Below are positions 1-64,000 of a DNA stretch of 64,000 bases, piece by piece. The DNA comes from Myxococcus xanthus (GTDB taxonomy: Bacteria > Myxococcota > Myxococcia > Myxococcales > Myxococcaceae), in contig NZ_FNOH01000012.1 in the NCBI RefSeq assembly GCF_900106535.1, forward strand, positions 186,001 through 250,000. Direction: 5' to 3'. Under the pieces are notes generated by a model that was not told the DNA's origin, ran no database searches, and worked only from the letters and a program-made list of their open reading frames with translations. Every line of letters starts with the position of its first letter. The stretch's first letter is position 1. The translations under genes were made by a program, and so were the position numbers.

Positions 1-718
1 CGCCCAGTGACGCGCGCAGCTCCGACAGGGGCTTCACCTCGTCCCGTAGCGCGTCCACGGCGCCGTCCACCAGGTCGCCCGTCACCGCCACCACGTCCGG
101 CTGGAGCGCGTTCACCTGCTCCACCACGCGCCGCAGCCAGCGGCCGTCCAACGTGGGCCCCACGTGGATGTCCGAAATCTGCACCACCTTCAGGCCGCTG
201 AGCCCGGGTGCCAAACCCGCCACCGGCACCGTCACCCGCTCCACCGTCGCCCGGCCACGCGCCGTGATGAAGGCGTACACCACCGCCGGCACCGTCACCC
301 CCACCGCCACCAGGGCCTTGCCTCGGGCCAGGGCCAACGCGTCCGTCACCACGCCCGACCACGACAGGCCCAGCCCCACCAGGTCCACGACCACCACCGC
401 GCTCAGCAGGATGCCGAAGGCGCCCAGCCACACGTAGGACGTCCACTGGAGCACCTGCGCCCAGAGAGTCGGTTCGCGGCGCGACGCCACCATTCCTACG
501 GGCAGCGACAGGAAGAGCAGCGCCACCAGGACGGGCCCCAGCCATGCCCACGGCAGCGGTAGCTGCGGGCTCACGAACAGGCGCACCGCGATGTACGCGT
601 GCAGCCCGCCCATCAACGTGAGGATGCCACCCAGCGACATCAACCACCGCAATGCCAGCGACAGGGACACTCTGGGCCGTCGGGCCTCCTGCTCCACACC
701 AGGGGTCAGCTCCGCCAC
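1..718 (-). CDS. Membrane-anchored metallophosphoesterase (3' part outside window)
   Basis: The minus strand encodes a protein that runs off the left edge of the window. The N-terminus has several hydrophobic membrane segments over about 150 residues. They are followed by the metallophosphoesterase signature KVVQISDIHVGP, whose D and H bind metal, and then VVAVTGDLVDG with its GD metal ligands. This is the layout of the YkuE/YaeI-type membrane phosphoesterases, which act at the cytoplasmic membrane; the substrate is unknown. The chosen GTG start at 718 follows a strong GAAGGAGG ribosome site. The conserved histidine motifs of the C-terminal half lie outside the window, so completeness cannot be judged. 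Confidence 0.88.
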   Translation of the reverse strand, partial: MAELTPGVEQEARRPRVSLSLALRWLMSLGGILTLMGGLHAYIAVRLFVSPQLPLPWAWLGPVLVALLFLSLPVGMVASRREPTLWAQVLQWTSYVWLGAFGILLSAVVVVDLVGLGLSWSGVVTDALALARGKALVAVGVTVPAVVYAFITARGRATVERVTVPVAGLAPGLSGLKVVQISDIHVGPTLDGRWLRRVVEQVNALQPDVVAVTGDLVDGAVDALRDEVKPLSELRASLG

Positions 719-897
719 GAACGACGTCCTCCTTCTCACCGGTGCCAGCCATGACCGCGTCCGGAACGCGGGGACATAACGACAACAGATTGCCGATGCC
801 CGGCAACCCGCCCGTACGCCAGGCGAGCCAACGCCTCTTCTCGTGCACCACGCCTAAGACACGGGTGACGGGTTGGCGAGCCAACTACGTTCAAAGC

Positions 898-1422
898 ATG
901 AGAACTTCACGTATCTTCACAGCCGCACTGCTCGCAGCGGCAGGCTCGGCCTGGGCCCAGCCCGTCCAGTACCTGGACCTGCGAACGCCTCGGGTCGCGC
1001 TCAATGCGCGTGTCACCGACCGCGACCTCACCAGCCCTGACCTGCAGGTCGGCTTCAGCGACGGCTCCCTTCGAGGCCGCGCCTTCGGCAGGCCCCTCAA
1101 CCTCACGCTGGACGCCGCGCGGATCCGCGGCATCTATGGAAGCGGCCCCGTGGACCTGCGGATGACGCAGGAAGAAGGAGCCCTGCACGCCAAGGGCACG
1201 TTCGGTGGGCAGCTCACCGACTTCCAGGTGACGCCGCAGACGCTCAAGGGCGACGTGGGCCGGTGCAGCTACCAGCTCAAGGCCTCCGAGGAAGGCCGCT
1301 ATCAAGGCTGGCGTTCGTGTCTCGCCGGATTGGAGAACCCGGTATCGCTGTCGATTCCGCCTGCCATTGGCGGCGACGACGCCCGGCTCGTGGCCACCCT
1401 GGCTTTGATTCTGTCGCGGTAG
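898..1422 (+). CDS. Secreted protein of unknown function
   Basis: The 174-residue product begins with a clear signal peptide (basic MRTSR, hydrophobic stretch, AWAQ cleavage region at about residue 18). The mature part is rich in short beta-type segments. It ends in a Ser/Ile/Pro and Ala/Leu-rich tail, with two cysteines (RCSYQL and RSCLAG) that could form a disulfide. I recognise no family. An upstream in-frame extension to 652 is possible, but the ATG at 898 gives the natural signal peptide. It sits divergently from the phosphoesterase gene, so 719-897 should hold promoters for both. Confidence 0.7.
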   Translation: MRTSRIFTAALLAAAGSAWAQPVQYLDLRTPRVALNARVTDRDLTSPDLQVGFSDGSLRGRAFGRPLNLTLDAARIRGIYGSGPVDLRMTQEEGALHAKGTFGGQLTDFQVTPQTLKGDVGRCSYQLKASEEGRYQGWRSCLAGLENPVSLSIPPAIGGDDARLVATLALILSR

Positions 1423-1476
1423 CCCCACCGCGGGCGGCTATGGTGCGCGCCGTTTCCCTCACGACGGAGCGCATCC

Positions 1477-2274
1477 ATGGCACGCATGCACGAAGTGGAC
1501 TTCCACATCTACGGCGAGGACCTGCAGTTCGTCGAGGTGGAGTTGGACCCAGGAGAAGCCGCGGTCGCCGAAGCCGGCACGCTCATGTACATGGAGGACG
1601 GCATCGAGATGGAGACCATCTTCGGTGACGGCTCGGAGAAGACGAGCGGCTTCTTCGGCTCGCTGCTCGGCGCAGGCAAGCGCCTGCTGACGGGTGAGTC
1701 CCTCTTCACCACTGTCTTCCTCAACAAGAGCGGTAGCGGCAAGCGCAAGGTGTCCTTCGCCGCGCCCTACCCGGGAAAAATCATCCCGGTGAACCTGAGT
1801 GAGCTCGGCGGCGAGCTCATTGCGCAGAAGGACAGCTTCCTCGCCGCGGCCAAGGGCGTCTCGCTGGGCATCGCCTTCCAGAAGAAGCTGGGCACCGGCC
1901 TGTTCGGCGGCGAGGGCTTCATCATGCAGCGGCTCCAGGGTGACGGGCTCGCCTTCATCCACGCCGGCGGCACGCTGCACGAGCGCACGCTGGGCCCGGG
2001 TGAAATGCTGCGCGTGGACACCGGCTGCATCGTCGCGTTCCAGCCCACCGTGGACTACGACATCCAGATGGTGAGCGGCATCAAGACGGCCTTCTTCGGC
2101 GGCGAGGGCCTCTTCTTCGCCACGCTGCGCGGCCCCGGCAAGGTGTGGCTCCAGTCGCTCCCGTTCAGCCGGCTCGCGGGCCGCATTCTCTCCGCCTCGC
2201 GCCCGGGTGGCGCTCGCGACGAGGGCAGCGTGCTGGGTGGCGTCGGCCTGGGCAGCCTGCTCGGAGACGACTAG
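1477..2274 (+). CDS. AIM24/TIGR00266 family protein
   Basis: The 265-residue protein matches the AIM24-like family (mitochondrial biogenesis AIM24 in eukaryotes, widespread in bacteria). Family features visible are the N-terminal segment [20 protein letters not shown], the glycine-rich core ([10 protein letters not shown]) and repeated beta segments ending in [12 protein letters not shown]. It has no signal peptide and should be cytosolic or membrane-peripheral. The biochemical role in bacteria is not established. The C-terminal Gly-rich tail ([12 protein letters not shown]) is typical of the bacterial members. The ATG at 1477 follows a weak GGAG site 5 bases upstream. Confidence 0.85.
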
Positions 2275-2305
2275 CGCACCGGGCAGGCCGGCCGTTCGCG
2301 GACCG

Positions 2306-4666
2306 CTATCCGCGCCGCCGCCGCGACAGGCCGGCCAGTCCCGCCAGCAGCACCCAGGAGCCCACCACGCCCACGGGCGATGCGCCGCAGCCACACCCCA
2401 CGTCGAGCGCCGCGGGCCCCCGCACCTCGAAGCCCGTGGTCCGCGAGCGCGCCGGCACGCGGCTGGAGGTGACGAGGCGCTCCTGCGCCGCGACGCTGTG
2501 CGAGCCTACGGACAGCGCGCTCTCGCGGGGCACCTGGTAACGGAAGGCCCCGGTGTCATCGGCCGTCACCGTGGCGACTTCAATGCCGTCCACCTCGATG
2601 ACCACCGTGGCGCCAGCCGTCGCCGCGCCCGCGAAGAGCGGCGTGGAGTCCACCACCTCGCCATCAGCGGGAACCACCAGCACCGGCCAACCGTCCTCTG
2701 GGAACTGGGTGCCGCCATCTCCCTGGGACGTGCCCGCATCCTGCCCGGACGTCCCTCCGTCCCCCTCGCCGCTCACCACCTGGGACTCGAATCGGATGGG
2801 CTGCGAGTAGGGCCCGCTGATTCCCGCCTCGTTGTGCGAATGAACGGTGACGAAATGAGGGCCCGGCGCCAGCGGCGATTCAGCAGGCCACTGGTAGCGG
2901 AAGCGGCCCGCGCCATCCACGGGGATGATGACCTCGGGGCCATTGTCCACCTCGATGCCCACCGTCTGCCCGTTGGGCGCGACGCCCGCGAACAGCGGCG
3001 TGGTTCCCACCGTCTCCCCGTCCTGGGGAATCACCAGGATGGGCTCCACCACCACGCCACCATCCTCCAGCGTGGTCGCGACAGAGAACGACACAGGCGC
3101 GGAGGGCGCGCTGTACGCCCCCATCGCCTCCGCCACCACGTGGACCGTGCGCGTGCCGACATCGAGCGGCGCCTGATGCGGAGGGATGCCAGCGGTGAAC
3201 ACGCCATCCGCGCCAGAGCTCACCTGAAGCAGCTCCACGCCATCGACGAACACGAGGACTCGAACGCCAGGGTCCGCCCGGCCTTCGAAGCGAGGACGGT
3301 GAGGAACGCCCACCGCTCCGGACACGGGAGCGCTGACAGACGGCGTCCCGGGCGTGCGGTAGGCCACGTGGTATTCCTCGGTGAAGCCTTCGCTCCCCGT
3401 ACCCGCGCCATTCGTTCCGCCATCCGACGGGGTGAGGGTCCCGGCAGCGCCGCCCGACACGCTCATGGGACACGACGCCGTCGCCCCCTGCAGCAGCACG
3501 CCGCCGCCACCGCCACCACCGCCCGGGCCGAGCACCCAGCCCGGGTAGCTGACGTTGCCGCCGTTGCCGCCCGCGGCTCGGGCGCTCCCGCAGGACAGTG
3601 AGTCCTGCGCGCGAAGGATGAGGACACCGCCCGCGCCACCACCGCCCGCGCCATCGTCTCCCGGCGTGTGGCTGGCGGCGAGCCCATCCGCGGAGAAGCG
3701 CCCGGCGCCCGAGAACGCCCTGGCCCGGATGAACACAACACCGCCGCCCGCGCCGCCATTCGAGCCCAGGTCATCGTTGCCCTCGCCCGCGCCTCCGCCA
3801 CTCCCGAAGACAAACTTGTCGATGAGCGAGTACTTCACGGGCGCGCCACCGAAACCGCCCACGTCCCGCATCATGTCCGCCTCCGACGTGCGGCCCCCGA
3901 CACCGCCCCGGCCCCCATTCCCGCCTCCGCCACCACCCGCGTTGTGGCAGTTGCCACCGCCACCCTCACCCGCCACGGAGCCACGCCCCGAGGCCGTGCC
4001 GAAGTGGCCCATCCGCAGGCCCTCCCCTTTGTAGGCCCCCCCTGCCTCGGGAGGGATGTCCAGGTCGGAGCAGCCAAGGAGGTCCGCGTGATTGACGAAG
4101 AGCCCGCCCCGGAAGCCCATTCCTTCCGCGCTGATGAGGCCCTGGTTCGTCACGCTCCCCGTGGCGAGGAAGGCCAGGATGCCGCCGCTGCGCCCATCCC
4201 ATGGATGGGCTACGACCGAGGCACCCGCGGACACGAGGACGTCCGTGTACTCGGGCACGGTGACCACCTGCGCGCCCGGCGCGGTGTAGGCATGCACCAG
4301 GGGCTCGGAGAAGCGCAGCCCGGGCGGCGACTCCGATACCGCCTTCACGCGCGCCAGCTCCCAGTGGCCCATCTTCCGAAGCGCCAGGGTGCCGCCATCG
4401 CTGGAGACCACGGCCTCCTCCGCCCCGCCGCTCTGGTGGAGGAGCACCAGCGTGCCCGCGGTGAAGCCCGAAACGCGCTGCACCGGAACGTCGTGGGCTC
4501 CGACCACCACGAGGTCCGTCAGCGGCGTGGCGGCGTTGAGGACGCGCCCCACCGTCGTGACGGACAGCGCGCCATCACGGCCCGAGCCCAGGCCGAAGGA
4601 ATCCAGCTCCGCCAGCGCGGGGGACGCAGGGAGCAACACTAGCAGGCAGGACAGGACGAAGCGCAT
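2306..4666 (-). CDS. agmC: AgmC-like surface protein with MYXO-CTERM tail
   Basis: The 786-residue protein has a signal peptide (cleavage near ALAE, residue 19). A beta-rich N-terminal domain and a strongly glycine-rich region follow (residues about 215-420). Then come three Ig-like repeats carrying the VxVxVDG(V/I)E type motif (about 445-735). The C-terminus shows a myxobacterial MYXO-CTERM sorting tail: a CGCG cysteine motif, a hydrophobic helix and the final RRRR. Proteins with this arrangement are annotated as AgmC, a factor named from adventurous gliding motility mutants in M. xanthus. The symbol rests on general similarity from memory, so AgmC paralogy is possible. The tail predicts processing and lipid or surface anchoring. 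Confidence 0.72.
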   Translation of the reverse strand: MRFVLSCLLVLLPASPALAELDSFGLGSGRDGALSVTTVGRVLNAATPLTDLVVVGAHDVPVQRVSGFTAGTLVLLHQSGGAEEAVVSSDGGTLALRKMGHWELARVKAVSESPPGLRFSEPLVHAYTAPGAQVVTVPEYTDVLVSAGASVVAHPWDGRSGGILAFLATGSVTNQGLISAEGMGFRGGLFVNHADLLGCSDLDIPPEAGGAYKGEGLRMGHFGTASGRGSVAGEGGGGNCHNAGGGGGGNGGRGGVGGRTSEADMMRDVGGFGGAPVKYSLIDKFVFGSGGGAGEGNDDLGSNGGAGGGVVFIRARAFSGAGRFSADGLAASHTPGDDGAGGGGAGGVLILRAQDSLSCGSARAAGGNGGNVSYPGWVLGPGGGGGGGGVLLQGATASCPMSVSGGAAGTLTPSDGGTNGAGTGSEGFTEEYHVAYRTPGTPSVSAPVSGAVGVPHRPRFEGRADPGVRVLVFVDGVELLQVSSGADGVFTAGIPPHQAPLDVGTRTVHVVAEAMGAYSAPSAPVSFSVATTLEDGGVVVEPILVIPQDGETVGTTPLFAGVAPNGQTVGIEVDNGPEVIIPVDGAGRFRYQWPAESPLAPGPHFVTVHSHNEAGISGPYSQPIRFESQVVSGEGDGGTSGQDAGTSQGDGGTQFPEDGWPVLVVPADGEVVDSTPLFAGAATAGATVVIEVDGIEVATVTADDTGAFRYQVPRESALSVGSHSVAAQERLVTSSRVPARSRTTGFEVRGPAALDVGCGCGASPVGVVGSWVLLAGLAGLSRRRRG

Positions 4667-4723
4667 GCCCCCTCATGCTGCCTCAGAAGCCGGGTCTACC
4701 GCGAGTGCAGGCCCCCTGAAGAC

Positions 4724-5221
4724 TCACTCGCCCGAGGGGTTCATCAGCGCCCGGGCGTTGCGCGGTGCGAAGAAGGGCTGGCGCGCGAGCCTCGGCAGGG
4801 CGCGCTTGTCCACGCACCAGAGCTGGAGCGCATCCTCCCACTCGCCCAGCTCGACCACCGCGCGCACGTCCGGCGCATCGCGGTAGAGGCTGTTGAGGTT
4901 GTGCACCAACGCGGACAGGTCCTCCACCTCCCAGCGCTCTGTCACGTCACCCCCCATGACGTGGAGCTCCAGCACGGGGCGCTCGCGCACGTCCACCACC
5001 TTGAAGCGGCGGGCCGCGCCGCCCATGGCGGTGGTGAGCGGCCCCACCAGCTCGTCGGCGCGCACGCCGTACCCCACGGACAAGCCGCCTTCGAGCAGGC
5101 CCGCGTCACACAGGCGCAGCATGGACACATGGGGAGGCTCGCCACGCGGCAGCAGCGCCGCGGCGGCAGCGCGGTCCTTGAGGAGCCGCTCCCGGGTGAG
5201 CACGTCGAGCAATGGGGCCAT
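4724..5221 (-). CDS. Hypothetical protein, translationally close to cupin gene
   Basis: The 165-residue product starts at ATG 5221, 13 bases after the stop of the cupin gene; the sequence GAGGAG at the cupin 3' end serves as ribosome site. It has no signal peptide or membrane segment. Two halves are visible: an Ala/Leu-rich helical N-terminus (residues 1-60) and an alpha/beta C-terminus with ERWEVEDLSALVHNLNSLY and a Trp-rich LGEWEDALQLWCVD. I do not recognise the family. Its position as the last gene of a cupin-containing unit suggests a shared transcript. Longer upstream reading of the frame overlaps the cupin and is not protein-like. Confidence 0.62.
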   Translation of the reverse strand: MAPLLDVLTRERLLKDRAAAAALLPRGEPPHVSMLRLCDAGLLEGGLSVGYGVRADELVGPLTTAMGGAARRFKVVDVRERPVLELHVMGGDVTERWEVEDLSALVHNLNSLYRDAPDVRAVVELGEWEDALQLWCVDKRALPRLARQPFFAPRNARALMNPSGE

Positions 5222-5234
5222 CTCGGCCCACAGC

Positions 5235-5738
5235 CTATCGCTCCTCGCCGCTCCAGTAGTCCACCTCCGCGGAGAGGGGCAGCGTGGTGAACAGGGTCCG
5301 AGCGGCCTTGTCGCCCCCGGGAGCACTGCCCGCGGAGATGACCACCTTCCCTGAGTCCGGGTACACCATGACGTCCGGCTCCACCATGGTGGAGAAGGCC
5401 AGGTAGCGCAGCGCCTCGGCCCCGTCGTTGAGGAGCTGGTGCGCGCCCCCGGGCCCCACCGGCAGCGCCACATAGTCGCCCGCCGTGACGGCGAGGGTGT
5501 CGTCCCCCAGCCGCAGCCGGCCCGTGCCCGCGAGGATGAAATAGGCCTCTTCGTTGGCCAGGTGGTAGTGCCGCGGCCACGCGTGTTTACCGGGTGGCAG
5601 CTCCATCAAGCTGCACCCCAGCTTGCGGCCCTTGGCGGCGGAGCCCAGTTGCTTGCGGCGGTACTCCACCCGGGGACCTTGCGTGACTTCGGTCCAGGGA
5701 AGCTCGGGCTCGTGGACGACGTGAGGATGCGAGGACAT
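5235..5738 (-). CDS. Cupin-domain protein
   Basis: The 167-residue protein carries a single cupin barrel. Motif 1 is PRHYHLANEEAYFILAGTGRLRLG, interrupted here as HYH and E ligands, and motif 2 is GPGGAHQLLNDG with its histidine. These residues normally bind a divalent metal. Such small cupins act as isomerases, dioxygenases or sugar-binding proteins; the substrate here is unknown. ATG 5738 has AGGAG 9-10 bases upstream. It lies 16 bases downstream of the methyltransferase gene on the same strand, so the three genes at 4724-6534 are likely one operon. Confidence 0.85.
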   Translation of the reverse strand: MSSHPHVVHEPELPWTEVTQGPRVEYRRKQLGSAAKGRKLGCSLMELPPGKHAWPRHYHLANEEAYFILAGTGRLRLGDDTLAVTAGDYVALPVGPGGAHQLLNDGAEALRYLAFSTMVEPDVMVYPDSGKVVISAGSAPGGDKAARTLFTTLPLSAEVDYWSGEER

Positions 5739-5754
5739 GGACAGGTGCTCCTGT

Positions 5755-6534
5755 TCAGGGTCGCGTCGCGAGCAGCGCGAAGACGCGGTGGGGAATGTCG
5801 AGCGAGTCCGCCGGAAAGCTCCCGGCGAGCAGGTCCGCGAGCGCGGCATCGAAGCCACTCACCGCGCTCGCAGGCATGGACGCGCCCACCTTCGCGCTGG
5901 CGCGGATGCGCCCCCGCCACGCGCGGGGGCTGTACGACACGGACACGTCGAAGGAGAACGAGGTGAGCTGGGTGAAGCCTGCCTCGGCGGCGTCTCGGAA
6001 CCACGGAGGATAGACACCGGAAGACTGGCTCAAGGATACGAAGGGCGCGGGAGCGCCCGGGTTGAAGCGCTCGATGAGCCGCTCGGTGGCCTCCACCACG
6101 TTGCCGGGCAGGGGCAGCCAGTCGAAGTGGGCGATGACCAGACGGCCCCCGGGAACGAGCAACCGCGCGGCCTCACGCGCTGCGGCGGGCCGGTCGAACC
6201 AGTGCCAGCACTGCCCCGCGACCACCAGCTCGAACGCCTGTGACGGCAGGCCCGTGTTCTCCGCGGGTGCCTGTCGGAAGTCGATGCCCAGCCCCATTCC
6301 AGAGGCGAGCCCACGGGCGGCATCCAGCATGTCCGCGGACACATCCAGCCCCGTCACCACGGCGCCGCGCTGGGCCAACCCTCGGGCCACCGTGCCCGTG
6401 CCCGTCCCCAGGTCGACGGCGCGGAGGCCCGAACGAAGGAGGCCCTCCCTGTCGAGCCGTTCGAAGAAGGCCTCCGGAAAGCCCGCCCGGTGCCTCACGT
6501 AGTCCGACGACGTGCGTCCGAAGTCCACCTGCAT
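5755..6534 (-). CDS. Class I SAM-dependent methyltransferase
   Basis: The 259-residue protein has the class I methyltransferase fold. Motif I is AVDLGTGTGTVARGLA (about residues 39-54), the acidic end of strand 2 is VTGLDVSADML, and motif post-I/II is FELVVAGQCWHWFD. The C-terminal half varies, as usual for small-molecule methyltransferases of the UbiE/Methyltransf_11 type. The N-terminal DFGRTSSDYVRHRAGFP resembles the start of many such enzymes acting on unknown acceptors. ATG 6534 follows GAGGAGAGGAG, a strong ribosome site. It is the first gene of the unit with the cupin and is divergent from the citrate synthase gene; promoters should lie in 6535-6640. Confidence 0.87.
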   Translation of the reverse strand: MQVDFGRTSSDYVRHRAGFPEAFFERLDREGLLRSGLRAVDLGTGTGTVARGLAQRGAVVTGLDVSADMLDAARGLASGMGLGIDFRQAPAENTGLPSQAFELVVAGQCWHWFDRPAAAREAARLLVPGGRLVIAHFDWLPLPGNVVEATERLIERFNPGAPAPFVSLSQSSGVYPPWFRDAAEAGFTQLTSFSFDVSVSYSPRAWRGRIRASAKVGASMPASAVSGFDAALADLLAGSFPADSLDIPHRVFALLATRP

Positions 6535-6640
6535 GACAGGCTCCTCTCCTCGCGGGCACACGCGGGCCCCGCCGACCTGGGGACGTATCGACACGTCATC
6601 CAGTCGAGTCGACAATGGCCTTCGCGGAGGTGCGCGAGAC

Positions 6641-7945
6641 ATGAGTAGGCCCAAGGGCGGACGCTCTCAATCTCGATTCGACCATCGACCTGAGGAGGAG
6701 CTCGTGACCGCGGCACAGGCCGCCGCGCTCCTGGGCGTGAAGCGAGCCACGCTCTACACCTACGTGAGCCGAGGCCTCGTGCGCTGCGTGCCGGAGCGAG
6801 GCACCAAGGAGAACCGCTATGTGCGCTCCGACCTGGAGCGCCTGAAAGCGCGGCACGACGCGAGAGCGGGACACGCGGCCGTCGCCTCGGGCGCCTTGCG
6901 CTGGGGCGAGCCCGTCATCGACTCGTCGGTGTCCCGCGTGGGCGCGGAGGGGCTCGCATACCGAGGCCATTCGGCGGTGACGCTCGCGGTGGAGGGACGC
7001 GCGTTCGAGGACGTGGCCGAGCTGTTGTGGACAGGCACGCTGCCCGAAGAAGCGTCACGGTGGCCCTCACCCGAGCCGGCGTTTCCACCGTCCGAGCTGG
7101 CGAAGCTGTTGCCCCGTGGAACACCTCCCGTTGCCGCGCTGTCTGCGTTGGTGCCGCTCCTAGGCGCAAGGGACTCGGCGCGCTTTGCCTCTCCTCCCGA
7201 GCAGGAGCGGGCCCGCGCCCGGAGGCTGCTGCGCCACCTGTCCGCCTGGGTCTGCGTGGCGAACGCGCCGGGGCGAGTGACGCATGCCTTGAACGAGCCC
7301 ACGGTGGCGCAATCCCTGGCGCGCGCTTGGAACACCCGCGTGAAGCGCGCACCTGAGCTGCTCAACCGCGCGCTGGTGCTGTGCGCGGACCATGAGCTGA
7401 ACGTGTCCACGTTCACCGCGCGCGTGGCGGCCTCCTCCAGCGCGGACCTGTACGCCTGCTTGAGCGCCGCGCTGGCCGCGCTCTCCGGTCCCAAGCACGG
7501 AGGGGCCTGCGACCGCGTGGAGGCGTTGCTCGTGGAAGTGGGCCGGCCGGAGCGCGCGGCGGAGGTCATCCGGGAGCGGCTGCGGCGAGGCGAAGCGGTC
7601 CCCGGCTTCGGTCATCAGCTCTATCCAGACGGAGACCCACGGACACCACCGCTGGTGGAAGCCGCGCGGAGCGTCAGGCCCGAGACGCCCAATGTCCGTA
7701 TCGCCAGCGCCGTGCTGGAAGCCATGCGCGCGGCGGGACATCCGCCCCCGTCCGTGGACTTCGGGCTGGTGATGCTCACCGGAGCGCTGGGGCTTCCTTC
7801 AGGCGCGGGCGCCACGCTGTTCGCCGTCGGGCGTGCCGCGGGCTGGGTGGCCCATGTGCTGGAGCAGCGGGAACAGGGCCACCTGCTGCGCCCTCGGGCA
7901 CGCTACGTGGAGCCGGCACACCCCGCCGGTGGCAGGGCGCCATGA
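6641..7945 (+). CDS. Citrate synthase-family protein with N-terminal HTH
   Basis: The 434-residue product fuses a MerR/excisionase-type helix-turn-helix (TAAQAAALLGVKRATLYTYV, about residues 22-42) to a citrate synthase fold. The catalytic elements of citrate synthase are all recognisable: His in GPKHGGACDRVEALL, His in PGFGHQLYPDGDPR and Asp in PSVDFGLVMLTG. The enzyme family condenses oxaloacetate or a related oxoacid with an acyl-CoA. The DNA-binding head suggests either autoregulation or a regulator that senses a metabolite. ATG 6641 with GGAGG 11 bases upstream was preferred over the longer frame from 6512, which would overlap the methyltransferase gene. Substrate is not predictable. Confidence 0.85.
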   Translation: MSRPKGGRSQSRFDHRPEEELVTAAQAAALLGVKRATLYTYVSRGLVRCVPERGTKENRYVRSDLERLKARHDARAGHAAVASGALRWGEPVIDSSVSRVGAEGLAYRGHSAVTLAVEGRAFEDVAELLWTGTLPEEASRWPSPEPAFPPSELAKLLPRGTPPVAALSALVPLLGARDSARFASPPEQERARARRLLRHLSAWVCVANAPGRVTHALNEPTVAQSLARAWNTRVKRAPELLNRALVLCADHELNVSTFTARVAASSSADLYACLSAALAALSGPKHGGACDRVEALLVEVGRPERAAEVIRERLRRGEAVPGFGHQLYPDGDPRTPPLVEAARSVRPETPNVRIASAVLEAMRAAGHPPPSVDFGLVMLTGALGLPSGAGATLFAVGRAAGWVAHVLEQREQGHLLRPRARYVEPAHPAGGRAP

Positions 7946-8069
7946 ACACGCTCCGCGCATCCGGACGCCTCACGCACGTCACGTGAGCACTCAGCCCACT
8001 GTCGCATGCCACGCACCGGTCGAAGTCCGTCGTTGGAGGTCCGCGCTCGCGAGGCGAGACTCCCGCGCC

Positions 8070-8366
8070 GTGGACACTCGACGCGTATATCCCCGTTTCG
8101 CCATCGCCTCCCTGCTCGGCAACGTCGCCTTCCTCGCCTCCTGGGGCGTGGTGCTGATGCGTCCCTCGGGCTGGCAGGTGGTCGGCCCGCTCCTGCTCCT
8201 CATGTTCCTCGTCCTGCGGGTGGGCGGCATGTGGCTCTTCGCCTCGCGCCACCCGGAGGAGGAACGCCCACGCATGCGGCGCACGGCGACCCTCACCACC
8301 GTGCTGGCGCTCATCGCCGTGGGCATCTGGGTCTACACCGTGCTGCAAGGCCCGCGCGGCTTCTGA
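8070..8366 (+). CDS. Small membrane protein with three TM helices
   Basis: The conserved-looking part of this frame is a 98-residue protein with three hydrophobic helices (about residues 7-27, 31-54 and 73-93). A basic/acidic loop HPEEERPRMRRT separates helices 2 and 3. The start is uncertain: GTG 8070 is chosen because upstream sequence reads as low-complexity Arg/His/Pro, but GTG 7983 is also open. No family is recognised. It lies convergent to ychF, with an inverted repeat in the gap. Confidence 0.6.
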   Translation: MDTRRVYPRFAIASLLGNVAFLASWGVVLMRPSGWQVVGPLLLLMFLVLRVGGMWLFASRHPEEERPRMRRTATLTTVLALIAVGIWVYTVLQGPRGF

Positions 8367-8388
8367 GCCGCCAGGCCCTGAAACGGCT

Positions 8389-8436
8389 CGCGGGCGCCGC
8401 CTCCAGACTGAACCGTCCGGAAGCACAGCGCCCGCG
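8389..8436. terminator. Inverted repeat between convergent genes
   Basis: A perfect 9-base inverted repeat (CGCGGGCGC at 8389-8397, GCGCCCGCG at 8428-8436) brackets about 30 bases. It sits between the convergent ends of the small membrane protein gene and ychF. It has no T-tract, so it is only a candidate bidirectional terminator. Confidence 0.35.
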
Positions 8437-8457
8437 ATGACTGCCGTGTGCTGACCG

Positions 8458-9567
8458 CTACACGTTGAAGCGGAAGTGCATGCAGTCGCCGTCCTGGACG
8501 ACGTACTCCTTGCCTTCCACGCGCAGCATGCCCTTCTCCTTCACGGCGGACTCGCTGCCCAGCTTCACCAGGTCCTCCCAGCGCATCACCTCGGCCTTGA
8601 TGAAGCCGCGCTCGAAGTCGGAGTGGATGACGCCGGCCGCCTGCGGGGCCTTGTAGCCCTGGTGGATGGTCCACGCGCGGCACTCCTGCTCGCCCACGGT
8701 GAAGTACGTCCACAGGCCCAGCAGCTTGTAGCCGGCGCGCACCACCTTGTGCAGGCCCGGCTCGGACAGGCCCGCGCTCTCCAGGAAGCCCGGACGCTCC
8801 GACTCCGGGAGCTGCTGGATTTCGGACTCCAGCGCGGCGGCGAGCACCACCACCTCGAAGCCCTCCTTCGCGGCCATCTCCCGAACGGCCTTCACGTGGG
8901 GATTCGCGTCCTCCTTGCCCAGCTCCGACTCGCCGATGTTCGCCACGTACAGCACGGGCTTGTCGGTGAGCAGGAACAGGTCATGGATGACGGCGCTCTC
9001 CTCCTCGGTGAGCTTCTGGGCGCGCACGGTGATGCCGTTGTCCAGACTCGCCTTGATGCGGTCCAGCAACGCCACCTCGGCCTTGGCCTCCTCGCCAGCC
9101 TTGCCGCCCACCTTCGTGTTCTTCAAGGAGCGCTCGCGGCGCTTCTCCACCGTCTCCAGGTCCTTGAGGCACAGTTCCGTGTCGACCACGTCCCGGTCCC
9201 GCACCGGATTCACCCCGCCCTCGACGTGGGTGACGTTGTCGTCCTCGAAGCAGCGCAGCACGTGGAGCACGGCGTTGACCTGGCGGATGTTGCCCAGGAA
9301 CTGGTTGCCCAGGCCTTCGCCCTTGGACGCGCCGCGCACCAAGCCGGCGATGTCCACGAACTCCAGCGAGGTGGGCACCTTCTTCAGCGGCTTGATGAGC
9401 GCGGACAGCTTGTCCAGGCGGTCATCCGGCACGGGCACCACGCCCACGTTGGGCTCGATGGTGCAGAAGGGATAGTTGGCCGCCTGCGCGCCCGCGGCCG
9501 ACAGCGCGTTGAACAGGGTGGACTTGCCGACGTTGGGCAGCCCGACGATTCCGATGGATAGACCCAT
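8458..9567 (-). CDS. ychF: Redox-regulated ATPase YchF (Obg-family)
   Basis: The 369-residue protein is a full-length YchF/OLA1. It has a P-loop GLPNVGKST (residues 9-17) and the switch region VDIAGLVRGASKGEGLGNQFL. A coiled-coil insertion with the KRRERSLKN stretch follows. The C-terminal TGS domain shows YFTVGEQECRAWTIH and FERGFIKAEVM. The family binds ATP rather than GTP because the NKxD element is altered, and it associates with ribosomes and oxidative stress responses. ATG 9567 begins MGLSIGIVG; the upstream in-frame codons are not conserved in type. It lies 52 bases after atpF on the same strand, with hairpins in the gap. Confidence 0.96.
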   Translation of the reverse strand: MGLSIGIVGLPNVGKSTLFNALSAAGAQAANYPFCTIEPNVGVVPVPDDRLDKLSALIKPLKKVPTSLEFVDIAGLVRGASKGEGLGNQFLGNIRQVNAVLHVLRCFEDDNVTHVEGGVNPVRDRDVVDTELCLKDLETVEKRRERSLKNTKVGGKAGEEAKAEVALLDRIKASLDNGITVRAQKLTEEESAVIHDLFLLTDKPVLYVANIGESELGKEDANPHVKAVREMAAKEGFEVVVLAAALESEIQQLPESERPGFLESAGLSEPGLHKVVRAGYKLLGLWTYFTVGEQECRAWTIHQGYKAPQAAGVIHSDFERGFIKAEVMRWEDLVKLGSESAVKEKGMLRVEGKEYVVQDGDCMHFRFNV

Positions 9568-9585
9568 GGTGATTCCCTGGAACAC

Positions 9586-9619
9586 GCGCGCCGGGGGGCG
9601 CGCTTCCCCAAGAAGGGGA
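9586..9619 (-). terminator. Two small hairpins after atpF
   Basis: Between the atpF stop and the ychF start the minus strand can form a TCCCC/GGGGA hairpin (9605-9619). Next to it is a GCGCGCC/GGCGCGC hairpin with a 4-base loop (9586-9603). There is no T-run, so this may be a weak terminator or an RNA-processing element ending the F0 ATP synthase transcript. Confidence 0.35.
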
Positions 9620-10174
9620 TTAGGCAGTGCGGCGCACGGCGCCGGTGGCGCTGGTGCTGTTCAGCGGCAGGCCCTGGACGAACTGCTCGGCCAGCGCGCG
9701 CTGCTTGCTGTCGTCCATGCGCTCGCTGATGAGCTTGCCGGCGACTTCCATGGCCAGGTCGACCGCCATGGAGCGGACCTCGGCGATGGCCTTCGCCTTC
9801 TGCTCGTCAATCTCGCGACGCGCGCTCAGCTTGAGCTCCTCGGCCTCCTTGCGGCTCTTGGCCATGAGCTCCTCGCGGAACTTCTCCATCTCCTGCGTGT
9901 TGCGGCGCATCATCTCCGCGGCCTCGCGACGGGCCTCGGCGATGGCCGTCTTCTGGTCGGCCAGCAGCTTCTCCGCCTCGGCGCGCTCACGCTTGGCGCT
10001 CTCGATGGAGCTGGCGATCTGCTTCTCGCGCTCCTCGACCAGCGAAAGGATGGGGCCCCACGCCTTCCACTTCAGGACGACGGCGGCGATGACGAAGGTA
10101 ACCAGAGTCCAGAAGATGAGGCCCGGCTGGACCTTCACGAGGTTACTGGCGGCGAGGACGGAGGGCAGGAACAT
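9620..10174 (-). CDS. atpF: ATP synthase F0 subunit b
   Basis: The 184-residue protein has one N-terminal membrane helix (PGLIFWTLVTFVIAAVVL, about residues 17-34). A long charged helical stalk of the EREKQIASSIESAKRERAEAEKLL type follows, typical of subunit b. It forms the peripheral stator that links F0 to F1. It is the last F0 gene here, 131 bases after atpE. No atpH (delta) follows; the next gene is ychF. That means this operon carries only the membrane sector. Confidence 0.95.
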   Translation of the reverse strand: MFLPSVLAASNLVKVQPGLIFWTLVTFVIAAVVLKWKAWGPILSLVEEREKQIASSIESAKRERAEAEKLLADQKTAIAEARREAAEMMRRNTQEMEKFREELMAKSRKEAEELKLSARREIDEQKAKAIAEVRSMAVDLAMEVAGKLISERMDDSKQRALAEQFVQGLPLNSTSATGAVRRTA

Positions 10175-10305
10175 GGCGGGATGTCCAGCGTGAGGGAGGG
10201 ATGCTGCGAAGACTTCGGTTTCCGCGGCAGGAGCGGCCGGCGCCCGCGGTGGAATTCCCTACGGGCACCGGCGACCGTCCAGCGATGACTCGACCTGCGC
10301 TCGCC

Positions 10306-10536
10306 TTAAGCCTTGGTGGCGAGCAGGATGCAAACGACCAGCGCGAACAGCGTGGCGCCTTCGATAAGGGCCGCCGCGATGATCATCGTGGTGCGGATGT
10401 CGCCGCCCGCGGCCGGCTGACGGCCCGTGGCGTCCATGGCGGCGGCGGCCAGCTTACCAATGCCGAGCGCGGCACCGATGATGGAGAGACCGGCACCCAG
10501 ACCGGCGGCGAGGAAGGCAAGAGCGAGGTTGGTCAT
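10306..10536 (-). CDS. atpE: ATP synthase F0 subunit c
   Basis: The 76-residue protein has two membrane helices joined by the polar loop GRQP (38-41). The proton-binding acid is Glu59 in helix 2 (AAALIEGATLF). The residues next to it and the absence of a Gln/Glu pair in helix 1 argue for proton rather than sodium coupling; this is inference. Multiple copies form the rotor ring in the cytoplasmic membrane. It is preceded by a 144-base spacer containing a hairpin, unlike the overlapping junctions upstream; such a spacer is consistent with extra synthesis of subunit c. Confidence 0.97.
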   Translation of the reverse strand: MTNLALAFLAAGLGAGLSIIGAALGIGKLAAAAMDATGRQPAAGGDIRTTMIIAAALIEGATLFALVVCILLATKA

Positions 10537-10605
10537 GGTGACACTTGTTCTTTCGTAGCGTGGACCCGCTTGTGGGGGGGTCGTGATGTCCCTTGAGGAC
10601 TACCT

Positions 10606-10628
10606 CCGGCGGCCTTTCGAACCGCCGG
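10606..10628 (-). other. Intercistronic hairpin between atpB and atpE
   Basis: A perfect 7-bp stem (CCGGCGG at 10606-10612 with CCGCCGG at 10622-10628, 9-base loop) lies in the atpB-atpE spacer. In other bacteria structured or enhancer sequences before atpE raise subunit c output. Here the position fits such a role or an RNA-processing site, but function is inferred only. Confidence 0.4.
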
Positions 10629-10680
10629 GTCTTCGACCGGGGCACCGGACTTCAGCGCCCCGCTAACTCGTCAGAACGAC

Positions 10681-11691
10681 CTAGGCGTGGTGCGCCTTGC
10701 CCTGGTCGTGGCTGGGGCCCGCTTCCGGGTGGTCGTGGCCGTGGTCGTCATGGTGGTGACCCATGGCCACGCTCATGCCGATGAACAGCGCCGACAACAT
10801 CGCGAAGACGTACGCCTGCACGAAGGCAACGAACAGCTCGAGCAGGAAGATGGCGAAGGCGAAGGGCACACTCACCGCCGCCACCGCAGGGTGGCCGAGG
10901 AGGAAGATGAGGCCCAGGAGGAAGAAGTAGACGATGTGGCCCGCCAGCATGTTGGCGAACAGACGCATCGTGAGGGCGAAGGGCTTGGTGAACAGACCCA
11001 GCACCTCCACCGGAACCATGATGGGCCACAACCAGGGGGCCACGCCACCCGTCAGGTGCTTCAGGTAGCCGCCCAGACCCGCCGCGCGAATACCCGCCAC
11101 CTGGGTGATGACGAAGGTGCACAGCGCCAGCGCCATGGTCACGGCCAGGTTGCCGGTGGCGGTCGCCATCCAGGGAACCATGCCCAGCATGTTCATGAAG
11201 AGGATGAAGAAGAACACGGTGAGCAGGAAGGGCACGTAGCGGGGGCCCTCCTCCTTGCCGATGTTCTTGATGGCCAGCTCGTCACGAACGAACAGCACCA
11301 GCATCTCGAGGATGTTGGCGCCCGCGCCGCGCGGCACCAGCTTCGTCTTGTCGCGGTTGCCCCAGATGAACAGGGTGGCCATCAGCAGCAGAGCGGCCAG
11401 CCACATCATCACGGTGTGCTTCGTGATGGACAGGTCCAGGCAGCCGTCCATCAAGCCCGGAATCTCCTCACCGTGCTCCGTCATCCGGGGCGCGCACGCG
11501 CCGGCCTTCAGCGGGACGTGCCACTGCGGGAAGTCAAACGCGTGGATGGGGCTGCTAAGCGGGACCTCGATCTCCAGGTAGGGTGAGTCCACGACGTGGT
11601 GGAGGATGTACCCCGGCACGTCGTCTTCAGACCCCGCGGCCCACGCCGTGGCAGCAAACAGACTGGCGAACAGCACCATTGCCTTGCGCAT
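10681..11691 (-). CDS. atpB: ATP synthase F0 subunit a
   Basis: The 336-residue protein is longer than usual subunit a. A signal-peptide-like start (ending near AAG) is followed by a roughly 70-residue extracytoplasmic region, then five to six membrane helices. The essential Arg lies in [13 protein letters not shown] (about residue 243). A C-terminal tail of 25 residues contains nine histidines ([12 protein letters not shown] onward), which is unusual and could bind metal. It forms the proton half-channels against the c-ring. ATG 11691 overlaps the atpI stop codon (TGATG), so the two are translationally coupled. Confidence 0.95.
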
Positions 11692-12101
11692 CACTCGTCT
11701 CCGCCCGCCGATTCCTTCGACGCGGCCATCACGTAGCTCACTTCAATCCACTGCAGCGCGAAGTAGACGCCGAAGAAGCCGGCGATGAACGGCACCGCCG
11801 CCATTCCCCGCGACACCACGCCCAACAGCCCCGCCAACACGCCCACGGCCCGAAGGCCAAAGATGATTCCGACCACCTTCAGCGCGGCATTGAGGTCCTG
11901 CCGCACCGCCCGCCGTTTCAGCACCAGCGCCACCGCGCCCGTCACCGCCGCCAGCCCCACGCCCCACACCGCCGAAACCCGGTCCTCCACCACCTGCGGC
12001 ATCAACGCCGCCAGCGCCAGGCCCACCACCGCCACGCCACCCGCCAGCGCCGCATGACTCTTGAACGAGTCCGTCCCGCTACCGCCGCCCCGCGCCGTCA
12101 C
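11691..12101 (-). CDS. atpI: AtpI-like F0 accessory membrane protein
   Basis: The 136-residue protein has four hydrophobic helices (about residues 17-35, 43-61, 76-96 and 100-121). It lies between atpZ and atpB, the standard place for the AtpI/subunit I family that assists c-ring assembly or magnesium supply. Sequence identity to AtpI is low, so the call leans on topology and position. Its GTG start overlaps the atpZ stop (GTGA) and its stop overlaps the atpB start. All three are therefore read as one coupled unit. Confidence 0.7.
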
Positions 12102-12364
12102 TTCCGCATCCCCAGCCGGGCCATCTCATGGAGGAACCCATAGAAGCCCACGCAGATACCCACCAGGCTCAGCACCACCAGCAACCAGGGGCCCGTCCCC
12201 AACCACCCATCCAGCCAGTAGCCGCCCAGCACGCCCACCACCGCTCCACCCACCAGCTTCCACACCGCCGCGATGTAGGGTTGCGCCGCCCTCATCTGCC
12301 GGGCCGTCTCCCCCAGCTCGCTGCCGTCCGAACCGCCCGGTTTCCGGGGCTCCTTCACTTCCAT
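12098..12364 (-). CDS. atpZ: AtpZ/AtpI family protein
   Basis: The 88-residue protein has two membrane helices. The first, with KLVGGAVVGVLGGYWLDGWLG, matches the AtpZ consensus of a glycine-rich helix ending in YWLD. The second is PWLLVVLSLVGICVGFYGF. AtpZ proteins assist F0 assembly and are usually the first gene of F0 operons, as here. ATG 12364 was chosen because the longer frame to 12523 adds a non-conserved low-complexity stretch. It begins the five-gene F0 operon. Confidence 0.78.
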   Translation of the reverse strand: MEVKEPRKPGGSDGSELGETARQMRAAQPYIAAVWKLVGGAVVGVLGGYWLDGWLGTGPWLLVVLSLVGICVGFYGFLHEMARLGMRK

Positions 12365-12777
12365 TCGGACGCCTCCCCAAACCCCGGGAAAACCTCGCTT
12401 TTCCAACCCCGTCGCCCCAACCCCTCTACGCGGGGCGCCGCTTAACACCGAACACGCGGCACACGCAACCGGTACCATGGGCAGCGGCCCCCCGGCCCCC
12501 AGTGGCGATTGCCGCTTCGGCAAGCTCAGCTACCGCCGATCTGCCCCGCATGGAATCGAGGGCCCCTCCCGTGGGCTCGCCAGGGTCCGGGCCCCCTCTG
12601 GGTGAGGCGCTGGGGTCCGGCGGCCAGAGCAGGCGCATGGGGATGGGCGCGCCTGCCCCAACGTCCGGGTGGCCAGCCTCCGAACGCCCGCCGGCCCGCT
12701 CCTCGGCACCCGGGCGCCTGCGTCGCCAGCTTGCACCCGATACGCGTCAACCCACCGCGACACCTCTGGAGGACTCC
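12365..12777. promoter_or_regulatory. Divergent intergenic region of the F0 operon
   Basis: This 413-base stretch separates the divergent atpZ and PEBP genes. It contains no convincing gene: the open frames crossing it are Pro/Arg/Gly shadows. It must carry the promoter of the F0 operon. I see no clear -35/-10 or sigma54 motif. Confidence 0.4.
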
Positions 12778-13296
12778 ATGCCGAAGCCGCTCGTGCTCAC
12801 GTCCCCCCGCTTCAAGGACGGCGACCTCATTCCCATTGCCTACACCGGCGAGGGCGAGGACATCTCACCGCCGCTTCAATGGACGGACATGCCTGCCGGG
12901 ACGAAGAGCCTGGCCCTCATCGTGGAGGATCCGGACGCGCCAGACCCGCGCAATCCCCAGATGACCTTCTCCCACTGGGTTGTCTACAACATCCCACCTT
13001 CGGCGCAGGGCCTACCGGAAGGCGCCACGCCGGACGTCCTCCCGGAGGGCGCCCGCCAAGGCCAGAACGACTTCCACCGCCAGAACTACGGGGGCCCCAT
13101 GCCGCCCGTGGGCATGCACCGGTACTACTTCCGCCTGTTCGCCCTGGACACGGTGCTGCCGGACCTGGGCCGCGTCTCGCGCACACAGCTCCGGAAGGCC
13201 ATGGAAGGCCACATCGTGGGACAGGCGGAGCTCATCGGCCTGTACACCAAGGTCCACCACCGCGGCGCGGAGTCCCCCGGGGCCACTCCCGCCTGA
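12778..13296 (+). CDS. YbhB/YbcL family (PEBP-like) protein
   Basis: The 172-residue protein has the bacterial phosphatidylethanolamine-binding protein fold. Markers are TGEGEDISPPLQWTDMP, the anion site DPDAPDPRN(P) and FSHWVVYNIP, and the late HRYYFRLFALD. Bacterial members resemble eukaryotic Raf kinase inhibitor proteins and bind small anions; the cellular role is generally unknown. It has no signal peptide. ATG 12778 is preceded by GGAGG at 6 bases spacing, which decides the start against the longer open frame from 12061. Confidence 0.92.
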   Translation: MPKPLVLTSPRFKDGDLIPIAYTGEGEDISPPLQWTDMPAGTKSLALIVEDPDAPDPRNPQMTFSHWVVYNIPPSAQGLPEGATPDVLPEGARQGQNDFHRQNYGGPMPPVGMHRYYFRLFALDTVLPDLGRVSRTQLRKAMEGHIVGQAELIGLYTKVHHRGAESPGATPA

Positions 13297-13464
13297 TTCG
13301 GCGCGGGCGACAGCACCCCTGAGGACACGGGCTCGGCTGCCCTGCGCGGCCGGGCCCGTTCTAAGTACAAGCCGCAGGGCTGGCACCGGGATGTAGGCTG
13401 GTGGGCGAAGCGGCGGGTCAGCAATTTCGCACGGACTGGCAGCGGTGGAAGAGTCAGGCCTGCC

Positions 13465-16076
<2,612 letters not shown>

Positions 16077-16092
<16 letters not shown>

Positions 16093-16550
16093 CCGCCGTC
16101 CTGGGAGTCCTTCTTTGTCTGAGCACCCTCACCGGCCAGGCCCAAGCGCCCACAGCTCCAGACGAGCCTCGGGTGCAGCTGAAGTTCGTGGGAGAGCTGG
16201 GCTTCCTGGACGTGCTGGCTCACAGCATCCGCCAGGGCCGTGACGGCACCCTGTTCCGCCACACGGACGACGGCGGGCACGCCGCTGGACGTGAGCTACC
16301 GCTTCCCGCTCTACCGGGCCAGCTATCTGTATGACCTGCTGTCCGGTCCGGACCGCGAGCTGTCCGTGGGCGTGTCACTCCACCTGAGCAACGCGAACCA
16401 TGTCTTCACCTCGGCGGACGGGACACTGCGGCGGCGCGAGGCACGTCGGACGACAACGAGGACGAGTCTGGCGACGGCTTCACCAGCAACTGGATTGATA
16501 CCGCCACCATCCGCCTGGGCTTCAGCTACCGACTACCCTGGGGAAGCTGA
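16077..16550 (+). pseudogene. Frameshifted outer-membrane-type protein
   Basis: Three pieces of one protein are visible. Piece 1 in frame 16077 reads KRRLVTAVLGVLLCLS then AQA, a signal peptide, and continues to RDGTLFR. Piece 2, one frame over from about 16265, reads TPLDVSYRFPLYRASYLYDL and VGVSLHLSNANHVFTSADG. Piece 3, back in the first frame from about 16440, reads SDDNEDESGDG and TATIRLGFSYRLPWGS before TGA at 16548. The alternating hydrophobic pattern and terminal aromatic strand resemble a small beta-barrel protein. Two compensating shifts and no good start codon mark it as broken, unless the sequence has errors. It overlaps the end of the kinase gene. Confidence 0.65.
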
Positions 16551-16565
16551 CGCCCACGGCTGGCT

Positions 16566-18614
16566 TCAGGCCAGCGTCCAAGCCAGCGCGAGCCCCAGGG
16601 CACACGCACCCGCGCAGAGCCCCGCGACGAGCCAGGGACGACCGCCGCGAAGCCATGTGCCGAAGTCCTCCTCGGGCTCTGGCACGGGCAGCGCTTCATC
16701 CCCCGTGATGGCGCGCACCAACTCCAGACGACGGGCCTCCACCGCCGCAGCATCCACCGCTTGGGAGATGTCCACGCCGAAGCCCACCTGCGTCTCACGG
16801 GTAGCTCGGCGCAACTGCGCGGCCTGGGGCGACAAGGACTGGAGCGCCCTGGCGGGATTCACCTCCGTCACGGTGACATCCTCGGACGCCGTGGCACGGG
16901 CGCCCTGGCTTCGGCTGGCCTCCGCCCGTTCGAGCGCGACCATCAGCTTCGCCGCATCGACGGCTTCTGTGGCCGCCGCGTCTCCGCCCAGGCTCGCTCC
17001 GGAGTTCGCGGCCCCAGAGCCCACGTCGGACTTCGACGCCACGCCAGCGTCCGCCGCCATCCGGGCACGTTCGGGCTGAACGACCGTGGTCTCCTCGTCC
17101 GCATCGAGTGGCACGCTCGCGACCGGGCCTCGCGATGGATGGACGACGGTGGCCTCCTCCTCCACACCGAGGTGTGCCCGTTCGCCGCCGGGGAGGCCCC
17201 GGCGCGCTCGCGAGGCCCCGCCCTCCACCACGGTCGCCTCGTCCTCCGTCCCGTACAGCGCGGTGACGCGAGGTGCATTCACAGCACGAGGCACCTCCGG
17301 CGCCCTTCCAGGAATCCCTCGCACCGTGACTTCAAGCTCATCCGCGGCGTGCGCGGCCTTCGCTGGCGTGCCTCGCACGGAGGCATCCGGCGCGGCTGGG
17401 ACATTCGCATCAGGCGGGTGGGCGGACGACGGTGCCTTCGAGGTCTCAGCGTCGCCACGCTCGGCCGGGACGTAGTCCTCGGGCGCGTCGATGCCTTCGT
17501 GCTCGAACGCGAGCGCGGTAGGCGGAGCGAGCACGGTGGCCAACGCGGGCTCGGTGAGTGCGCGGGAACGCGGCTCCCGCAGCAGTTCGCGGAGCACGAG
17601 CTCCTCCGCCTTCTTCTCGCGGGGGAACGCGGCCGCGATGAGGCGCGCGACATCCGCATCCCCCACGTTGGGCGCCAGCTTCGCCTTCATCCGCGCCAGT
17701 TCCGCGCCCATGGCGGCCGCGTCCGGGAAGCGATTGTCAGGCTCCGAGGCCAGCGCGCGCATCAGGAACGCATCCACGCTGGTAGGCACGCCCTGCCGGA
17801 CACTCCCCGCTGGCTCCCACTGAGGGTAGGCCGCGCGCCGCCACCGCTCCACCGGGTCGCCCCGCTGCGCCAGGGGCTTCCACGCGAACAACTCCCACAG
17901 CAGCGCGCCCACCGCGTACACGTCCGCGCGCCGGTCCACGAAGCGCTTTCGCGCCTGCTCCGGTGCCATGTACGTCAGGTTGCCAATCACCACCCGGGGC
18001 GCCGTCTGCTGCTCCTTCAGCGTGGACTGCGCCGCGCCGAAGTCGATGATTTTCACCTCGCCCGCGTAGCTGATGCACACGTTCGCGGGAGACAAATCCC
18101 GGTGGACCAGGTGCAGCGGATTGCCGAACTCATCCGTCGCGTCGTGCGCGTAGGCCAGGCCCTCACAGAGCCGCTGCCCCAGGTGGAGCATGATGCCCAG
18201 CGGCAGCGTCCGCCCGAGCTGCCGCAACCGGTACGTCAGCCGGCTGAGCGTCTTGCCCTGCACGTACTCCATGGACAGGTAGAGCTGCCCTTCCACCTCG
18301 CCCATGGCGTACACGCGCGCGATGTTCGGATGGTGCAGCCGCACCACGACGCGGGCTTCATCCCGGAAGCGTCCGGCGAACTGCGGGCTCGCCATGAGCT
18401 GCGGGAGGACCTTCTTCACCACACAGGCACGACGAGGCGCCTCCTCACGCGCGAGGAACACCTCTCCCATCCCCCCGGCGCCGATGCGGCGCACGAGGGT
18501 ATAGGGACCGAAGCGAACGGGCCCCTCGAGGGGCGCGGGCTCAACCGGTCTTGCCAAGCGAACGGAAGGCCTTTCTCGCCGCCGCGAGGACGTGCGCGAC
18601 TTCCGGCTCGCCAA
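16566..18614 (-). CDS. Ser/Thr protein kinase with C-terminal TM helix
   Basis: The 682-residue eukaryotic-type kinase has a glycine loop (IGAGGMGEV, 44-52), Lys67, catalytic loop HRDLSPANV (Asp173), DFG (191-193) and APE in YMAPEQA. The catalytic domain ends near residue 315. A long Ala/Pro/Glu-rich linker follows, with repeated (D/E)EATVV-type motifs: EDEATVVEGG, EEEATVVHPS and DEETTVVQPE. These Thr-containing acidic repeats resemble phosphorylatable/FHA-binding sites. One membrane helix lies near the end (WLVAGLCAGACALGLALAW), so it is tail-anchored. The start is uncertain: TTG 18614 lies 74 bases inside hemL, and TTG 18560 is the alternative. Confidence 0.92.
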   Translation of the reverse strand: MASRKSRTSSRRRERPSVRLARPVEPAPLEGPVRFGPYTLVRRIGAGGMGEVFLAREEAPRRACVVKKVLPQLMASPQFAGRFRDEARVVVRLHHPNIARVYAMGEVEGQLYLSMEYVQGKTLSRLTYRLRQLGRTLPLGIMLHLGQRLCEGLAYAHDATDEFGNPLHLVHRDLSPANVCISYAGEVKIIDFGAAQSTLKEQQTAPRVVIGNLTYMAPEQARKRFVDRRADVYAVGALLWELFAWKPLAQRGDPVERWRRAAYPQWEPAGSVRQGVPTSVDAFLMRALASEPDNRFPDAAAMGAELARMKAKLAPNVGDADVARLIAAAFPREKKAEELVLRELLREPRSRALTEPALATVLAPPTALAFEHEGIDAPEDYVPAERGDAETSKAPSSAHPPDANVPAAPDASVRGTPAKAAHAADELEVTVRGIPGRAPEVPRAVNAPRVTALYGTEDEATVVEGGASRARRGLPGGERAHLGVEEEATVVHPSRGPVASVPLDADEETTVVQPERARMAADAGVASKSDVGSGAANSGASLGGDAAATEAVDAAKLMVALERAEASRSQGARATASEDVTVTEVNPARALQSLSPQAAQLRRATRETQVGFGVDISQAVDAAAVEARRLELVRAITGDEALPVPEPEEDFGTWLRGGRPWLVAGLCAGACALGLALAWTLA

Positions 18615-19836
18615 TGGCCAGCGACACGAACGCCGCCTCGAACTGGCTGGGCGGCAGGTAGACGCTTTCGTTCAGCATGGCGTGGAAGAACTTCCCGAAG
18701 CGCGCCGTGTCCGCCTTCTTCGCGCTGGTGTAGTCGTAGACGGGCTCACCGGTGAAGAACACCGTGAGCATGCTGCCCACGCGGTTGACGGTGACGGGCA
18801 CGTCCGCGGCCTTCGCCTCGGCGAGCAGGCCGACCTCCAACATGCGGCTGACCTCCTCCAGCCGCGCGTAGGTGCCGGGGGCCGCCAGGGCCTTGAGGCA
18901 CGCAAGGCCCGCCGCCACCGCCACCGGGTTCCCCGACAGCGTGCCGGACTGGTACACCGGGCCCGCGGGAGCCACCTTCTCCATGATGTCGCGGCGGCCA
19001 CCATACGCGCCCATCGGCATGCCCCCGCCAATCACCTTCGCCATGGTGGTGAGGTCCGGCTTGAGGCCGTACAGCTCCTGCGCGCCGCCTCGCGACAGCC
19101 GGAAGCCCGTCATGACCTCGTCCAGCACCAGCAGCACGCCGTGCTTCTGGCAGAGCGCCTGCAGCCCTTCGAGATAGCCCGGCTTCGGCACCAGCACGCC
19201 CATGTTGCCCACCACCGGCTCGATGATGGCGCAAGCGATGTCCTGGCCATTCTCCGCGAAGATGCGCTCCACGGCGGCCAGGTCGTTGAAGGGCGCGGTG
19301 AGCGTGAGCTTCGCCAGCGCCGACGGCACGCCCGGAGAGTCCGGCAGGCCCAGCGTCTCCACGCCACTGCCCGCCTTCACCAGGAACGGGTCTCCCGCGC
19401 CGTGGAAGCAGCCTTCGAACTTGAGGATGTGCTCGCGGCCGGTGAAGCCTCGCGCGACGCGGATGGCCGCCACCGTGGCCTCGGTGCCACTGGAGACCAG
19501 GCGCACCATCTCCACCGCGGGCATGGTGGCGCAGATGAGCTCCGCGAACTCCACCTCATCCGCATGCGGCGCGCCATAGGACGAACCCCGGCGCGCGGCG
19601 TCGATGATGGCGTCCAAGATGGGCGGATACGCGTGGCCCAGGATAAGCGGACCCCAGCTCCCCACGAGGTCAACGTAGCGGTTGCCGTCCACATCCGTGA
19701 GCCAGGCACCTGCGCCTTCACGGAAGAAGACAGGGTCGCCGCCAACGCCTCGGAAGGCGCGCACCGGGGAATTCACTCCGCCGGGGATGCGAGCCTGCGC
19801 GCGAGCGAAGAGAGCCTGACTGTGAGCGTGGTTCAT
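18541..19836 (-). CDS. hemL: Glutamate-1-semialdehyde 2,1-aminomutase
   Basis: The 431-residue PLP enzyme converts glutamate-1-semialdehyde to 5-aminolevulinate in the C5 heme pathway. The Schiff-base lysine is Lys267 in TTMAKVIGGGMPMGAYGG, and the typical N-terminal RIPGGVNSPVRAF and SSGTEATVAAIRVARG are present. Length matches the family. ATG 19836 was chosen over the upstream ATG 19848 and 19860 because family members begin close to this point. The Ser/Thr kinase gene overlaps its 3' end on the same strand, so the two may be co-transcribed. Confidence 0.96.
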   Translation of the reverse strand: MNHAHSQALFARAQARIPGGVNSPVRAFRGVGGDPVFFREGAGAWLTDVDGNRYVDLVGSWGPLILGHAYPPILDAIIDAARRGSSYGAPHADEVEFAELICATMPAVEMVRLVSSGTEATVAAIRVARGFTGREHILKFEGCFHGAGDPFLVKAGSGVETLGLPDSPGVPSALAKLTLTAPFNDLAAVERIFAENGQDIACAIIEPVVGNMGVLVPKPGYLEGLQALCQKHGVLLVLDEVMTGFRLSRGGAQELYGLKPDLTTMAKVIGGGMPMGAYGGRRDIMEKVAPAGPVYQSGTLSGNPVAVAAGLACLKALAAPGTYARLEEVSRMLEVGLLAEAKAADVPVTVNRVGSMLTVFFTGEPVYDYTSAKKADTARFGKFFHAMLNESVYLPPSQFEAAFVSLAIGEPEVAHVLAAARKAFRSLGKTG

Positions 19837-20027
19837 GGCTCGTTCCATAACATGCGGCACGAGGCAGTCTGTGTCCCCGCACGCCCGCTCCCATGCCCCC
19901 CGCTTCTTCGTGCCGTCGTCGACACATTATGGACAGTCTCAGGCAGTGCGGAAGAAACCGTCTTTCTTGTAAATCTGACTAAATTGGATGGTTTCAGCGA
20001 CGCATCGTCCGGGGCTCGACACGCGCC

Positions 20028-21113
20028 ATGCCCGCCTCCCCTCCCTACAGCCAGGCCCTTCGCGCACGAGTCCGAGGCTGGGCCCGCGCGCTCTTGCCGC
20101 TCCTCGTGTGTGGCGTCCCTCCCGCCATGGCCGCCAAGCCGCCCCTCCAACGTCTTCCACGCCTCACCTGCCGCGCGGGCTATTTGGACTTCGAACAACT
20201 TCACGGGCTGCCGACGGTGCGAGCCGCCATCCAGCAGGCCCTGGCGCAGAACGACCCCGCCGCCCTCACCTTCCTCACCGAACGGATTCCGGAAGTCCTG
20301 GGTGAAGACGCCCTGGCCGCGCTTCAGGTGCTCGACTGGGCTGACACCGCACCGGGGCCCGAAGCCTCCGTGCTGCTGGCGGGCCTGCGTGAAGCCTCCG
20401 CGGTGAGGGATGCACGGGTGGCCGAGCGGCTCCTCACGATGGCGGAGCAGCACGCATCCATCGACCACCGCGCACAGGCGCTGCAGGCACTGGAGACACA
20501 GGCGCGCTTCGGCGCCCCTGCGCAGGACCGGCTGATGGCGTTGGCCAGGAGAAGCACGGCCCCACAGGGCGTGTCCCTGCTCGCGGTGAGAACCCTGGGC
20601 AGGGTGATGAAGAATGACTTCCAGGCAGGGGGCTCGGAGGAGCCCTACCTCACGCGGCTCCTGACACTGGCGCGGGAGTCCGAGGACCGTCACATCCGCG
20701 CCCTGGCGGTGGAGCTGGCTGCATCCTTGTCCGTGCGACTGGATGCGCGGGCCGTGGAGCAATTGGCCTGGGTGCTCGAGAATGACGCAGACGCCAACGT
20801 CCGGGAGCTGGCGGCCCTGGCGCTGTCCGATGGCCGCGACACGCGCGCGGTGCTGAATCACTTCAGTGCCGCGTTTCCTGGAGAGCAGCGCCTGTGCGTG
20901 CGCTGGGCGCTCCTGCGCTACACGCTCCGGGCCGGTGGCGCCGAGGCCCTTCCCCAAGTGCGGGACTACTCGAAGCAGGACCGCCGATTCGCTCGAGACG
21001 TCGCCGACTTCCAGGCGCTCTACGACGCGGGGCACGTGGACTTCGACCGGCTGTGGCTGAACAAGCGCGTGTATCACCGCTGCCCTGAGGACGTGGAGGC
21101 CCGAACGCCATGA
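20028..21113 (+). CDS. Secreted HEAT-repeat-like protein A
   Basis: The 361-residue protein has a signal sequence (RGWARALLPLLVCGVPPAMAAK) followed by helical repeats: VRAAIQQALAQNDPAALTFL, RALAVELAASLSV and VRELAALALSDGR-type units. Four cysteines are scattered. HEAT-like solenoids act as protein-binding scaffolds; here probably in the periplasm. Its ATGA overlap with the next gene (21110-21113), which encodes a similar-sized HEAT-like protein, points to a coupled pair. The function is unknown. The gene is divergent from hemL; the 191-base gap includes an AT-richer stretch (19970-19995) likely to be promoter DNA. Confidence 0.75.
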   Translation: MPASPPYSQALRARVRGWARALLPLLVCGVPPAMAAKPPLQRLPRLTCRAGYLDFEQLHGLPTVRAAIQQALAQNDPAALTFLTERIPEVLGEDALAALQVLDWADTAPGPEASVLLAGLREASAVRDARVAERLLTMAEQHASIDHRAQALQALETQARFGAPAQDRLMALARRSTAPQGVSLLAVRTLGRVMKNDFQAGGSEEPYLTRLLTLARESEDRHIRALAVELAASLSVRLDARAVEQLAWVLENDADANVRELAALALSDGRDTRAVLNHFSAAFPGEQRLCVRWALLRYTLRAGGAEALPQVRDYSKQDRRFARDVADFQALYDAGHVDFDRLWLNKRVYHRCPEDVEARTP

Positions 21114-22195
21114 GGAATCCGCGTGGAAGGTTCGGCTGGGTCCTCCTCGCCGGGGCGTTGGGCGCAGCCGTGGTGGGCACACGCCTCGGGCGTGCTCCAG
21201 AAAGGAACACCGCCCCTGTCCTCGATGCCTCGACGCCGCAGGCCGCTGACGCCGGACCTTCGACGCGCCCGCCCCTGCCCGCCCATGCGCAGCCGCTGAA
21301 GGAAGTGCCGTGTGAGTTCACCGCGCTCCTCGCGGAATATCGCCAGGGCCACGCCTCACCAGCGTATCGGCGTTACGTGCGAGAACAGCTCCGCGGACTC
21401 GTGGAGTCCCTGTCCGAGGACGTGCATTGGCAGCACCTCAGCGACGAGCAGGACGCTGACGTGCTGGCCTTGCTCTCCGACACCTGGGTGCTGCGCTACG
21501 CCCTGGAGGGACAGGCCCGCATCCTGGAGCGGCTGGTGGACCGCGTAAGTGAGACACCCGACGCGCGCCTGCGTGCCGTGTTGATTCGTTCACTGCAACA
21601 GACGGGGGAGCCCTCCACCCAACTGTTGGGCATCCAGGTCCTCCAGGGCCGAGACGTCTACCGCGACTGGGTGACGGACGCAGCGCCCGAAGTCCGCGCG
21701 GCCGCGGTGGAGAACTTCCGGGAGGAAGCTGCTCGCAACGCCGGCCGCTACCGCGTGGTGGCGGAGCGAGCGGTGTCGCTGGCCACCGTCGCGGAAGACC
21801 CGGCCACGGCAGCAGGACTCCTGGGCGCGTCTTCCATCGAAGCGGTGAGAGGGCCGTCCGTGGCGCAGGTCCGTACATTGCTCCAGTCACCGAAGTCCCC
21901 CGTCGTGCGTGCCGCGGCTGCACGGGCCCTGGCGACCTCGCCCGTGACAGAGCTCTCCGCGAGCCTCGATGCACTCGCCGCCCGCTACAGCGCTGAGCCT
22001 GAGGCGAGCGTGCGCGCAGCGCTGCTGGAATCCATCTCCCGGCTGGGCCTGAGCCGCGCCGTGCCCGTCCTCGAGCGGCTCCGTGACACGAACGCCGCGG
22101 CTCGAGACGAAGTGAATCCCTGGATTGCACTGCTCGCGGAGCATCCCCAGCGGTGGGAAATGCTCGATACCGCACGGAGACACTCTCACCGATGA
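21110..22195 (+). CDS. Secreted/anchored HEAT-repeat-like protein B
   Basis: This 361-residue protein begins with a signal-anchor (GWVLLAGALGAAVVGTRLG, about 9-27). A Pro/Ala linker follows, then helical repeats with HEAT character (APEVRAAAVENFREEAARN, SPVVRAAAARALATSP, PEASVRAALLESISRLG). It overlaps the preceding HEAT-like gene by four bases, and the equal lengths suggest an ancient duplication or an obligate partner pair. It probably works in the periplasm, attached to the inner membrane. No enzyme motif is present and the role is unknown. Confidence 0.75.
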   Translation: MRNPRGRFGWVLLAGALGAAVVGTRLGRAPERNTAPVLDASTPQAADAGPSTRPPLPAHAQPLKEVPCEFTALLAEYRQGHASPAYRRYVREQLRGLVESLSEDVHWQHLSDEQDADVLALLSDTWVLRYALEGQARILERLVDRVSETPDARLRAVLIRSLQQTGEPSTQLLGIQVLQGRDVYRDWVTDAAPEVRAAAVENFREEAARNAGRYRVVAERAVSLATVAEDPATAAGLLGASSIEAVRGPSVAQVRTLLQSPKSPVVRAAAARALATSPVTELSASLDALAARYSAEPEASVRAALLESISRLGLSRAVPVLERLRDTNAAARDEVNPWIALLAEHPQRWEMLDTARRHSHR

Positions 22196-22288
22196 ACGGG
22201 GCATTTTGACCTGCACCCTGCCTCGGGACGCGTTAGCTACGCCGGCCACGGCCCGCGGGCCGACCACTCACCGAGGGAGCGACAGGCA

Positions 22289-23266
22289 ATGCCCCAGACG
22301 AAGCTCGAAGCACGCAAGGCACTCGGAACCACGGGCCTTCAGGTATCCCCCCTGTGCCTGGGAGGGAACGTCTTCGGTTGGACAGCCGACGAGGCGACCT
22401 CGTTCGCGGTGCTCGATGCCTTCGTCGACAACGGCGGCAACTTCATCGACACAGCTGACGTCTATTCGAGCTGGGTCCCCGGCAACCGCGGCGGCGAGTC
22501 GGAGACGCTCATCGGCAAGTGGCTGAAGTCGCGCGGCGCTCGGGAGCGCGTCGTCATCGCCACCAAGGTGGGCTCGCAAACAGAGCTGGGGAAGGGCCTG
22601 GGCCGCGAGCACATCCAGCGCAGCGTGGAGGCCTCGCTGCGCCGGTTGCAGGTGGACGTCATCGACCTCTACTACGCGCACTACGAGGACCTGGACACGC
22701 CAGTGGAGGAGACGATGGCGGCCTTCGACGCGCTGGTGCGCGCCGGCAAGGTCCGCGCACTGGGCACCAGCAACCACTCCCCGCAGCGGCTCACCGAGTC
22801 GCTGGAGGTGTCCCGCCGCAACAACCTCGCCCGGTACGCGGTGCTGCAACCGCACTACAACCTCGTCGAGCGCAAGGACTTCGAGTCATCGCTCCGGGGC
22901 ATCTGCGAACGGGAAGGGCTCGTGGTGGCGCCCTACTTCGCGTTGGCCTCGGGCTTCCTGACGGGCAAGTACCGCAAGGACCAGCCACCTCCGAAGTCGG
23001 CCCGCGCCGAAGGCGTGCTGAAGCAGTATGGAAACGCGCGAGGCTGGGCGGTGATTGATGCCCTGGAGGCCGTAACGCGCCGGCATCCGGGAGCGAACTT
23101 CGCCCAGGTCGCGCTCGCGTGGCTCGCGGCTCAGCCCACCATCGTGGCGCCCATCGCGAGCGCGACGTCCGCCAGCCAGACACAGGAACTGCTGGGTGCG
23201 TTCACGTTGCAACTGACGGAGGAGGACCTCCGCGCCCTGGACGTTGCGTCGTCCCGCGAGGCCTGA
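22289..23266 (+). CDS. Aldo/keto reductase
   Basis: The 325-residue protein has the AKR barrel. Catalytic Asp and Tyr lie in NFIDTADVYSSW, the Lys in VIATKVGSQ and the His equivalent in YYAHYEDLDTP. The NADPH-binding C-terminal motif is present as IVAPIASATSASQ. It resembles the YajO/YhdN type that reduces aldehydes, ketones or sugars. It is followed after 15 bases by rraA, so the pair is probably co-transcribed. Substrate is not predictable from sequence. Confidence 0.93.
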   Translation: MPQTKLEARKALGTTGLQVSPLCLGGNVFGWTADEATSFAVLDAFVDNGGNFIDTADVYSSWVPGNRGGESETLIGKWLKSRGARERVVIATKVGSQTELGKGLGREHIQRSVEASLRRLQVDVIDLYYAHYEDLDTPVEETMAAFDALVRAGKVRALGTSNHSPQRLTESLEVSRRNNLARYAVLQPHYNLVERKDFESSLRGICEREGLVVAPYFALASGFLTGKYRKDQPPPKSARAEGVLKQYGNARGWAVIDALEAVTRRHPGANFAQVALAWLAAQPTIVAPIASATSASQTQELLGAFTLQLTEEDLRALDVASSREA

Positions 23267-23281
23267 GAAGGCTCGAAGCCC

Positions 23282-23779
23282 ATGAGCACGTTCACCGACT
23301 TCAAAACGGCCGACCTCTGCGATGCCCACGCGGGCACGCCGCGGTTCCAGATTGCCGAGCCCGGGTTCCAGGACTACGGCGGCGTCCGGACCTTCGCGGG
23401 TCCCATCAGCACGGTGCGGGCACCCGAGGACAACTCCCTCGTGCGCAAGGCCTTGGAGGAGCCCGGCCAGGGCCGGGTGCTGGTAGTGGACGGAGGAGGC
23501 AGCCGCCGCTGCGCGCTCGTGGGAGACCAGCTCGCGTTGCTCGCCCAGCAGAATGGCTGGGCGGGCGTGGTGGTGAATGGCTGCATCCGAGACGCCGAGG
23601 ACGTGGGCCGCATGCGCATCGGCGTCAAGGCGCTGGGCACCCACCCGCTCAAGAGCCTCAAACGCAACGAGGGACAACGTGACGTGGAGGTCCGCTTCGC
23701 CGGAGTCACCTTCCGCCCCGGCCACTACGTCTACGCGGATCTGGACGGCATCGTCACCTCCGAGTCGCCCCTGGGCTGA
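23282..23779 (+). CDS. rraA: RraA-family protein
   Basis: The 165-residue protein carries the RraA fold signatures: FKTADLCDA at the N-terminus, [36 protein letters not shown] and the C-terminal GIVTSE. In E. coli RraA inhibits RNase E. Many homologues are instead 4-hydroxy-4-methyl-2-oxoglutarate/oxaloacetate aldolases, and the G-x20-R-D residues for that activity are present. Which activity applies here cannot be decided. ATG 23282 lies 15 bases after the reductase stop. Confidence 0.92.
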
Positions 23780-23809
23780 CGCCAGAGGCCCCGGGCGGAA
23801 GTGCGGGCA

Positions 23810-24772
23810 CTACCCGCGTCGCCACCACTTCCGCCGCGCGGCCCTCACATCGGACCAGTCCACCAGGCAGTCGTGCACGTTCTCCTGGCCGCGTTGGGCG
23901 TCAGGCATGTCCCCTGACTCCACTCGCGAAACCAGCTCCGGCAGCCGCTCGTAGAACGTGGGCGAACGGTACTGGGGATGCAATGTCCACAGGCCCGGCG
24001 CGGCGCCCAGGAAGTCCAGCCGCCACAACCCGCGACGCTTGAGCCTCCGGGTGACCAGGTTCTCCGGCTCGCGGTACGGCGGATTGCCCGCGCGTAAGGC
24101 ACGCAGCACGTGAATGGGCGGCGCCAGCTTCGCCTGCAGCGGGCCTATCCGGCGCACCAGTGCATCGCGGTCCACGAAGAAGGCCCGGCTACTGAAGCGC
24201 CGGAAACGGAACGCGTGGGAGCCCTGTGCATCGGGCTCGTACCAGCGACTGTCTCCCGCAATCGTCCCGTCCGCACGCGGCGGGCCCGACAAGGGACTGC
24301 AGCTCACCAACTCCTCGCGTGACGCGAGCTGCGCGGCCGCCTCCGCCATCCAGGCGCGCGACGCTCCGCCGACGAGCATGTCGGCATCCAGGTGCATCAC
24401 GTGCGGGTGCTTCGCCGCCGCGAGCCCGAAGAAGTAGGAATGGAAGGGCCCGCCGCGCGAGTCCTTCATGGGCAGCCGGGAGCCTCCGAAGAACTGCTCG
24501 GAGAGTGACTTCGTGACGGCGGGGGAGTAGTCCACCTCCACCAGCCGGATGCGCGGATCCGCCGAGGACAGCTCCGACAGCAGCGCGTCCATCTTCGGCT
24601 TTCGCTCCAGCCATGCCCCCGCGAAGCGGCTGCCCTGGCTGCGGTGCAGGTCCAGCACGAGCAGCACCTCCTGCACGGAGGGCCCGAGCTGGCGCAACTG
24701 ATGCGGAAGGATGAGGCGCGCGTGCGGATAGTCCGTCGGCGCGAGGTTGATTTGCAGGGTGACCGGGCTCAC
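23810..24772 (-). CDS. Glycosyltransferase-like protein
   Basis: The 320-residue cytosolic protein has a DxD-type motif in HPHVMHLDADMLVGG (about residue 130), which is the nucleotide-sugar/metal site of GT-A glycosyltransferases. The N-terminal strand VQEVLLVLDLH fits too, but the usual family consensus is weak and the acceptor is unknown. GTG 24772 is the first start. A 20-codon ORF (24769-24831) ends across this start in a GTGA overlap and might be a leader, but has no clear ribosome site. It lies just after a tRNA-Arg gene on the same strand. Confidence 0.68.
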   Translation of the reverse strand: MSPVTLQINLAPTDYPHARLILPHQLRQLGPSVQEVLLVLDLHRSQGSRFAGAWLERKPKMDALLSELSSADPRIRLVEVDYSPAVTKSLSEQFFGGSRLPMKDSRGGPFHSYFFGLAAAKHPHVMHLDADMLVGGASRAWMAEAAAQLASREELVSCSPLSGPPRADGTIAGDSRWYEPDAQGSHAFRFRRFSSRAFFVDRDALVRRIGPLQAKLAPPIHVLRALRAGNPPYREPENLVTRRLKRRGLWRLDFLGAAPGLWTLHPQYRSPTFYERLPELVSRVESGDMPDAQRGQENVHDCLVDWSDVRAARRKWWRRG

Positions 24773-24863
24773 GGAGTGTCCAGCAAGAGGGAGGTCGCGT
24801 CATCCATGACGGAATGGCCCTCACTTGCCATACCCACGGTGCACCAGACAACTGAAGGAGGAG

Positions 24864-24936
24864 TGGTCCTGGCAGGAGTCGAACCTGCGGCCTCTCGGTC
24901 CGCAACCGAGTGCTCTATCCCCTGAGCTACAAGACC
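24864..24936 (-). tRNA. tRNA-Arg with anticodon GCG
   Basis: A complete 73-base cloverleaf: acceptor GGTCTTG/CAGGACC with one G-T pair, D stem GCTC/GAGC, anticodon stem CTCGG/CCGAG, and loop TTGCGGA giving anticodon GCG (codon CGC). The T arm is GCAGG TTCGACT CCTGC and the discriminator is A. The D-loop A and discriminator A fit arginyl identity. CCA is not encoded. Most bacteria read CGN with an ACG (inosine) tRNA, so GCG is unusual. Confidence 0.88.
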
Positions 24937-24978
24937 GGAACTGCGACTGCGAGAGCGCCCCAGCCACGAGGCGCGGTG

Positions 24979-25041
24979 TCAGAAGGAAGCGATGCCGTCG
25001 AACAGGTCTTCCGGCTCGGACTCGATGGGGAGGGGATTCAT
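24979..25041 (-). CDS. 20-codon ORF between two tRNA genes
   Basis: ATG 25041, with GAGG 10 bases upstream, opens a 20-codon frame starting MNPLPIESEPEDLF and ending at TGA 24979. It is acidic and lies between the GTC tRNA-like gene and tRNA-Arg. Its surroundings (TGACG, CCC, ATGAATCCC) resemble the same stretch in the two leader-type ORFs of this region, which contain TSPMNP. It may be a decayed relative of those. Translation is unproven. Confidence 0.35.
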   Translation of the reverse strand: MNPLPIESEPEDLFDGIASF

Positions 25042-25062
25042 GGGCGTCACCTCGGGGATGAG

Positions 25063-25134
25063 CGCTCCGACAGGGAATCGAACCCTGTTCACACGGTAGA
25101 CGGCCGTGCTGCGATTCCAATCGCATCCCGGAGC
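25063..25134 (-). tRNA. tRNA-Asp-like gene (anticodon GTC, C33)
   Basis: A 72-base cloverleaf folds with acceptor GCTCCGG/TCGGAGC, D stem TGCG/CGCA, anticodon stem CACGG/CCGTG, loop CCGTCTA (anticodon GTC) and T arm CAGGG TTCGATT CCCTG. The discriminator is G. The anticodon and G73 fit aspartate. But position 8 is G instead of U, position 33 is C instead of the near-universal U, and position 37 is a pyrimidine. These suggest a degenerate or specialised tRNA rather than a decoding one. Confidence 0.6.
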
Positions 25135-25148
25135 AGTGGGGTTGACCC

Positions 25149-25190
25149 GGAAAAGAAAGAGGCCGGGTCCCCTCGGGGAGCCCGGCCTCT
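25149..25190 (-). terminator. Conserved intrinsic terminator, cassette 1
   Basis: On the minus strand a perfect 10-bp stem (AGAGGCCGGG/CCCGGCCTCT, 25158-25190) is topped by a further TCCC/GGGA stem. It is followed by TTTCTTTT (25149-25158). It lies after the 50-codon ORF and 15 bases before the GTC tRNA-like gene. A near-identical copy is at 29656-29697. Confidence 0.75.
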
Positions 25191-25228
25191 TGCCTGCCAT
25201 GCCCTGTCCTTCGACGGGGCACGGTGGG

Positions 25229-25381
25229 TCAAAACCCAGGCGGGAGATCTCGACGGGAGGTCGCCCCCCGCTTGGAATCACGAGCGGTGGCCCGGCCAGC
25301 GAGTGCGAGCGCATCGATGCCGATGACAGTATCGTTCAGGGTGTCGGGATTCATCGGGCTCGTCAGGTTCGCCGTCTTCAT
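25229..25381 (-). CDS. Leader-type small ORF, cassette 1
   Basis: ATG 25381 follows the strong ribosome site GAAAGGAGCGGTGGCC and opens a 50-codon frame. Residues 1-22 (containing NLTSPMNPDTLNDTVIGI) match the second copy at 29735-29881 in 20 of 22 positions. Synonymous differences (CTG/TTG, GAT/GAC) occur inside identical residues. The remaining 28 residues, DALALAGRATARDSKRGA and onward, are unrelated to the other copy and are basic. This conserved head plus variable tail is the pattern of precursor peptides. No modification enzyme is adjacent. It is followed by a terminator and two tRNA genes. Confidence 0.55.
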   Translation of the reverse strand: MKTANLTSPMNPDTLNDTVIGIDALALAGRATARDSKRGATSRRDLPPGF

Positions 25382-25464
25382 GGCCACCGCTCCTTTCATG
25401 GGAAATGGACGCAATGGCCGCACAGGGCCTGACAGGCTGTGCACGGGCTGAAGACAGGGACGCG

Positions 25465-26259
25465 ATGGCGGAGGACGCACAGCAGCAGGGCTACACCCAG
25501 TGGGCACCGCCTATCGAGATGGCGGATGCGGTGGACGCGTTCTGGCAGTTCTGGGTGCCCCGAAAGCCCCACGACGTCCCCCTCCCCCGGCAGCACCGGG
25601 TCCTTCCGGATGGCTGCACCGACCTCATCTTCGGATTCCAACACGCCCCAGGCCCGGTGTGGCTGGCCGCACCCCGGCTGGCCGTCGTCGGCCCCATGAA
25701 GCGCTTCATCCTCGTCGACCTCGAGCCCGGCGGGGTGAGCCTGGGCGTCAGGCTCCGCCCTGGCTGGGCGCAGGCCCTGCTGGGTGTCAGTCCGCGTGAA
25801 CTCTGCGGACTCAACGTCTCCGCCCAGGACTGCTCGCCCGCCCTCATGCAGTTTCAGCGGCGGATGGAAGACTGCGCCTCGCCCGCCCAGGCCATGGCCC
25901 TGCTCCAGCGCACCATCGCCCGACGCTGGGCTTCGTTCCGGAGCATGGCGAAGCCGCGCGCCGTCCAGGCCCTGGGACACCTCCAAGCCTCGTCGGGACA
26001 GGTGCGCATGGCCGCGCTCGCTCGCGAGCTGGGCGTGAGTGAGCGCACCCTGCACCGGGACATCCTGGACGAAGCCGGCGTACCGCCGAAGCTGCTCGCG
26101 CGCGTGCTGCGCCTCCAGCGGGCGGTGTCCCTGCTGCGCTCCCGTGAGGGCACGGACCTGTGTGACGTCGCGCTCGAATGCGGCTACGCGGACCAGGCGC
26201 ATTTGTCACGAGACGTGCGGGAACTGGCCGGCGTGTCGCCCACCGCACTCGTGGGTTGA
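25465..26259 (+). CDS. AraC-family transcriptional regulator
   Basis: The 264-residue protein has an N-terminal sensing region of the type often found with AraC regulators (HRVLPDGCTDLIFGF, about 47-61). A C-terminal AraC DNA-binding domain with two helix-turn-helix units follows (VRMAALARELGVSERTLHRD and DLCDVALECGYADQAHLSRDVR, before LAGVSPTAL). The inducer is unknown. ATG 25465 is preferred because GACAGGG lies upstream; ATG 25405 is also in frame. It is divergent from the small ORF of cassette 1 and 88 bases ahead of a VOC protein gene, its probable target or partner. Confidence 0.9.
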   Translation: MAEDAQQQGYTQWAPPIEMADAVDAFWQFWVPRKPHDVPLPRQHRVLPDGCTDLIFGFQHAPGPVWLAAPRLAVVGPMKRFILVDLEPGGVSLGVRLRPGWAQALLGVSPRELCGLNVSAQDCSPALMQFQRRMEDCASPAQAMALLQRTIARRWASFRSMAKPRAVQALGHLQASSGQVRMAALARELGVSERTLHRDILDEAGVPPKLLARVLRLQRAVSLLRSREGTDLCDVALECGYADQAHLSRDVRELAGVSPTALVG

Positions 26260-26347
26260 GCGCTGTCCGATTCCTTCAAGACAGGCCCGTGCCATCCGTG
26301 TGACGACGCACTCACACAGACGTCCCACTGACCAACAGGAGTCCGCC

Positions 26348-26737
26348 ATGAAGCTCGGCTACATCATCCTCTACGTACCGGACGTGAGCGCCGCCATCGT
26401 CTTCTACGAGAAGGCCTTCGGACTGGCGCGCCGCTTCATCCACGAGAGCGGTGGCTACGCGGAGATGGAGACAGGCACCACCGCCCTCGCCTTCGTCGAG
26501 GAAGGCGCGGCGAAGGAGCATGGCTTCACCGTGCGCCATCTGCGGCCGAAGGAAGACGCCGCGGCCATCGAACTGGCGCTCGTCACTCCCGACGTGGCCA
26601 CCGCGTACACACGCGCCGTGGAGGCGGGCGCCGAGGCCACGCAACCTCCCAAGCAGAAGCCCTGGGGACAGACGGTGGCCTACGTGAGAGACATCAACGG
26701 CGTCCTGGTGGAGCTCTGCTCGCCGATGGAGGGGTAG
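26348..26737 (+). CDS. VOC/glyoxalase-family protein
   Basis: The 129-residue protein is a single vicinal-oxygen-chelate domain pair. It starts with KLGYIILYVPDVSAAIVFYEKAFGL and ends with AYVRDINGVLVELCSP, whose Glu is the usual metal ligand. Family members include glyoxalases, dioxygenases and antibiotic-binding proteins; the substrate is unknown. ATG 26348 has CAGGAG 7 bases upstream. It follows the AraC regulator gene in the same direction, so regulation by that protein is plausible. Confidence 0.9.
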   Translation: MKLGYIILYVPDVSAAIVFYEKAFGLARRFIHESGGYAEMETGTTALAFVEEGAAKEHGFTVRHLRPKEDAAAIELALVTPDVATAYTRAVEAGAEATQPPKQKPWGQTVAYVRDINGVLVELCSPMEG

Positions 26738-26743
26738 TGGCAG

Positions 26744-26772
26744 TCGGGACGACTGGATTCGAACCCGCGACC
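26744..26772 (-). tRNA. tRNA 3'-end remnant (Pro-like)
   Basis: The minus strand holds only a T arm (GCGGG TTCGAAT CCAGT, with weakened pairing) and an acceptor 3' strand CGTCCCG followed by A. No 5' half or anticodon stem can be found upstream. The 3' strand fits a tRNA-Pro acceptor. Such 3' fragments are left when an element integrates at, or is excised from, a tRNA gene. Confidence 0.45.
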
Positions 26773-26803
26773 GGGTGGAGCGAAACCCCAGCAGGAGCGC
26801 GCC

Positions 26804-26916
26804 TGGAGTTGCCCCCATCAAATCGGACAGCTCGGGGTTGGGAATTAGCAGTACGGAATTCGCGGGGTGACATCATCTTCAGTCCGCGACGAGGGCGGCA
26901 GCGGCCGTAGTCGTCG
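26804..26916. repeat. Direct repeat, left copy (ndh 3' end)
   Basis: This segment spans the last codons of ndh and the downstream DNA. It matches 28934-29020 at most positions (for example TCAAATCGGACAGCTC and GTAGTCGTCG). The left copy has an extra 27 bases at about 26845-26872, including the ndh stop codon region. Confidence 0.75.
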
Positions 26917-28291
26917 TCCCGTCCGGCGGCCGTGCATCACTGGTGGGCGCCGTGGGGTCGCCCGCCGTCACCTTGCCCGCGTGCGGCGCGCGCTCAGACG
27001 CGACCTTCGGACTCAACCGCCACTCGCGCTCCGTGATGAGCCGCGCGCCGCGCGTGCTGAACAGGTAACTCCACACCCACGTGACGAACACGCCGAAGCG
27101 GTTCTTGAAGCCCACCAGGTACCAGACGTGGATGAAGAGCCACGCCACCCACGCGACGAAGCCCGTCAGCCTGGCGCGGCCCGTCTCCGCGATGGCCCGG
27201 TGCTTGCCGATGGTGGCCATCGCGCCCTTGTCCTTGTAGCGGAAGGGCGTGCGGGGGCGGCCGCGCAGGTCCGCGAGGACGTTGCGCGCCACGGCCCGGC
27301 CCATCTGCATGGCCGCAGGCGCGACACCGGGCACGAGCTTACCGTCCAGCTCCACGTGGGCCACGTCACCCGCGGCGAAGACCTCCGGGTGGCCGGGCAG
27401 CGTGAGATCCGCCGCCACCTGCACGCGCCCCGCGCGGTCCAGCGGCACGCCGAGCCCGCGCGTGAGGTACTCGGCCTGCACACCTGCAGCCCACACCACC
27501 GTGCGCGAGGCCAGGCGCTCGGAGCCGAGCATCACACCCTCGGCGTCCACCGCCGTCACGCGTGCCTCCGTGCGCACTTCCACGCCCAGGGCCGCAAGGT
27601 CGCGGTGCGCACGCACTCCCAGCTTCTCGCTGAAGGACGGCAGAATGCGTGGGCCCGCCTCCACGAGGAAGACGCGCGCGCGGGACGGTTTGATGCGACG
27701 GAAATCGCGCACCAGCACCGTGCGGCTGATGTCCGCGATGGCGCCCGCCAGTTCCACGCCCGTCGGGCCCGCGCCCACGACGACGAAGCTCAGGAGCGCG
27801 CGCTGGCGCTCGGCGTCGCGCTCGTTTTCCGCCTGCTCGAAGGCGCTGAGGATGCGGCGGCGCAACTCCGTCGCCTGCTCCAGCGTCTTGAGTCCCGGGG
27901 CGAAGTCCTCCCACTCCGACTTGCCGAAGTAGCTGTGCTGCGCGCCGCACGCGATGACGAGGTAGTCGTAGCGCAGCCGCACGTCGCCCTCACCGCCCAC
28001 CCAGCGTTCCTTGAGGTTCACCCACGTGACGCGGCCCAAGTGCACCGACACATTGGGCTTGCGTGCGAACTGCGAGCGGATGGGCACCGCGATGTCCGCG
28101 GGGCTCAGTCCGCTAGTAGCCACCTGGTAGAGCAGCGGCTGGAAGAGGTGATGGTTGCGCTGGTCGAGGACCGTCACGTACAGCGCCGAGTGGCGCGCGA
28201 GCGCCTTGGCGGCCGTGAGTCCGGCGAAGCCCGCACCCAGCACGACGACGTGCTTCTGGCCGAGGGCGAGCGGAGGCGTGATGGGGTCCAT
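26879..28291 (-). CDS. ndh: Type II NADH dehydrogenase
   Basis: The 470-residue flavoprotein has an N-terminal FAD-binding Rossmann motif (VVVLGAGFAGLTAAKAL, about 15-31). The NADH-binding second motif is FVVVGAGPTGVELAGAI, and the C-terminal FAD motif is FAAGDVAHVE. A hydrophobic C-terminal region (FVAWVAWLFIHVWYLVGF) attaches it to the membrane. It oxidises NADH and reduces quinone without pumping protons. The tail from GDPTAPTSD to the end, Thr/Ala-rich, is encoded by a segment that is duplicated at 28934-29020. ATG 28291 follows GAAGGAGATG, a strong ribosome site. Confidence 0.93.
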   Translation of the reverse strand: MDPITPPLALGQKHVVVLGAGFAGLTAAKALARHSALYVTVLDQRNHHLFQPLLYQVATSGLSPADIAVPIRSQFARKPNVSVHLGRVTWVNLKERWVGGEGDVRLRYDYLVIACGAQHSYFGKSEWEDFAPGLKTLEQATELRRRILSAFEQAENERDAERQRALLSFVVVGAGPTGVELAGAIADISRTVLVRDFRRIKPSRARVFLVEAGPRILPSFSEKLGVRAHRDLAALGVEVRTEARVTAVDAEGVMLGSERLASRTVVWAAGVQAEYLTRGLGVPLDRAGRVQVAADLTLPGHPEVFAAGDVAHVELDGKLVPGVAPAAMQMGRAVARNVLADLRGRPRTPFRYKDKGAMATIGKHRAIAETGRARLTGFVAWVAWLFIHVWYLVGFKNRFGVFVTWVWSYLFSTRGARLITEREWRLSPKVASERAPHAGKVTAGDPTAPTSDARPPDGTTTTAAAALVAD

Positions 28292-28434
28292 GGGACATCT
28301 CCTTCACCTGGCCGTCGCACACGGCCGAGTAACCGTGGTGCGCCACCATGGCGTTGATGAGGCTCAGCCGATAGGCGCAGCGCGCGTCGTCGCCAGGGCT
28401 CGATACGTACTGCGCGCGCTCGGATAGACAGCCC

Positions 28435-28764
28435 CTAGTGCGCGTCCCCGCCGCTGGTGAACTTCAGGCCGATGACAGAGACGACCATGAGTCCGAGGAA
28501 GAAGAAGCGCCCCAGTGTGGCCGGCTCACGGAAGAGCACGATGCCAACAAGCGCGGCGCCCAAGGCCCCAATTCCAACCCAAACCGCGTACGCAGTTCCG
28601 GCCGGCAGCGTGCGCATCGCAATGGACAGCAGCGCCAAGCTGCTAATCAACGTGACGGCAACAAAGAGACTGGGCCAAGGCCGGGTGAAGCCCTGCGTAT
28701 ACTTGAGGCCCACAGCCCAGCACGTCTCCAGCAACCCAGCAACGAGAACAAGCAGCCACGACAT
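28435..28764 (-). CDS. gdx: SMR-family guanidinium exporter
   Basis: The 109-residue protein has four membrane helices and the small multidrug resistance signature. The central Glu in helix 1 (LLETCWAVGLKYT) and the spacing of Trp, Gly and Lys match the SugE/Gdx branch rather than EmrE. Gdx proteins exchange guanidinium for protons. The assignment is reinforced by a guanidine-III riboswitch directly upstream. GGGG lies 9 bases before ATG 28764. It is a lone gene, so it probably works as a homodimer. Confidence 0.92.
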   Translation of the reverse strand: MSWLLVLVAGLLETCWAVGLKYTQGFTRPWPSLFVAVTLISSLALLSIAMRTLPAGTAYAVWVGIGALGAALVGIVLFREPATLGRFFFLGLMVVSVIGLKFTSGGDAH

Positions 28765-28782
28765 GACGCACCCCTGGTCAGG

Positions 28783-28822
28783 GCGTCGTCTTACGTAACC
28801 GGGTACGGCGCATCTCGTCCGG
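28783..28822 (-). promoter_or_regulatory. Guanidine-III riboswitch
   Basis: The minus strand reads CCGGACGAGATGCGCCGTAC, then CCGGT, a short spacer and AAGACGACGC. This follows the ykkC-III consensus almost base for base: the CCGG pair closing the first hairpin, ACGA, GCGCCGTACCCGG and the distal AAGACGxCGC that forms the pseudoknot. It ends 18 bases before the gdx start, so binding of guanidinium should expose the ribosome site. Confidence 0.85.
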
Positions 28823-28827
28823 GCAGG

Positions 28828-28851
28828 GCTGCAATCTGAACTGATTGCAGC
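28828..28851. promoter_or_regulatory. Perfect 9-bp inverted repeat upstream of riboswitch
   Basis: GCTGCAATC, a six-base spacer TGAACT, and GATTGCAGC form a perfect inverted repeat just upstream of the riboswitch. It may be an operator or part of the promoter region; without a T-tract a terminator is less likely. Confidence 0.4.
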
Positions 28852-28933
28852 TGGTGCGGCTGGCCTACTAGCCCGGCGAGGCCGTTTTGTCCACCGCAGT
28901 AGCTTGTGAGTCGACAGGCTGGATGCTGGGCAG

Positions 28934-29020
28934 TGGAGCTGCCCTCGTCAAATCGGACAGCTCAGGCTTGGGAATTGGCAATACGGACCGCGATGAGGGT
29001 GGCAGCGGTTGTAGTCGTCG
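28934..29020. repeat. Direct repeat, right copy
   Basis: This copy of the ndh 3'-end segment abuts the integrase remnant that begins just after it. Read on the minus strand it still encodes a Thr/Ala-rich tail (GSTTTTAATLIAV) like that of Ndh. It lacks the 27-base stretch of the left copy. Confidence 0.75.
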
Positions 29021-29022
29021 AA

Positions 29023-29385
29023 CCAGGCGGGCCATCTGGCGTTGGGTGACGGACGCGATCAAGGAGCACCGGCACCTGCGCGGGCCCTACGTGTTCTGCC
29101 TGGATGACGGCAAGCCGCTGACTGCCCACAGGATGGACAGGCCGCTTCAGCACTCGCTTCGACGAGCGGGCATCACTCGCGAGGTGGGAATCATCGGCTG
29201 GCTCGACTTGCGCCACACCGACGCAAGCCACCTCGCCATGCGAGGCGTTCCGAGGCGTTCCGCGGAAGGTCATTCAGGATCGATGGGCCACACGCCGCCA
29301 TCGACATGACGGAAAAGCGGTACGCCCATCTCAGGCCGGATACGCGGAGGAACGCCGTCAGCGTCCTGGGGACCTGCCTGTTGCG
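29023..29385 (+). pseudogene. Tyrosine recombinase (integrase) remnant
   Basis: Only the C-terminal catalytic part survives, in three frames. The first piece reads VTDAIKEHRHLRGPYVFC and then GWLDLRHTDASHLAMRGVP, with the catalytic Arg and the altered HxLRH motif. An exact 10-base tandem duplication (CGAGGCGTTC at 29241-29260) breaks the frame. The next pieces, PRKVIQ and MGHT, are in other frames. The last, EKRYAHLRPDTRRNAVSVL, holds the catalytic Tyr. At least two frameshifts make it inactive. It lies next to the repeat and 70 bases before two tRNA genes, a standard setting for integrase genes. Confidence 0.82.
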
Positions 29386-29455
29386 CCCACATGCGACACA
29401 GGTGCAACACGGACGAAGGCCGTTGCCAACCATGCGTCCTTGGACTCGGAAAACT

Positions 29456-29529
29456 TGCCGCGGGCGGGATTCGAACCCGCACGATCTGCATTCTGAGTGC
29501 AGTGCCTCTACCAGTTGGGCTACCGCGGC
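29456..29529 (-). tRNA. Class I tRNA with anticodon CAG
   Basis: A 74-base cloverleaf with acceptor GCCGCGG/CCGCGGC, anticodon stem CTGCA/TGCAG, loop CTCAGAA (anticodon CAG, T33 normal), T arm GCGGG TTCGAAT CCCGC and discriminator A. CAG is a leucine anticodon. But the variable region is only five bases, whereas bacterial tRNA-Leu has a long extra arm. The D stem is weak (GCC/GGC). Charging with Leu is therefore uncertain. Confidence 0.78.
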
Positions 29530-29566
29530 GTTCTTCGATGACGGCAACCCGGGTGGGCTGCCGGAA

Positions 29567-29638
29567 AGCGGTCGACGGGATTCGAACCCGTGTTCACCTG
29601 GATGGCGACCAGGGGCCTGACCACTCGGCCACGACCGC
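29567..29638 (-). tRNA. tRNA-Gly-like gene (anticodon GCC, C33)
   Basis: A 72-base cloverleaf with acceptor GCGGTCG/CGACCGC, D stem GCC/GGC, anticodon stem CCTGG/CCAGG, loop TCGCCAT (anticodon GCC), T arm ACGGG TTCGAAT CCCGT and discriminator T. Anticodon, U73 and G1-C72/C2-G71 fit glycine. Position 33 is C instead of U, as in the GTC tRNA-like gene of cassette 1. It stands 18 bases after the cassette 2 terminator. Confidence 0.62.
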
Positions 29639-29655
29639 ATGTGCTGCCACGACCC

Positions 29656-29697
29656 GGAAAAGAAAGAGGCCGGGTTCCCTCGGGGAGCCCGACCTCT
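29656..29697 (-). terminator. Conserved intrinsic terminator, cassette 2
   Basis: This is the second copy of the hairpin at 25149-25190. The stem AGAGGCCGGG/CCCGACCTCT has one mismatch, the same inner TCCC/GGGA stem and the same downstream TTTCTTTTCC on the minus strand. The flanking GCCTGCCATGCC is also conserved. It sits between the small ORF and the GCC tRNA-like gene. Confidence 0.72.
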
Positions 29698-29734
29698 GGC
29701 CTGCCATGCCACGTCGATGGACGGGCGAAAGGCG

Positions 29735-29881
29735 TCAGAGTCCGGGCCATCTACCGCCAATGGGTAGACCAGGCAGCACGGGAGCGGGCAGCAGGGCGAC
29801 GGGCGCGAGCACGCCGATGCCGATGACAGTGTCGTTCAAGGTGTCGGGATTCATCGGGCTCGTCAGGTTCGTCGTCTGCAT
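29735..29881 (-). CDS. Leader-type small ORF, cassette 2
   Basis: ATG 29881 follows GAAAGGAGCGGTGAC and opens a 48-codon frame. Its first 22 residues differ from copy 1 only at positions 2 and 4 (K/Q, A/T). The tail (GVLAPVALLPAPVLPGLP, then IGGRWPGL) is hydrophobic and Pro-rich, unrelated to the basic tail of copy 1. The upstream 5' untranslated DNA is also conserved. Head conservation with tail divergence suggests a peptide family or a reused expression leader. No partner gene is recognised nearby. Confidence 0.55.
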   Translation of the reverse strand: MQTTNLTSPMNPDTLNDTVIGIGVLAPVALLPAPVLPGLPIGGRWPGL

Positions 29882-30036
29882 GTCACCGCTCCTTTCTGTG
29901 AAAAATGACGCGCTGGAAGCGCGGGGCCTGACACGGCACCACGCCTGTCACCGGCCCGGCCAGCGGATGGGGTAAGAAGGCCCTGGAGCCTGCGCCGCCT
30001 CCCCCAGGCCGAGGTCACCCGGGCGGCGTCCCCTCG

Positions 30037-31398
30037 ATGAAGACCGTTCCCTGCCTGCTCGCATGGTCCGCGATGTTGTTCCTGTCCGGGTGTGCGGACA
30101 CCGGCGATGACTGCGACCTCGTCCCGCTGCCAGGAGGCCTGGGACAGCTCCCGCCCCTGCTGTCGCTGGAGCTCCCGGCGGAGCTCCATGTCCAGCCGAG
30201 CCTGAACTCCACCTGTGAGGGCCTCGATACTTCCCAGGTCCCCGACAGCATCACGGCGGAGGTGTTCGACCCGAACAACCACGCCGTGGCCTCGGAGGCG
30301 TCCCTCACCGGCAATGGACAGGCGGCCACCGTCCGCTTCACCCCGACGACCACCGGACGCCACCACGTCCGCGTCGCCTTCGCCCCGGTGGGCAGCCTCC
30401 AGCAGTTCGGCGCCTACGTGTCACGCGCGTGGACCGGAGGAGAGCCGACAGTGCTCCCGCTGCCCCGCTGCACGCAACTGGACCGCACCACGCATGGCAC
30501 CTGGCTGTGTGACGGTGTGGCGGTGCACACGGCGAACGGAACCCAGACGCCACTCGGCGGCGTCTCCGGCATGCCCGACGTGGCCGTCGCGGGAGATGTC
30601 GTCTGGGTCGTGGGCGAGGACCGGGTGCGCCGCTTCGTCGACACGGGCTCGGAACTCGAACTCACCGGCTCGCTCCTGCTCAACCAGCGCGACACCATGA
30701 AGGTCATCCAGAACCGGCTCGCCACCGCGGATGAGCTGTGGGTGCTCGACTCGGAGCGCCTGCACCGCTTTGCCTTCACCTCAGAAGGTGTCGTCGTTGG
30801 TGCCACCCCCACTCCGTGGGGACGGGCCAACCAGTTGCCCTTCGGCGTCGACATGGTGCTGGGCCTGCTCGTGCGTCTGGGCCCCGACACGGTCAGCGTC
30901 ATCCAGGTGACGCAGGAACCCGACAGCCGCGCGTGCACGTTCCGGTTGGGCCCGAGCGGGGCCTTCGTCGCCTCGGAGGCGCCGTGTCAGCGCCTGCCGG
31001 GCGTGCCAGCGGGCATCGAGGCTGGCGCGGTGTGGACCCGCGTGGACACCCTGCTCCCGCCGCAGCCAGGACAGACGCTGTACCGGTGGGCCGCGGTGGA
31101 TGGCGCGCTGACCGAACGAGGCACCCTGGTCGTGGACGCGCCGCTCGAGTTGGTGAGCGCGCCCCTCCGCCCCGGCTTCGCCATCCCCTTCATCCAGTGG
31201 CGGCAGTCACGCATCGGCTCCGCAGTGCCCGTGCCGCCCGAGTCACAGGGCCCGCTGGGACTGGAGCTGCTGCCGGGCAACGCGGACCTGTCTCCCGGAC
31301 TGCGAACCCTCTCTCCGCGCTTCTACTGGGAGGCCGGCGGCGGGCAGGGCCTCGGCGGCACGCGGGTGTACGAACGGCGTGCGTCTTCGTTGAAATAA
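30037..31398 (+). CDS. Lipoprotein of unknown function
   Basis: The 453-residue protein has a lipoprotein signal (AMLFLSGC, lipid Cys at residue 19). The mature part has an Ig-like stretch (about 40-130, SITAEVFDPNNHAV and ATVRFTPTTTGRHHVRVAF). Repeated beta-strand units with V(V)WVVGEDRVRRF and ADELWVLDSERLHRF follow, like blades of a propeller. Several cysteine pairs are present. It should sit in the outer membrane or periplasm. The role is unknown. It is divergent from the small ORF of cassette 2. Confidence 0.78.
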   Translation: MKTVPCLLAWSAMLFLSGCADTGDDCDLVPLPGGLGQLPPLLSLELPAELHVQPSLNSTCEGLDTSQVPDSITAEVFDPNNHAVASEASLTGNGQAATVRFTPTTTGRHHVRVAFAPVGSLQQFGAYVSRAWTGGEPTVLPLPRCTQLDRTTHGTWLCDGVAVHTANGTQTPLGGVSGMPDVAVAGDVVWVVGEDRVRRFVDTGSELELTGSLLLNQRDTMKVIQNRLATADELWVLDSERLHRFAFTSEGVVVGATPTPWGRANQLPFGVDMVLGLLVRLGPDTVSVIQVTQEPDSRACTFRLGPSGAFVASEAPCQRLPGVPAGIEAGAVWTRVDTLLPPQPGQTLYRWAAVDGALTERGTLVVDAPLELVSAPLRPGFAIPFIQWRQSRIGSAVPVPPESQGPLGLELLPGNADLSPGLRTLSPRFYWEAGGGQGLGGTRVYERRASSLK

Positions 31399-31539
31399 CG
31401 AGACGGTTGGGGCACACACGGAAGGAAAGCGCGAAATGTCGCCTGCCTGCCTCTCGCGATACCTGGCCTTCCGGGTGTAGAGAGGCCCGCGCGCCGCGGC
31501 ACCACGCGCTCCACCCTACACGCCCGGAGGTGAGCCCCC

Positions 31540-32865
<1,326 letters not shown>

Positions 32866-32909
32866 AGCGCCGGGGCCCGTGAGGCCGCGGCTTCGCGGGA
32901 GACACGGCC

Positions 32910-33824
32910 ATGCTTCACCTGACCCCACGGCGCACCCTCGACCTGGAGGCGCCCGCCGCGCCAGGACGTCCGTCTCACGTCACCGCCTCGATCGGACTGG
33001 TCCGCTCGGGCGACTGGCTCTACACCGTCGCGGATGAGCCGCTGCACCTGGCCGCGTTCCCCCTGTCGAGGGCAAGTCCCGGTCATGGCGTGGTGCTCTT
33101 CGCGAACCACCAGCCCGAAGCGCCCGTCTCCCTCAAGTCGTCGCAGCCCGACCTGGAGGTGCCCTGCCTGCTGGCGCCCCAGGGCAGCTCGCCCCACGGT
33201 TCGCTGCTGATGCTGCCGTCGGGCATCTCCGCGGGCAGGCAGCGCGGCGCGCTGGTCGCCCTGGGCGCGGACGGCACCCTGGCGGGAGATGCCCGGGCCG
33301 TGGACGTCACGGCGCTGTACACCCAGATCAGCCGGGAGTTCGGACCGCTCCGCATCGCCGGGGCGGCGATGTCGGGCGGACTGATGCGGTTGCTCCAGCG
33401 CGGCAGCGGCGAGCCCGGCACCGACGCCCTCGTGGACCTGGACGCGGAGCGGGTACTGCGCGGACTGGAAGCCGGCGCGCTGGGCCCGGACGTAGTGCGC
33501 ATGACGCGCCGATGGGAGCTGGGACAGGCCGGAGGCATGCGGCTGTCCTTCACGGCGGCGTCGCCGCTTCCTGGCGGGCGGATGGTCTTCACCGCGACCG
33601 CGGGGAGCACCGGCCCGACGGCAACCGTGAGCGGCTCCGTCGTGGGCGTGCTGGCGCCGGATGGCTCGCCGCAGTTCCTCGACGCGCTGGAGGGCCACGT
33701 GACAGTGACAGGCGTGGATGCCCGGGTGGAACAGGGGCGCGTGCGGCTGCTCCTGGCGGCCCTCTCCGAAGATGGGGCGGGCCCCGCGAACCTGCTGGAA
33801 GCGACGCTGGACGTCCCGGCGTAG
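32910..33824 (+). CDS. Hypothetical beta-rich protein
   Basis: The 304-residue cytosolic protein has no signal peptide. It shows repeated beta-strand units with motifs such as RSGDWLYTVADEPLHLAAF, HGVVLFANHQP and HGSLLMLPSGIS. This is consistent with a propeller-like fold as in bacterial DUF6929-type proteins, but I cannot assign the family with certainty. It follows mgtE by 44 bases in the same direction and is convergent with the TPR lipoprotein gene. Confidence 0.65.
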   Translation: MLHLTPRRTLDLEAPAAPGRPSHVTASIGLVRSGDWLYTVADEPLHLAAFPLSRASPGHGVVLFANHQPEAPVSLKSSQPDLEVPCLLAPQGSSPHGSLLMLPSGISAGRQRGALVALGADGTLAGDARAVDVTALYTQISREFGPLRIAGAAMSGGLMRLLQRGSGEPGTDALVDLDAERVLRGLEAGALGPDVVRMTRRWELGQAGGMRLSFTAASPLPGGRMVFTATAGSTGPTATVSGSVVGVLAPDGSPQFLDALEGHVTVTGVDARVEQGRVRLLLAALSEDGAGPANLLEATLDVPA

Positions 33825-33844
33825 GGCGGCGCGTCCGCCCCGCG

Positions 33845-34750
33845 TCAGTCGTGCTCGTGCGCGGCTTCCTCGGGGCGGCCACCGACGGCTTCCAGCGACG
33901 TACGCGCCGGGCGGACGCGGTCGAAGGCCACCTCGCGCTGCCCCACGCCCGCGGCCGTGGTGTTGGCGATGCGCCGACGCGCCCTCGCGATGTAGTCCTG
34001 CACCAGCGCGGGGTCAGGGTGTGTCTTCAGCGCATCCACCCACGTCTCGATGGCCTTCTCGTTCTCTCCGGCGTCGGCGCGCAGCTTGCCCATCTCGAAG
34101 AGGGCGTGCGGCGCCAGCTCGGAGTCCGGGAAGCGCGTGCGCAGGTCCGCGAAGGTGCGGGAGGCCTCCTGGCGGCGGCCCTCCATCATCGCGATGGCCT
34201 GGGCTTGGAGGTACAGGGCGTCATCCACGTAGGCGCTCGTGGGGAAGCGCTCCATGACTCGGCGGGTCTCCAGCTCGCACTGCTGATAGTCGCCCAACTC
34301 GAAGTAGAGCTTGGTGACCAGGTAGTGCAGCTCCGCGCCCTGCGGCGGATTGAGCTTGAGGGCCGCAGTGAGCTGGTCGATGGCGCCGCGCAGGTCGCGG
34401 TAATGCACGCGCAGCAGGTCCGCCAGGATGATGCGGGACTCGAGCGCCTCCGGCGACTCGGGGCACTGCTGGATGAGCTCGCGGTAGACGCCCACCGCCT
34501 CCTTCACCTTGCGCTGCTCCAGCCAGTAGACATCCGCGGCCCCCTTGAGGGCGCGCGCGCGGAGCACCAGCGCCTCCGGTGAGGAGTCGTGGCGAAGCGC
34601 GTCGAAGGCCTTGCGGTACTCGACGAGCGCCTCGTCGGGCCGCTTCTCGAAGGTGGCGTCACGGGCCCGCTGGAGATGGTCCACGGGCTTGTCCCGGCAC
34701 GCCGTGGCGGCCAGGGACAGCACGGCGAGCGCGAGCCGCAAGGACTTCAT
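33845..34750 (-). CDS. TPR lipoprotein
   Basis: The 301-residue protein has a lipoprotein-type signal (VLSLAATAC, lipid Cys at about residue 18). Tandem tetratricopeptide repeats follow: FEKRPDEALVEYRKAFDAL, VYRELIQQCPESPEALES, QCELETRRVMERFPTSAYV, FADLRTRFPDSELAPHALF and KAIETWVDALKTHPDPALV. It resembles YfgM/BamD-like assembly scaffolds, which act at the outer membrane or periplasm. ATG 34750 overlaps the stop of the upstream small lipoprotein gene, so they are translated together. Confidence 0.82.
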   Translation of the reverse strand: MKSLRLALAVLSLAATACRDKPVDHLQRARDATFEKRPDEALVEYRKAFDALRHDSSPEALVLRARALKGAADVYWLEQRKVKEAVGVYRELIQQCPESPEALESRIILADLLRVHYRDLRGAIDQLTAALKLNPPQGAELHYLVTKLYFELGDYQQCELETRRVMERFPTSAYVDDALYLQAQAIAMMEGRRQEASRTFADLRTRFPDSELAPHALFEMGKLRADAGENEKAIETWVDALKTHPDPALVQDYIARARRRIANTTAAGVGQREVAFDRVRPARTSLEAVGGRPEEAAHEHD

Positions 34751-35004
34751 CAGTCGCAGGCCTCCGGCGTCACGGTGACGCACTTCGTGTCCTGACAGCG
34801 GACGCAGACTTCCACTGGCGAGACGTCGGTGACGCAGACGTTGACCCGCGAGGTGCGCGGGCAGTCCTCGGACGTGACGCAGCGGTAGGGCTCCCCGCCA
34901 TCACGCGTGATGGCGCTGGCCGTCGAGCCACAGACTTCCAAGTCGTTGCATCCGAAGAGGCCCACCGCGATGGCGGCGAACGCTCCGCACAAGGCGCGTC
35001 TCAC
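34750..35004 (-). CDS. Small Cys-rich lipoprotein
   Basis: The 84-residue product (GTG 35004) has a lipoprotein signal AFAAIAVGLFGC and a short mature part with eight further cysteines (VCGSTAS, RCVTSEDC, VCVTD, VCVRCQDTKC). It resembles the small Cys-rich modules that myxobacterial lipoproteins carry. GTG 35040 is an alternative start, but adds 12 residues before the signal. Its TGA overlaps the TPR gene start, and both probably form one unit. Function is unknown. Confidence 0.62.
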   Translation of the reverse strand: MRRALCGAFAAIAVGLFGCNDLEVCGSTASAITRDGGEPYRCVTSEDCPRTSRVNVCVTDVSPVEVCVRCQDTKCVTVTPEACD

Positions 35005-35217
35005 GGCGGCGGTTGTACCCGGATTCGCCCGCGTCGTCACTGACGCCCCGCTCGCTCGCCTGGCGCCAGGAGCCGCGTTCGCGATTTTGGGACAGGGATG
35101 TCGGGTGTGTCATGGAGCACCCGGTGTCAGGGCCGTTCTGGGCGCTCGCGTCAAGGCACCGCCGGGGAGATGGCGGCGAAGGCCGCGACAAGGACATGCT
35201 GAGCGCCAACGACACGC

Positions 35218-36045
35218 ATGAGCCTTCCATCCCATCCAAGAGCCGTCATCACGGGTGCAGGCAGCGGCCTGGGCCGCGCGCTCTGCGAGGAGCTCGCACG
35301 CAGACGGGCCCGCGTGCTCGTCACCGACATCAACGCCGCCTCCGCCGAGGAGACAGCGCTGCGCGTCACCCGCGCGGGAGGCGAAGCGCACGTCCATGTC
35401 TGTGATGTCACCGAGCCGGCCCAGGTCGAAGCCATGGCCGACGCCGCGGAGCAGGCCCTGGGCGGCGTGGACCTGCTGGTCAACAACGCGGGCGTCGTCA
35501 GCGCGGGCCCAGTGGGCGAGCTGTCACTCTCCGAATGGAAGCGCGTGCTGGACATCAACCTGTGGGGCGTCATCCACGGCTGCCATGTCTTCGTCCCCCG
35601 GATGCGCAGGCAGGGGTCCGGCCACATCCTCAACATCGCCTCGGCGGCGGGACTCGTGTACGTGCCCGACCTGGCGGCCTACAACGTGTCCAAGGCGGGC
35701 GTGATCGCGCTCTCCGAAACACTCCACGCCGAACTGAAGGCCACCGGCATCGGCGTCACCGTGGCGTGCCCCAGCTTCTTCCGCACCCGAATCGCCAGCA
35801 CGGGCCACTACACCAAGGACACGCTTCGAACCCTCGCCGGCTTGATGCTGGATGAAGCCCGCCTGGGCCCGGAGGTCGTCGCGCGCAGGCTCCTGAAGGC
35901 CGTGGACGCGCGAAGCCTCTACACCGTCCCCATGGCGGATGCGCGCTGGGGCTGGCGCCTGCGCCGCATGGCCCCCAGCCTCTTCCTCCGCGCCGTCGCC
36001 GCGATGAACCCCTCCGCTCGCGCGTGGCTTCTGCGACGACGCTGA
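35218..36045 (+). CDS. SDR-family oxidoreductase
   Basis: The 275-residue protein is a classical short-chain dehydrogenase. The cofactor motif is ITGAGSGLGRAL (about 11-22) and the structural motif is NNAG in LLVNNAGVVSAG. The catalytic Ser lies in NIASAAGLVYVP, and Tyr and Lys in YNVSK. Asp after the second strand (TDINAASAEE) favours NAD(H). The C-terminus is long and basic, ending in LLRRR. The substrate is unknown. ATG 35218 was chosen because the protein family starts close to it; no strong ribosome site is visible. Confidence 0.93.
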   Translation: MSLPSHPRAVITGAGSGLGRALCEELARRRARVLVTDINAASAEETALRVTRAGGEAHVHVCDVTEPAQVEAMADAAEQALGGVDLLVNNAGVVSAGPVGELSLSEWKRVLDINLWGVIHGCHVFVPRMRRQGSGHILNIASAAGLVYVPDLAAYNVSKAGVIALSETLHAELKATGIGVTVACPSFFRTRIASTGHYTKDTLRTLAGLMLDEARLGPEVVARRLLKAVDARSLYTVPMADARWGWRLRRMAPSLFLRAVAAMNPSARAWLLRRR

Positions 36046-36254
36046 GCCCCTTCAAGGCGCTGGCCGACAGAGGCCGCGCTCGATGAGGCTCGACGGCAGC
36101 ATCCCATCCTCGCCCGGCTTGAAGATGGGCTGCATTTTCGCCACGCCCTTTCGTCGCTGTTCGTCCTGTCGCTGCGCCTGCGCGGTGCCGCGAGGTGGAG
36201 ATGTCCCGCCGCCAGTCGCAGCGCTTCCGCGAAAGGCTCAGCGTCTGAGCGCCG

Positions 36255-36641
36255 TCAGTTGTTGCCGCGCGGCGCCTTGCCGGAGGTGAGCACCGCCTTG
36301 TCCACCGAGGCGACACCACTGCCGCGCCGCTTGAGCTGACGCGCGCGGTCCTCCTGCTTCTTGTAGTGCTTCATCATCGCGATCATGTGTGGGTCGGACG
36401 TCTCGCAGTGCAGCTGCGTCACTTGCTGGTGGCGGCGACCAAGCTCCTGCCACGTCTGGAGCATGGCCTGGTTGCCCAGGAGCCGCTCCTCGACGGAGTC
36501 GAGCACCGCGTCCATCGCCTCGCCTTCGGCCTCCAGCGCCGCGAGACGCTCCTGAGCCTCCTGAGAGGGCGACATGCACCCCGTGCCCAGGGAGAGTCCC
36601 ATCACCATGGAAAGCCCGAGCCACCTCCGCCGAATCCCCAC
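36255..36641 (-). CDS. Small helical lipoprotein
   Basis: The 128-residue protein starts at GTG 36641 behind GGGAGG. A signal with lipobox LSLGTGC places the lipid Cys at residue 22. The mature part is a predicted alpha-helical/coiled-coil rod (QEAQERLAALEAEGEAMDAV and onward to KHYKKQEDRARQLKRR). It probably sits in the periplasm. No family recognised. The 209 bases between the SDR gene and this gene's end (36046-36254) hold no further gene. Confidence 0.68.
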   Translation of the reverse strand: MGIRRRWLGLSMVMGLSLGTGCMSPSQEAQERLAALEAEGEAMDAVLDSVEERLLGNQAMLQTWQELGRRHQQVTQLHCETSDPHMIAMMKHYKKQEDRARQLKRRGSGVASVDKAVLTSGKAPRGNN

Positions 36642-36871
36642 GTCGCCTCCCGCAGTGTCTCGCGCCGCCCACCGGCCGCTTACGCGAAACGCAAGCTAGG
36701 GAGGCACCCCCGGGGCGACAACCCGCCCAAGCAGCAGAGGCAGTCGTTCTTTCAGCAGGCGACGATTCCCGACACTGGTGGCGCGGGGGGCAGGTCGGCG
36801 GCGGAAGGGGATGCGCGCACACCTGCGTCCAGCCAACGACGTGCGGCCGCCCGCGCACTGTCCGGTGACGT

Positions 36872-38089
36872 CTACTTCGGCACGGCCTTGAGCGATGCCT
36901 TGCCGTCCTTGATGACGACCTTGAACTCCACCGCCTTCGCGTTGTGCTGCTTGAGCAGCTCCGGCACCTGCTTGCGCAACGTGGCCGCCACCGACTCGTA
37001 GGACAGCTTCGACGTGTCCTCCTGGCAGCGGCGCTTCGCGGTGACGTACGCGTCGTAGACGGCACGCAGCTTGTCATCCGCCAACCCGCCTCCGCCGCTC
37101 GCCGAGGGGGGCCGGGATGCGGCAGAGGAAGGCGGCATCGAAGCGGGCCGCGACGGCGGAGGGATGTTGCCGGCCGTGCCCGTGCCGGGCGCCCTCGGCG
37201 GGGGAGCCATGCTCCCGGCGCCGGTGGCCACGGGCCGCGACGGAGGCGGCGTGCTGCTCGCGCCGACGGCAGAAGTCCTCGACGGAGGCGGCGTGCTGGC
37301 CACGGCGCCCGGTGCCTTCGCCGCCATGCCCGGCGGCGCCACCGACGTGCCGTGCGCAGGCGTGCCACCCGCCGCGGGCGTCACAGTGGGCTGCCCGCGC
37401 GGAGGTGTCCCCGCCACGGGCGCCACGGAGGGAATGCCTGTCAGCGGCGCAACGGCGGGGGCGCCTCGCAGCGGCGTGCTTCCCACCGCGGGCGTGAGGG
37501 GCGCAATGGCGGGCGTCAGCGGCGCGACCGCAGGCGGGCCCTTCGACGGCGCTCCACCCGTGGCTTGGAGAAAGCTGGCGGCCACCTGCGGCTCGTTGAC
37601 GGGACGGGGGCGGATCAACTCCTCCACCTCCTCGAAGTCCATGTCGGAGATGTCCTCCGGCAACTCGACCACGCCCTTCTGCCCCGCCGTGCCCGTCGCG
37701 CCGGCCTTCCGGGTCTCCGCGCGGCGGCGCGCCTTGAAGACATCCCGGCGATAGGTGCCCGCTTCGATTTCCTGGAGCGTGCGCATCCACAACCGTTCGT
37801 ACGTGAGGAACTTGTTGTACAGGCCGGCGACGCGGAACTTGGCGGAGGTGCTGCGGATGAACGCGCCCTTCAGCTTGTTCATCCGCTTCTTGAGGTCTTC
37901 GTGAGCGCGCGACGGCGCCTGACGCTCGTTGCCCAGGAAGTACTGTTCGTAGAGATTGCGAAGGACGGCGACCTCCGCCTCCAGGGCTTCGCACTCCTGG
38001 AGGACGGCCTCGCTGGAGCCGGGGTCGGCCGGGGTGGACCTGCCAGCGAAGCTCTTGGATGCGGACTGTCGGGCGTCGGGGGGCGGCAT
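36872..38089 (-). CDS. Coiled-coil protein with Pro-rich linker
   Basis: The 405-residue cytosolic protein has three parts. An N-terminal helical region (about 25-150) contains LRNLYEQYFLGNERQAPS and LKKRMNKLKGAFIRSTSAKF, then KARRRAETRK. A long Pro/Ala/Thr-rich linker follows (about 185-335, repeated TPPPSR and APLTP motifs). A C-terminal domain ends the protein (DKLRAVYDAYVTAKRRCQED to VEFKVVIKDGKASLKAVPK). I recognise no family; the linker suggests a scaffold joining two binding domains. It precedes lgt on the minus strand after 41 bases, so transcription from the lgt side is possible. Confidence 0.7.
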   Translation of the reverse strand: MPPPDARQSASKSFAGRSTPADPGSSEAVLQECEALEAEVAVLRNLYEQYFLGNERQAPSRAHEDLKKRMNKLKGAFIRSTSAKFRVAGLYNKFLTYERLWMRTLQEIEAGTYRRDVFKARRRAETRKAGATGTAGQKGVVELPEDISDMDFEEVEELIRPRPVNEPQVAASFLQATGGAPSKGPPAVAPLTPAIAPLTPAVGSTPLRGAPAVAPLTGIPSVAPVAGTPPRGQPTVTPAAGGTPAHGTSVAPPGMAAKAPGAVASTPPPSRTSAVGASSTPPPSRPVATGAGSMAPPPRAPGTGTAGNIPPPSRPASMPPSSAASRPPSASGGGGLADDKLRAVYDAYVTAKRRCQEDTSKLSYESVAATLRKQVPELLKQHNAKAVEFKVVIKDGKASLKAVPK

Positions 38090-38130
38090 GACTCCTCAGA
38101 GTGTCCCCAAGAGGCCCGCGCGATTCAACC

Positions 38131-39435
38131 TCACGCAGCCGAGGGGGTAGGCCCCAGGCTTTCCGCCTCGCTCTCCCGGCGGCGGCCCTTCTGGGCGAGC
38201 AGCACCGCGCCAAAGGTGAACATGCACAGGGAGATGAACTGGCTGGTGGAGACATTGTACCACGCCTCCAGCGGCACCGCCGCCGCCAGCTCCCCCGCCC
38301 CCAGCGACTGGAGCAGGCCGTGCAGGGTGCCGCGCTCCACGTCCCCACGGAACAGCTCCACCGTGCTCCTCAGCACCGCATAGGCCATCAGCCAGAACGC
38401 CAGGACGTGGCCATGGAAGCGGCGGTAGCGCCGGGCGTACAGCAGCCCCACGAAGAGCACCAGTTGCCCGACGGACTCGAAGAGCTGGGTGGGGTACACC
38501 CCCAGGGTGTAGCCCTGCTGCGCCACCCAATCCGAGATGCGTACCGCGCCAGGCGCGGCGTGGTGGAAGATTTCACCCGTAGCTTCCACGACGTACCGCG
38601 TGTCCTGGAGTTGGGATGAATACGCCAGGCTGGACGTGTTGCCCACCCCGCCCAGGAGGTCCTGCGCCACCCCGCTGCCGGGGAAGTGCACGGCGGTGGC
38701 GGCATGCGCGGGCGCCACGTCCCCCCAGCAGCAACCCGCGCTGAAGCAGCCCAGGCGGCCCAGGCACTGGCCCAACGACACGGTGGGGATGCACACGTCA
38801 GCGAGGCGCCAGAAATCCAGACCATGCATCCGCGCGAACACGAACGCGGCCACGGACGCGCCAATCAGGCCGCCATAGAAGACGAGCCCTCCGCCCAGGG
38901 AGAACACCTGCGTCCAGTCACGGGCGTAGTCCTGCCAGTTCACGAGCACGAAGAGCAGCCGGCTCCCGCCGATACCGCCGAGCAGAATCCAGACCGTCAT
39001 GTCCATGATTTGCTCGCGCTTCTTCGGCCCCTCCACGTCCACCCACGCCCCGTCCTTCAGCTCCAGCGTGCGCCATTCGTCCTGCGCCAGCCGGCCCGCC
39101 ACCGTCACCGCGGTGATGAAGCCCAGGGCCAGCAGCAGGCCATAGGTGTGCACGGGGATGCCCTCGCCCTTGGCACCCGGAAAGGCCCCGGGCGGCAGCG
39201 AGTACTGCAGGGCGAACCAGGCCAGCACCGCGCCCACGACGCCATACCCCGCGGCCCGCAGCAGCCGGTCTTGCGCGGACACTGGCACGCGCGTGCCCGT
39301 CCGGGCATCCAACTCACCCTCGGCGCTGCGCCAGCCATTGAAGACGACGTAGCCCACCGTGCCCGCGGCCATCGCGTACAGCAGGAGCTGCGACCAGAGC
39401 GAAGTGAAGGTGAGGTGGACGAGGACGGGGAGCAT
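38131..39435 (-). CDS. lgt: Prolipoprotein diacylglyceryl transferase
   Basis: The 434-residue membrane enzyme transfers diacylglycerol to the lipobox Cys of prolipoproteins. Family motifs are FYGGLIGA (Lgt-type), the region GQCLGRLGCFSAGCCWGD, corresponding to the GRxGNFxNxExxG motif, and YPTQLFES near the end. It is longer than the usual roughly 290 residues, because of an N-terminal extension with two extra membrane helices (about residues 10-30 and 62-82). It lies next to two lspA genes (39523-40761), so three successive lipoprotein-processing genes are together. Confidence 0.92.
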   Translation of the reverse strand: MLPVLVHLTFTSLWSQLLLYAMAAGTVGYVVFNGWRSAEGELDARTGTRVPVSAQDRLLRAAGYGVVGAVLAWFALQYSLPPGAFPGAKGEGIPVHTYGLLLALGFITAVTVAGRLAQDEWRTLELKDGAWVDVEGPKKREQIMDMTVWILLGGIGGSRLLFVLVNWQDYARDWTQVFSLGGGLVFYGGLIGASVAAFVFARMHGLDFWRLADVCIPTVSLGQCLGRLGCFSAGCCWGDVAPAHAATAVHFPGSGVAQDLLGGVGNTSSLAYSSQLQDTRYVVEATGEIFHHAAPGAVRISDWVAQQGYTLGVYPTQLFESVGQLVLFVGLLYARRYRRFHGHVLAFWLMAYAVLRSTVELFRGDVERGTLHGLLQSLGAGELAAAVPLEAWYNVSTSQFISLCMFTFGAVLLAQKGRRRESEAESLGPTPSAA

Positions 39436-39522
39436 GGCAACGAAGGCTACCCTCGTTGCGCGGGCGGGACGACACGCATGCGCGCATCCGGGCCGCCTGG
39501 CTGCTCGGCCCGATGCGGCGGC

Positions 39523-40131
39523 CTAGGCCTGGGTGGGGGCCTGGGCCGGCTTCTCCTTGCGGACGAAGGAGTCGATGATGAGCATGCCCACGCCAATGCA
39601 GATGGCCGCGTCGGCGACGTTGAAGGACGGGAAGGTCGCCTTGTCGAACCAGTGGACCTCGAGGAAGTCGATGACGAAGGCCCGGGCGACGCGGTCGATG
39701 TAGTTGCCCAGCGCGCCGCCCAGCACCAACGGCAGCCCCCACAGCGCCCACTTCTCTTCCGGGTCCGTGCCGGTCAGCTTGCGGAAGCTGAAAGTGATGA
39801 GGATGAGCGCGCCAATGATGGCCACGTGGAAGAGCGGTACCCGCGCCTCAGGCGGCATGCTCCGGAACATGCCCCACGCGGCGCCCGGGTTCTCCAGGTA
39901 GCGGATGCGGAAGAACGACTCCGAAATCTCGATGTGCCGCCGGGGCTGATAGTGCATCCCCGTGAAGCCCTTGGGGGGCGGCTCGGAGTACATCGAGGCC
40001 AGGCGCTCGCCCAGGCTCTCCTTGCCTTCCATCTGGGTGGTCAGCTCGCGGACGACGAGGTACTTCGTCCACTGGTCGAGCACGATGACGCCAAGGGTGA
40101 CGGCGAGGAGGATGATGTATTTGCGCGGCAC
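39523..40131 (-). CDS. lspA: Signal peptidase II, copy 1
   Basis: The 202-residue membrane aspartic protease cleaves lipid-modified prolipoproteins. It has four membrane helices. Catalytic Asp residues are in GALGNYIDRVARAFVIDF and FPSFNVADAAICIG. The insertion in the periplasmic loop (MYSEPPPKGFTGMHY) is longer than in E. coli LspA. It is 87 bases before lgt and 33 bases after copy 2 on the same strand, so this is a probable lspA-lspA-lgt operon. Differences between the copies argue for functional specialisation. Confidence 0.93.
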   Translation of the reverse strand: MPRKYIILLAVTLGVIVLDQWTKYLVVRELTTQMEGKESLGERLASMYSEPPPKGFTGMHYQPRRHIEISESFFRIRYLENPGAAWGMFRSMPPEARVPLFHVAIIGALILITFSFRKLTGTDPEEKWALWGLPLVLGGALGNYIDRVARAFVIDFLEVHWFDKATFPSFNVADAAICIGVGMLIIDSFVRKEKPAQAPTQA

Positions 40132-40164
40132 GGGCCGGGACTTACACCAGCCGCCGCCCGCCCG

Positions 40165-40761
40165 TCACGGATTGGGGCTTTTCGGCGCCCGCAGCGAGTC
40201 CAGCAGCATGAGACCCACCCCGACGCTGATGGCCACGTCCGCCACGTTGAAGGTCGGCCAGCGCATCCCCGGCTGGTTGCGCCAGTGCCAGTCGATGAAG
40301 TCGATGACGTAGCCACGCAACAACCGGTCCACGAAGTTGCCCAGCGCACCACCCGTCACCAGCGCCAGGGCCACCCGGGCCAGCCGCTGCTCCATGGGCG
40401 TGCGCCGGTACATCACGAAGATGAAGCCCATGGCCGCCAGACTCACCACGAGGAAGAAGAGGCGTCGCACGCCCTCGGGCATGTCGCCGAAGATGCCCCA
40501 GGCCGCGCCCGGGTTCTCCACGTAGCGGAAGTGCCAGTAGTCCTCGATGAAGCGATAGGGCCGCAACACCCGGTACGAGCCGTCCTCGGGCGGCGGGCGG
40601 TTGTCCAGGTTCTGCTCGGTGACGAAGCCCGTCACCCGCGCCAGGCCTTCCCGCCCATCCAGGGCATCCGTCAGCCGAGAGACAGCTAGGTACTTGGTCA
40701 CCTGGTCTGCGGCGAGCACCGCGACAATCACGAGGAGGACGAATCGATGGGAGACTTTCAT
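40165..40761 (-). CDS. lspA: Signal peptidase II, copy 2
   Basis: The 198-residue protein is a second signal peptidase II beside copy 1. Catalytic Asp residues lie in GALGNFVDRLLRGYVIDF and WPTFNVADVAISVGV. Its loop between helix 1 and 2 differs from copy 1 (TEQNLDNRPPPEDGSY). Multiple lspA copies are known in M. xanthus, where signal peptidase II is the target of the antibiotic myxovirescin (TA). Tandem copies could therefore support self-resistance as well as high lipoprotein load; that link is inference. Confidence 0.93.
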   Translation of the reverse strand: MKVSHRFVLLVIVAVLAADQVTKYLAVSRLTDALDGREGLARVTGFVTEQNLDNRPPPEDGSYRVLRPYRFIEDYWHFRYVENPGAAWGIFGDMPEGVRRLFFLVVSLAAMGFIFVMYRRTPMEQRLARVALALVTGGALGNFVDRLLRGYVIDFIDWHWRNQPGMRWPTFNVADVAISVGVGLMLLDSLRAPKSPNP

Positions 40762-40881
40762 GTCGCGCGCCCTCCTCTATCCCGCTCCTCGGAGTCCTGA
40801 CAACGAAGAGTGCCCACCCGCCCCTTCCCTGTCCGCTCGCTCCATCTCCCGGCCAGCACGGGTTTGGGGCATGGTGTCACC

Positions 40882-41256
40882 ATGCCGCCTGTTGAGCCCG
40901 ACGTGAATCCTTCAGTCTCCGACACGCCCCCACCCACCGAGGCCGCGACCAAGCCAGCGAAGCCCTCGCTGATGGCCCGCTTCAAGAACCTGATGCTCGA
41001 ATTCGGGCCGCTGGCGTTGGTGGTGAACTACGTCATCTTCGGCTTGGTAGTCGTGGGCTTCTACGCCGCCATCGAGTTCGGCTTCCAGCCCAGCAGCACC
41101 GGCGAGAAGGCGGGCAGTTGGGCGGCGGCCTACGCGGCGTCGCAGGTGGTGAAGCCGCTGCGCCTGGCCGCGGTGTTCGTGCTCACGCCGCTCATCGCCC
41201 GGATTCCTCCCGTGGCGCGCTTCATTGAGCGGAACAAGCACAAGTGGAGCTTCTGA
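40882..41256 (+). CDS. Small two-helix membrane protein
   Basis: The 124-residue protein has a Pro-rich N-terminus (about 1-30), then a helix-loop-helix region with two membrane segments (FGPLALVVNYVIFGLVVVGFYA and VVKPLRLAAVFVLTPLIARI). It ends in the basic RNKHKWSF. It resembles FAM210/DUF1279-type proteins, but only weakly. ATG 40882 was chosen as the first in a Pro/Glu/Ser-rich start; ATG 40871 is in a different frame. Function unknown. Confidence 0.55.
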   Translation: MPPVEPDVNPSVSDTPPPTEAATKPAKPSLMARFKNLMLEFGPLALVVNYVIFGLVVVGFYAAIEFGFQPSSTGEKAGSWAAAYAASQVVKPLRLAAVFVLTPLIARIPPVARFIERNKHKWSF

Positions 41257-41314
41257 GCCGAGGCCCGCGGCGGCCCAGGATGGCCGCCGCGAACCCGCCA
41301 GAAAGAGCGTCCCC

Positions 41315-42691
41315 TCAGAAGTTGGGGACGAGGAAGTCCTTCACCACGCCCATGTGCTGCATGTTGGAGGAACTGCTGTCGCCGGACTGCACCGGGGCAA
41401 TCTCCGACAGCGGCCGGTAGGTGCGGCTGTCGAGCACCAGCCCGTTGGGGAAGGTGCTGGAGCCAATGACGGTCGCCTGCTGGTACTGGCGCAGGTCCTG
41501 GTCCACCAGAATCTGGTCGTAGGGCTTGTTGCGGTTGCTGTTGGTGCCCGTGTTGCCGTTGTGGTCCGCCGGGTGCGGCCCCGCCGTCGTCACGACCTGC
41601 CGGAAGGTGGCGAAGCAGGACTCGCTGAAGCTGTCCGTGTTCAGGTCGCCACCGATGACGAGGTAATCGTCCTCGGGAATCTGCGAGCGGACCTCATTGA
41701 CGATGGACTGCGCCTCCGCGTTGCGGTTGCTGGAGCTGGACGTGAGCAGGTGCACGCTCACCGCCCAGAGGTCGCGGGGACCGGGGATGTCGATGCGCGC
41801 CCAGGCGAAGTCCCGGTTGGACACGCGCGGGTCGGGCCACTGGCCGAACTGGATGATGGGCCAGCGGCTGATGATGCCATTGGGAATCTGCGCGCCCGTC
41901 TCACGGGAGTAGTGGAAGCCCGGCGCAATCTGATCCACCAGCGAGCGGATGTCCGACGCCGAGTTGCTCCCGTAGTTGAACTCCTGCATCAGCACGATGT
42001 CCGGGTGCACGCCCTTGATGAGGCGGATGCCGTGCCCCGGGTCGTAGGACTGGTAGTTGCCGCTGCTGAGGTTGGACGCCATCACCCGGATGGGGGTGTG
42101 GCCCGCGTCCGTGCCACCGTCAGTCCCGGCATCCGTGCCCGCGTCCGTACCGGCATCCGTGCCCGCGTCCGTACCGGCATCCGTGCCCGCGTCCGTACCG
42201 GCATCCGTGCCCGCGTCGGGCTCGGTGCCAGCATCCGGCTCCGGGTCCACGCCCGCGTCCGGCTCGGGGTCGGTGCCGGCATCCGGCTCCGGGTCCACGC
42301 CCGCGTCTTCTTCCTGGGTGCCGCCGTCCGTCTCCTCGTTCGAGCCGCCGTCCACGCCCGCGTCGGTCGGCACGCACGCGTTGCTCGGCACGCAGTGGCC
42401 GCCCTCGGCCCCCTCTCCGGACGAGGGGCAGCAGACCGCATCCGGGTGCTCGCACGCGGTCTGCGAATCACAGGCCCGGACGCACAGGTGGCGGTCATGG
42501 GACGCGACGAAGATGCAGGATTCGCCCTGCGAGCAGTCTTCCCTGGCGCCCTCGGGGCTGCACTCCGTCCAGAGAACCCCTCCGTCCTCGAGCGGCTGCG
42601 GCACCTGAGGTGGGTTGCCCTCACCACACGCCAGGGAAAGAAGGGTGAGCGAAACCGCCGCGCACAGGAGGGAGGTGAGCGTCTTCTTCAT
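41315..42691 (-). CDS. Secreted endonuclease/exonuclease/phosphatase-like lipoprotein
   Basis: The 458-residue protein has a lipoprotein signal (LTLLSLAC, lipid Cys at about residue 22). A Cys-rich module follows (ECSPEGAREDCSQGESC and further, about 43-105). A Pro/Asp linker of DPEPDAG and DAGT units comes next, then an EEP-fold domain (about 205-458). The EEP motifs are MASNLSSGN, HPDIVLMQEF, GGDLNTD and a late NKPYDQILVD. The family cleaves phosphodiesters, often as DNase or sphingomyelinase. A conserved catalytic His may be HPADHNGN. It is probably an extracellular or surface nuclease with a lipid anchor. Confidence 0.82.
   Translation of the reverse strand: MKKTLTSLLCAAVSLTLLSLACGEGNPPQVPQPLEDGGVLWTECSPEGAREDCSQGESCIFVASHDRHLCVRACDSQTACEHPDAVCCPSSGEGAEGGHCVPSNACVPTDAGVDGGSNEETDGGTQEEDAGVDPEPDAGTDPEPDAGVDPEPDAGTEPDAGTDAGTDAGTDAGTDAGTDAGTDAGTDAGTDGGTDAGHTPIRVMASNLSSGNYQSYDPGHGIRLIKGVHPDIVLMQEFNYGSNSASDIRSLVDQIAPGFHYSRETGAQIPNGIISRWPIIQFGQWPDPRVSNRDFAWARIDIPGPRDLWAVSVHLLTSSSSNRNAEAQSIVNEVRSQIPEDDYLVIGGDLNTDSFSESCFATFRQVVTTAGPHPADHNGNTGTNSNRNKPYDQILVDQDLRQYQQATVIGSSTFPNGLVLDSRTYRPLSEIAPVQSGDSSSSNMQHMGVVKDFLVPNF
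42127..42218. repeat. 24-base tandem repeat encoding DAGT linker
   Basis: A unit of 24 bases (beginning CGGCATCCGTGCCCGCGT) is repeated 3.8 times, each unit encoding two DAGT quartets in the linker of the EEP lipoprotein. The units are identical, which implies recent expansion or conversion. Confidence 0.9.
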
Positions 42692-42928
42692 GCTGTCGGA
42701 CTCAGGAGTCGAGAGGGGGGAAATCGCCGACGACACCCAGGTGCGGACGGCGGCGGGAGTATAGGAACCCTCGATGTGACGATCTTGTGACTTATGGCAC
42801 AGCTGAACGATTTTATCTACGCAGTCACTCCGAAACGTCACGGGAAGTCTGGCGGACCCGGCACGGCAGTCACAGAAACATCCCCGTGAAGCACGGAGGG
42901 CCGCGACAACGCGGGCCGGAGGGTGGAC

Positions 42929-43687
42929 ATGGGACAGCCGAAGGCCCAGGTGACGATGCGCTTCCATGGCGCGCTGAATGACTTCCTGTCTCCCGCGCAC
43001 CGGCATCAGACGTTCAGCCACGCGCTGAGAGGCCGCCCGTCGGTGAAGGACCTCATCGAGTCCCTGGGTCCGCCCCACCCGGAAATGGACGTGGTGCGCG
43101 TGGATGGCGAGGCCGTGGGCTTCACGCACCGGGTGCAGCCGGGCGCGTGCGTGGAGGTCTACCCCACGTCCATGGTCGAGGAGCCCGGCGTCCGGGTGGG
43201 GCCTCCGCTCCAGGACACGCCCCGCTTCGTGCTCGACGTGGGGCTGGGACGGCTCGTGGGCTTCTTGCGGATGCTCGGCTTCGACGCCCTGTGGCGCAAC
43301 GACTTCGCGGACGACACGCTCGCGCGGCTCTCACATGACGAGGACCGCATCCTCCTCTCGCGTGACATCGGGGTGCTCAAGCGCGGCGAAGTCCTGCGTG
43401 GCTACTTCCCCCGCTCGACGGACCCGGCGGAGCAACTGGTTGAGGTGGTGCGCCGCTACGGGCTGACGTCCCGCATGCATCCCTTCTCGCGCTGCGTCGC
43501 CTGCAACGCCGCGCTGACCTCCGCCGAGCCATCCGAGGTGGCCGGCCGCATCCCCGAGCGCGTGGCGGAACGGCACTCGCGCTTCCAACAGTGTCCGGAC
43601 TGCCAGCGCGTCTACTGGGCCGGCACGCACCACCAACGAATGCAGGCCCTGGTGGTCCGACTGCGCGAGCTCGAAGGCGCCCCCTAG
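42929..43687 (+). CDS. Mut7-C RNase-domain protein with ubiquitin-like head
   Basis: The 252-residue protein has an N-terminal ubiquitin-like/ThiS-type segment (about 1-90, RFHGALNDFLSPAHR) and a Mut7-C domain with PIN-like fold (about 95-252). Markers are RFVLDVGLGRLVGFLRMLGFDALW, DRILLSRDIGVLKRG, and the zinc ribbon SRCVACNAALTS with QCPDCQRVYWAGTHHQRM. The family is predicted to cleave RNA; direct evidence is sparse. ATG 42929 follows GGAGGG 8 bases upstream; GTG 42923 is also possible. It is the last gene before the pilus cluster. Confidence 0.88.
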   Translation: MGQPKAQVTMRFHGALNDFLSPAHRHQTFSHALRGRPSVKDLIESLGPPHPEMDVVRVDGEAVGFTHRVQPGACVEVYPTSMVEEPGVRVGPPLQDTPRFVLDVGLGRLVGFLRMLGFDALWRNDFADDTLARLSHDEDRILLSRDIGVLKRGEVLRGYFPRSTDPAEQLVEVVRRYGLTSRMHPFSRCVACNAALTSAEPSEVAGRIPERVAERHSRFQQCPDCQRVYWAGTHHQRMQALVVRLRELEGAP

Positions 43688-43743
43688 GCGTCCGGTTCGC
43701 TCAGAACATTGGAACCCGAGAAGTCACCAGGGCGTAACGGAAA

Positions 43744-43792
43744 CCTCGCAAGCAATTGCAACTCCGCAACTCTTGCGAGGTCTCTTGAGACC
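43744..43792 (+). terminator. Two adjacent hairpins upstream of pil cluster
   Basis: CCTCGCAAG (43744-43752) pairs perfectly with CTTGCGAGG (43772-43780) across a 19-base loop. A second hairpin GGTCTC-TT-GAGACC (43779-43792) overlaps its end. They follow the Mut7-C gene and precede the pilX gene, so they may terminate the first or structure the leader of the second. No T-tract is present. Confidence 0.4.
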
Positions 43793-43860
43793 CAACCCTG
43801 AGGTGCGACCCTAACGTTGCCCACGAGTTCCGGCCAGTTACAGTGCCGCCGCTCAGGCAT

Positions 43861-43870
43861 GGCAATTGCC
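43861..43870. promoter_or_regulatory. Palindrome GGCAATTGCC before pilX
   Basis: A perfect 10-base palindrome lies 57 bases upstream of pilX. The core GCAATTGC also occurs at 43752-43759, 110 bases away, inside the upstream hairpin loop. Two AT-centred palindromes in a GC-rich leader make a plausible operator pair; no regulator is known. Confidence 0.35.
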
Positions 43871-43926
43871 TAGTGAGTAACACTGGTATCGCCCTCACGG
43901 GCCGGAGTCCAAGGGAGTCCCGCGAC

Positions 43927-44643
43927 ATGGTGCAACGTCCCACAACCCGACGGCGGCAAGGTGGCTTCACGCTGCTGCTCGCCATGGGCGTCGTCACGAT
44001 GGTCACCCTCGCGGTGCTTCTCAGCTACGGCGTGGTGAGCCGCGAGGCGGAAGTCCAGGGTGATGGCCGCCGCTACAAGGAGGCCTACTTCGCGGCGGAG
44101 GCGGGACTGGCCGAGGGGCGCGAGGCGATGCGCATCCGGCTGGGCAATCTGCAGAGCTATTCGTCCGCGCTCGCGGCGATGCCGCAAGTCAACGAACCGG
44201 GCCTGCCGGCAGGCGGCGACCGTCCCTATCTCGAGGTCCTTCAAGGGCCAGGCGGGGTCGGAGGCTGGAACTCGCTGGCCATCGACGAGTCGGACTTGGC
44301 GCCCACGGAGCGCCAGAGCCCCTCGGGCGATGCCTACGCCGCCTTCCCGCTCCAAACGAACGTGCGCTATCGCGTCTTCGTCCGGGATGACGAGGACGCC
44401 ACCACGTCAGGTCTCGACGATGACAATGGGCAGGTCTGGCTCATCGCCGTCGGAGAGGTCGTGGGCCGCGATGGAAGCCGGCCCACACGCGCTGTCATCC
44501 AGGCCCTCATCTCCAACGAGAACGCGCCGGCCGTCACCAGCCCTGGCCCGACTCAGGAGGGAGGCGGCCCCGCAGGCACCTTCGACGGCTCCGGCACGGT
44601 GACCGACGTCGGAAATGAAGTGGACATCACCCCCGCCCCTTGA
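43927..44643 (+). CDS. pilX1: PilX-type pilus assembly protein
   Basis: The 238-residue protein starts with a basic stretch and a prepilin-like hydrophobic segment (GGFTLLLAMGVVTMVTLAVLLSY, about 12-34). Here the usual Glu at +5 is replaced by Leu, as in PilX-type proteins. The acidic beta-rich body follows. It is the first gene of a minor pilin/PilY1 cluster. PilX proteins cap or prime type IVa pili with PilY1 and the other minor pilins. The numbering pilX1 refers to M. xanthus cluster 1, judged from the presence of tfcP downstream. Confidence 0.8.
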   Translation: MVQRPTTRRRQGGFTLLLAMGVVTMVTLAVLLSYGVVSREAEVQGDGRRYKEAYFAAEAGLAEGREAMRIRLGNLQSYSSALAAMPQVNEPGLPAGGDRPYLEVLQGPGGVGGWNSLAIDESDLAPTERQSPSGDAYAAFPLQTNVRYRVFVRDDEDATTSGLDDDNGQVWLIAVGEVVGRDGSRPTRAVIQALISNENAPAVTSPGPTQEGGGPAGTFDGSGTVTDVGNEVDITPAP

Positions 44644-44662
44644 CCTCTCGTTGAGCGCCCCC

Positions 44663-45124
44663 ATGAACCGACTCATCCTGTTGTCCCTCCTGCTCCTGCC
44701 GGGACTGGCCAGCAGCGCCACGGATGAAGGCAAGCTCGCCTTCGAGAAGGCCTGCGCCCGCTGTCACGTCGTCACCGCGCAAGGACAGAAGAAAACAAAG
44801 GCCGCGGCCAAGGCCCCGAACTCCCGCAGGCGCGGGCCGAGCGTCGACCTGGGCCCCGTGGTCCCGATGCGCACGCCCGACCAACTGCGCGCATGGCTGG
44901 CAGGCCCCAACCAGATCAAACCCAAGACGGGTTGCGATACGCGCCTGCTACCCGATGGCGACAGGGAGCTGCTCCTCAGCTACCTGGCGCTCAGCCTCCA
45001 CCCCACACCTCCTACGCGCGAGGAGCAGCTTCGCCTGCAGCTCAAGCAGGACCTCGCAGCGCGCCAGGCGCAGAAGCAGCGCCAGGCGGATGAACCGTCC
45101 CGCCGTTCGCAGGGGAAGAAGTGA
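44663..45124 (+). CDS. tfcP: TfcP-like cytochrome c
   Basis: The 153-residue periplasmic protein has a signal peptide (MNRLILLSLLLLPGLASSA) and one heme site CARCH (C31, C34, H35). The place of the canonical distal Met ligand is occupied by Cys91 (KPKTGCDTRLLP). This matches TfcP of M. xanthus, a non-canonical cytochrome c that promotes calcium binding and stability of PilY1. The C-terminus is a long basic/Gln-rich tail (about 115-153). ATG 44663 lies 20 bases after pilX. It overlaps the pilY1 start (TGATG). Confidence 0.85.
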   Translation: MNRLILLSLLLLPGLASSATDEGKLAFEKACARCHVVTAQGQKKTKAAAKAPNSRRRGPSVDLGPVVPMRTPDQLRAWLAGPNQIKPKTGCDTRLLPDGDRELLLSYLALSLHPTPPTREEQLRLQLKQDLAARQAQKQRQADEPSRRSQGKK

Positions 45125-48100
45125 TGCGCACCCTCATCCAGACACTGGCCGCCGTCACCTTGTTGACCGCGCCGTTGGCCTCCGCCCAGACCACGCCGGA
45201 GTCGGCACCGGCCCAGTTGTGCGAAAACCAGCTCGACCAGAACAAGCAGCCCGAATTCAGTGAAGAGAACCTGGAGATCGAGTCATCGACCGTCCTCATC
45301 ACCGAGGAATCACCGGCCCGGCTCCAGCTCAACACGAACCGCACGGCACTGAACGTCGAGAACATCTACTTCCCGTTCGATCAGAACGTCACCATCAGCT
45401 ACGTGTACGAATCGGCAGGCGCCTCGCATGCGCTCGGCTACATGTACATGGATGACCTCCGCGTCAGGGGCTATGTCGACAGCAACGGCAACCTCGTCGA
45501 CAGCAACAACAACGGCATCTTCGACCTGCACGAGGACCTGTTCAACCTCGCGCCCCGGAGCGGCGACAAGGCCCGCCCCTACATTGGCGAGAGTCGGCGC
45601 TGCACGCGGAACTTCGTCTCGGACGGAGAGACGTACAACCAGCCCGAACTGGCGATGAACTCCGAGTGCCGCAACACCTTCGACGAGAACCACCGCGAGA
45701 TCGCGGACGCCCGCCCGGGTTACACCTTCGAGTACAACATCACGGACGTGGTAGGGGCTTTCGCCAACGACCGCGACAACCCCGGCGGGGCCTTTTCAGA
45801 TAGAGGGCTCTTTCCCCATATCCCCAACCTCCTGGAGCCTCCTTCGGACCGCAATGGAAACCTGGGCCTGGGGCGAATGGTCTTCCTGCTCGCCGACGAT
45901 GACGACGGCCGCTCCACCTACGGAAACCTGTCGCCGGTCCCAGACACCGGCGACTACCCCGACGGTATCCCTGACTACGACGTCTCCCATTACGACCCGC
46001 GGGGGCTACCACGCGCCAACAACCCGGACCGAGGAATCTCCCCCTACGACCGGACCGTGGACCTGGGGATGATCGAGGGCGGGAAGGAAGTCATCTTCTT
46101 CGTCGTCGTGTTCTATTCAAGCCGCAATCACGGCCCCAACGAAGGCTACGTCTATCCATGTCTGAAGCAGGACCCGGATGGCCGCTGCGCCCTGCACCTG
46201 CGCACGTCCATCAACGTCTTCTTCTCCAAAGCGGCGTGGAACATGGACCAGAACCCCGAGGGCGGCACTATCGTTGCCGAGCGCAACATCGGGTGCCAAT
46301 ACCTGGAAGGCTGCAACCGGGACAATCCCGCCAGCACGCCTGACCAGGCGTGCCGGGTCCAAGGCACCAACGAATATCTCTGTGGCTGGCTGGACGGCCC
46401 CATCGAGGAGCAGAACACCACGCTCTATCGCCTCGCGAACGACGAGCTCTACGGTCGGCTCGTGATGCCCATGGAGCGGGTGACGATTCCCAGGCCCGGC
46501 GGCGTGCGCAACCCCATGCCGCACGTCATCGTGGGCGCGCCCACCACGGACCCCTTCCGCTGGATTCTGGGCTTCGAAGACATCCCTGGCGGCGGCGACC
46601 GCGACTTCAACGACGTGGTGTTCGTGGTCAACAAGCAGAACGGCGGCAGCACCCGCTCCGCCACCGTGTCGGGAGACCTCTCCCCGGACATCGCCAACGA
46701 CTTCGTCATCACCAAGGTGCGCTTCAAGCGGCAGGACGACTTCGCGCCGGCGCCTCGCACCTGCGCCGGCGGAGCCCCCTGCTTCAGTGAGGACGTCCCG
46801 GGGGCGTGCACGCCGGAGGACGGGCCCGAGCCCACCATCGCCTATTCGCTGGCGGTGGATTGCCGCGTCTGCCGTCCCCACCCGGACACCGGGCAGATGG
46901 AGTGCGTGGCCAATCCGAATTCACCGACGTGGTTCCCGGTCCACTTCCCCGACACGTCGCCGCCCACGCAGGAGGTGGAGCTGGACATCATGGCCATGGG
47001 CTTCACCGGCTCCCAGCTCTGCTGGAAGGTGGACATCACCAGTCCCAACGAGCAGTGCCGCCCCATCATCGACGACGTCGAAGTGGGCTATCAGGCCATC
47101 CGCGCCGGCAGCTACTCGCGAGCCTCACCGTCCGCGCTGGCCAACGTCATCGTCTGGGGTGTGAACGAGACGCCGGGCAGCGCCTGGGGCCGGGGTGGGG
47201 CATGGCCGGGCTCCGGCATGCCCGCGCCAGGCATCCGCGCCTATGACGGACAGAAGGACTTCACCCTCCGCGGCCGGCTCTACTTCCGCTCGCTCTATGA
47301 CCCGGAGGAGCCGAGCGTCACCCGGGCCGTTCAGCGGTGGGACGCGGGCAGAGTGATGGCCCTGTCCTTCGGCACCAACGGACATCGCGACGACCCGCTC
47401 CAGCGCAAGCTCTACACGATGGGCGCGTCGGGTGGACGCAGCACCATCACCGACGAGATGTCGGACACCAGCAGTAACAGCCTGCTCTTCCCGGACGCGC
47501 TCTGCGACGAGGAGCGGAATGGCCGGTACCTCTACGACCTCAACAATGACGGGAAGTGCGGCACGCCCTCCAGCGAGTCCGATGAGAAGCGCATCACGGG
47601 CGTCACCAACGACCGCAACTTCCTGCGTGAGTGGCTGTATGGCTGGGAGGACCGCCACGCCCCAGGCACCCGTGACGACCGTCGGCCGTGGGCGCTGGGT
47701 GGCATCAACATGTCCACGGTCGCCATCAGCCTGCCGCCGTACCTCGACACCTGGGCCAACAATGCCCGCGCGAGCGAGCGCGACCTGTATCGCCGCAACT
47801 TCCTGGAGCCGCTGGCGGACCGGCCGACCGTGGCCTTCGTGGGCACCATGAATGGATACCTGCACGCCTTCGACGCGGGCGAATTCCGCAACTCCACGCA
47901 TGACCCGTGCAACAGCAAAACCCAGGCACGCGGCTACTTCGAGACGACGACCTGCAATCAAAACCAGATCAACAGCCGCGACTACGGCTCCGGCCAGGAG
48001 CGCTTCGCCTATCTGCCGCGAATGCTGCTGAGCCAGTATCGCAACCTCTACGTGCGCTTCAACGGCTCGGGTGCCCTGTCCAGACCCTCCATGGACGCCT

Positions 48101-49380
48101 CCCCCAGCATCGCCAACGTGGACTTCGGCATCCCCAACACGGCCGCGTGGACTCGCTCGACCACCGCATCGAAGACGCAGGGCGCCAAGACGGTCCTCGT
48201 CAGCGGGTCGGGCAAGAACAGCCCCGCCGTCATCGCGTTGGACATCACCCATCCCGATGACGCGTGGTACCCGCTCCCGCTGTGGGAGTTCGACCTGCGG
48301 TCCTCGAACATCGAGCACGCCTTCTCCACGGCCAAGGTGACGACCCCGGAGGTGCAGTTGCCAGACAACTCCGGCACGAATCACGCACCCTCCATTGGCC
48401 GCTTGGTGTGGGGCTCGGAGGCGGAGGGCAAGTGGACGGCCGTCGTGGGCACCAGCCAGGTGCCTTCGTCGCCGGGCCGCGCTGGCGCCCTCTATCTCAT
48501 CGACATGAAGACGGGGCAGCCGCTCAACTACGGAAGCTCACCGGCTGGCGCCATGGCAGGCATCATCACCTTGGACACGGGCTCTGGCATCGCCGCGGAG
48601 ACCGCGCTGGTGGACCTGGACCGAGACGGCAACTACGACGTCATGTACGTGCCGACCACCGCGGGCAACGTCTACCGCGTCAACCTGGACCAGGTGAACC
48701 CGAACGCGCCCCTGGGACAGAAGGTGAAGGTCTGCAAGATCGCCAGCGCGCCCGTCACGCTGTCGGACCATGACGACGCGGCCAAGGGACAGGACCCCGT
48801 CTACCAGCAGATTCACTCCAACCTGGGCGTGAGAATCGTCCGGAACTCTGGCAGCCCCGTGGTTCGCTTCTACTTCGGCACGGGTGACAACCCAGACGAG
48901 TTCTCCGACGGCCCCGAAAACAAGAACGCCTATCGCTACCACCTGCTGGGCTACGAGGACACGGACCCCTCCGGCACCCGCGCGTGCGCGCTGCTGGACC
49001 CGCTCTGGGTCCAGCAACTGGACCCGGGGCAGGCGGTGTGGGGCGGCGTGACGCTCGCGGACGACAAGGTCTACGCGACCACGGCCGTCGGAGCCGCAGC
49101 GGACGTCTGCAACCTGAGCCAGGACGAGAGCGGCCGGTTCTACGAGTCCGGCCTGCTTCCGGATGGCAACAGCGCCCCCGCGATGACCAGCGCTTCGCTC
49201 GGTGGCCACGGCGTGAGCGCACCTGTGGTGCATGACAATCACTTGTTCATCCCCACGGCCACGGGAGAGGTCAAGGTGCAGGGCAGCGGGAAGTGGGGCA
49301 ACGGCAATGCGAACGGCGGCGCGGCCCGCTCGAAGGTCCTTATCTACGCCCCCAGCCCGGACGGGAGGATGCCGCAGTGA
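45124..49380 (+). CDS. pilY1: PilY1-type pilus tip adhesin
   Basis: The 1418-residue secreted protein has a signal peptide (TLLTAPLASAQ). The N-terminal half contains Ca-related and DUF4114-like features (RWILGFEDIPGGGDRDFNDVVF, about 478-500). The C-terminal half (about 880-1400) is the PilY1 beta-propeller. The calcium site DLDRDGNYD lies at residues 1164-1172. PilY1 forms the type IVa pilus tip with minor pilins and binds calcium for function. GTG 45121 is an alternative start. It is coupled to tfcP (TGATG) and to pilV by a GTGA overlap. Confidence 0.9.
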   Translation: MRTLIQTLAAVTLLTAPLASAQTTPESAPAQLCENQLDQNKQPEFSEENLEIESSTVLITEESPARLQLNTNRTALNVENIYFPFDQNVTISYVYESAGASHALGYMYMDDLRVRGYVDSNGNLVDSNNNGIFDLHEDLFNLAPRSGDKARPYIGESRRCTRNFVSDGETYNQPELAMNSECRNTFDENHREIADARPGYTFEYNITDVVGAFANDRDNPGGAFSDRGLFPHIPNLLEPPSDRNGNLGLGRMVFLLADDDDGRSTYGNLSPVPDTGDYPDGIPDYDVSHYDPRGLPRANNPDRGISPYDRTVDLGMIEGGKEVIFFVVVFYSSRNHGPNEGYVYPCLKQDPDGRCALHLRTSINVFFSKAAWNMDQNPEGGTIVAERNIGCQYLEGCNRDNPASTPDQACRVQGTNEYLCGWLDGPIEEQNTTLYRLANDELYGRLVMPMERVTIPRPGGVRNPMPHVIVGAPTTDPFRWILGFEDIPGGGDRDFNDVVFVVNKQNGGSTRSATVSGDLSPDIANDFVITKVRFKRQDDFAPAPRTCAGGAPCFSEDVPGACTPEDGPEPTIAYSLAVDCRVCRPHPDTGQMECVANPNSPTWFPVHFPDTSPPTQEVELDIMAMGFTGSQLCWKVDITSPNEQCRPIIDDVEVGYQAIRAGSYSRASPSALANVIVWGVNETPGSAWGRGGAWPGSGMPAPGIRAYDGQKDFTLRGRLYFRSLYDPEEPSVTRAVQRWDAGRVMALSFGTNGHRDDPLQRKLYTMGASGGRSTITDEMSDTSSNSLLFPDALCDEERNGRYLYDLNNDGKCGTPSSESDEKRITGVTNDRNFLREWLYGWEDRHAPGTRDDRRPWALGGINMSTVAISLPPYLDTWANNARASERDLYRRNFLEPLADRPTVAFVGTMNGYLHAFDAGEFRNSTHDPCNSKTQARGYFETTTCNQNQINSRDYGSGQERFAYLPRMLLSQYRNLYVRFNGSGALSRPSMDASPSIANVDFGIPNTAAWTRSTTASKTQGAKTVLVSGSGKNSPAVIALDITHPDDAWYPLPLWEFDLRSSNIEHAFSTAKVTTPEVQLPDNSGTNHAPSIGRLVWGSEAEGKWTAVVGTSQVPSSPGRAGALYLIDMKTGQPLNYGSSPAGAMAGIITLDTGSGIAAETALVDLDRDGNYDVMYVPTTAGNVYRVNLDQVNPNAPLGQKVKVCKIASAPVTLSDHDDAAKGQDPVYQQIHSNLGVRIVRNSGSPVVRFYFGTGDNPDEFSDGPENKNAYRYHLLGYEDTDPSGTRACALLDPLWVQQLDPGQAVWGGVTLADDKVYATTAVGAAADVCNLSQDESGRFYESGLLPDGNSAPAMTSASLGGHGVSAPVVHDNHLFIPTATGEVKVQGSGKWGNGNANGGAARSKVLIYAPSPDGRMPQ

Positions 49381-49907
49381 CAGCGCTGAAGAGGCGCCAG
49401 CACCGGGGCATCACGCTCCTGGAGGTGCTGGCCACCATGGCCATCCTGCTGATGGGCGTCGGAGCGGCGATGCTGGTCGTGACCCAGACCAGCTACTCCA
49501 ACCGCCGCAGTCTCAGCGCCACCCAGGCGCAACTCATCGCCGAGCAGGCGATGGAGAACATCACGCTGCTGGGCTGCTCGGTGCAGCCCCCGTGCGGCAA
49601 CCTGGAAGGACTGGATGAGAGCTACGTCCTCTTCCAGACGAGCGCGGGCGCGCTGAGCAACGTGCGTCCCGCCGACCCGACCGTCATCGCGCGTGAGTAC
49701 CAGGTCGTCGTGGACGTGGACGTCCCCTCCATCCTCAGCACTATCGAGCCGGGCTCCCTGGTTCCGGAGGAACTGCAGCGGGACCTCGTCCCGGGTGTGC
49801 CAGACACCGCGGGGAACATCGCCAACGTACGCGTCGTCGTGAGCTGGCAGGAGCAGGAGCGCAGCGACCGGCAGGTGGTGGTGCTCCAGACGAGGATGGC
49901 GCCGTGA
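49377..49907 (+). CDS. pilV: Minor pilin PilV
   Basis: The 176-residue protein has a prepilin leader ending in RG then ITLLEVLATMAILLMGVGAAM, so PilD cleaves before Ile. It has Glu at +5 and a hydrophobic N-terminal helix. Two Cys (LGCSVQPPCGN) may form a disulfide. It follows pilY1 (GTGA overlap) and precedes pilW (GTGA overlap), the arrangement of the minor pilin operon that builds the priming complex at the base of the type IVa pilus machine. Confidence 0.87.
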   Translation: MTALKRRQHRGITLLEVLATMAILLMGVGAAMLVVTQTSYSNRRSLSATQAQLIAEQAMENITLLGCSVQPPCGNLEGLDESYVLFQTSAGALSNVRPADPTVIAREYQVVVDVDVPSILSTIEPGSLVPEELQRDLVPGVPDTAGNIANVRVVVSWQEQERSDRQVVVLQTRMAP

Positions 49908-51130
49908 AGACGACTTTGACGCGCCATCGCCGCCGGTCGCTCCATGGCTTCACGCTGCTCGAGGTGATGATTGCCACTGCCATTGGCCTCATCGTGTTGG
50001 GAGCGGGACTGGTCGCGGCCATGCAGATGCAGCGGCGTGCCCTCTTCGAAGAACAGACGATGCTGGCGCAGGTCACCGGGCGCACGGTGAAGGAGTTGAT
50101 TGCCGCCGACCTGCAGCGGGCCGGCTCAGGCATGGGGAATGCCCCCATCGTCTTCAGTGACACGCGCACCCATCCAGCCATCCAGATGTGGACGGAGCCC
50201 GACCTGTCCATGCCGGACTTGACGCGTCCCTTCCCCGAGGACCCCGCCTTCTCGCTGCCGCCCGCGGGGCACCTTGAAGAAGAAGTGTCGGACGTCCTGC
50301 GGATTCACTGGGGGGACACGCGAGGCATGGTGACGCTGAGTCCCTGCGCTGGAACCAACGTGCGCGCAGACACACGGACGTTCTGCACGGTTGAGAATCC
50401 CTCGCCCAGGCTCCAGCCCACCACCGCGCCGACGACTCCGGCCCTGCTCGTGAATCCCGCCAGGAATCTGGCCTGCCATGTTGAAGTCACCAACGTGGAC
50501 GCCGCGGGGCGGCGAATCAACGTCGTTCCGGGCACTGGCATCGAGACCACGACGACAGACCGCTGTGGTGACTTCGCCTCGGAGCCGAACTTCTGGAACA
50601 CCGAGCCCGACCGGGAATCCTGGCGCATCATGCCGGCCCAGAGCGCGACCTACCGCGTGAACTGGGCCAGTGGAACACCGACGCTGGAGTACCTGGGGCC
50701 GGGCGCGGCGAACTGGGTGGTCCTGAGCCGGGATGTCGAACGTCTCTCGGTGCGGCTGGGGGTCGCGGCCATCGCACAGCCATTCGGAGGCATGCGCTGG
50801 TTCCCGGATGTGGCCAACGGGCGACCGAACGGGCTGGATGCCTGCACCATCACCACCTGCCCCATTGAACAGCACCCCAATGAACTTGTCGCGCCCGCGA
50901 CGGACGAGGAGCTGCGCCAGCGGCTGTTCCAGCGCGTCCGCGAGGTGGAGGTCACCCTGGTCGTCCGCACGCCACGGCAGGACCGTGAAGCCTTTGACCC
51001 GGACCAGCCCATTGGTGTGGATCGGGAGCGGTTCCCGATTGATGGCTTCAAGCGGCGCACCTTCACGTTCCGGGTGATGCTCCGGAACTTCGCGGCGGGT
51101 GGACTTCAGCCCCTCCTGACGGAAAATTGA
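49904..51130 (+). CDS. pilW: Minor pilin PilW
   Basis: The 408-residue protein has a prepilin leader RRRSLHG then FTLLEVMIATAIGLIVLG, with Glu5 of the mature protein. The size is that of the large minor pilin PilW/GspJ-type. It has an Arg-rich N-terminus and several Cys pairs in the body (SPCAGT, TFCTVE, ACHVEV, DRCGDF). It starts at GTG 49904 inside the pilV stop. It completes the ordered set pilX-tfcP-pilY1-pilV-pilW-fimU. Its partners form the complex on which PilA polymerises. Confidence 0.88.
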   Translation: MKTTLTRHRRRSLHGFTLLEVMIATAIGLIVLGAGLVAAMQMQRRALFEEQTMLAQVTGRTVKELIAADLQRAGSGMGNAPIVFSDTRTHPAIQMWTEPDLSMPDLTRPFPEDPAFSLPPAGHLEEEVSDVLRIHWGDTRGMVTLSPCAGTNVRADTRTFCTVENPSPRLQPTTAPTTPALLVNPARNLACHVEVTNVDAAGRRINVVPGTGIETTTTDRCGDFASEPNFWNTEPDRESWRIMPAQSATYRVNWASGTPTLEYLGPGAANWVVLSRDVERLSVRLGVAAIAQPFGGMRWFPDVANGRPNGLDACTITTCPIEQHPNELVAPATDEELRQRLFQRVREVEVTLVVRTPRQDREAFDPDQPIGVDRERFPIDGFKRRTFTFRVMLRNFAAGGLQPLLTEN

Positions 51131-51132
51131 GC

Positions 51133-51780
51133 ATGAGGCACACACGCGGAATCACATTGCTGGAGATGATGGTCACGGTGGCCATCGCCTCCATCCTGCT
51201 CGCCGCGGCGCTGATGGGCATCCAGACGCCCGTCAACCGTCAACGCGAGAATGAGGCCACGCGCGAGCTGTGGGCCTCCACGCTCCGTGCCCGGCAGCGC
51301 GCCATCTCCACCAACCAGCCCGTGCGCATCGTCGTGGAGGAGAACGTCCCTCGCGGTGATGGAACCTCGCGCACGGTGGCCCGGTGGGAACAGCTCCGGT
51401 GCGACAATGAATGGGACAACGCGGGCTGCCCCGCGAACGGCTGTGAGAACACCACCTGCCGCACCAACCCAGCCTGCTGCAGCGAGGTGGGTCAGGACAT
51501 CGTCATTCCCGTCTCCATGAACGCGTTCGCGATTCACGGGCTCTGCTACATGCCCGGCTCCGGCCGCCCCGTGCGCCCCGGCGACCTGACCTGCATGCGG
51601 GACTTTCTCGATGACCTGCCCGCGCTGGACGCCGCGGCCCCGGGCAACCTCCGCTTCGACTTCACGTCGGGCCGGCCGCGCAGCCTCATCCAGGTGGAGC
51701 CACGGACGGGCCTCGCCAATGTGATGGACTGCAACCCTCACGCATCGACCCAGAACCAGGCCATCGAGTGCGTGAACTGA
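51133..51780 (+). CDS. fimU: Minor pilin FimU/GspH
   Basis: The 215-residue protein has the leader MRHTRG followed by ITLLEMMVTVAIASILLAAA and the Glu5 motif. The body is beta-rich with ten Cys (CDNEWDNAGCPANGC, CRTNPACC), so it is highly disulfide bonded. Similarity is to FimU/GspH. ATG 51133 is 2 bases after the pilW stop; TTG 51127 would overlap. It is the last gene of the pilus cluster and is followed by a terminator. Confidence 0.85.
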   Translation: MRHTRGITLLEMMVTVAIASILLAAALMGIQTPVNRQRENEATRELWASTLRARQRAISTNQPVRIVVEENVPRGDGTSRTVARWEQLRCDNEWDNAGCPANGCENTTCRTNPACCSEVGQDIVIPVSMNAFAIHGLCYMPGSGRPVRPGDLTCMRDFLDDLPALDAAAPGNLRFDFTSGRPRSLIQVEPRTGLANVMDCNPHASTQNQAIECVN

Positions 51781-51802
51781 GCACTGCCGGCACCTGAAGA
51801 GG

Positions 51803-51834
51803 ACCCTCCCCCGGACACATCCGCCGGGGAGGGT
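51803..51834. terminator. Terminator hairpin between fimU and ileS
   Basis: ACCCTCCCC (51803-51811) and GGGGAGGGT (51826-51834) form a perfect 9-bp stem between convergent fimU and ileS. It can serve both strands. Short T/A stretches are lacking, so strength is uncertain. Confidence 0.6.
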
Positions 51835-51851
51835 TCCACCCAGGCGGCCCG

Positions 51852-54752
51852 CTACGCCGCCAGCGCCTCGCGGCACTTGAGGCAGACGTCGCCGCCCTGC
51901 CCCACCGCTTCCGAGTACGTCCAGCAGCGCGGGCACTTCTCGCCGTGCGCTGGGAGCACCTCGGCCGTGACGCGGACGCCTTCGCCGAAGGCCTGCGCCA
52001 CTTCCAACGTCTGCGCCGCGTCACCCTTCACGTCCGCCAGCTCCACCTGGCTGGTGATGAAGAGGCCCGGCAGCTCGGCCAGGTGCGCCTGGAGGAAGTC
52101 GCGCGCCGCGCCCTCTGCCGTCAGCACCACCCGCGCCTCCAGCGATGAGCCGATGCGTTTGTCCCGCCGCGCCGCCTCCAGCACGCCCTGCACCGCGCCG
52201 CGCACCGCGAAGAGCTTCGCGTAGCGCTCGGCCAACGCCGGGTCCAACTTCGCGGACACCACCGGAAAGCCGCCCAGGAAGACGCTCTCCGCCGGCTTGC
52301 CCGGCAGCGTCTGCCACGCCTCCTCCGCCGTGAAGCTCATCACCGGCGCCAGGAGGCGCAGCAGCACCGAGGCCACCTCGTACAGCACCGTCTGCGCGCC
52401 GCGCCGGGGCTGCCCGTCCGCGCGCCACGTGTAGAGCCGGTCCTTGAGGATGTCGAAGTACACCGCCGACAAGTCGCCGGCGACGAAGTCCACCACCGTC
52501 GCGTAGACGAGGTGGAACTCGTAGTCCTCGTACGCCTTGCGCACCCGCGCCACCACCTCCGCCAGCCGCCCCAACGCCCAGCGGTCCAACGGCAGCAGCT
52601 CCACCTCCGGCACCGCGTGCTTCGCCGGGTCGAAGTCGTAGAGGTTGCTCAGCGCGTAGCGGACGGTGTTGCGAATCTTCCGGTAGCCTTCCGACAGGCC
52701 CTTCAGAATCTGGTCCGACAGGCGCACGTCATTGCGGTAGTCGCTGGCCGCCACCCACAGGCGCAGCACCTCCGCGCCGTACTGCTGGATGACCTTGTCC
52801 GGCGCCACCACGTTGCCGCGGCTCTTGGACATCTTCTCGCCCTGGCCATCCACCACGAAGCCGTGCGTGAGGCAGGCCTTGTACGGCGACATGTCGCGCG
52901 TGCCCACCGCCACCAGCATGGACGAATGGAACCAGCCGCGATGCTGGTCACTGCCCTCCAGGAAGAGGTCCGCCGGAATCCGCTGCCGCTTCTCCAGCAC
53001 CGCGGAGAACATGCACGCCGAGTCGAACCACACGTCGAGGATGTCCGTCTCGCGGCGGAACTCCCCCTTGCCGCAGCGCGGGCATTGGAAATCCGCGCCC
53101 AGGAACTCCTTCACCGGCGTGCGGTACCACACGCCCACGCCCTCTTTCTCCACCGCCGCCGCCACCCGCTCCATCAACTCCGGCGACACCACGGCTTCCT
53201 CGCAGCCCTCGCAGTAGGCGATGCAGATGGGCACGCCCCACGTCCGCTGGCGGCTGATGGTCCAGTCCGGCCGCGTCTCCAGCATGCCGCGGATTCGGCT
53301 GTGCCCCCACGAGGGCACCCACTGCACCTTGTCCACCTGCTCCAGCACCACCTGCCGGAACGTCTGCGTCCCATGGAAGGGCGCGTCCATGGGGATGAAC
53401 CACTGGTACGTCGCGCTCAGGATGACCGGATTGCGGCAGCGCCAGCAGTGCGGATACGTGTGCGCCACCGTGTCCGTGGCGCCGTTGAGCAGCGCGCCCT
53501 TCTCCACCAGCAACTGGATGACGACGGGGTTCGCCTCGAACACACGCCGGCCTTCCAGCGCCGGCCCCACCGTGTCGTCGTAGCGGCCGTCCGGACGCAC
53601 GGGATTGTAGATGTCCAACCCGTACTTCAGGCCGACCTCGTAGTCCTCCTGGCCGTGCCCCGGCGCGGTGTGCACCAGGCCCGTACCGGCATCCAGCGTC
53701 ACGTGCTCGCCCAGGATGACGCGGCCCCGGCGCTCGTAGAACGGGTGCTGGTACGTCAGGTGCTCCAGCTCCTCGCCGCGCGCGTACGCGAGGATGCGCG
53801 ACGGGTCCACCAACGCCGCCGCGGAGACTTCACCGCCGGGCAGCTCCACGTGCTTCACCGCCAGCTCGTCCGCCTTCACCTCCGCCAGCACCTTGGGCAA
53901 GAGCTCCCGTGCGACGCAGATGACGCGCGTGCCGAGCTGGTAGAAGACGTACTCGAACTCCGGATTGACGGAGACGGCCAGGTTGGACGGCAGCGTCCAC
54001 GGCGTGGTCGTCCAGATGACGAAGGCCACGTCCTTGCCCTTCAGCGAAGGCACGCGCTCGGCCAGCTCCGCCCCGGCCTGGAAGGCCACGTACACGGAGG
54101 GCGAGGTGTGGTTCTCGTACTCCACCTCCGCTTCCGCCAGCGCTGTCTGGTCGTACAGACACCAGTACACGGGCTTCTTGCGGCGGTAGAGCATGCCCCG
54201 CTTCGCGAACGTGGCCAGCTCGCGAATCTCCTGGGCCTCGTAGGTGAAGTCGAGCGTCTTGTACGGCTGCTCCCACGAGCCGAACACGCCCAGGCGCTGG
54301 AACTCCGCCTTCTGGATGTCGACGAACTCCAGCGCATAGGCGCGGCACGCCTCCAAGAAGGCGTCGCGAGCCAGCGTGCGCTTATCGATTTTCTTGTCCT
54401 TCAGCCGCTTCTCGACGGCCTGCTCAATCGGAAGCCCATGCGTGTCCCAGCCGGGGATGAAGTCACACCGGCGGCCGGACATGTTCCGGTACTTCACCAC
54501 GATGTCCTTGAGGACCTTGTTGAGCGCGTGGCCCGCGTGCAGGTGGCCGTTGGCGTAGGGCGGACCGTCGGGCAGGACGAAGGGCTCCGCGTCCGCGTTC
54601 TGCTCCAGAATCTTCCCCCAAATCCCCCGCTCCGCCCACCAGCCGAGCATGCGCGGCTCGAGCTGCGCCAGGTTTCCCTTCATGGGGAAATCCGTGCGCG
54701 GCAGGTTGACCGAGTCCTTGAAGTCCTTGTCCTTCGGGGGTGTGTCGCTCAT
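51852..54752 (-). CDS. ileS: Isoleucyl-tRNA synthetase
   Basis: The 966-residue class I synthetase charges tRNA-Ile. The HIGH motif is in PYANGHLHAGHALNKVLKD and the KMSKS motif in GEKMSKSRGNVVAP. The editing domain contains GTGLVHTAPGHGQEDYEV. The C-terminal zinc-binding Cys pairs are CPRCWTYSEAVG and VCLKC. These features belong to the bacterial-type IleRS. ATG 54752 begins MSDTPPKD; the extra upstream codons in frame are not typical. The terminator between it and fimU supports separate units. Divergent from the Cys-rich protein gene at 54878. Confidence 0.97.
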   Translation of the reverse strand: MSDTPPKDKDFKDSVNLPRTDFPMKGNLAQLEPRMLGWWAERGIWGKILEQNADAEPFVLPDGPPYANGHLHAGHALNKVLKDIVVKYRNMSGRRCDFIPGWDTHGLPIEQAVEKRLKDKKIDKRTLARDAFLEACRAYALEFVDIQKAEFQRLGVFGSWEQPYKTLDFTYEAQEIRELATFAKRGMLYRRKKPVYWCLYDQTALAEAEVEYENHTSPSVYVAFQAGAELAERVPSLKGKDVAFVIWTTTPWTLPSNLAVSVNPEFEYVFYQLGTRVICVARELLPKVLAEVKADELAVKHVELPGGEVSAAALVDPSRILAYARGEELEHLTYQHPFYERRGRVILGEHVTLDAGTGLVHTAPGHGQEDYEVGLKYGLDIYNPVRPDGRYDDTVGPALEGRRVFEANPVVIQLLVEKGALLNGATDTVAHTYPHCWRCRNPVILSATYQWFIPMDAPFHGTQTFRQVVLEQVDKVQWVPSWGHSRIRGMLETRPDWTISRQRTWGVPICIAYCEGCEEAVVSPELMERVAAAVEKEGVGVWYRTPVKEFLGADFQCPRCGKGEFRRETDILDVWFDSACMFSAVLEKRQRIPADLFLEGSDQHRGWFHSSMLVAVGTRDMSPYKACLTHGFVVDGQGEKMSKSRGNVVAPDKVIQQYGAEVLRLWVAASDYRNDVRLSDQILKGLSEGYRKIRNTVRYALSNLYDFDPAKHAVPEVELLPLDRWALGRLAEVVARVRKAYEDYEFHLVYATVVDFVAGDLSAVYFDILKDRLYTWRADGQPRRGAQTVLYEVASVLLRLLAPVMSFTAEEAWQTLPGKPAESVFLGGFPVVSAKLDPALAERYAKLFAVRGAVQGVLEAARRDKRIGSSLEARVVLTAEGAARDFLQAHLAELPGLFITSQVELADVKGDAAQTLEVAQAFGEGVRVTAEVLPAHGEKCPRCWTYSEAVGQGGDVCLKCREALAA

Positions 54753-54877
54753 GTCGACAGCGGCCGTAACACGCGGCCCCCAGGGCTTCAATGCGCTCAA
54801 TCCCCACGCTATGCTGGACAGCTAGGCAAGGAGGAACCTGTCAGCCCCTCCGCCCAACACCACTGCGAGGACTGACG

Positions 54878-55195
54878 ATGAAGAACTTTGGACTGATGCT
54901 CTTCCCACTGACGGTCCTGCTCCTGGCAGGCTCCGTCGAGGCCGCGTCGCCCATCCCGGGAGCAGAGGCGCCGGTCAGCATTGGCCAGACCAGCGACACC
55001 TCGTCCGTCAAGGACGAGGATGGCAATGACATCGAGCTGCCCAAGCACGATGCCAAGCAAACTCAATGCATCGCGAAGTGCCAGGAGCCTGTCGCGAAGT
55101 GCATCAGCGGATGTGAAGGGGGAGACCGTAAATGCCAGCTGCGCTGTGCGCAGACCATGGAGCGCTGCGCCCGAAAGTGCGGCGTCCAACTCTGA
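54878..55195 (+). CDS. Secreted protein with 11-residue Cys repeat
   Basis: The 105-residue protein has a signal peptide (cleavage near VEAA, residue 23), an acidic linker (about 30-58), and a Cys-rich helical end. The eight cysteines lie at 64, 68, 75, 79, 86, 90, 97 and 101: a strict C-X3-C-X6 pattern of 11 residues. On an alpha helix this puts all thiols on one side. Such CX3C patterns occur in disulfide helical hairpins and in metal-storage proteins. ATG 54878 follows GCGAGGACTGACG. It is divergent from ileS and convergent with the Tad-like operon. I do not recognise the family. Confidence 0.72.
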   Translation: MKNFGLMLFPLTVLLLAGSVEAASPIPGAEAPVSIGQTSDTSSVKDEDGNDIELPKHDAKQTQCIAKCQEPVAKCISGCEGGDRKCQLRCAQTMERCARKCGVQL

Positions 55196-55218
55196 CAGGG
55201 CGGGGCCCCAGGGGGGCC

Positions 55219-56034
55219 TCACTTCGGCTGCACGCCCAGCTTGCGATAGAGCCCGACCATCAGCATGTCGCCTTCGGGCTGAGTGCGGATGGTCAGTTGC
55301 TCCGTGCCTCGTTGAAACACACCGGGCTGTTCCCGGTCCTCGACAAAGCCCGCCCGGGTCAACTCGACCTGATAGAACTCCCGGACCTCCGCAGACGTGG
55401 CCTTCACGGCGTACATGGCCATCTGTGAGCCTTCCAGATTGGACCGCGTCACCTGCTCCGCGCCAGCCATCACCGGTGCCCAGTCCAGCTGAATGCTGCC
55501 GCCCGGGGTGTACTTGGACACATCGGAGGTCCCCAGGATCAACGTGACGGTGTTGTCCTGGTTCTTCTGGAAGATGACCGTGTAGGCCGTGAGCGTCTCG
55601 GTATCCAGCGCCGTGAGCATGGGCTCGGCAATCGGCGAGTTGAGCGCCTCCGGTGAAGAGGAGATGAAGAGCCCCGCGGCCCGGAAGCGGTCCACCATGT
55701 GCTGGATGAGCGGGTCCATCTGCCAGGACGTGCGCGCGAGCTGAAGGTGCATGGGCACACCATCCGTCACCTGGAGCCCGGGAGACTCCACCCAGGCTGT
55801 CACGGCGGGGATGTCCCAGCGGAAGGACGGGCGAGCCGGTGGCGTGCCTGCATCCTGCCCGGGCGCCGGTGCCGGCGCGGGCTTGGCGCCAGCGGCCGGT
55901 GCCTTCTTGGGAGGGGCCTTTCCCGCCTTCGCTTCCGCCGAGGGACGCCCCTTCGGGGCAGCGGGCTTCGACGTTTCAGCCAGCCCCACGGAGGGCGCTG
56001 TCGCGAGCGCCACGCACATCAGCCACACGCGCAT
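55219..56034 (-). CDS. Secreted protein, last gene of TadE/G-like operon
   Basis: The 271-residue protein has a signal peptide (ALATAPSVGLAE). A Lys/Pro/Ala-rich linker follows (about 25-65, KAGKAPPKKAPAAGAKPAP), then a beta-rich domain (about 70-271) with TLTAYTVIFQKNQDNTVTLILG and SAEVREFYQVELTRAGFV. ATG 56034 overlaps the upstream TadE stop codon (TGATG), so it is coupled to it. The linker suggests crossing the periplasm or peptidoglycan. No family is recognised; the operon context implies a role with the pilus-like genes. Confidence 0.7.
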   Translation of the reverse strand: MRVWLMCVALATAPSVGLAETSKPAAPKGRPSAEAKAGKAPPKKAPAAGAKPAPAPAPGQDAGTPPARPSFRWDIPAVTAWVESPGLQVTDGVPMHLQLARTSWQMDPLIQHMVDRFRAAGLFISSSPEALNSPIAEPMLTALDTETLTAYTVIFQKNQDNTVTLILGTSDVSKYTPGGSIQLDWAPVMAGAEQVTRSNLEGSQMAMYAVKATSAEVREFYQVELTRAGFVEDREQPGVFQRGTEQLTIRTQPEGDMLMVGLYRKLGVQPK

Positions 56035-57050
56035 CAGGGACACTCATTCCCCAGGAAGCACGAGTCCCGGCGGCCATATGAGACGGGGTACGGAATGGCC
56101 TGCCAGTTGAGCCCCGGTGGCAACAAGCCCGGGGACGTGGGCCAGCCCTTGAACCCCATGGTCGCCAGGCCGCCCATGGAGTCAGCGGGCAGTGGCTGAC
56201 CGAAGAAGGCCTCCTCGCCCACGGCGCTCATCCAGAACATGTTCTCCGCGCCAAAGAAGAAGGGCAGCGGCAGCCCTCCGACAACCGTCTGCGCCAGACG
56301 GCTCGCCGAGAAGTCCGGTCCAAAGGCATTCACCATCAGGCTGACGCCATAGACGCTGGAAGCCATTCCCCAGTACGGCAGGTTCAAGGGGCAGGGGGCG
56401 GGAATATCGGGGATGATGGGGCACGAGCCGGACTCACCCGAGCCCGTCAGTCCCCAGTCATCCAGCATGCTGGTCAGACGGCCCGTGCAGTTGCCGCCCT
56501 GGGCGCGCCCCATGGCGCACACGCGAATGGGGAGCATCCGGTAGTGCTCCGCCTGGAAGAAGCCCCCCGACTCCCGCTGGGCGACACGCTGCGGAATCCG
56601 GAAGGCCGTGAGGTCCGCCTGCGCGGTACAGGAGATGCCGCCGCCGTCGCGGTAGGCAACCGACGTGAAGACGGGATGCGGGTCGAAGGTCGGACCGCCC
56701 TGGGTACACGACACCTGCATCCCGTCCGTCCGGGTCAACGCGAGCGTGATGACGCCCGCGCTGTTGGTGGTCGTGCGGCTGTCGAAGTCCCGGTAGCGCA
56801 TGGCGGCGTCCTGCCCCGCGCGCTCCGCCGCCGCGGAAGAAGGCGATGAGTCATTGGGCCACTCATGCAGCTTGTGTCCCGGCGCCTCCAACAAGGCGGA
56901 GTGCGCCGCTTCGGTCACCTTCACCGAAAGGAAGGATACCTCGGCGAAGTGGATGACGAAGAGGAGGATGGTGATGAAGACGAGCGAGCCGATGGCCATC
57001 TCCACCATCGCCTGGCCTCGCTGGGTGCGACGCGAAGGAGACAGCTCCAT
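56034..57050 (-). CDS. TadE-like pseudopilin
   Basis: The 338-residue protein carries a TadE-type N-terminus: a basic region, RGQAMVEMAIGSLVFITILLFVIHF (hydrophobic helix about 13-33) and a long body of about 300 residues with several Cys and a Gly/Ser-rich part. The Met-Val-Glu sequence after the Ala is the TadE signature around the processed site. It is larger than usual TadE. ATG 57050 follows GGGGAGGG, within one base of the TadG-like stop. It is the third gene of a four-gene operon. Confidence 0.78.
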   Translation of the reverse strand: MELSPSRRTQRGQAMVEMAIGSLVFITILLFVIHFAEVSFLSVKVTEAAHSALLEAPGHKLHEWPNDSSPSSAAAERAGQDAAMRYRDFDSRTTTNSAGVITLALTRTDGMQVSCTQGGPTFDPHPVFTSVAYRDGGGISCTAQADLTAFRIPQRVAQRESGGFFQAEHYRMLPIRVCAMGRAQGGNCTGRLTSMLDDWGLTGSGESGSCPIIPDIPAPCPLNLPYWGMASSVYGVSLMVNAFGPDFSASRLAQTVVGGLPLPFFFGAENMFWMSAVGEEAFFGQPLPADSMGGLATMGFKGWPTSPGLLPPGLNWQAIPYPVSYGRRDSCFLGNECP

Positions 57051-57051
57051 G

Positions 57052-58668
57052 TCACGGCCCTCCCCTGTAGCCCTGTGCACGCAGGGCCTCGTATGCCTCC
57101 GCCGCCCAGCCCACGCCGGCGCCGTTCAGCTCGTCCACGAAATCCTCCGCGCCGCTGGAGTCCACGGTGGCGGGGACCAACGTGGCGCGCCAGTACGGAT
57201 TGAGCAGATTGGGAGGCTCGCGCCAGTGCTCGCGACGATGGTAGTAGGCCAGCCCGGTGGACACCGCCGTCTGGCGGCTGATGTTCAACCCGCCGCCCGC
57301 CGGCCCCAGGACGAGTCCGCTGTTGTCGAACCCGCTGTCCGTCCCCCCGAACCGGAAGCGGAACAGCAGGTTCCAGGGGTCCGCCTGGGTGCCACGCACG
57401 GCATAGTCCCGCTGGATGACCGCGAAGTTCTTCGGCTGGCCCCAGTTGTCATCCTTGTCCATGACCTTGACGCCGTTGTAGTCGACGAACATGGGCCAGA
57501 CGGACGGGCACCCCATCCGATTGCGGCCATAACAGGTCCCCATGTTGTGACGCGTCTGCGCCGGCTCCAGGTCACCCGTTCCCAGGCGCGGAGACCAGCG
57601 GTGCCGGTCCCTGGGGTCGCTCGAATCCGAGGCGATGAGCAGCGACTCCGCGACACCGATTCCAAAAGTCTGCGTGGGGCACGGGGACCGGCCACGGGCG
57701 AAGGTGACGAAGGCCAGACCATGGTCATCCGCGATGGAGTACGTGTCCGTCGTGCCCAGATACGTGCCATGAAGCGGCGTGCGAGCCCAGTAGGTGCTGC
57801 CATCCCCCTGAATCATCACCGTGTCCGGGGTAGTCAACCGCCGCTGGATACCCGCCGTGACGAGCCAGTCATCAGTGGGGAAGATGCCACGGTTGGCGAC
57901 GAAGCTGTGCCCCCGGCTGCCCATGGCCGCGTAGACGTGATGCCCGTTGATGAGGTTGGGCCACGCCACGGCCCCCAGGTAGGGCGCCACCTCGCGGCGC
58001 GTGGTGGAGACCCCATCCACTCGGAGCTCCCCCGCCCAGCGGCTGCCCGCGCCGGCGCTGTCGATGATGTCGTTCGCGGCGGACTGGTTGTTCAATTCGA
58101 GCATCATGCGCCCGTACTGGACGACCTGCCCCACGACGAACATCTGCTGCGCGGCCTGGCTGAGCCGCAACGCTCGCTGCGCGGCGGGCCGCTCGAGCTG
58201 ATCCCACTGAGGAGCAATCTCCGTCCGGTCGTAGCGAGAGAGCGCGTTCTGGCTGCGGGTGATGTCCCGGACGCCCTGGATGGCGCACCTGCAGAAGCTG
58301 CTGCACCCCGAATAGGGAATGCAGCACGGCAACAACGCGATGTAGGGAAGCATCGCGATGGTGTAGGCATTCCGCGTGGCGCCAATCTGCGCGCGGTAGT
58401 AGCTGCTCCAGTCGATGAGGCTGTTCACCGCGGCCTTGGAGACCAGGTGGCCAATCTGCGCCCGGCTCATCAAGGCCATCTCGTTGAAGACGCGCGCCGT
58501 CGTCGCCGCCTGGCTGTAGGCAGCGGCATCCGCCGCGGCCTGGACCTCCATCTTCTCCTTCACCTTGGAGCCAAACGACAACGTCAAGGTCACCAGCAGG
58601 GTGAGGAGCAACAGCGTCAAGGCGAACAGCACCAGCGTCTGTCCGCGGCTCAGTAGCTTGTGCGTCAT
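57052..58668 (-). CDS. TadG-like pilus assembly protein
   Basis: The 538-residue protein begins RGQTLVLFALTLLLLTLLVTLTLSFG, a membrane helix, followed by VQAAADAAAYSQAATTARVFNEMA, the TadG/TadE-like A-rich region with AADAAA. The body is large (about 60-538) with Tyr, Gly and Cys pairs. TadG proteins belong to the Tad/Flp pilus or secretion machinery. It overlaps the upstream TadE-like gene (ATGA) and precedes the downstream TadE-like gene by one base. No ATPase, TadB/C or flp gene is in this window. Confidence 0.8.
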   Translation of the reverse strand: MTHKLLSRGQTLVLFALTLLLLTLLVTLTLSFGSKVKEKMEVQAAADAAAYSQAATTARVFNEMALMSRAQIGHLVSKAAVNSLIDWSSYYRAQIGATRNAYTIAMLPYIALLPCCIPYSGCSSFCRCAIQGVRDITRSQNALSRYDRTEIAPQWDQLERPAAQRALRLSQAAQQMFVVGQVVQYGRMMLELNNQSAANDIIDSAGAGSRWAGELRVDGVSTTRREVAPYLGAVAWPNLINGHHVYAAMGSRGHSFVANRGIFPTDDWLVTAGIQRRLTTPDTVMIQGDGSTYWARTPLHGTYLGTTDTYSIADDHGLAFVTFARGRSPCPTQTFGIGVAESLLIASDSSDPRDRHRWSPRLGTGDLEPAQTRHNMGTCYGRNRMGCPSVWPMFVDYNGVKVMDKDDNWGQPKNFAVIQRDYAVRGTQADPWNLLFRFRFGGTDSGFDNSGLVLGPAGGGLNISRQTAVSTGLAYYHRREHWREPPNLLNPYWRATLVPATVDSSGAEDFVDELNGAGVGWAAEAYEALRAQGYRGGP

Positions 58669-59459
58669 AGTGCCTCGGGAGCAGGAGCGCAGTTCTGCGT
58701 CTGGAAGAAGCGCCGTTGCACCGGCGTCAACATCCGAAGAGAAGCGGAGGCGTGGATGGGGATGACGTACTGCTCGGAGTTCATCCGCCGCAGCGCCTCT
58801 TCACGAATCAGCCCTTCCAGCCCCATGGACGGAGGCCCCTGGGTCCATCTGGCGCGTTGGGTCTGCATCAACGGGTTCTGGTTCGTGTAATCCCGCCACC
58901 CCCAGCGCGCCATCGTCAACCGGGCGATGACCCAGTTGGCGAAGGGAATCTTGAGCGGAAACCAGTAAACCAGCCGCGTCTCGAGCCGCACGATGCCCGC
59001 CGGATTGTCGAACTGGTCGAAGAGCGCGTCCTCGTTCGGCACCGCCGTGGCCAGTGGGCTGTCGCGGATGATCCACACGATGGCCCCGGTGTGATTCCCG
59101 TCGGGCATCGACACCCGGTTGGCCCGCCCTGTCGCCCCGTTGTACTGGTTGTCGCGGCGGGCCGCGAAGGCATTGGCCAGCTTCTGCCCCGGTGAGCCGC
59201 CCGCGCCGCCCAGGAACGAATAATAACTGGGCATCAGCGCGAGGATGGCCGCGTGAGTCATGGCCTGACAGTCGCCATGGTTGACGCTGCCCACCCGCGT
59301 CGCGCGAAAGGCGGCGTACTCCGCCAACAGCCGCCCCTGCAGCATCAGGAAGAGCTGCAGCGTCCCCAAGATGAGGAACACCATCAAGGGGAGCGTCAGG
59401 GCAGACTCCACCATCGCCTGTCCGGATTCGCGTCTTCCGCTCGGGCGCATTGAATTCAT
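58665..59459 (-). CDS. TadE-like protein, first gene of operon
   Basis: The 264-residue protein contains the TadE motif: ESGQAMVESALTLPLMVFLILGTLQLFL, hydrophobic about residues 18-42, with the conserved Glu after Val. Then LAEYAAFRATRVG follows. The C-terminal part (about 60-264) is a beta-rich domain. The start is either ATG 59459 or ATG 59450; the first is chosen. Its stop overlaps the TadG start (ATGA). The region to 59615 carries the operon promoter, with a CGTCAA-c-TTGACG inverted repeat at about 59502-59514. Confidence 0.78.
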   Translation of the reverse strand: MNSMRPSGRRESGQAMVESALTLPLMVFLILGTLQLFLMLQGRLLAEYAAFRATRVGSVNHGDCQAMTHAAILALMPSYYSFLGGAGGSPGQKLANAFAARRDNQYNGATGRANRVSMPDGNHTGAIVWIIRDSPLATAVPNEDALFDQFDNPAGIVRLETRLVYWFPLKIPFANWVIARLTMARWGWRDYTNQNPLMQTQRARWTQGPPSMGLEGLIREEALRRMNSEQYVIPIHASASLRMLTPVQRRFFQTQNCAPAPEAL

Positions 59460-59615
59460 GGCGGGCGCATGTTCCGGGAATTCAGTCCAGATCGGACATA
59501 CGTCAACTTGACGGGGCGTTCCTTGCATCGCGAACAGGAGAACACGGCTCTGCGACAAACGCGCTTTTCTGGCGTGAAACAACCGAGTTACAGCATCCAC
59601 CGCTGACTCATGGGG

Positions 59616-61046
59616 CTAACGTGACTTCATCCCCTTTGTGTCCAACTGGTACTTTTTCACCAGCCGTTCAATCGACTTCCGGTGGAGCCCACTCTCACGC
59701 GCGGCGCGAGACAGGTTTCCTTCGCAGCGCGTCAAAACGCTGGTGATGTATTCACGCTCGAAGTTCTCCAGCAGTTGCTCCTTGGCGTTTTTGAAGGAGA
59801 GGTGCTCGTTGAAGGGCAGCGGCCCTTCGCGGACCTGTCCCCGCACGCGAGGCGGCAGGTGCGCGGGCTGAATCTCCTCGCCCTCACTGAAGGTGAGGAC
59901 GTGAGACAACACGTTCATCAGCTCACGCACGTTGCCCGGCCATGAATACGACATCAGCAGGCCCAGGGACTCCGCGGAGAAACGCTTCTTGCCGTGCTTG
60001 CCCACCACTTCCGGGTCCGCGAGCGCGCGCTTGAGGATGAGGGGGATGTCGTCGCGGCGCTGTCGCAGCGGCGGCAGCTGGATGGTGATGACGGACAAGC
60101 GGAAGTAGAGGTCCTCGCGAAAGCCGCCGACCTGAATCTCCTTCATCAGGTCGCGGTTGGTGGCGGCGATGACGCGGCAGTCCACCTCGATGACGTCGTT
60201 GCCACCCACGCGCCGCACTTCATGGTTCTCCAGCACGCGCAGCAGCTTGGGCTGAAGGTCCAGCCGCAGCTCGCCCAGTTCGTCCAGGAAGATGGTGCCC
60301 CCGTGCGCGCGCTCGAAGGCGCCTGGCCGGCTGCTCACCGCGCCGGTGAAGGCGCCCTTCTCATGGCCGAACAACTCGCTTTCGATGAGGTTGGGCGGAA
60401 TGGCGCCGCAGTCCAGCACCTCCATGGGCCCCTTCGTGCGGCCGGACAGCTCATGGATGGCGCGTGCCACCAGCTCCTTCCCGGTGCCCGTCTCACCTTG
60501 GATGATGACGGACACTCCCATGGGGGCGATCTTCTTGATGAGGCCGAATATCTGCCGCATCTTCATGCTCTGCCCCACCATGCCGCACAGCTCGCCCTCG
60601 CGGTCGGGCTCGATGGTGACTTCCTCATCCAGTGGCGCGAAGGTCAGCACCGACGAGCCCGCGCGAATCTGCGAGCCGGGTGACAGGTAGGCCCGCTCGA
60701 TGCGCCGGCCATCCAGGAAGGTGCCGTTGGTGGAGCCCAGGTCCACCAGCAGATAGCCGCGCTCGGTGAACTGGATTTCGAAGTGGTGACGGCTGGCGGT
60801 GCGGTCCTCCACCAGCACCAGGTCATTGCCTGGATGCGCGCCGCAACGCAGCCGCTCCTTGTCGCTCACCACCGAGCGGCCGGTGTCCGGTCCGGAGGTG
60901 ACGGCCAGGCGGCACTTGTGGAGCTTCACCGTGGTGCGCGGGTCCACCACGAGCGTTTCGCCCAACAACGGAGAGTGGTTCAGGTCTTGTCCGACGTCGC
61001 CGGGACTGGTGTGGATGTCGTCAGGGTGCAGAGGGGGAGCACTCAT
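59616..61046 (-). CDS. FHA-domain sigma54-dependent activator
   Basis: The 476-residue regulator has an N-terminal FHA domain (about 30-135, SRHHFEIQFTERGYLLVDLGS then TNGTFLDGRRI), which binds phosphothreonine. The AAA+ domain follows (GETGTGKE Walker A; GAFTGAV sigma54 contact; GGTIFLDELGEL Walker B; FREDLYFRLSV). The C-terminus has a Fis-type helix-turn-helix (NLSRAARESGLHRKSIERLV). It should be controlled by a Ser/Thr kinase through FHA binding. It lies next to the TadE/G-like operon on the same strand, but the gap is 156 bases with its own region. ATG 61046 was preferred to the longer frame. Confidence 0.94.
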   Translation of the reverse strand: MSAPPLHPDDIHTSPGDVGQDLNHSPLLGETLVVDPRTTVKLHKCRLAVTSGPDTGRSVVSDKERLRCGAHPGNDLVLVEDRTASRHHFEIQFTERGYLLVDLGSTNGTFLDGRRIERAYLSPGSQIRAGSSVLTFAPLDEEVTIEPDREGELCGMVGQSMKMRQIFGLIKKIAPMGVSVIIQGETGTGKELVARAIHELSGRTKGPMEVLDCGAIPPNLIESELFGHEKGAFTGAVSSRPGAFERAHGGTIFLDELGELRLDLQPKLLRVLENHEVRRVGGNDVIEVDCRVIAATNRDLMKEIQVGGFREDLYFRLSVITIQLPPLRQRRDDIPLILKRALADPEVVGKHGKKRFSAESLGLLMSYSWPGNVRELMNVLSHVLTFSEGEEIQPAHLPPRVRGQVREGPLPFNEHLSFKNAKEQLLENFEREYITSVLTRCEGNLSRAARESGLHRKSIERLVKKYQLDTKGMKSR

Positions 61047-61124
61047 CTGCGCACGAGGATAGCAAAGGCCCCCCACGAGGCCCGCCCCTCGCGGGCGTCC
61101 GTGCTAGGCTCTCGTGCCCCGCCC

Positions 61125-62114
61125 ATGTCTCCGCGCAAAGTGAAGCCGAAGAAGGTCCCGGTCCTGCCCGGGTCCCAGGCACCCGACCGTCCCGAACGGG
61201 CCCCACGGCGAGGGCACGCGAAGAAGACGGTTGTCATCCTGTCCCGCAAGCGCGCGCTGTACTCCACACGGAGGCTGGTGGCCGCCATCCGCGCGCGGGG
61301 CCACCGCCCGTTGGTGCTGGACACGCTGCGTTGCTGCCTGCTGCTCGCGCAAGACGCACCGCGCATGACGTATCGCGGCGTGGAGGTGCGTGGCGTGGAC
61401 GTGGTGGTGCCGCGCATCGGCGCGTCCATCACCGCCTATGGCCTGGCGGTGGTGAACCACTTCGAGATGATGGGCGTGCCCGTCCTCAACCCGCCCACGT
61501 CCATCGCGCGCAGCCGCGACAAGCTGCGCGCGCTGCAGTACCTGTCGCGCTCCGGGCTGGACATCCCCCGCACCGTCATGGCGCACGACCGCAGCAACGT
61601 GCGCCGGCTGGTGGAGGAGGTCAACGGGCTGCCCGTCATCATCAAACTCATCAAGGGCACCCAGGGCGTGGGCGTGATGATTGCCCACACGCTGCCGGAG
61701 GTGCAGACCATCCTCGACACCTTCTGGGACCTGGGACAGGAAATCGTGCTCCAGGAGTTCGTCGCGGAGAGCGAGGGACGGGACGTGCGGGCCCTCGTCG
61801 TGGGTGACCGCGTGGTGGGCGCCATGCGGCGCAAGGCCAAGTCCGGCGAGTTCCGCTCCAACATCCACCGCGGCGGCGAAGGGCAGGCAATCGAGCTGAC
61901 CGCGCCCTACACGGAAGCAGCCGTGCGGGCCGCGCGTGTCGTCGGGTTGGAGGTCGCGGGCGTGGACATGCTGGAGGGCCACGCCGGCCCCCGGCTGATG
62001 GAAATCAACTCCAGCCCGGGCTTCGAGGGCCTGGAGCGCGCCACGGGCATGGACATCGCGGGGGCCATCATCGACCACGCGCTGAAGTACGCCGAGGCGA
62101 AGCGCGCCGGGTGA
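61125..62114 (+). CDS. rimK: RimK-family ATP-grasp ligase
   Basis: The 329-residue protein has a Lys/Arg/Pro-rich N-terminus (about 1-30, RKVKPKKVPVLP) and then the ATP-grasp fold. Markers are VVPRIGASITAYGLAVVNHFE, PVIIKLIKGTQGVGVMIA, VLQEFVAESEGRDVRALVVG and the magnesium site RLMEINSSPGFEG. RimK adds glutamate to ribosomal protein S6 or to other amino acceptors. The basic extension is not in E. coli RimK. ATG 61125 is the first good start, divergent from the FHA regulator. Target is unknown. Confidence 0.9.
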   Translation: MSPRKVKPKKVPVLPGSQAPDRPERAPRRGHAKKTVVILSRKRALYSTRRLVAAIRARGHRPLVLDTLRCCLLLAQDAPRMTYRGVEVRGVDVVVPRIGASITAYGLAVVNHFEMMGVPVLNPPTSIARSRDKLRALQYLSRSGLDIPRTVMAHDRSNVRRLVEEVNGLPVIIKLIKGTQGVGVMIAHTLPEVQTILDTFWDLGQEIVLQEFVAESEGRDVRALVVGDRVVGAMRRKAKSGEFRSNIHRGGEGQAIELTAPYTEAAVRAARVVGLEVAGVDMLEGHAGPRLMEINSSPGFEGLERATGMDIAGAIIDHALKYAEAKRAG

Positions 62115-62145
62115 GCGTGAACCCGGGTCACGTGAGGTTGCTCGC

Positions 62146-62237
62146 CTGCTTTCGAGCAGACACACAGCCGGGGCAAGGCACCTTGCATGCTCCTCAGGAA
62201 CACAGGAATGCCTCCGTGGCCCGTGTGTCCTGAGGAG
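62146..62237 (+). other. Hairpins downstream of rimK
   Basis: Two structures occupy the rimK-DsbA gap. CTGCT-TTCG-AGCAG (62146-62159) has a stable UUCG tetraloop. CTCCTCAGGA (62190-62199) pairs perfectly with TCCTGAGGAG (62228-62237), extended by an ACAC/GTGT stem with one bulge. They may terminate rimK or be part of a small RNA; no T-run follows. Confidence 0.4.
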
Positions 62238-62279
62238 TTGGCAGCGACGCGGGTGGCCCTCTAATCTGGCGGCCCTCAA

Positions 62280-62951
62280 ATGAAAACGCTGCACAAGCCG
62301 CTGCAGATCACCCTCTACCAGGACGTGCTGTGTTCCTGGTGCTACCTCGCCGACCTGCGCCTCGATGTCTTGCGCCAGGAGCTGGGCGAAGCCGTTCGCT
62401 GGAGCGTCAGGCCGTATCCGCTGCGCGTCCATGACGTGCTGCCCACGACGCGCGAACAACGCGCGTTGGTGGAAGAGGTCGAGCGCGCACAGCGCGAACC
62501 GGATGCCGCCGCGCGCATGTTGTCCACCGACCTGTGGCTCGGGGGCGATCCACCGCGCACCAGCGTGCCGGCGTTGGCGGCACTGGAAGCGGCGCGGCTG
62601 CAGGGCCCGCAGGCGCGCGCGTTCCTCGCCCGCGCCATGCAGCGCGCGGCGCTGGAGCAGGGCGTCAACGTATCCCGCCCGGACGTGGTGTTCGAGCTGG
62701 CCTCGCGCGTGGGCCTGGCGATGAACGAATTCTCCGCGGCCTTCCGCTCGGAGGAGACGCGCCGCCTCATCCTCGACGAGCACCGGGATGCCACCCACCG
62801 TGGCGTGCGGGGCGTGCCCACGCTCGTCATCGGCGGCCGGTGGATGCTGTGCGGCCTGCGTGAGCTGGCCGAGTACCGCGAGCACATCCTCGCGTGCCTG
62901 GGCAAGGTGTCCGTGCCCCGCTCGGGTTCACCCGAGCGCGTGGTGCACTGA
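62280..62951 (+). CDS. DsbA-fold oxidoreductase (FrnE-like)
   Basis: The 223-residue protein has no signal peptide, so it is cytosolic. The thioredoxin-fold motif CSWC (C18, C21) follows TLYQDVL, and the cis-Pro loop is GVPTLVIGGRW. A helical insertion lies between (about 60-175). FrnE-like DsbA-fold proteins reduce disulfides or isomerise in the cytoplasm, some in stress responses. A Cys in WMLCGLREL and another in ACLG are further thiols. ATG 62280 has no strong ribosome site, but other starts in the frame cut into the fold. Confidence 0.88.
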   Translation: MKTLHKPLQITLYQDVLCSWCYLADLRLDVLRQELGEAVRWSVRPYPLRVHDVLPTTREQRALVEEVERAQREPDAAARMLSTDLWLGGDPPRTSVPALAALEAARLQGPQARAFLARAMQRAALEQGVNVSRPDVVFELASRVGLAMNEFSAAFRSEETRRLILDEHRDATHRGVRGVPTLVIGGRWMLCGLRELAEYREHILACLGKVSVPRSGSPERVVH

Positions 62952-63015
62952 GGCGCCCCACCCTTCCGGAGGCCCTGCGCGCGACGGGCGCGCAAGGCCC
63001 CGGTGGAGGGAAGGC

Positions 63016-64000
63016 TCAGGCCTCTTCGGCGCCGCTGCTGAGCGCCATGACGAGCCCGGCCATCAGCAACTGCAAGAAACCCAGGGCGGGAATCACGGGC
63101 ACGCAGCAGAGGAACACGCTCACCATGGCGAGCAAGCCCCCCAGCAGCACCGTTCCAATCATGGGCAGGCGCTGACCGCGCGAGTAGTCGAAGCAGCGGC
63201 GCAGCGTCTCCACGGCGCCGGGCGATTCGGTCCGGGCCAGCTCCGGCTGCATCAGGATGAGCGGCGTGAGGAGCCACCCGCCCGGGAAGACGTAGAGCGC
63301 GAAGGCCACGACCCCCATCACCGCGAAGCCCGGCAACATGGGCGTCACGGCCGAGTCCAGCTCCGAGGGAGGCAGGTCCTTCAGCGCCACCAGCTCCGAC
63401 CAGGACACGGTGCCAGTCGCCAACCCCGCGCCCACCGCGCCCACGACGATGAGCAACAGGAGCGGGAGCATCAACAGGAAGGACAGGAACAGCGTCCCCA
63501 GGTACGTGGGAATCTTGCCGAACTGGCTGAACATCCGCCCCAGGTCCGCGCGCCGGCCGCTGAGCACGTCCATGCTCATCCGGAGGAAACCCAGCGTTAT
63601 CCCGCCCTGGATGGCGTAGGAACCAATGATCCCGATGAAGAAGCCCAGGACGGTGATGACGGTGCTCCCCGTCGCGCCACCGACCATCGAGGAGACTTGC
63701 GAGACGACCTGCCCGGCGAAGGAGCCCGCCAGGAAGATGAGCACGCCGACACAGAGCATCACCCACTCGCGCTTGAACGCATCCCAGGACAGGTCCATCA
63801 GCCCGGAGACGCTCCAGTTCTCGCGCGTCAACGGAAAGGCCTGCCCCACGCCCTCGCGCTGACGGCAGGCCGGGCACCAGGCTTGCGAGCCCCCCTCGCC
63901 GCAGGTGCGGCACATGAAGTTGCCGCAGCGGGAGCAGGTGCCCACCGCATCGAATCCCGGGTGGAGCGGACAGCTCGCGCCCGAAGTGAACTCCGTCTCC
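63016..64000 (-). CDS. Zinc-ribbon membrane protein (5' part outside window)
   Basis: The frame is open to the right window edge. The visible part has CPLHPGFDAVGTCSRCGNF and CRTCGEGGSQAWCPACRQR, a B-box/zinc-ribbon-like Cys/His cluster, at its N-terminal side. A membrane domain of about five or six helices follows (WVMLCVGVLIFLAGSFAG, VITVLGFFIGIIGSYAIQ, LGTLFLSFLLMLPLLLLIVVG, GFAVMGVVAFALYVFPGGWLL, LGGLLAMVSVFLCCVPVI). Similar proteins are common in myxobacteria, with unknown role. The true start lies beyond 64000. The ATG-like position at 63945 is inside the zinc ribbon and is rejected. Confidence 0.75.
   Translation of the reverse strand, partial: ETEFTSGASCPLHPGFDAVGTCSRCGNFMCRTCGEGGSQAWCPACRQREGVGQAFPLTRENWSVSGLMDLSWDAFKREWVMLCVGVLIFLAGSFAGQVVSQVSSMVGGATGSTVITVLGFFIGIIGSYAIQGGITLGFLRMSMDVLSGRRADLGRMFSQFGKIPTYLGTLFLSFLLMLPLLLLIVVGAVGAGLATGTVSWSELVALKDLPPSELDSAVTPMLPGFAVMGVVAFALYVFPGGWLLTPLILMQPELARTESPGAVETLRRCFDYSRGQRLPMIGTVLLGGLLAMVSVFLCCVPVIPALGFLQLLMAGLVMALSSGAEEA

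Follow-up and report, generated by a model that had tools for sequence, protein, structure and literature searches.

Predicted ribosome-sensing attenuators in front of spare tRNA arrays in Myxococcus xanthus and its relatives

In the attenuators of amino-acid operons (trp, his, thr, ilv), a small open reading frame (ORF) carries control codons, and the position of the ribosome on it decides whether an antiterminator or a terminator forms. T-box riboswitches choose between the same two structures by binding tRNA directly, without translation. The leaders of tRNA arrays described here share with the former both the ORF with control codons and the choice between antiterminator and terminator; they differ in that their output is tRNA genes rather than enzymes, and in that their control codons span up to 19–20 amino acids and follow anticodons. 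With T-boxes they would have in common that the state of tRNA settles the choice, although we propose a translated leader as the reader instead of direct tRNA binding.

The arrays themselves also have precedents. The closest are the L-arrays, such as the trn operon of Anabaena sp. PCC 7120: clusters of supernumerary tRNAs of many isotypes that lie beside a housekeeping set and are thought to serve during translational stress, the cyanobacterial array being silent in standard culture and induced by such stress (PMC10272220). The arrays of Myxococcaceae resemble them in their many isotypes and in lying beside a housekeeping set, and may likewise serve under translational stress; a related HNH gene lies beside arrays in cyanobacterial plasmids. 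The known control of the Anabaena operon, however, is the TrcR repressor at its promoter, and the main text of PMC10272220 makes no mention of a leader, attenuation or a terminator, whereas the Myxococcaceae arrays are split into sub-sets, each behind a codon-matched leader. Phage tRNA arrays, described as replacements for cleaved host tRNAs (PMC7824862), are likewise spare tRNAs, sometimes beside the same HNH family, but no such leader was seen by eye at two phage loci (L270, L271). Attenuators and stress-induced tRNA arrays are each known; of their coupling our literature search found no description, a mention in the L-array literature being possible.

The stretch of DNA analysed – hereafter the window – comprises 64,000 nucleotides of contig NZ_FNOH01000012.1, from a draft genome of Myxococcus xanthus (9.26 Mb in 91 contigs). 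A first-pass annotation had noticed, on its minus strand, a ribosome site followed by a 50-codon ORF, a terminator and a tRNA-like gene with C33, and the same order again at 29567–29881; coordinates, folding and ARAGORN bear out both, the second copy having a 48-codon ORF, a terminator and a tRNA-Gly with C33. Both cassettes run from a promoter-like site through a ribosome site, a leader ORF and an intrinsic terminator to two tRNA genes:

25408–25434, minus strand: copy 1, promoter-like element TGTCAGG-N16-CGTC (motif search)
25385–25397, minus strand: copy 1, ribosome-binding site GAAAGGAGCGGTG
25229–25381, minus strand: copy 1, leader ORF of 50 codons with a tail rich in D and R
25231–25241, minus strand: copy 1, predicted 5' strand of the antiterminator, GCCUGG.UUUU, at the ORF end (fold; partner 25180–25190)
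25197–25224, minus strand: copy 1, hairpin inside the antiterminator (fold)
25151–25190, minus strand: copy 1, intrinsic terminator (fold −29.1 kcal/mol, z −4.3)
25062–25134, minus strand: copy 1, tRNA-Asp(GUC) with C33 and U37, degenerate by Rfam score (ARAGORN)
24863–24936, minus strand: copy 1, second tRNA, tRNA-Arg(GCG) (ARAGORN)
29907–29933, minus strand: copy 2, promoter-like element TGTCAGG-N16-CGTC (motif search)
29884–29896, minus strand: copy 2, ribosome-binding site GAAAGGAGCGGTG
29735–29881, minus strand: copy 2, leader ORF of 48 codons with a tail rich in G and L
29736–29748, minus strand: copy 2, predicted 5' strand of the antiterminator, GGCCCG..CUCUG (fold; partner CAGAG..CGGGCU, 29698–29686)
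29658–29698, minus strand: copy 2, intrinsic terminator (fold −25.4 kcal/mol, z −4.0)
29567–29638, minus strand: copy 2, tRNA-Gly(GCC) with C33 (ARAGORN)
29456–29529, minus strand: copy 2, second tRNA, tRNA-Leu(CAG), 74 nt, without a long variable arm (ARAGORN)

The tails of the two ORFs had been called unrelated, which is true of the order of their residues and untrue of their content, for they track the tRNAs downstream: Asp and Arg together account for 10 residues in leader 1 and 3 in leader 2, Gly and Leu for 9 and 14. A third cassette lies on another contig (G000:C6), with six tRNAs by ARAGORN (Tyr, Ile, Met, Gln, Ala and Leu) and an HNH gene 21 nt past the last of them. The hairpin, taken by its sequence alone, is an ordinary terminator, and as a conserved unit it was rejected, a similar terminator being present at G000:C13 without a cassette. 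The Rfam T-box models have no match at gathering score in the whole window, nor in a lax search of 24800–25450.

We read the cassette as a ribosome-sensing transcription attenuator placed before an inducible spare tRNA set, and put the probability of this reading at roughly 83%. It draws on four features of the sequences: the architecture, the matching of amino acids and codons, the complementarity and compensation of the antiterminator, and the identity elements that the tRNAs retain. Polymerase would start at the GTCAGG promoter and a ribosome would translate the leader. Were all its codons read, the ribosome at the stop codon would cover the 3' end of the ORF, the terminator would form and the tRNAs would stay silent. 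Were a tRNA for one of its codons scarce – cleaved, lost or uncharged – the ribosome would stall upstream, the free ORF end would pair with the 5' arm of the terminator, and polymerase would run on into the array, whose tRNAs, if used in protein synthesis, would make good those depleted. The spare tRNAs would thus probably be switched on only when ribosomes are short of exactly those tRNAs. As natural trigger we lean somewhat towards loss or cleavage of tRNA, because more tRNA would be useless against amino-acid starvation. Where arrays split or shrank, leaders would have split too, each keeping the codons of its own array.

Cassettes were catalogued in stretches around leader hits by the key AAAGGAGG?CGG, provided that an ATG came no more than 26 nt and a stop no more than 300 nt later; keys lacking such a stop were left out. 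The catalogue holds 102 cassettes from 46 genomes of the Myxococcaceae family, each with 1–26 supernumerary tRNA genes behind it and none without tRNAs. Leaders with other ribosome sites escape the key, among them three true ones (L150, L152 and L157), and five leaders found via the HNH gene likewise stand outside the 102. The tRNA counts are those of ARAGORN, which overlooks degenerate genes, and they leave out Ser tRNAs that follow the HNH gene beyond the gap limit. A profile of the leader matched 56 of 195 genomes of the phylum at E ≤ 0.01, of which 53 are credible, all within the window's own family (96 of whose genomes were searched); the matches in G160 and G107 (E about 0.009) were rejected, as was that in G088 (E 3.6e-4), which has neither ribosome site nor tRNA on that strand. 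In a single-leader scan of named genomes, with at least four loci, leader 1 recurs identically in Myxococcus sp. CA023.

Some genera carry nearly every isotype in one array (26 tRNAs of 19 isotypes in L087), and Myxococcus-like genomes divide the set into three classes, which we name A (Tyr, Ile, Lys, Gln, Asn, Cys, Phe, Thr, Met and others), B (Gly, Ala, Leu, Pro, Asp, Glu) and C (Glu, Arg, Val). In genus g6 (L088, L100, L173–L178, L182) the array has shrunk to Trp(CCA), sometimes with Tyr, and a leader with a single Trp codon is retained.

As in a leader-peptide attenuator, the control codons are related to the product of the operon. In 99 of 102 cassettes the leader contains every amino acid of its own array, the exceptions being Glu, absent from the leaders of L086 and L099, and Tyr, absent from that of L145. 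Leaders were swapped within the 27 genomes that have several cassettes (83 cassettes, 2000 swaps): mean amino-acid coverage was 0.988 with the own leader versus 0.895 with swapped ones (sd 0.015; best of 2000, 0.953). Within-genome swaps likewise lowered the share of anticodons with a readable codon in the leader, from 0.949 to 0.802 (best of 2000, 0.877). Isotypes private to one array are enriched in its leader in 84 of 86 within-genome pairs and in 23 of 25 genome means. Of the amino acids that could be tested (19), 18 occur more often in leaders with the matching tRNA in their array – Tyr in 31/32 leaders with the tRNA and 13/70 without, Trp in 19/19 and 38/83, Glu in 30/32 and 27/70 – and Thr, across the 102 leaders, is not. 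These counts rest on related sequences, and the within-genome designs leave in the shared descent of leader classes. The five leaders found via the HNH gene and not by leader similarity, which come from genera g3 and g7, lack none of the isotypes in the arrays they precede.

The match extends to codon choice. When two arrays of one genome have the same isotype with different anticodons, the codon log-odds are positive in 16 of 16 genomes (0.25 to 2.53). Leaders of arrays in which CAG is the sole Leu anticodon (22 cassettes) spell 0.52 of their Leu residues as CTG, those of GAG+CAA arrays (11) 0.04. The share of CGG among Arg codons is 0.04 ahead of GCG arrays (20) and 0.36 ahead of CCG+CCT arrays (13), and that of GAA among Glu codons is 0.67 where UUC is the only Glu anticodon (3 cassettes, 9 codons) and 0.20 where CUC is (24). 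In a pooled test, Ala and Gly codon choice showed no excess over expectation from pooled leader usage and does not track anticodons, and to 60 of 624 array tRNAs, chiefly Arg-CCU, Gly-CCC, Ala-UGC and Leu-CAA, the leader offers no codon that they could read. All 20 amino acids occur in six of the 102 leaders (0–20 of 2000 shuffles each), as they do in 21 of 2953 50-residue windows of proteins encoded in the window. Since one of the six, L177, precedes a Trp-only array, we prefer the matching tests as evidence.

These tests also bear on a broader reading, in which any slow-down of ribosomes, by antibiotic or starvation, would open the array and codon sensing would be unimportant. The Anabaena tRNA operon does answer translation inhibitors (PMC10272220), and a ribosome stalled anywhere ahead of the ORF end would have the like effect here, but general stress sensing does not predict that leaders match their own array in amino acids and codons within one genome, and we consider it unlikely.

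Our preferred reading, in which the codons matter, further calls for a switch, and the short ORF with its ribosome site does lie directly upstream of an intrinsic terminator. The ORF's 3' end and the terminator's 5' arm, judged by complementarity and compensatory changes, are predicted to form the antiterminator. In copy 1, GCCUGG.UUUU can pair with AGAG.CCGGGC, partly through G-U pairs; in copy 2, GGCCCG..CUCUG can pair with CAGAG..CGGGCU, and the pairing extends into the stop codon. Both fold as antiterminators when only the 5' arm of the terminator is present (z −2.1 and −2.4). Folding and pairing were assessed in the first 65 cassettes (64 for pairing, 62 for probabilities). With the 5' arm alone transcribed, the ORF end is the predicted partner of the arm core at probability > 0.5 in 55 of 62 cassettes (median 0.98) and the antiterminator is not favoured in the other 7; with the full hairpin present, the terminator wins in 60 of 62; and with the ORF end removed, which mimics a ribosome at the stop codon, it forms in all 62 (0.80 or more). 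By folding, then, a mutually exclusive antiterminator would lie in a segment that a ribosome can cover in 55 of 62 cassettes, subject to the GC-richness of these sequences: another stretch of the same ORF pairs better with the arm in 37 of 64 cassettes, only 30 of 64 ORF ends score above 95% of their shuffled versions, and the arm core, once the ORF end is taken away, still finds other partners (median 0.66). Two Asp/Arg leaders stop early, at 40 codons, and their antiterminators are weak (0.33 and 0.41).

Among cassettes, own pairs of ORF end and arm average −19.9 kcal/mol versus −19.2 for permuted ones, and 5 of 5000 permutations were as good. One base pair of the antiterminator covaries (U-A 27 and C-G 11 versus C-A 4 and U-G 1; Fisher 2.5e-6 with relatedness ignored, and with three groups left out: 31 class A leaders, 24 whose arm is not CAGRG and 4 whose tested base is A or G). 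Moreover, the arm is extended to GCAG in 30 of 31 leaders that end in UGC-UGA versus 5 of 47 others. Together with the leader/array match, this pairing lends strong support, at the level of sequence, to the suggestion already made in the first-pass annotation that the leader is an attenuator controlling tRNA transcription.

The same annotation had also considered that the ORF encodes a precursor or otherwise functional peptide, with the tRNAs serving its synthesis or modification. A conserved head with a variable tail, and residues that match the tRNAs, would suit such a peptide, and the frame is open in 102 of 102 leaders, partly a consequence of the search key. Constraint on the peptide is weak, however: among 37 non-overlapping pairs, counted over ORFs of equal length, 106 single-change codons are synonymous and 194 non-synonymous, a synonymous share of 0.35 versus 0.26 expected. 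That synonymous share and a ribosome site that stays constant across cassettes speak for a translated frame; the peptide itself has considerable freedom to vary, as one would expect in the leader of an attenuator. Pfam and NCBIfam scans of two leaders gave no match, and no RiPP modification gene was seen by eye among the neighbours of the window copies; the combination of conserved leader, modification genes and peptide selection that marks a RiPP precursor is not found. The tails track the array tRNAs, pairing with the terminator seems to dictate how the ORF ends, and the terminator sits between ORF and tRNAs. The precursor peptide was rejected on these grounds, and a functional peptide of any such kind strikes us as extremely improbable.

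It had further been considered that the head might be conserved as RNA. Over 244 overlapping pairs, its changes by codon position number 550, 544 and 336, and because third positions vary less than first and second, part of the conservation may lie at the codon or RNA level; the 37 non-overlapping pairs show little such difference (56, 56 and 50). Copies with nonsense mutations or without an open frame had been named as evidence against coding. Two decayed copies were seen – L147, with an early stop, and L161, whose usual ribosome site is gone – and at neither locus does ARAGORN place a tRNA on the strand in question, in keeping with an ORF whose role depends on the presence of its array.

Like L-arrays, the arrays are dense clusters of supernumerary tRNAs, up to 26 per array (just two in each window array), beside a housekeeping set, which in this genome comprises 47 further distinct tRNAs. 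Two tRNAs, Ile(GAU) and Ala(UGC), were seen in arrays alone, perhaps because rRNA operons are missing from the draft. Of 465 distinct array tRNAs, acceptor pairs are 98.8% intact, and the discriminator base agrees in 400 with what we take to be the bacterial table. Glu tRNAs have A73 in 28/28, as the 3' ends of this genome's housekeeping Glu genes seem to have; Gln tRNAs deviate, with U73 in 15/21; and Ala tRNAs keep G3:U70 in 34/38. Base 33 is not U in 100 of the 465, versus 1 of the 47 others, and the C33 of the window loops CCGUCUA (tRNA-Asp) and GCGCCAC (tRNA-Gly) is real. Such odd loops are conserved by isotype: CCGUCUA in 14/15 Asp, CACUCUC in 15/20 Glu(CUC), GCGCCAC in 18/23 Gly(GCC) and UCGAGAR in 23/24 Leu(GAG) tRNAs. 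Our guess is that they might escape tRNA-cutting enzymes. The tRNA-Asp of copy 1 falls below the Rfam tRNA gathering score, and its best match in a lax search is tRNA-Sec, at 26.6 bits against a cut-off of 47; being below both cut-offs, it is taken as a degenerate tRNA.

Degenerate tRNAs, lost members and decayed copies, along with the HNH-linked tRNAs of phages Mx1 and Rctr197k, might indicate that the arrays are decaying remnants of phage or plasmid arrays with no present function. Against this stand the identity elements, the leader/array match and the switch, retained across several genera, and decay of this kind is in our view very unlikely.

Upstream of the leader, 98 of 102 cassettes have GTCAGG at a distance of 36–38 nt from the ribosome-site motif, and TGTCAGG-N15/16-CGTC has 15 matches in the genome versus 2 for the reversed pattern. 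A promoter motif common to the cassettes would be expected if an alternative sigma factor or a repressor were the sole control, leader and terminator being incidental, and the cyanobacterial operon is indeed repressed at its promoter by TrcR (PMC10272220). Promoter control alone nevertheless predicts neither codon matching nor compensatory pairing, and it can coexist with attenuation; that it acts by itself is hardly credible.

By raw counts, variants of the motif also stand upstream of a metallophosphatase (12/12 loci, in a slightly looser form), an R2K ATP-grasp protein (7/10) and an AAA_33 kinase (4/12, or 8/12 if GTCAG suffices), which makes the motif-linked genes a possible RNA-stress regulon. 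Both the kinase and the phosphatase show some likeness to segments of bacterial Pnkp, with scores well short of the curated cut-off, and the phosphatase is closer to ApaH than to Pnkp. The targets that TrcR represses in Anabaena include RtcB, RsgA and RimK besides the tRNA operon (PMC10272220), a parallel which suggests that the Myxococcaceae promoter group may be a response to tRNA damage. The R2K protein was tried as an RNA ligase and rejected, R2K proteins being predicted peptide ligases (PMC7824862). On a DNA-damage regulon as owner of the motif, the searched text of PMC12288472 mentions neither GTCA, nor a consensus, nor tRNA. In the window's own genome (L277, L280, L281, L282, L285) the motif is seen before the metallophosphatase and R2K ATP-grasp genes and also before exoribonuclease-like, YqeY-like and polynucleotide-kinase-like genes.

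The HNH gene (Pfam HNH_5) served us as a marker for further arrays, not as an explanation. Where a cassette has it (L006, region 1512–2078; L086; L087; and 30 others), it begins 19–24 nt past the last tRNA in 31 of 33 cases and 45 nt past it in two; the endonuclease may spread or protect arrays. It is widespread, in 143 of 195 genomes at E ≤ 1e-30 with distant paralogues included; at many of its loci ARAGORN finds no tRNA, and its plasmid matches L273 and L274 have none. More arrays lie beside it in further genera and families. Three genomes of greater distance have an ORF without sequence kinship ahead of a GGCCGGG terminator, and these leaders cover 14 of 14 (L247), 12 of 14 (L234) and 15 of 18 isotypes (L242, with the shorter of two possible starts). 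In Myxococcus phage Mx1 and virus Rctr197k an HNH homologue follows a tRNA-Leu at 13 and 21 nt, which suggests that the module is exchanged with phages.

On cyanobacterial plasmids, 15 records hold a related ORF of 70–73 residues at 16 places, of which 13 were inspected and 11 are intact, with the ORF, an ORF end capable of pairing, a terminator arm and 11–26 tRNAs. The segment around GCGGGAGGUG (GCGGGCGGUG in L327) can pair with the arm ACCCCCGC; the terminator comes before the HNH gene and the tRNAs after it. The plan is that of the Myxococcaceae leader and the sequence is unrelated. All 20 amino acids occur in 11 of 11 intact leaders, which is not significant (869 of 5000 column shuffles equal it; 15–29% of nucleotide shuffles of five single leaders contain all 20). 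The leaders (L272, L324–L327, L330–L332, L334–L336), from Nostoc, Calothrix, Tolypothrix and Kovacikia, are annotated as hypothetical proteins or unannotated. At L333 an insertion element interrupts the locus behind a read-through ORF and that strand has no tRNAs; at L337 the script found no ORF, and there are no tRNAs.

A wider proposal, on which we are evenly divided, is that leaders in two phyla act as inventory sensors for tRNA, spelling the anticodons of their own arrays (up to 20 amino acids in some 50 codons), each array opening when its own tRNAs are lost. In Myxococcaceae these leaders would share their promoter with the Pnkp-like kinase, the phosphatase and the R2K ATP-grasp ligase and form with them a tRNA-damage response, and the sequence-unrelated version would guard plasmid arrays of Nostocales under a TrcR-type promoter. 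If the leaders do sense tRNA supply, it would become clear how bacteria tell that their silent spare tRNAs are needed: the leader would read out the tRNA pool, sensor and product being kept in step over evolution, and for each cassette one could predict directly which lost tRNA opens which array. tRNA arrays would be tied to attack by tRNA-cutting toxins and to phage defence, and the leader would be a natural, programmable sensor of single tRNAs.

Between the two window cassettes lies an ordinary Guanidine-III riboswitch (Rfam, 47.1 bits; 28780–28837, minus strand), and 3' of it, at 28435–28764 on the same strand, an ORF of 109 residues that by eye resembles an exporter of the small multidrug-resistance type (Gdx).
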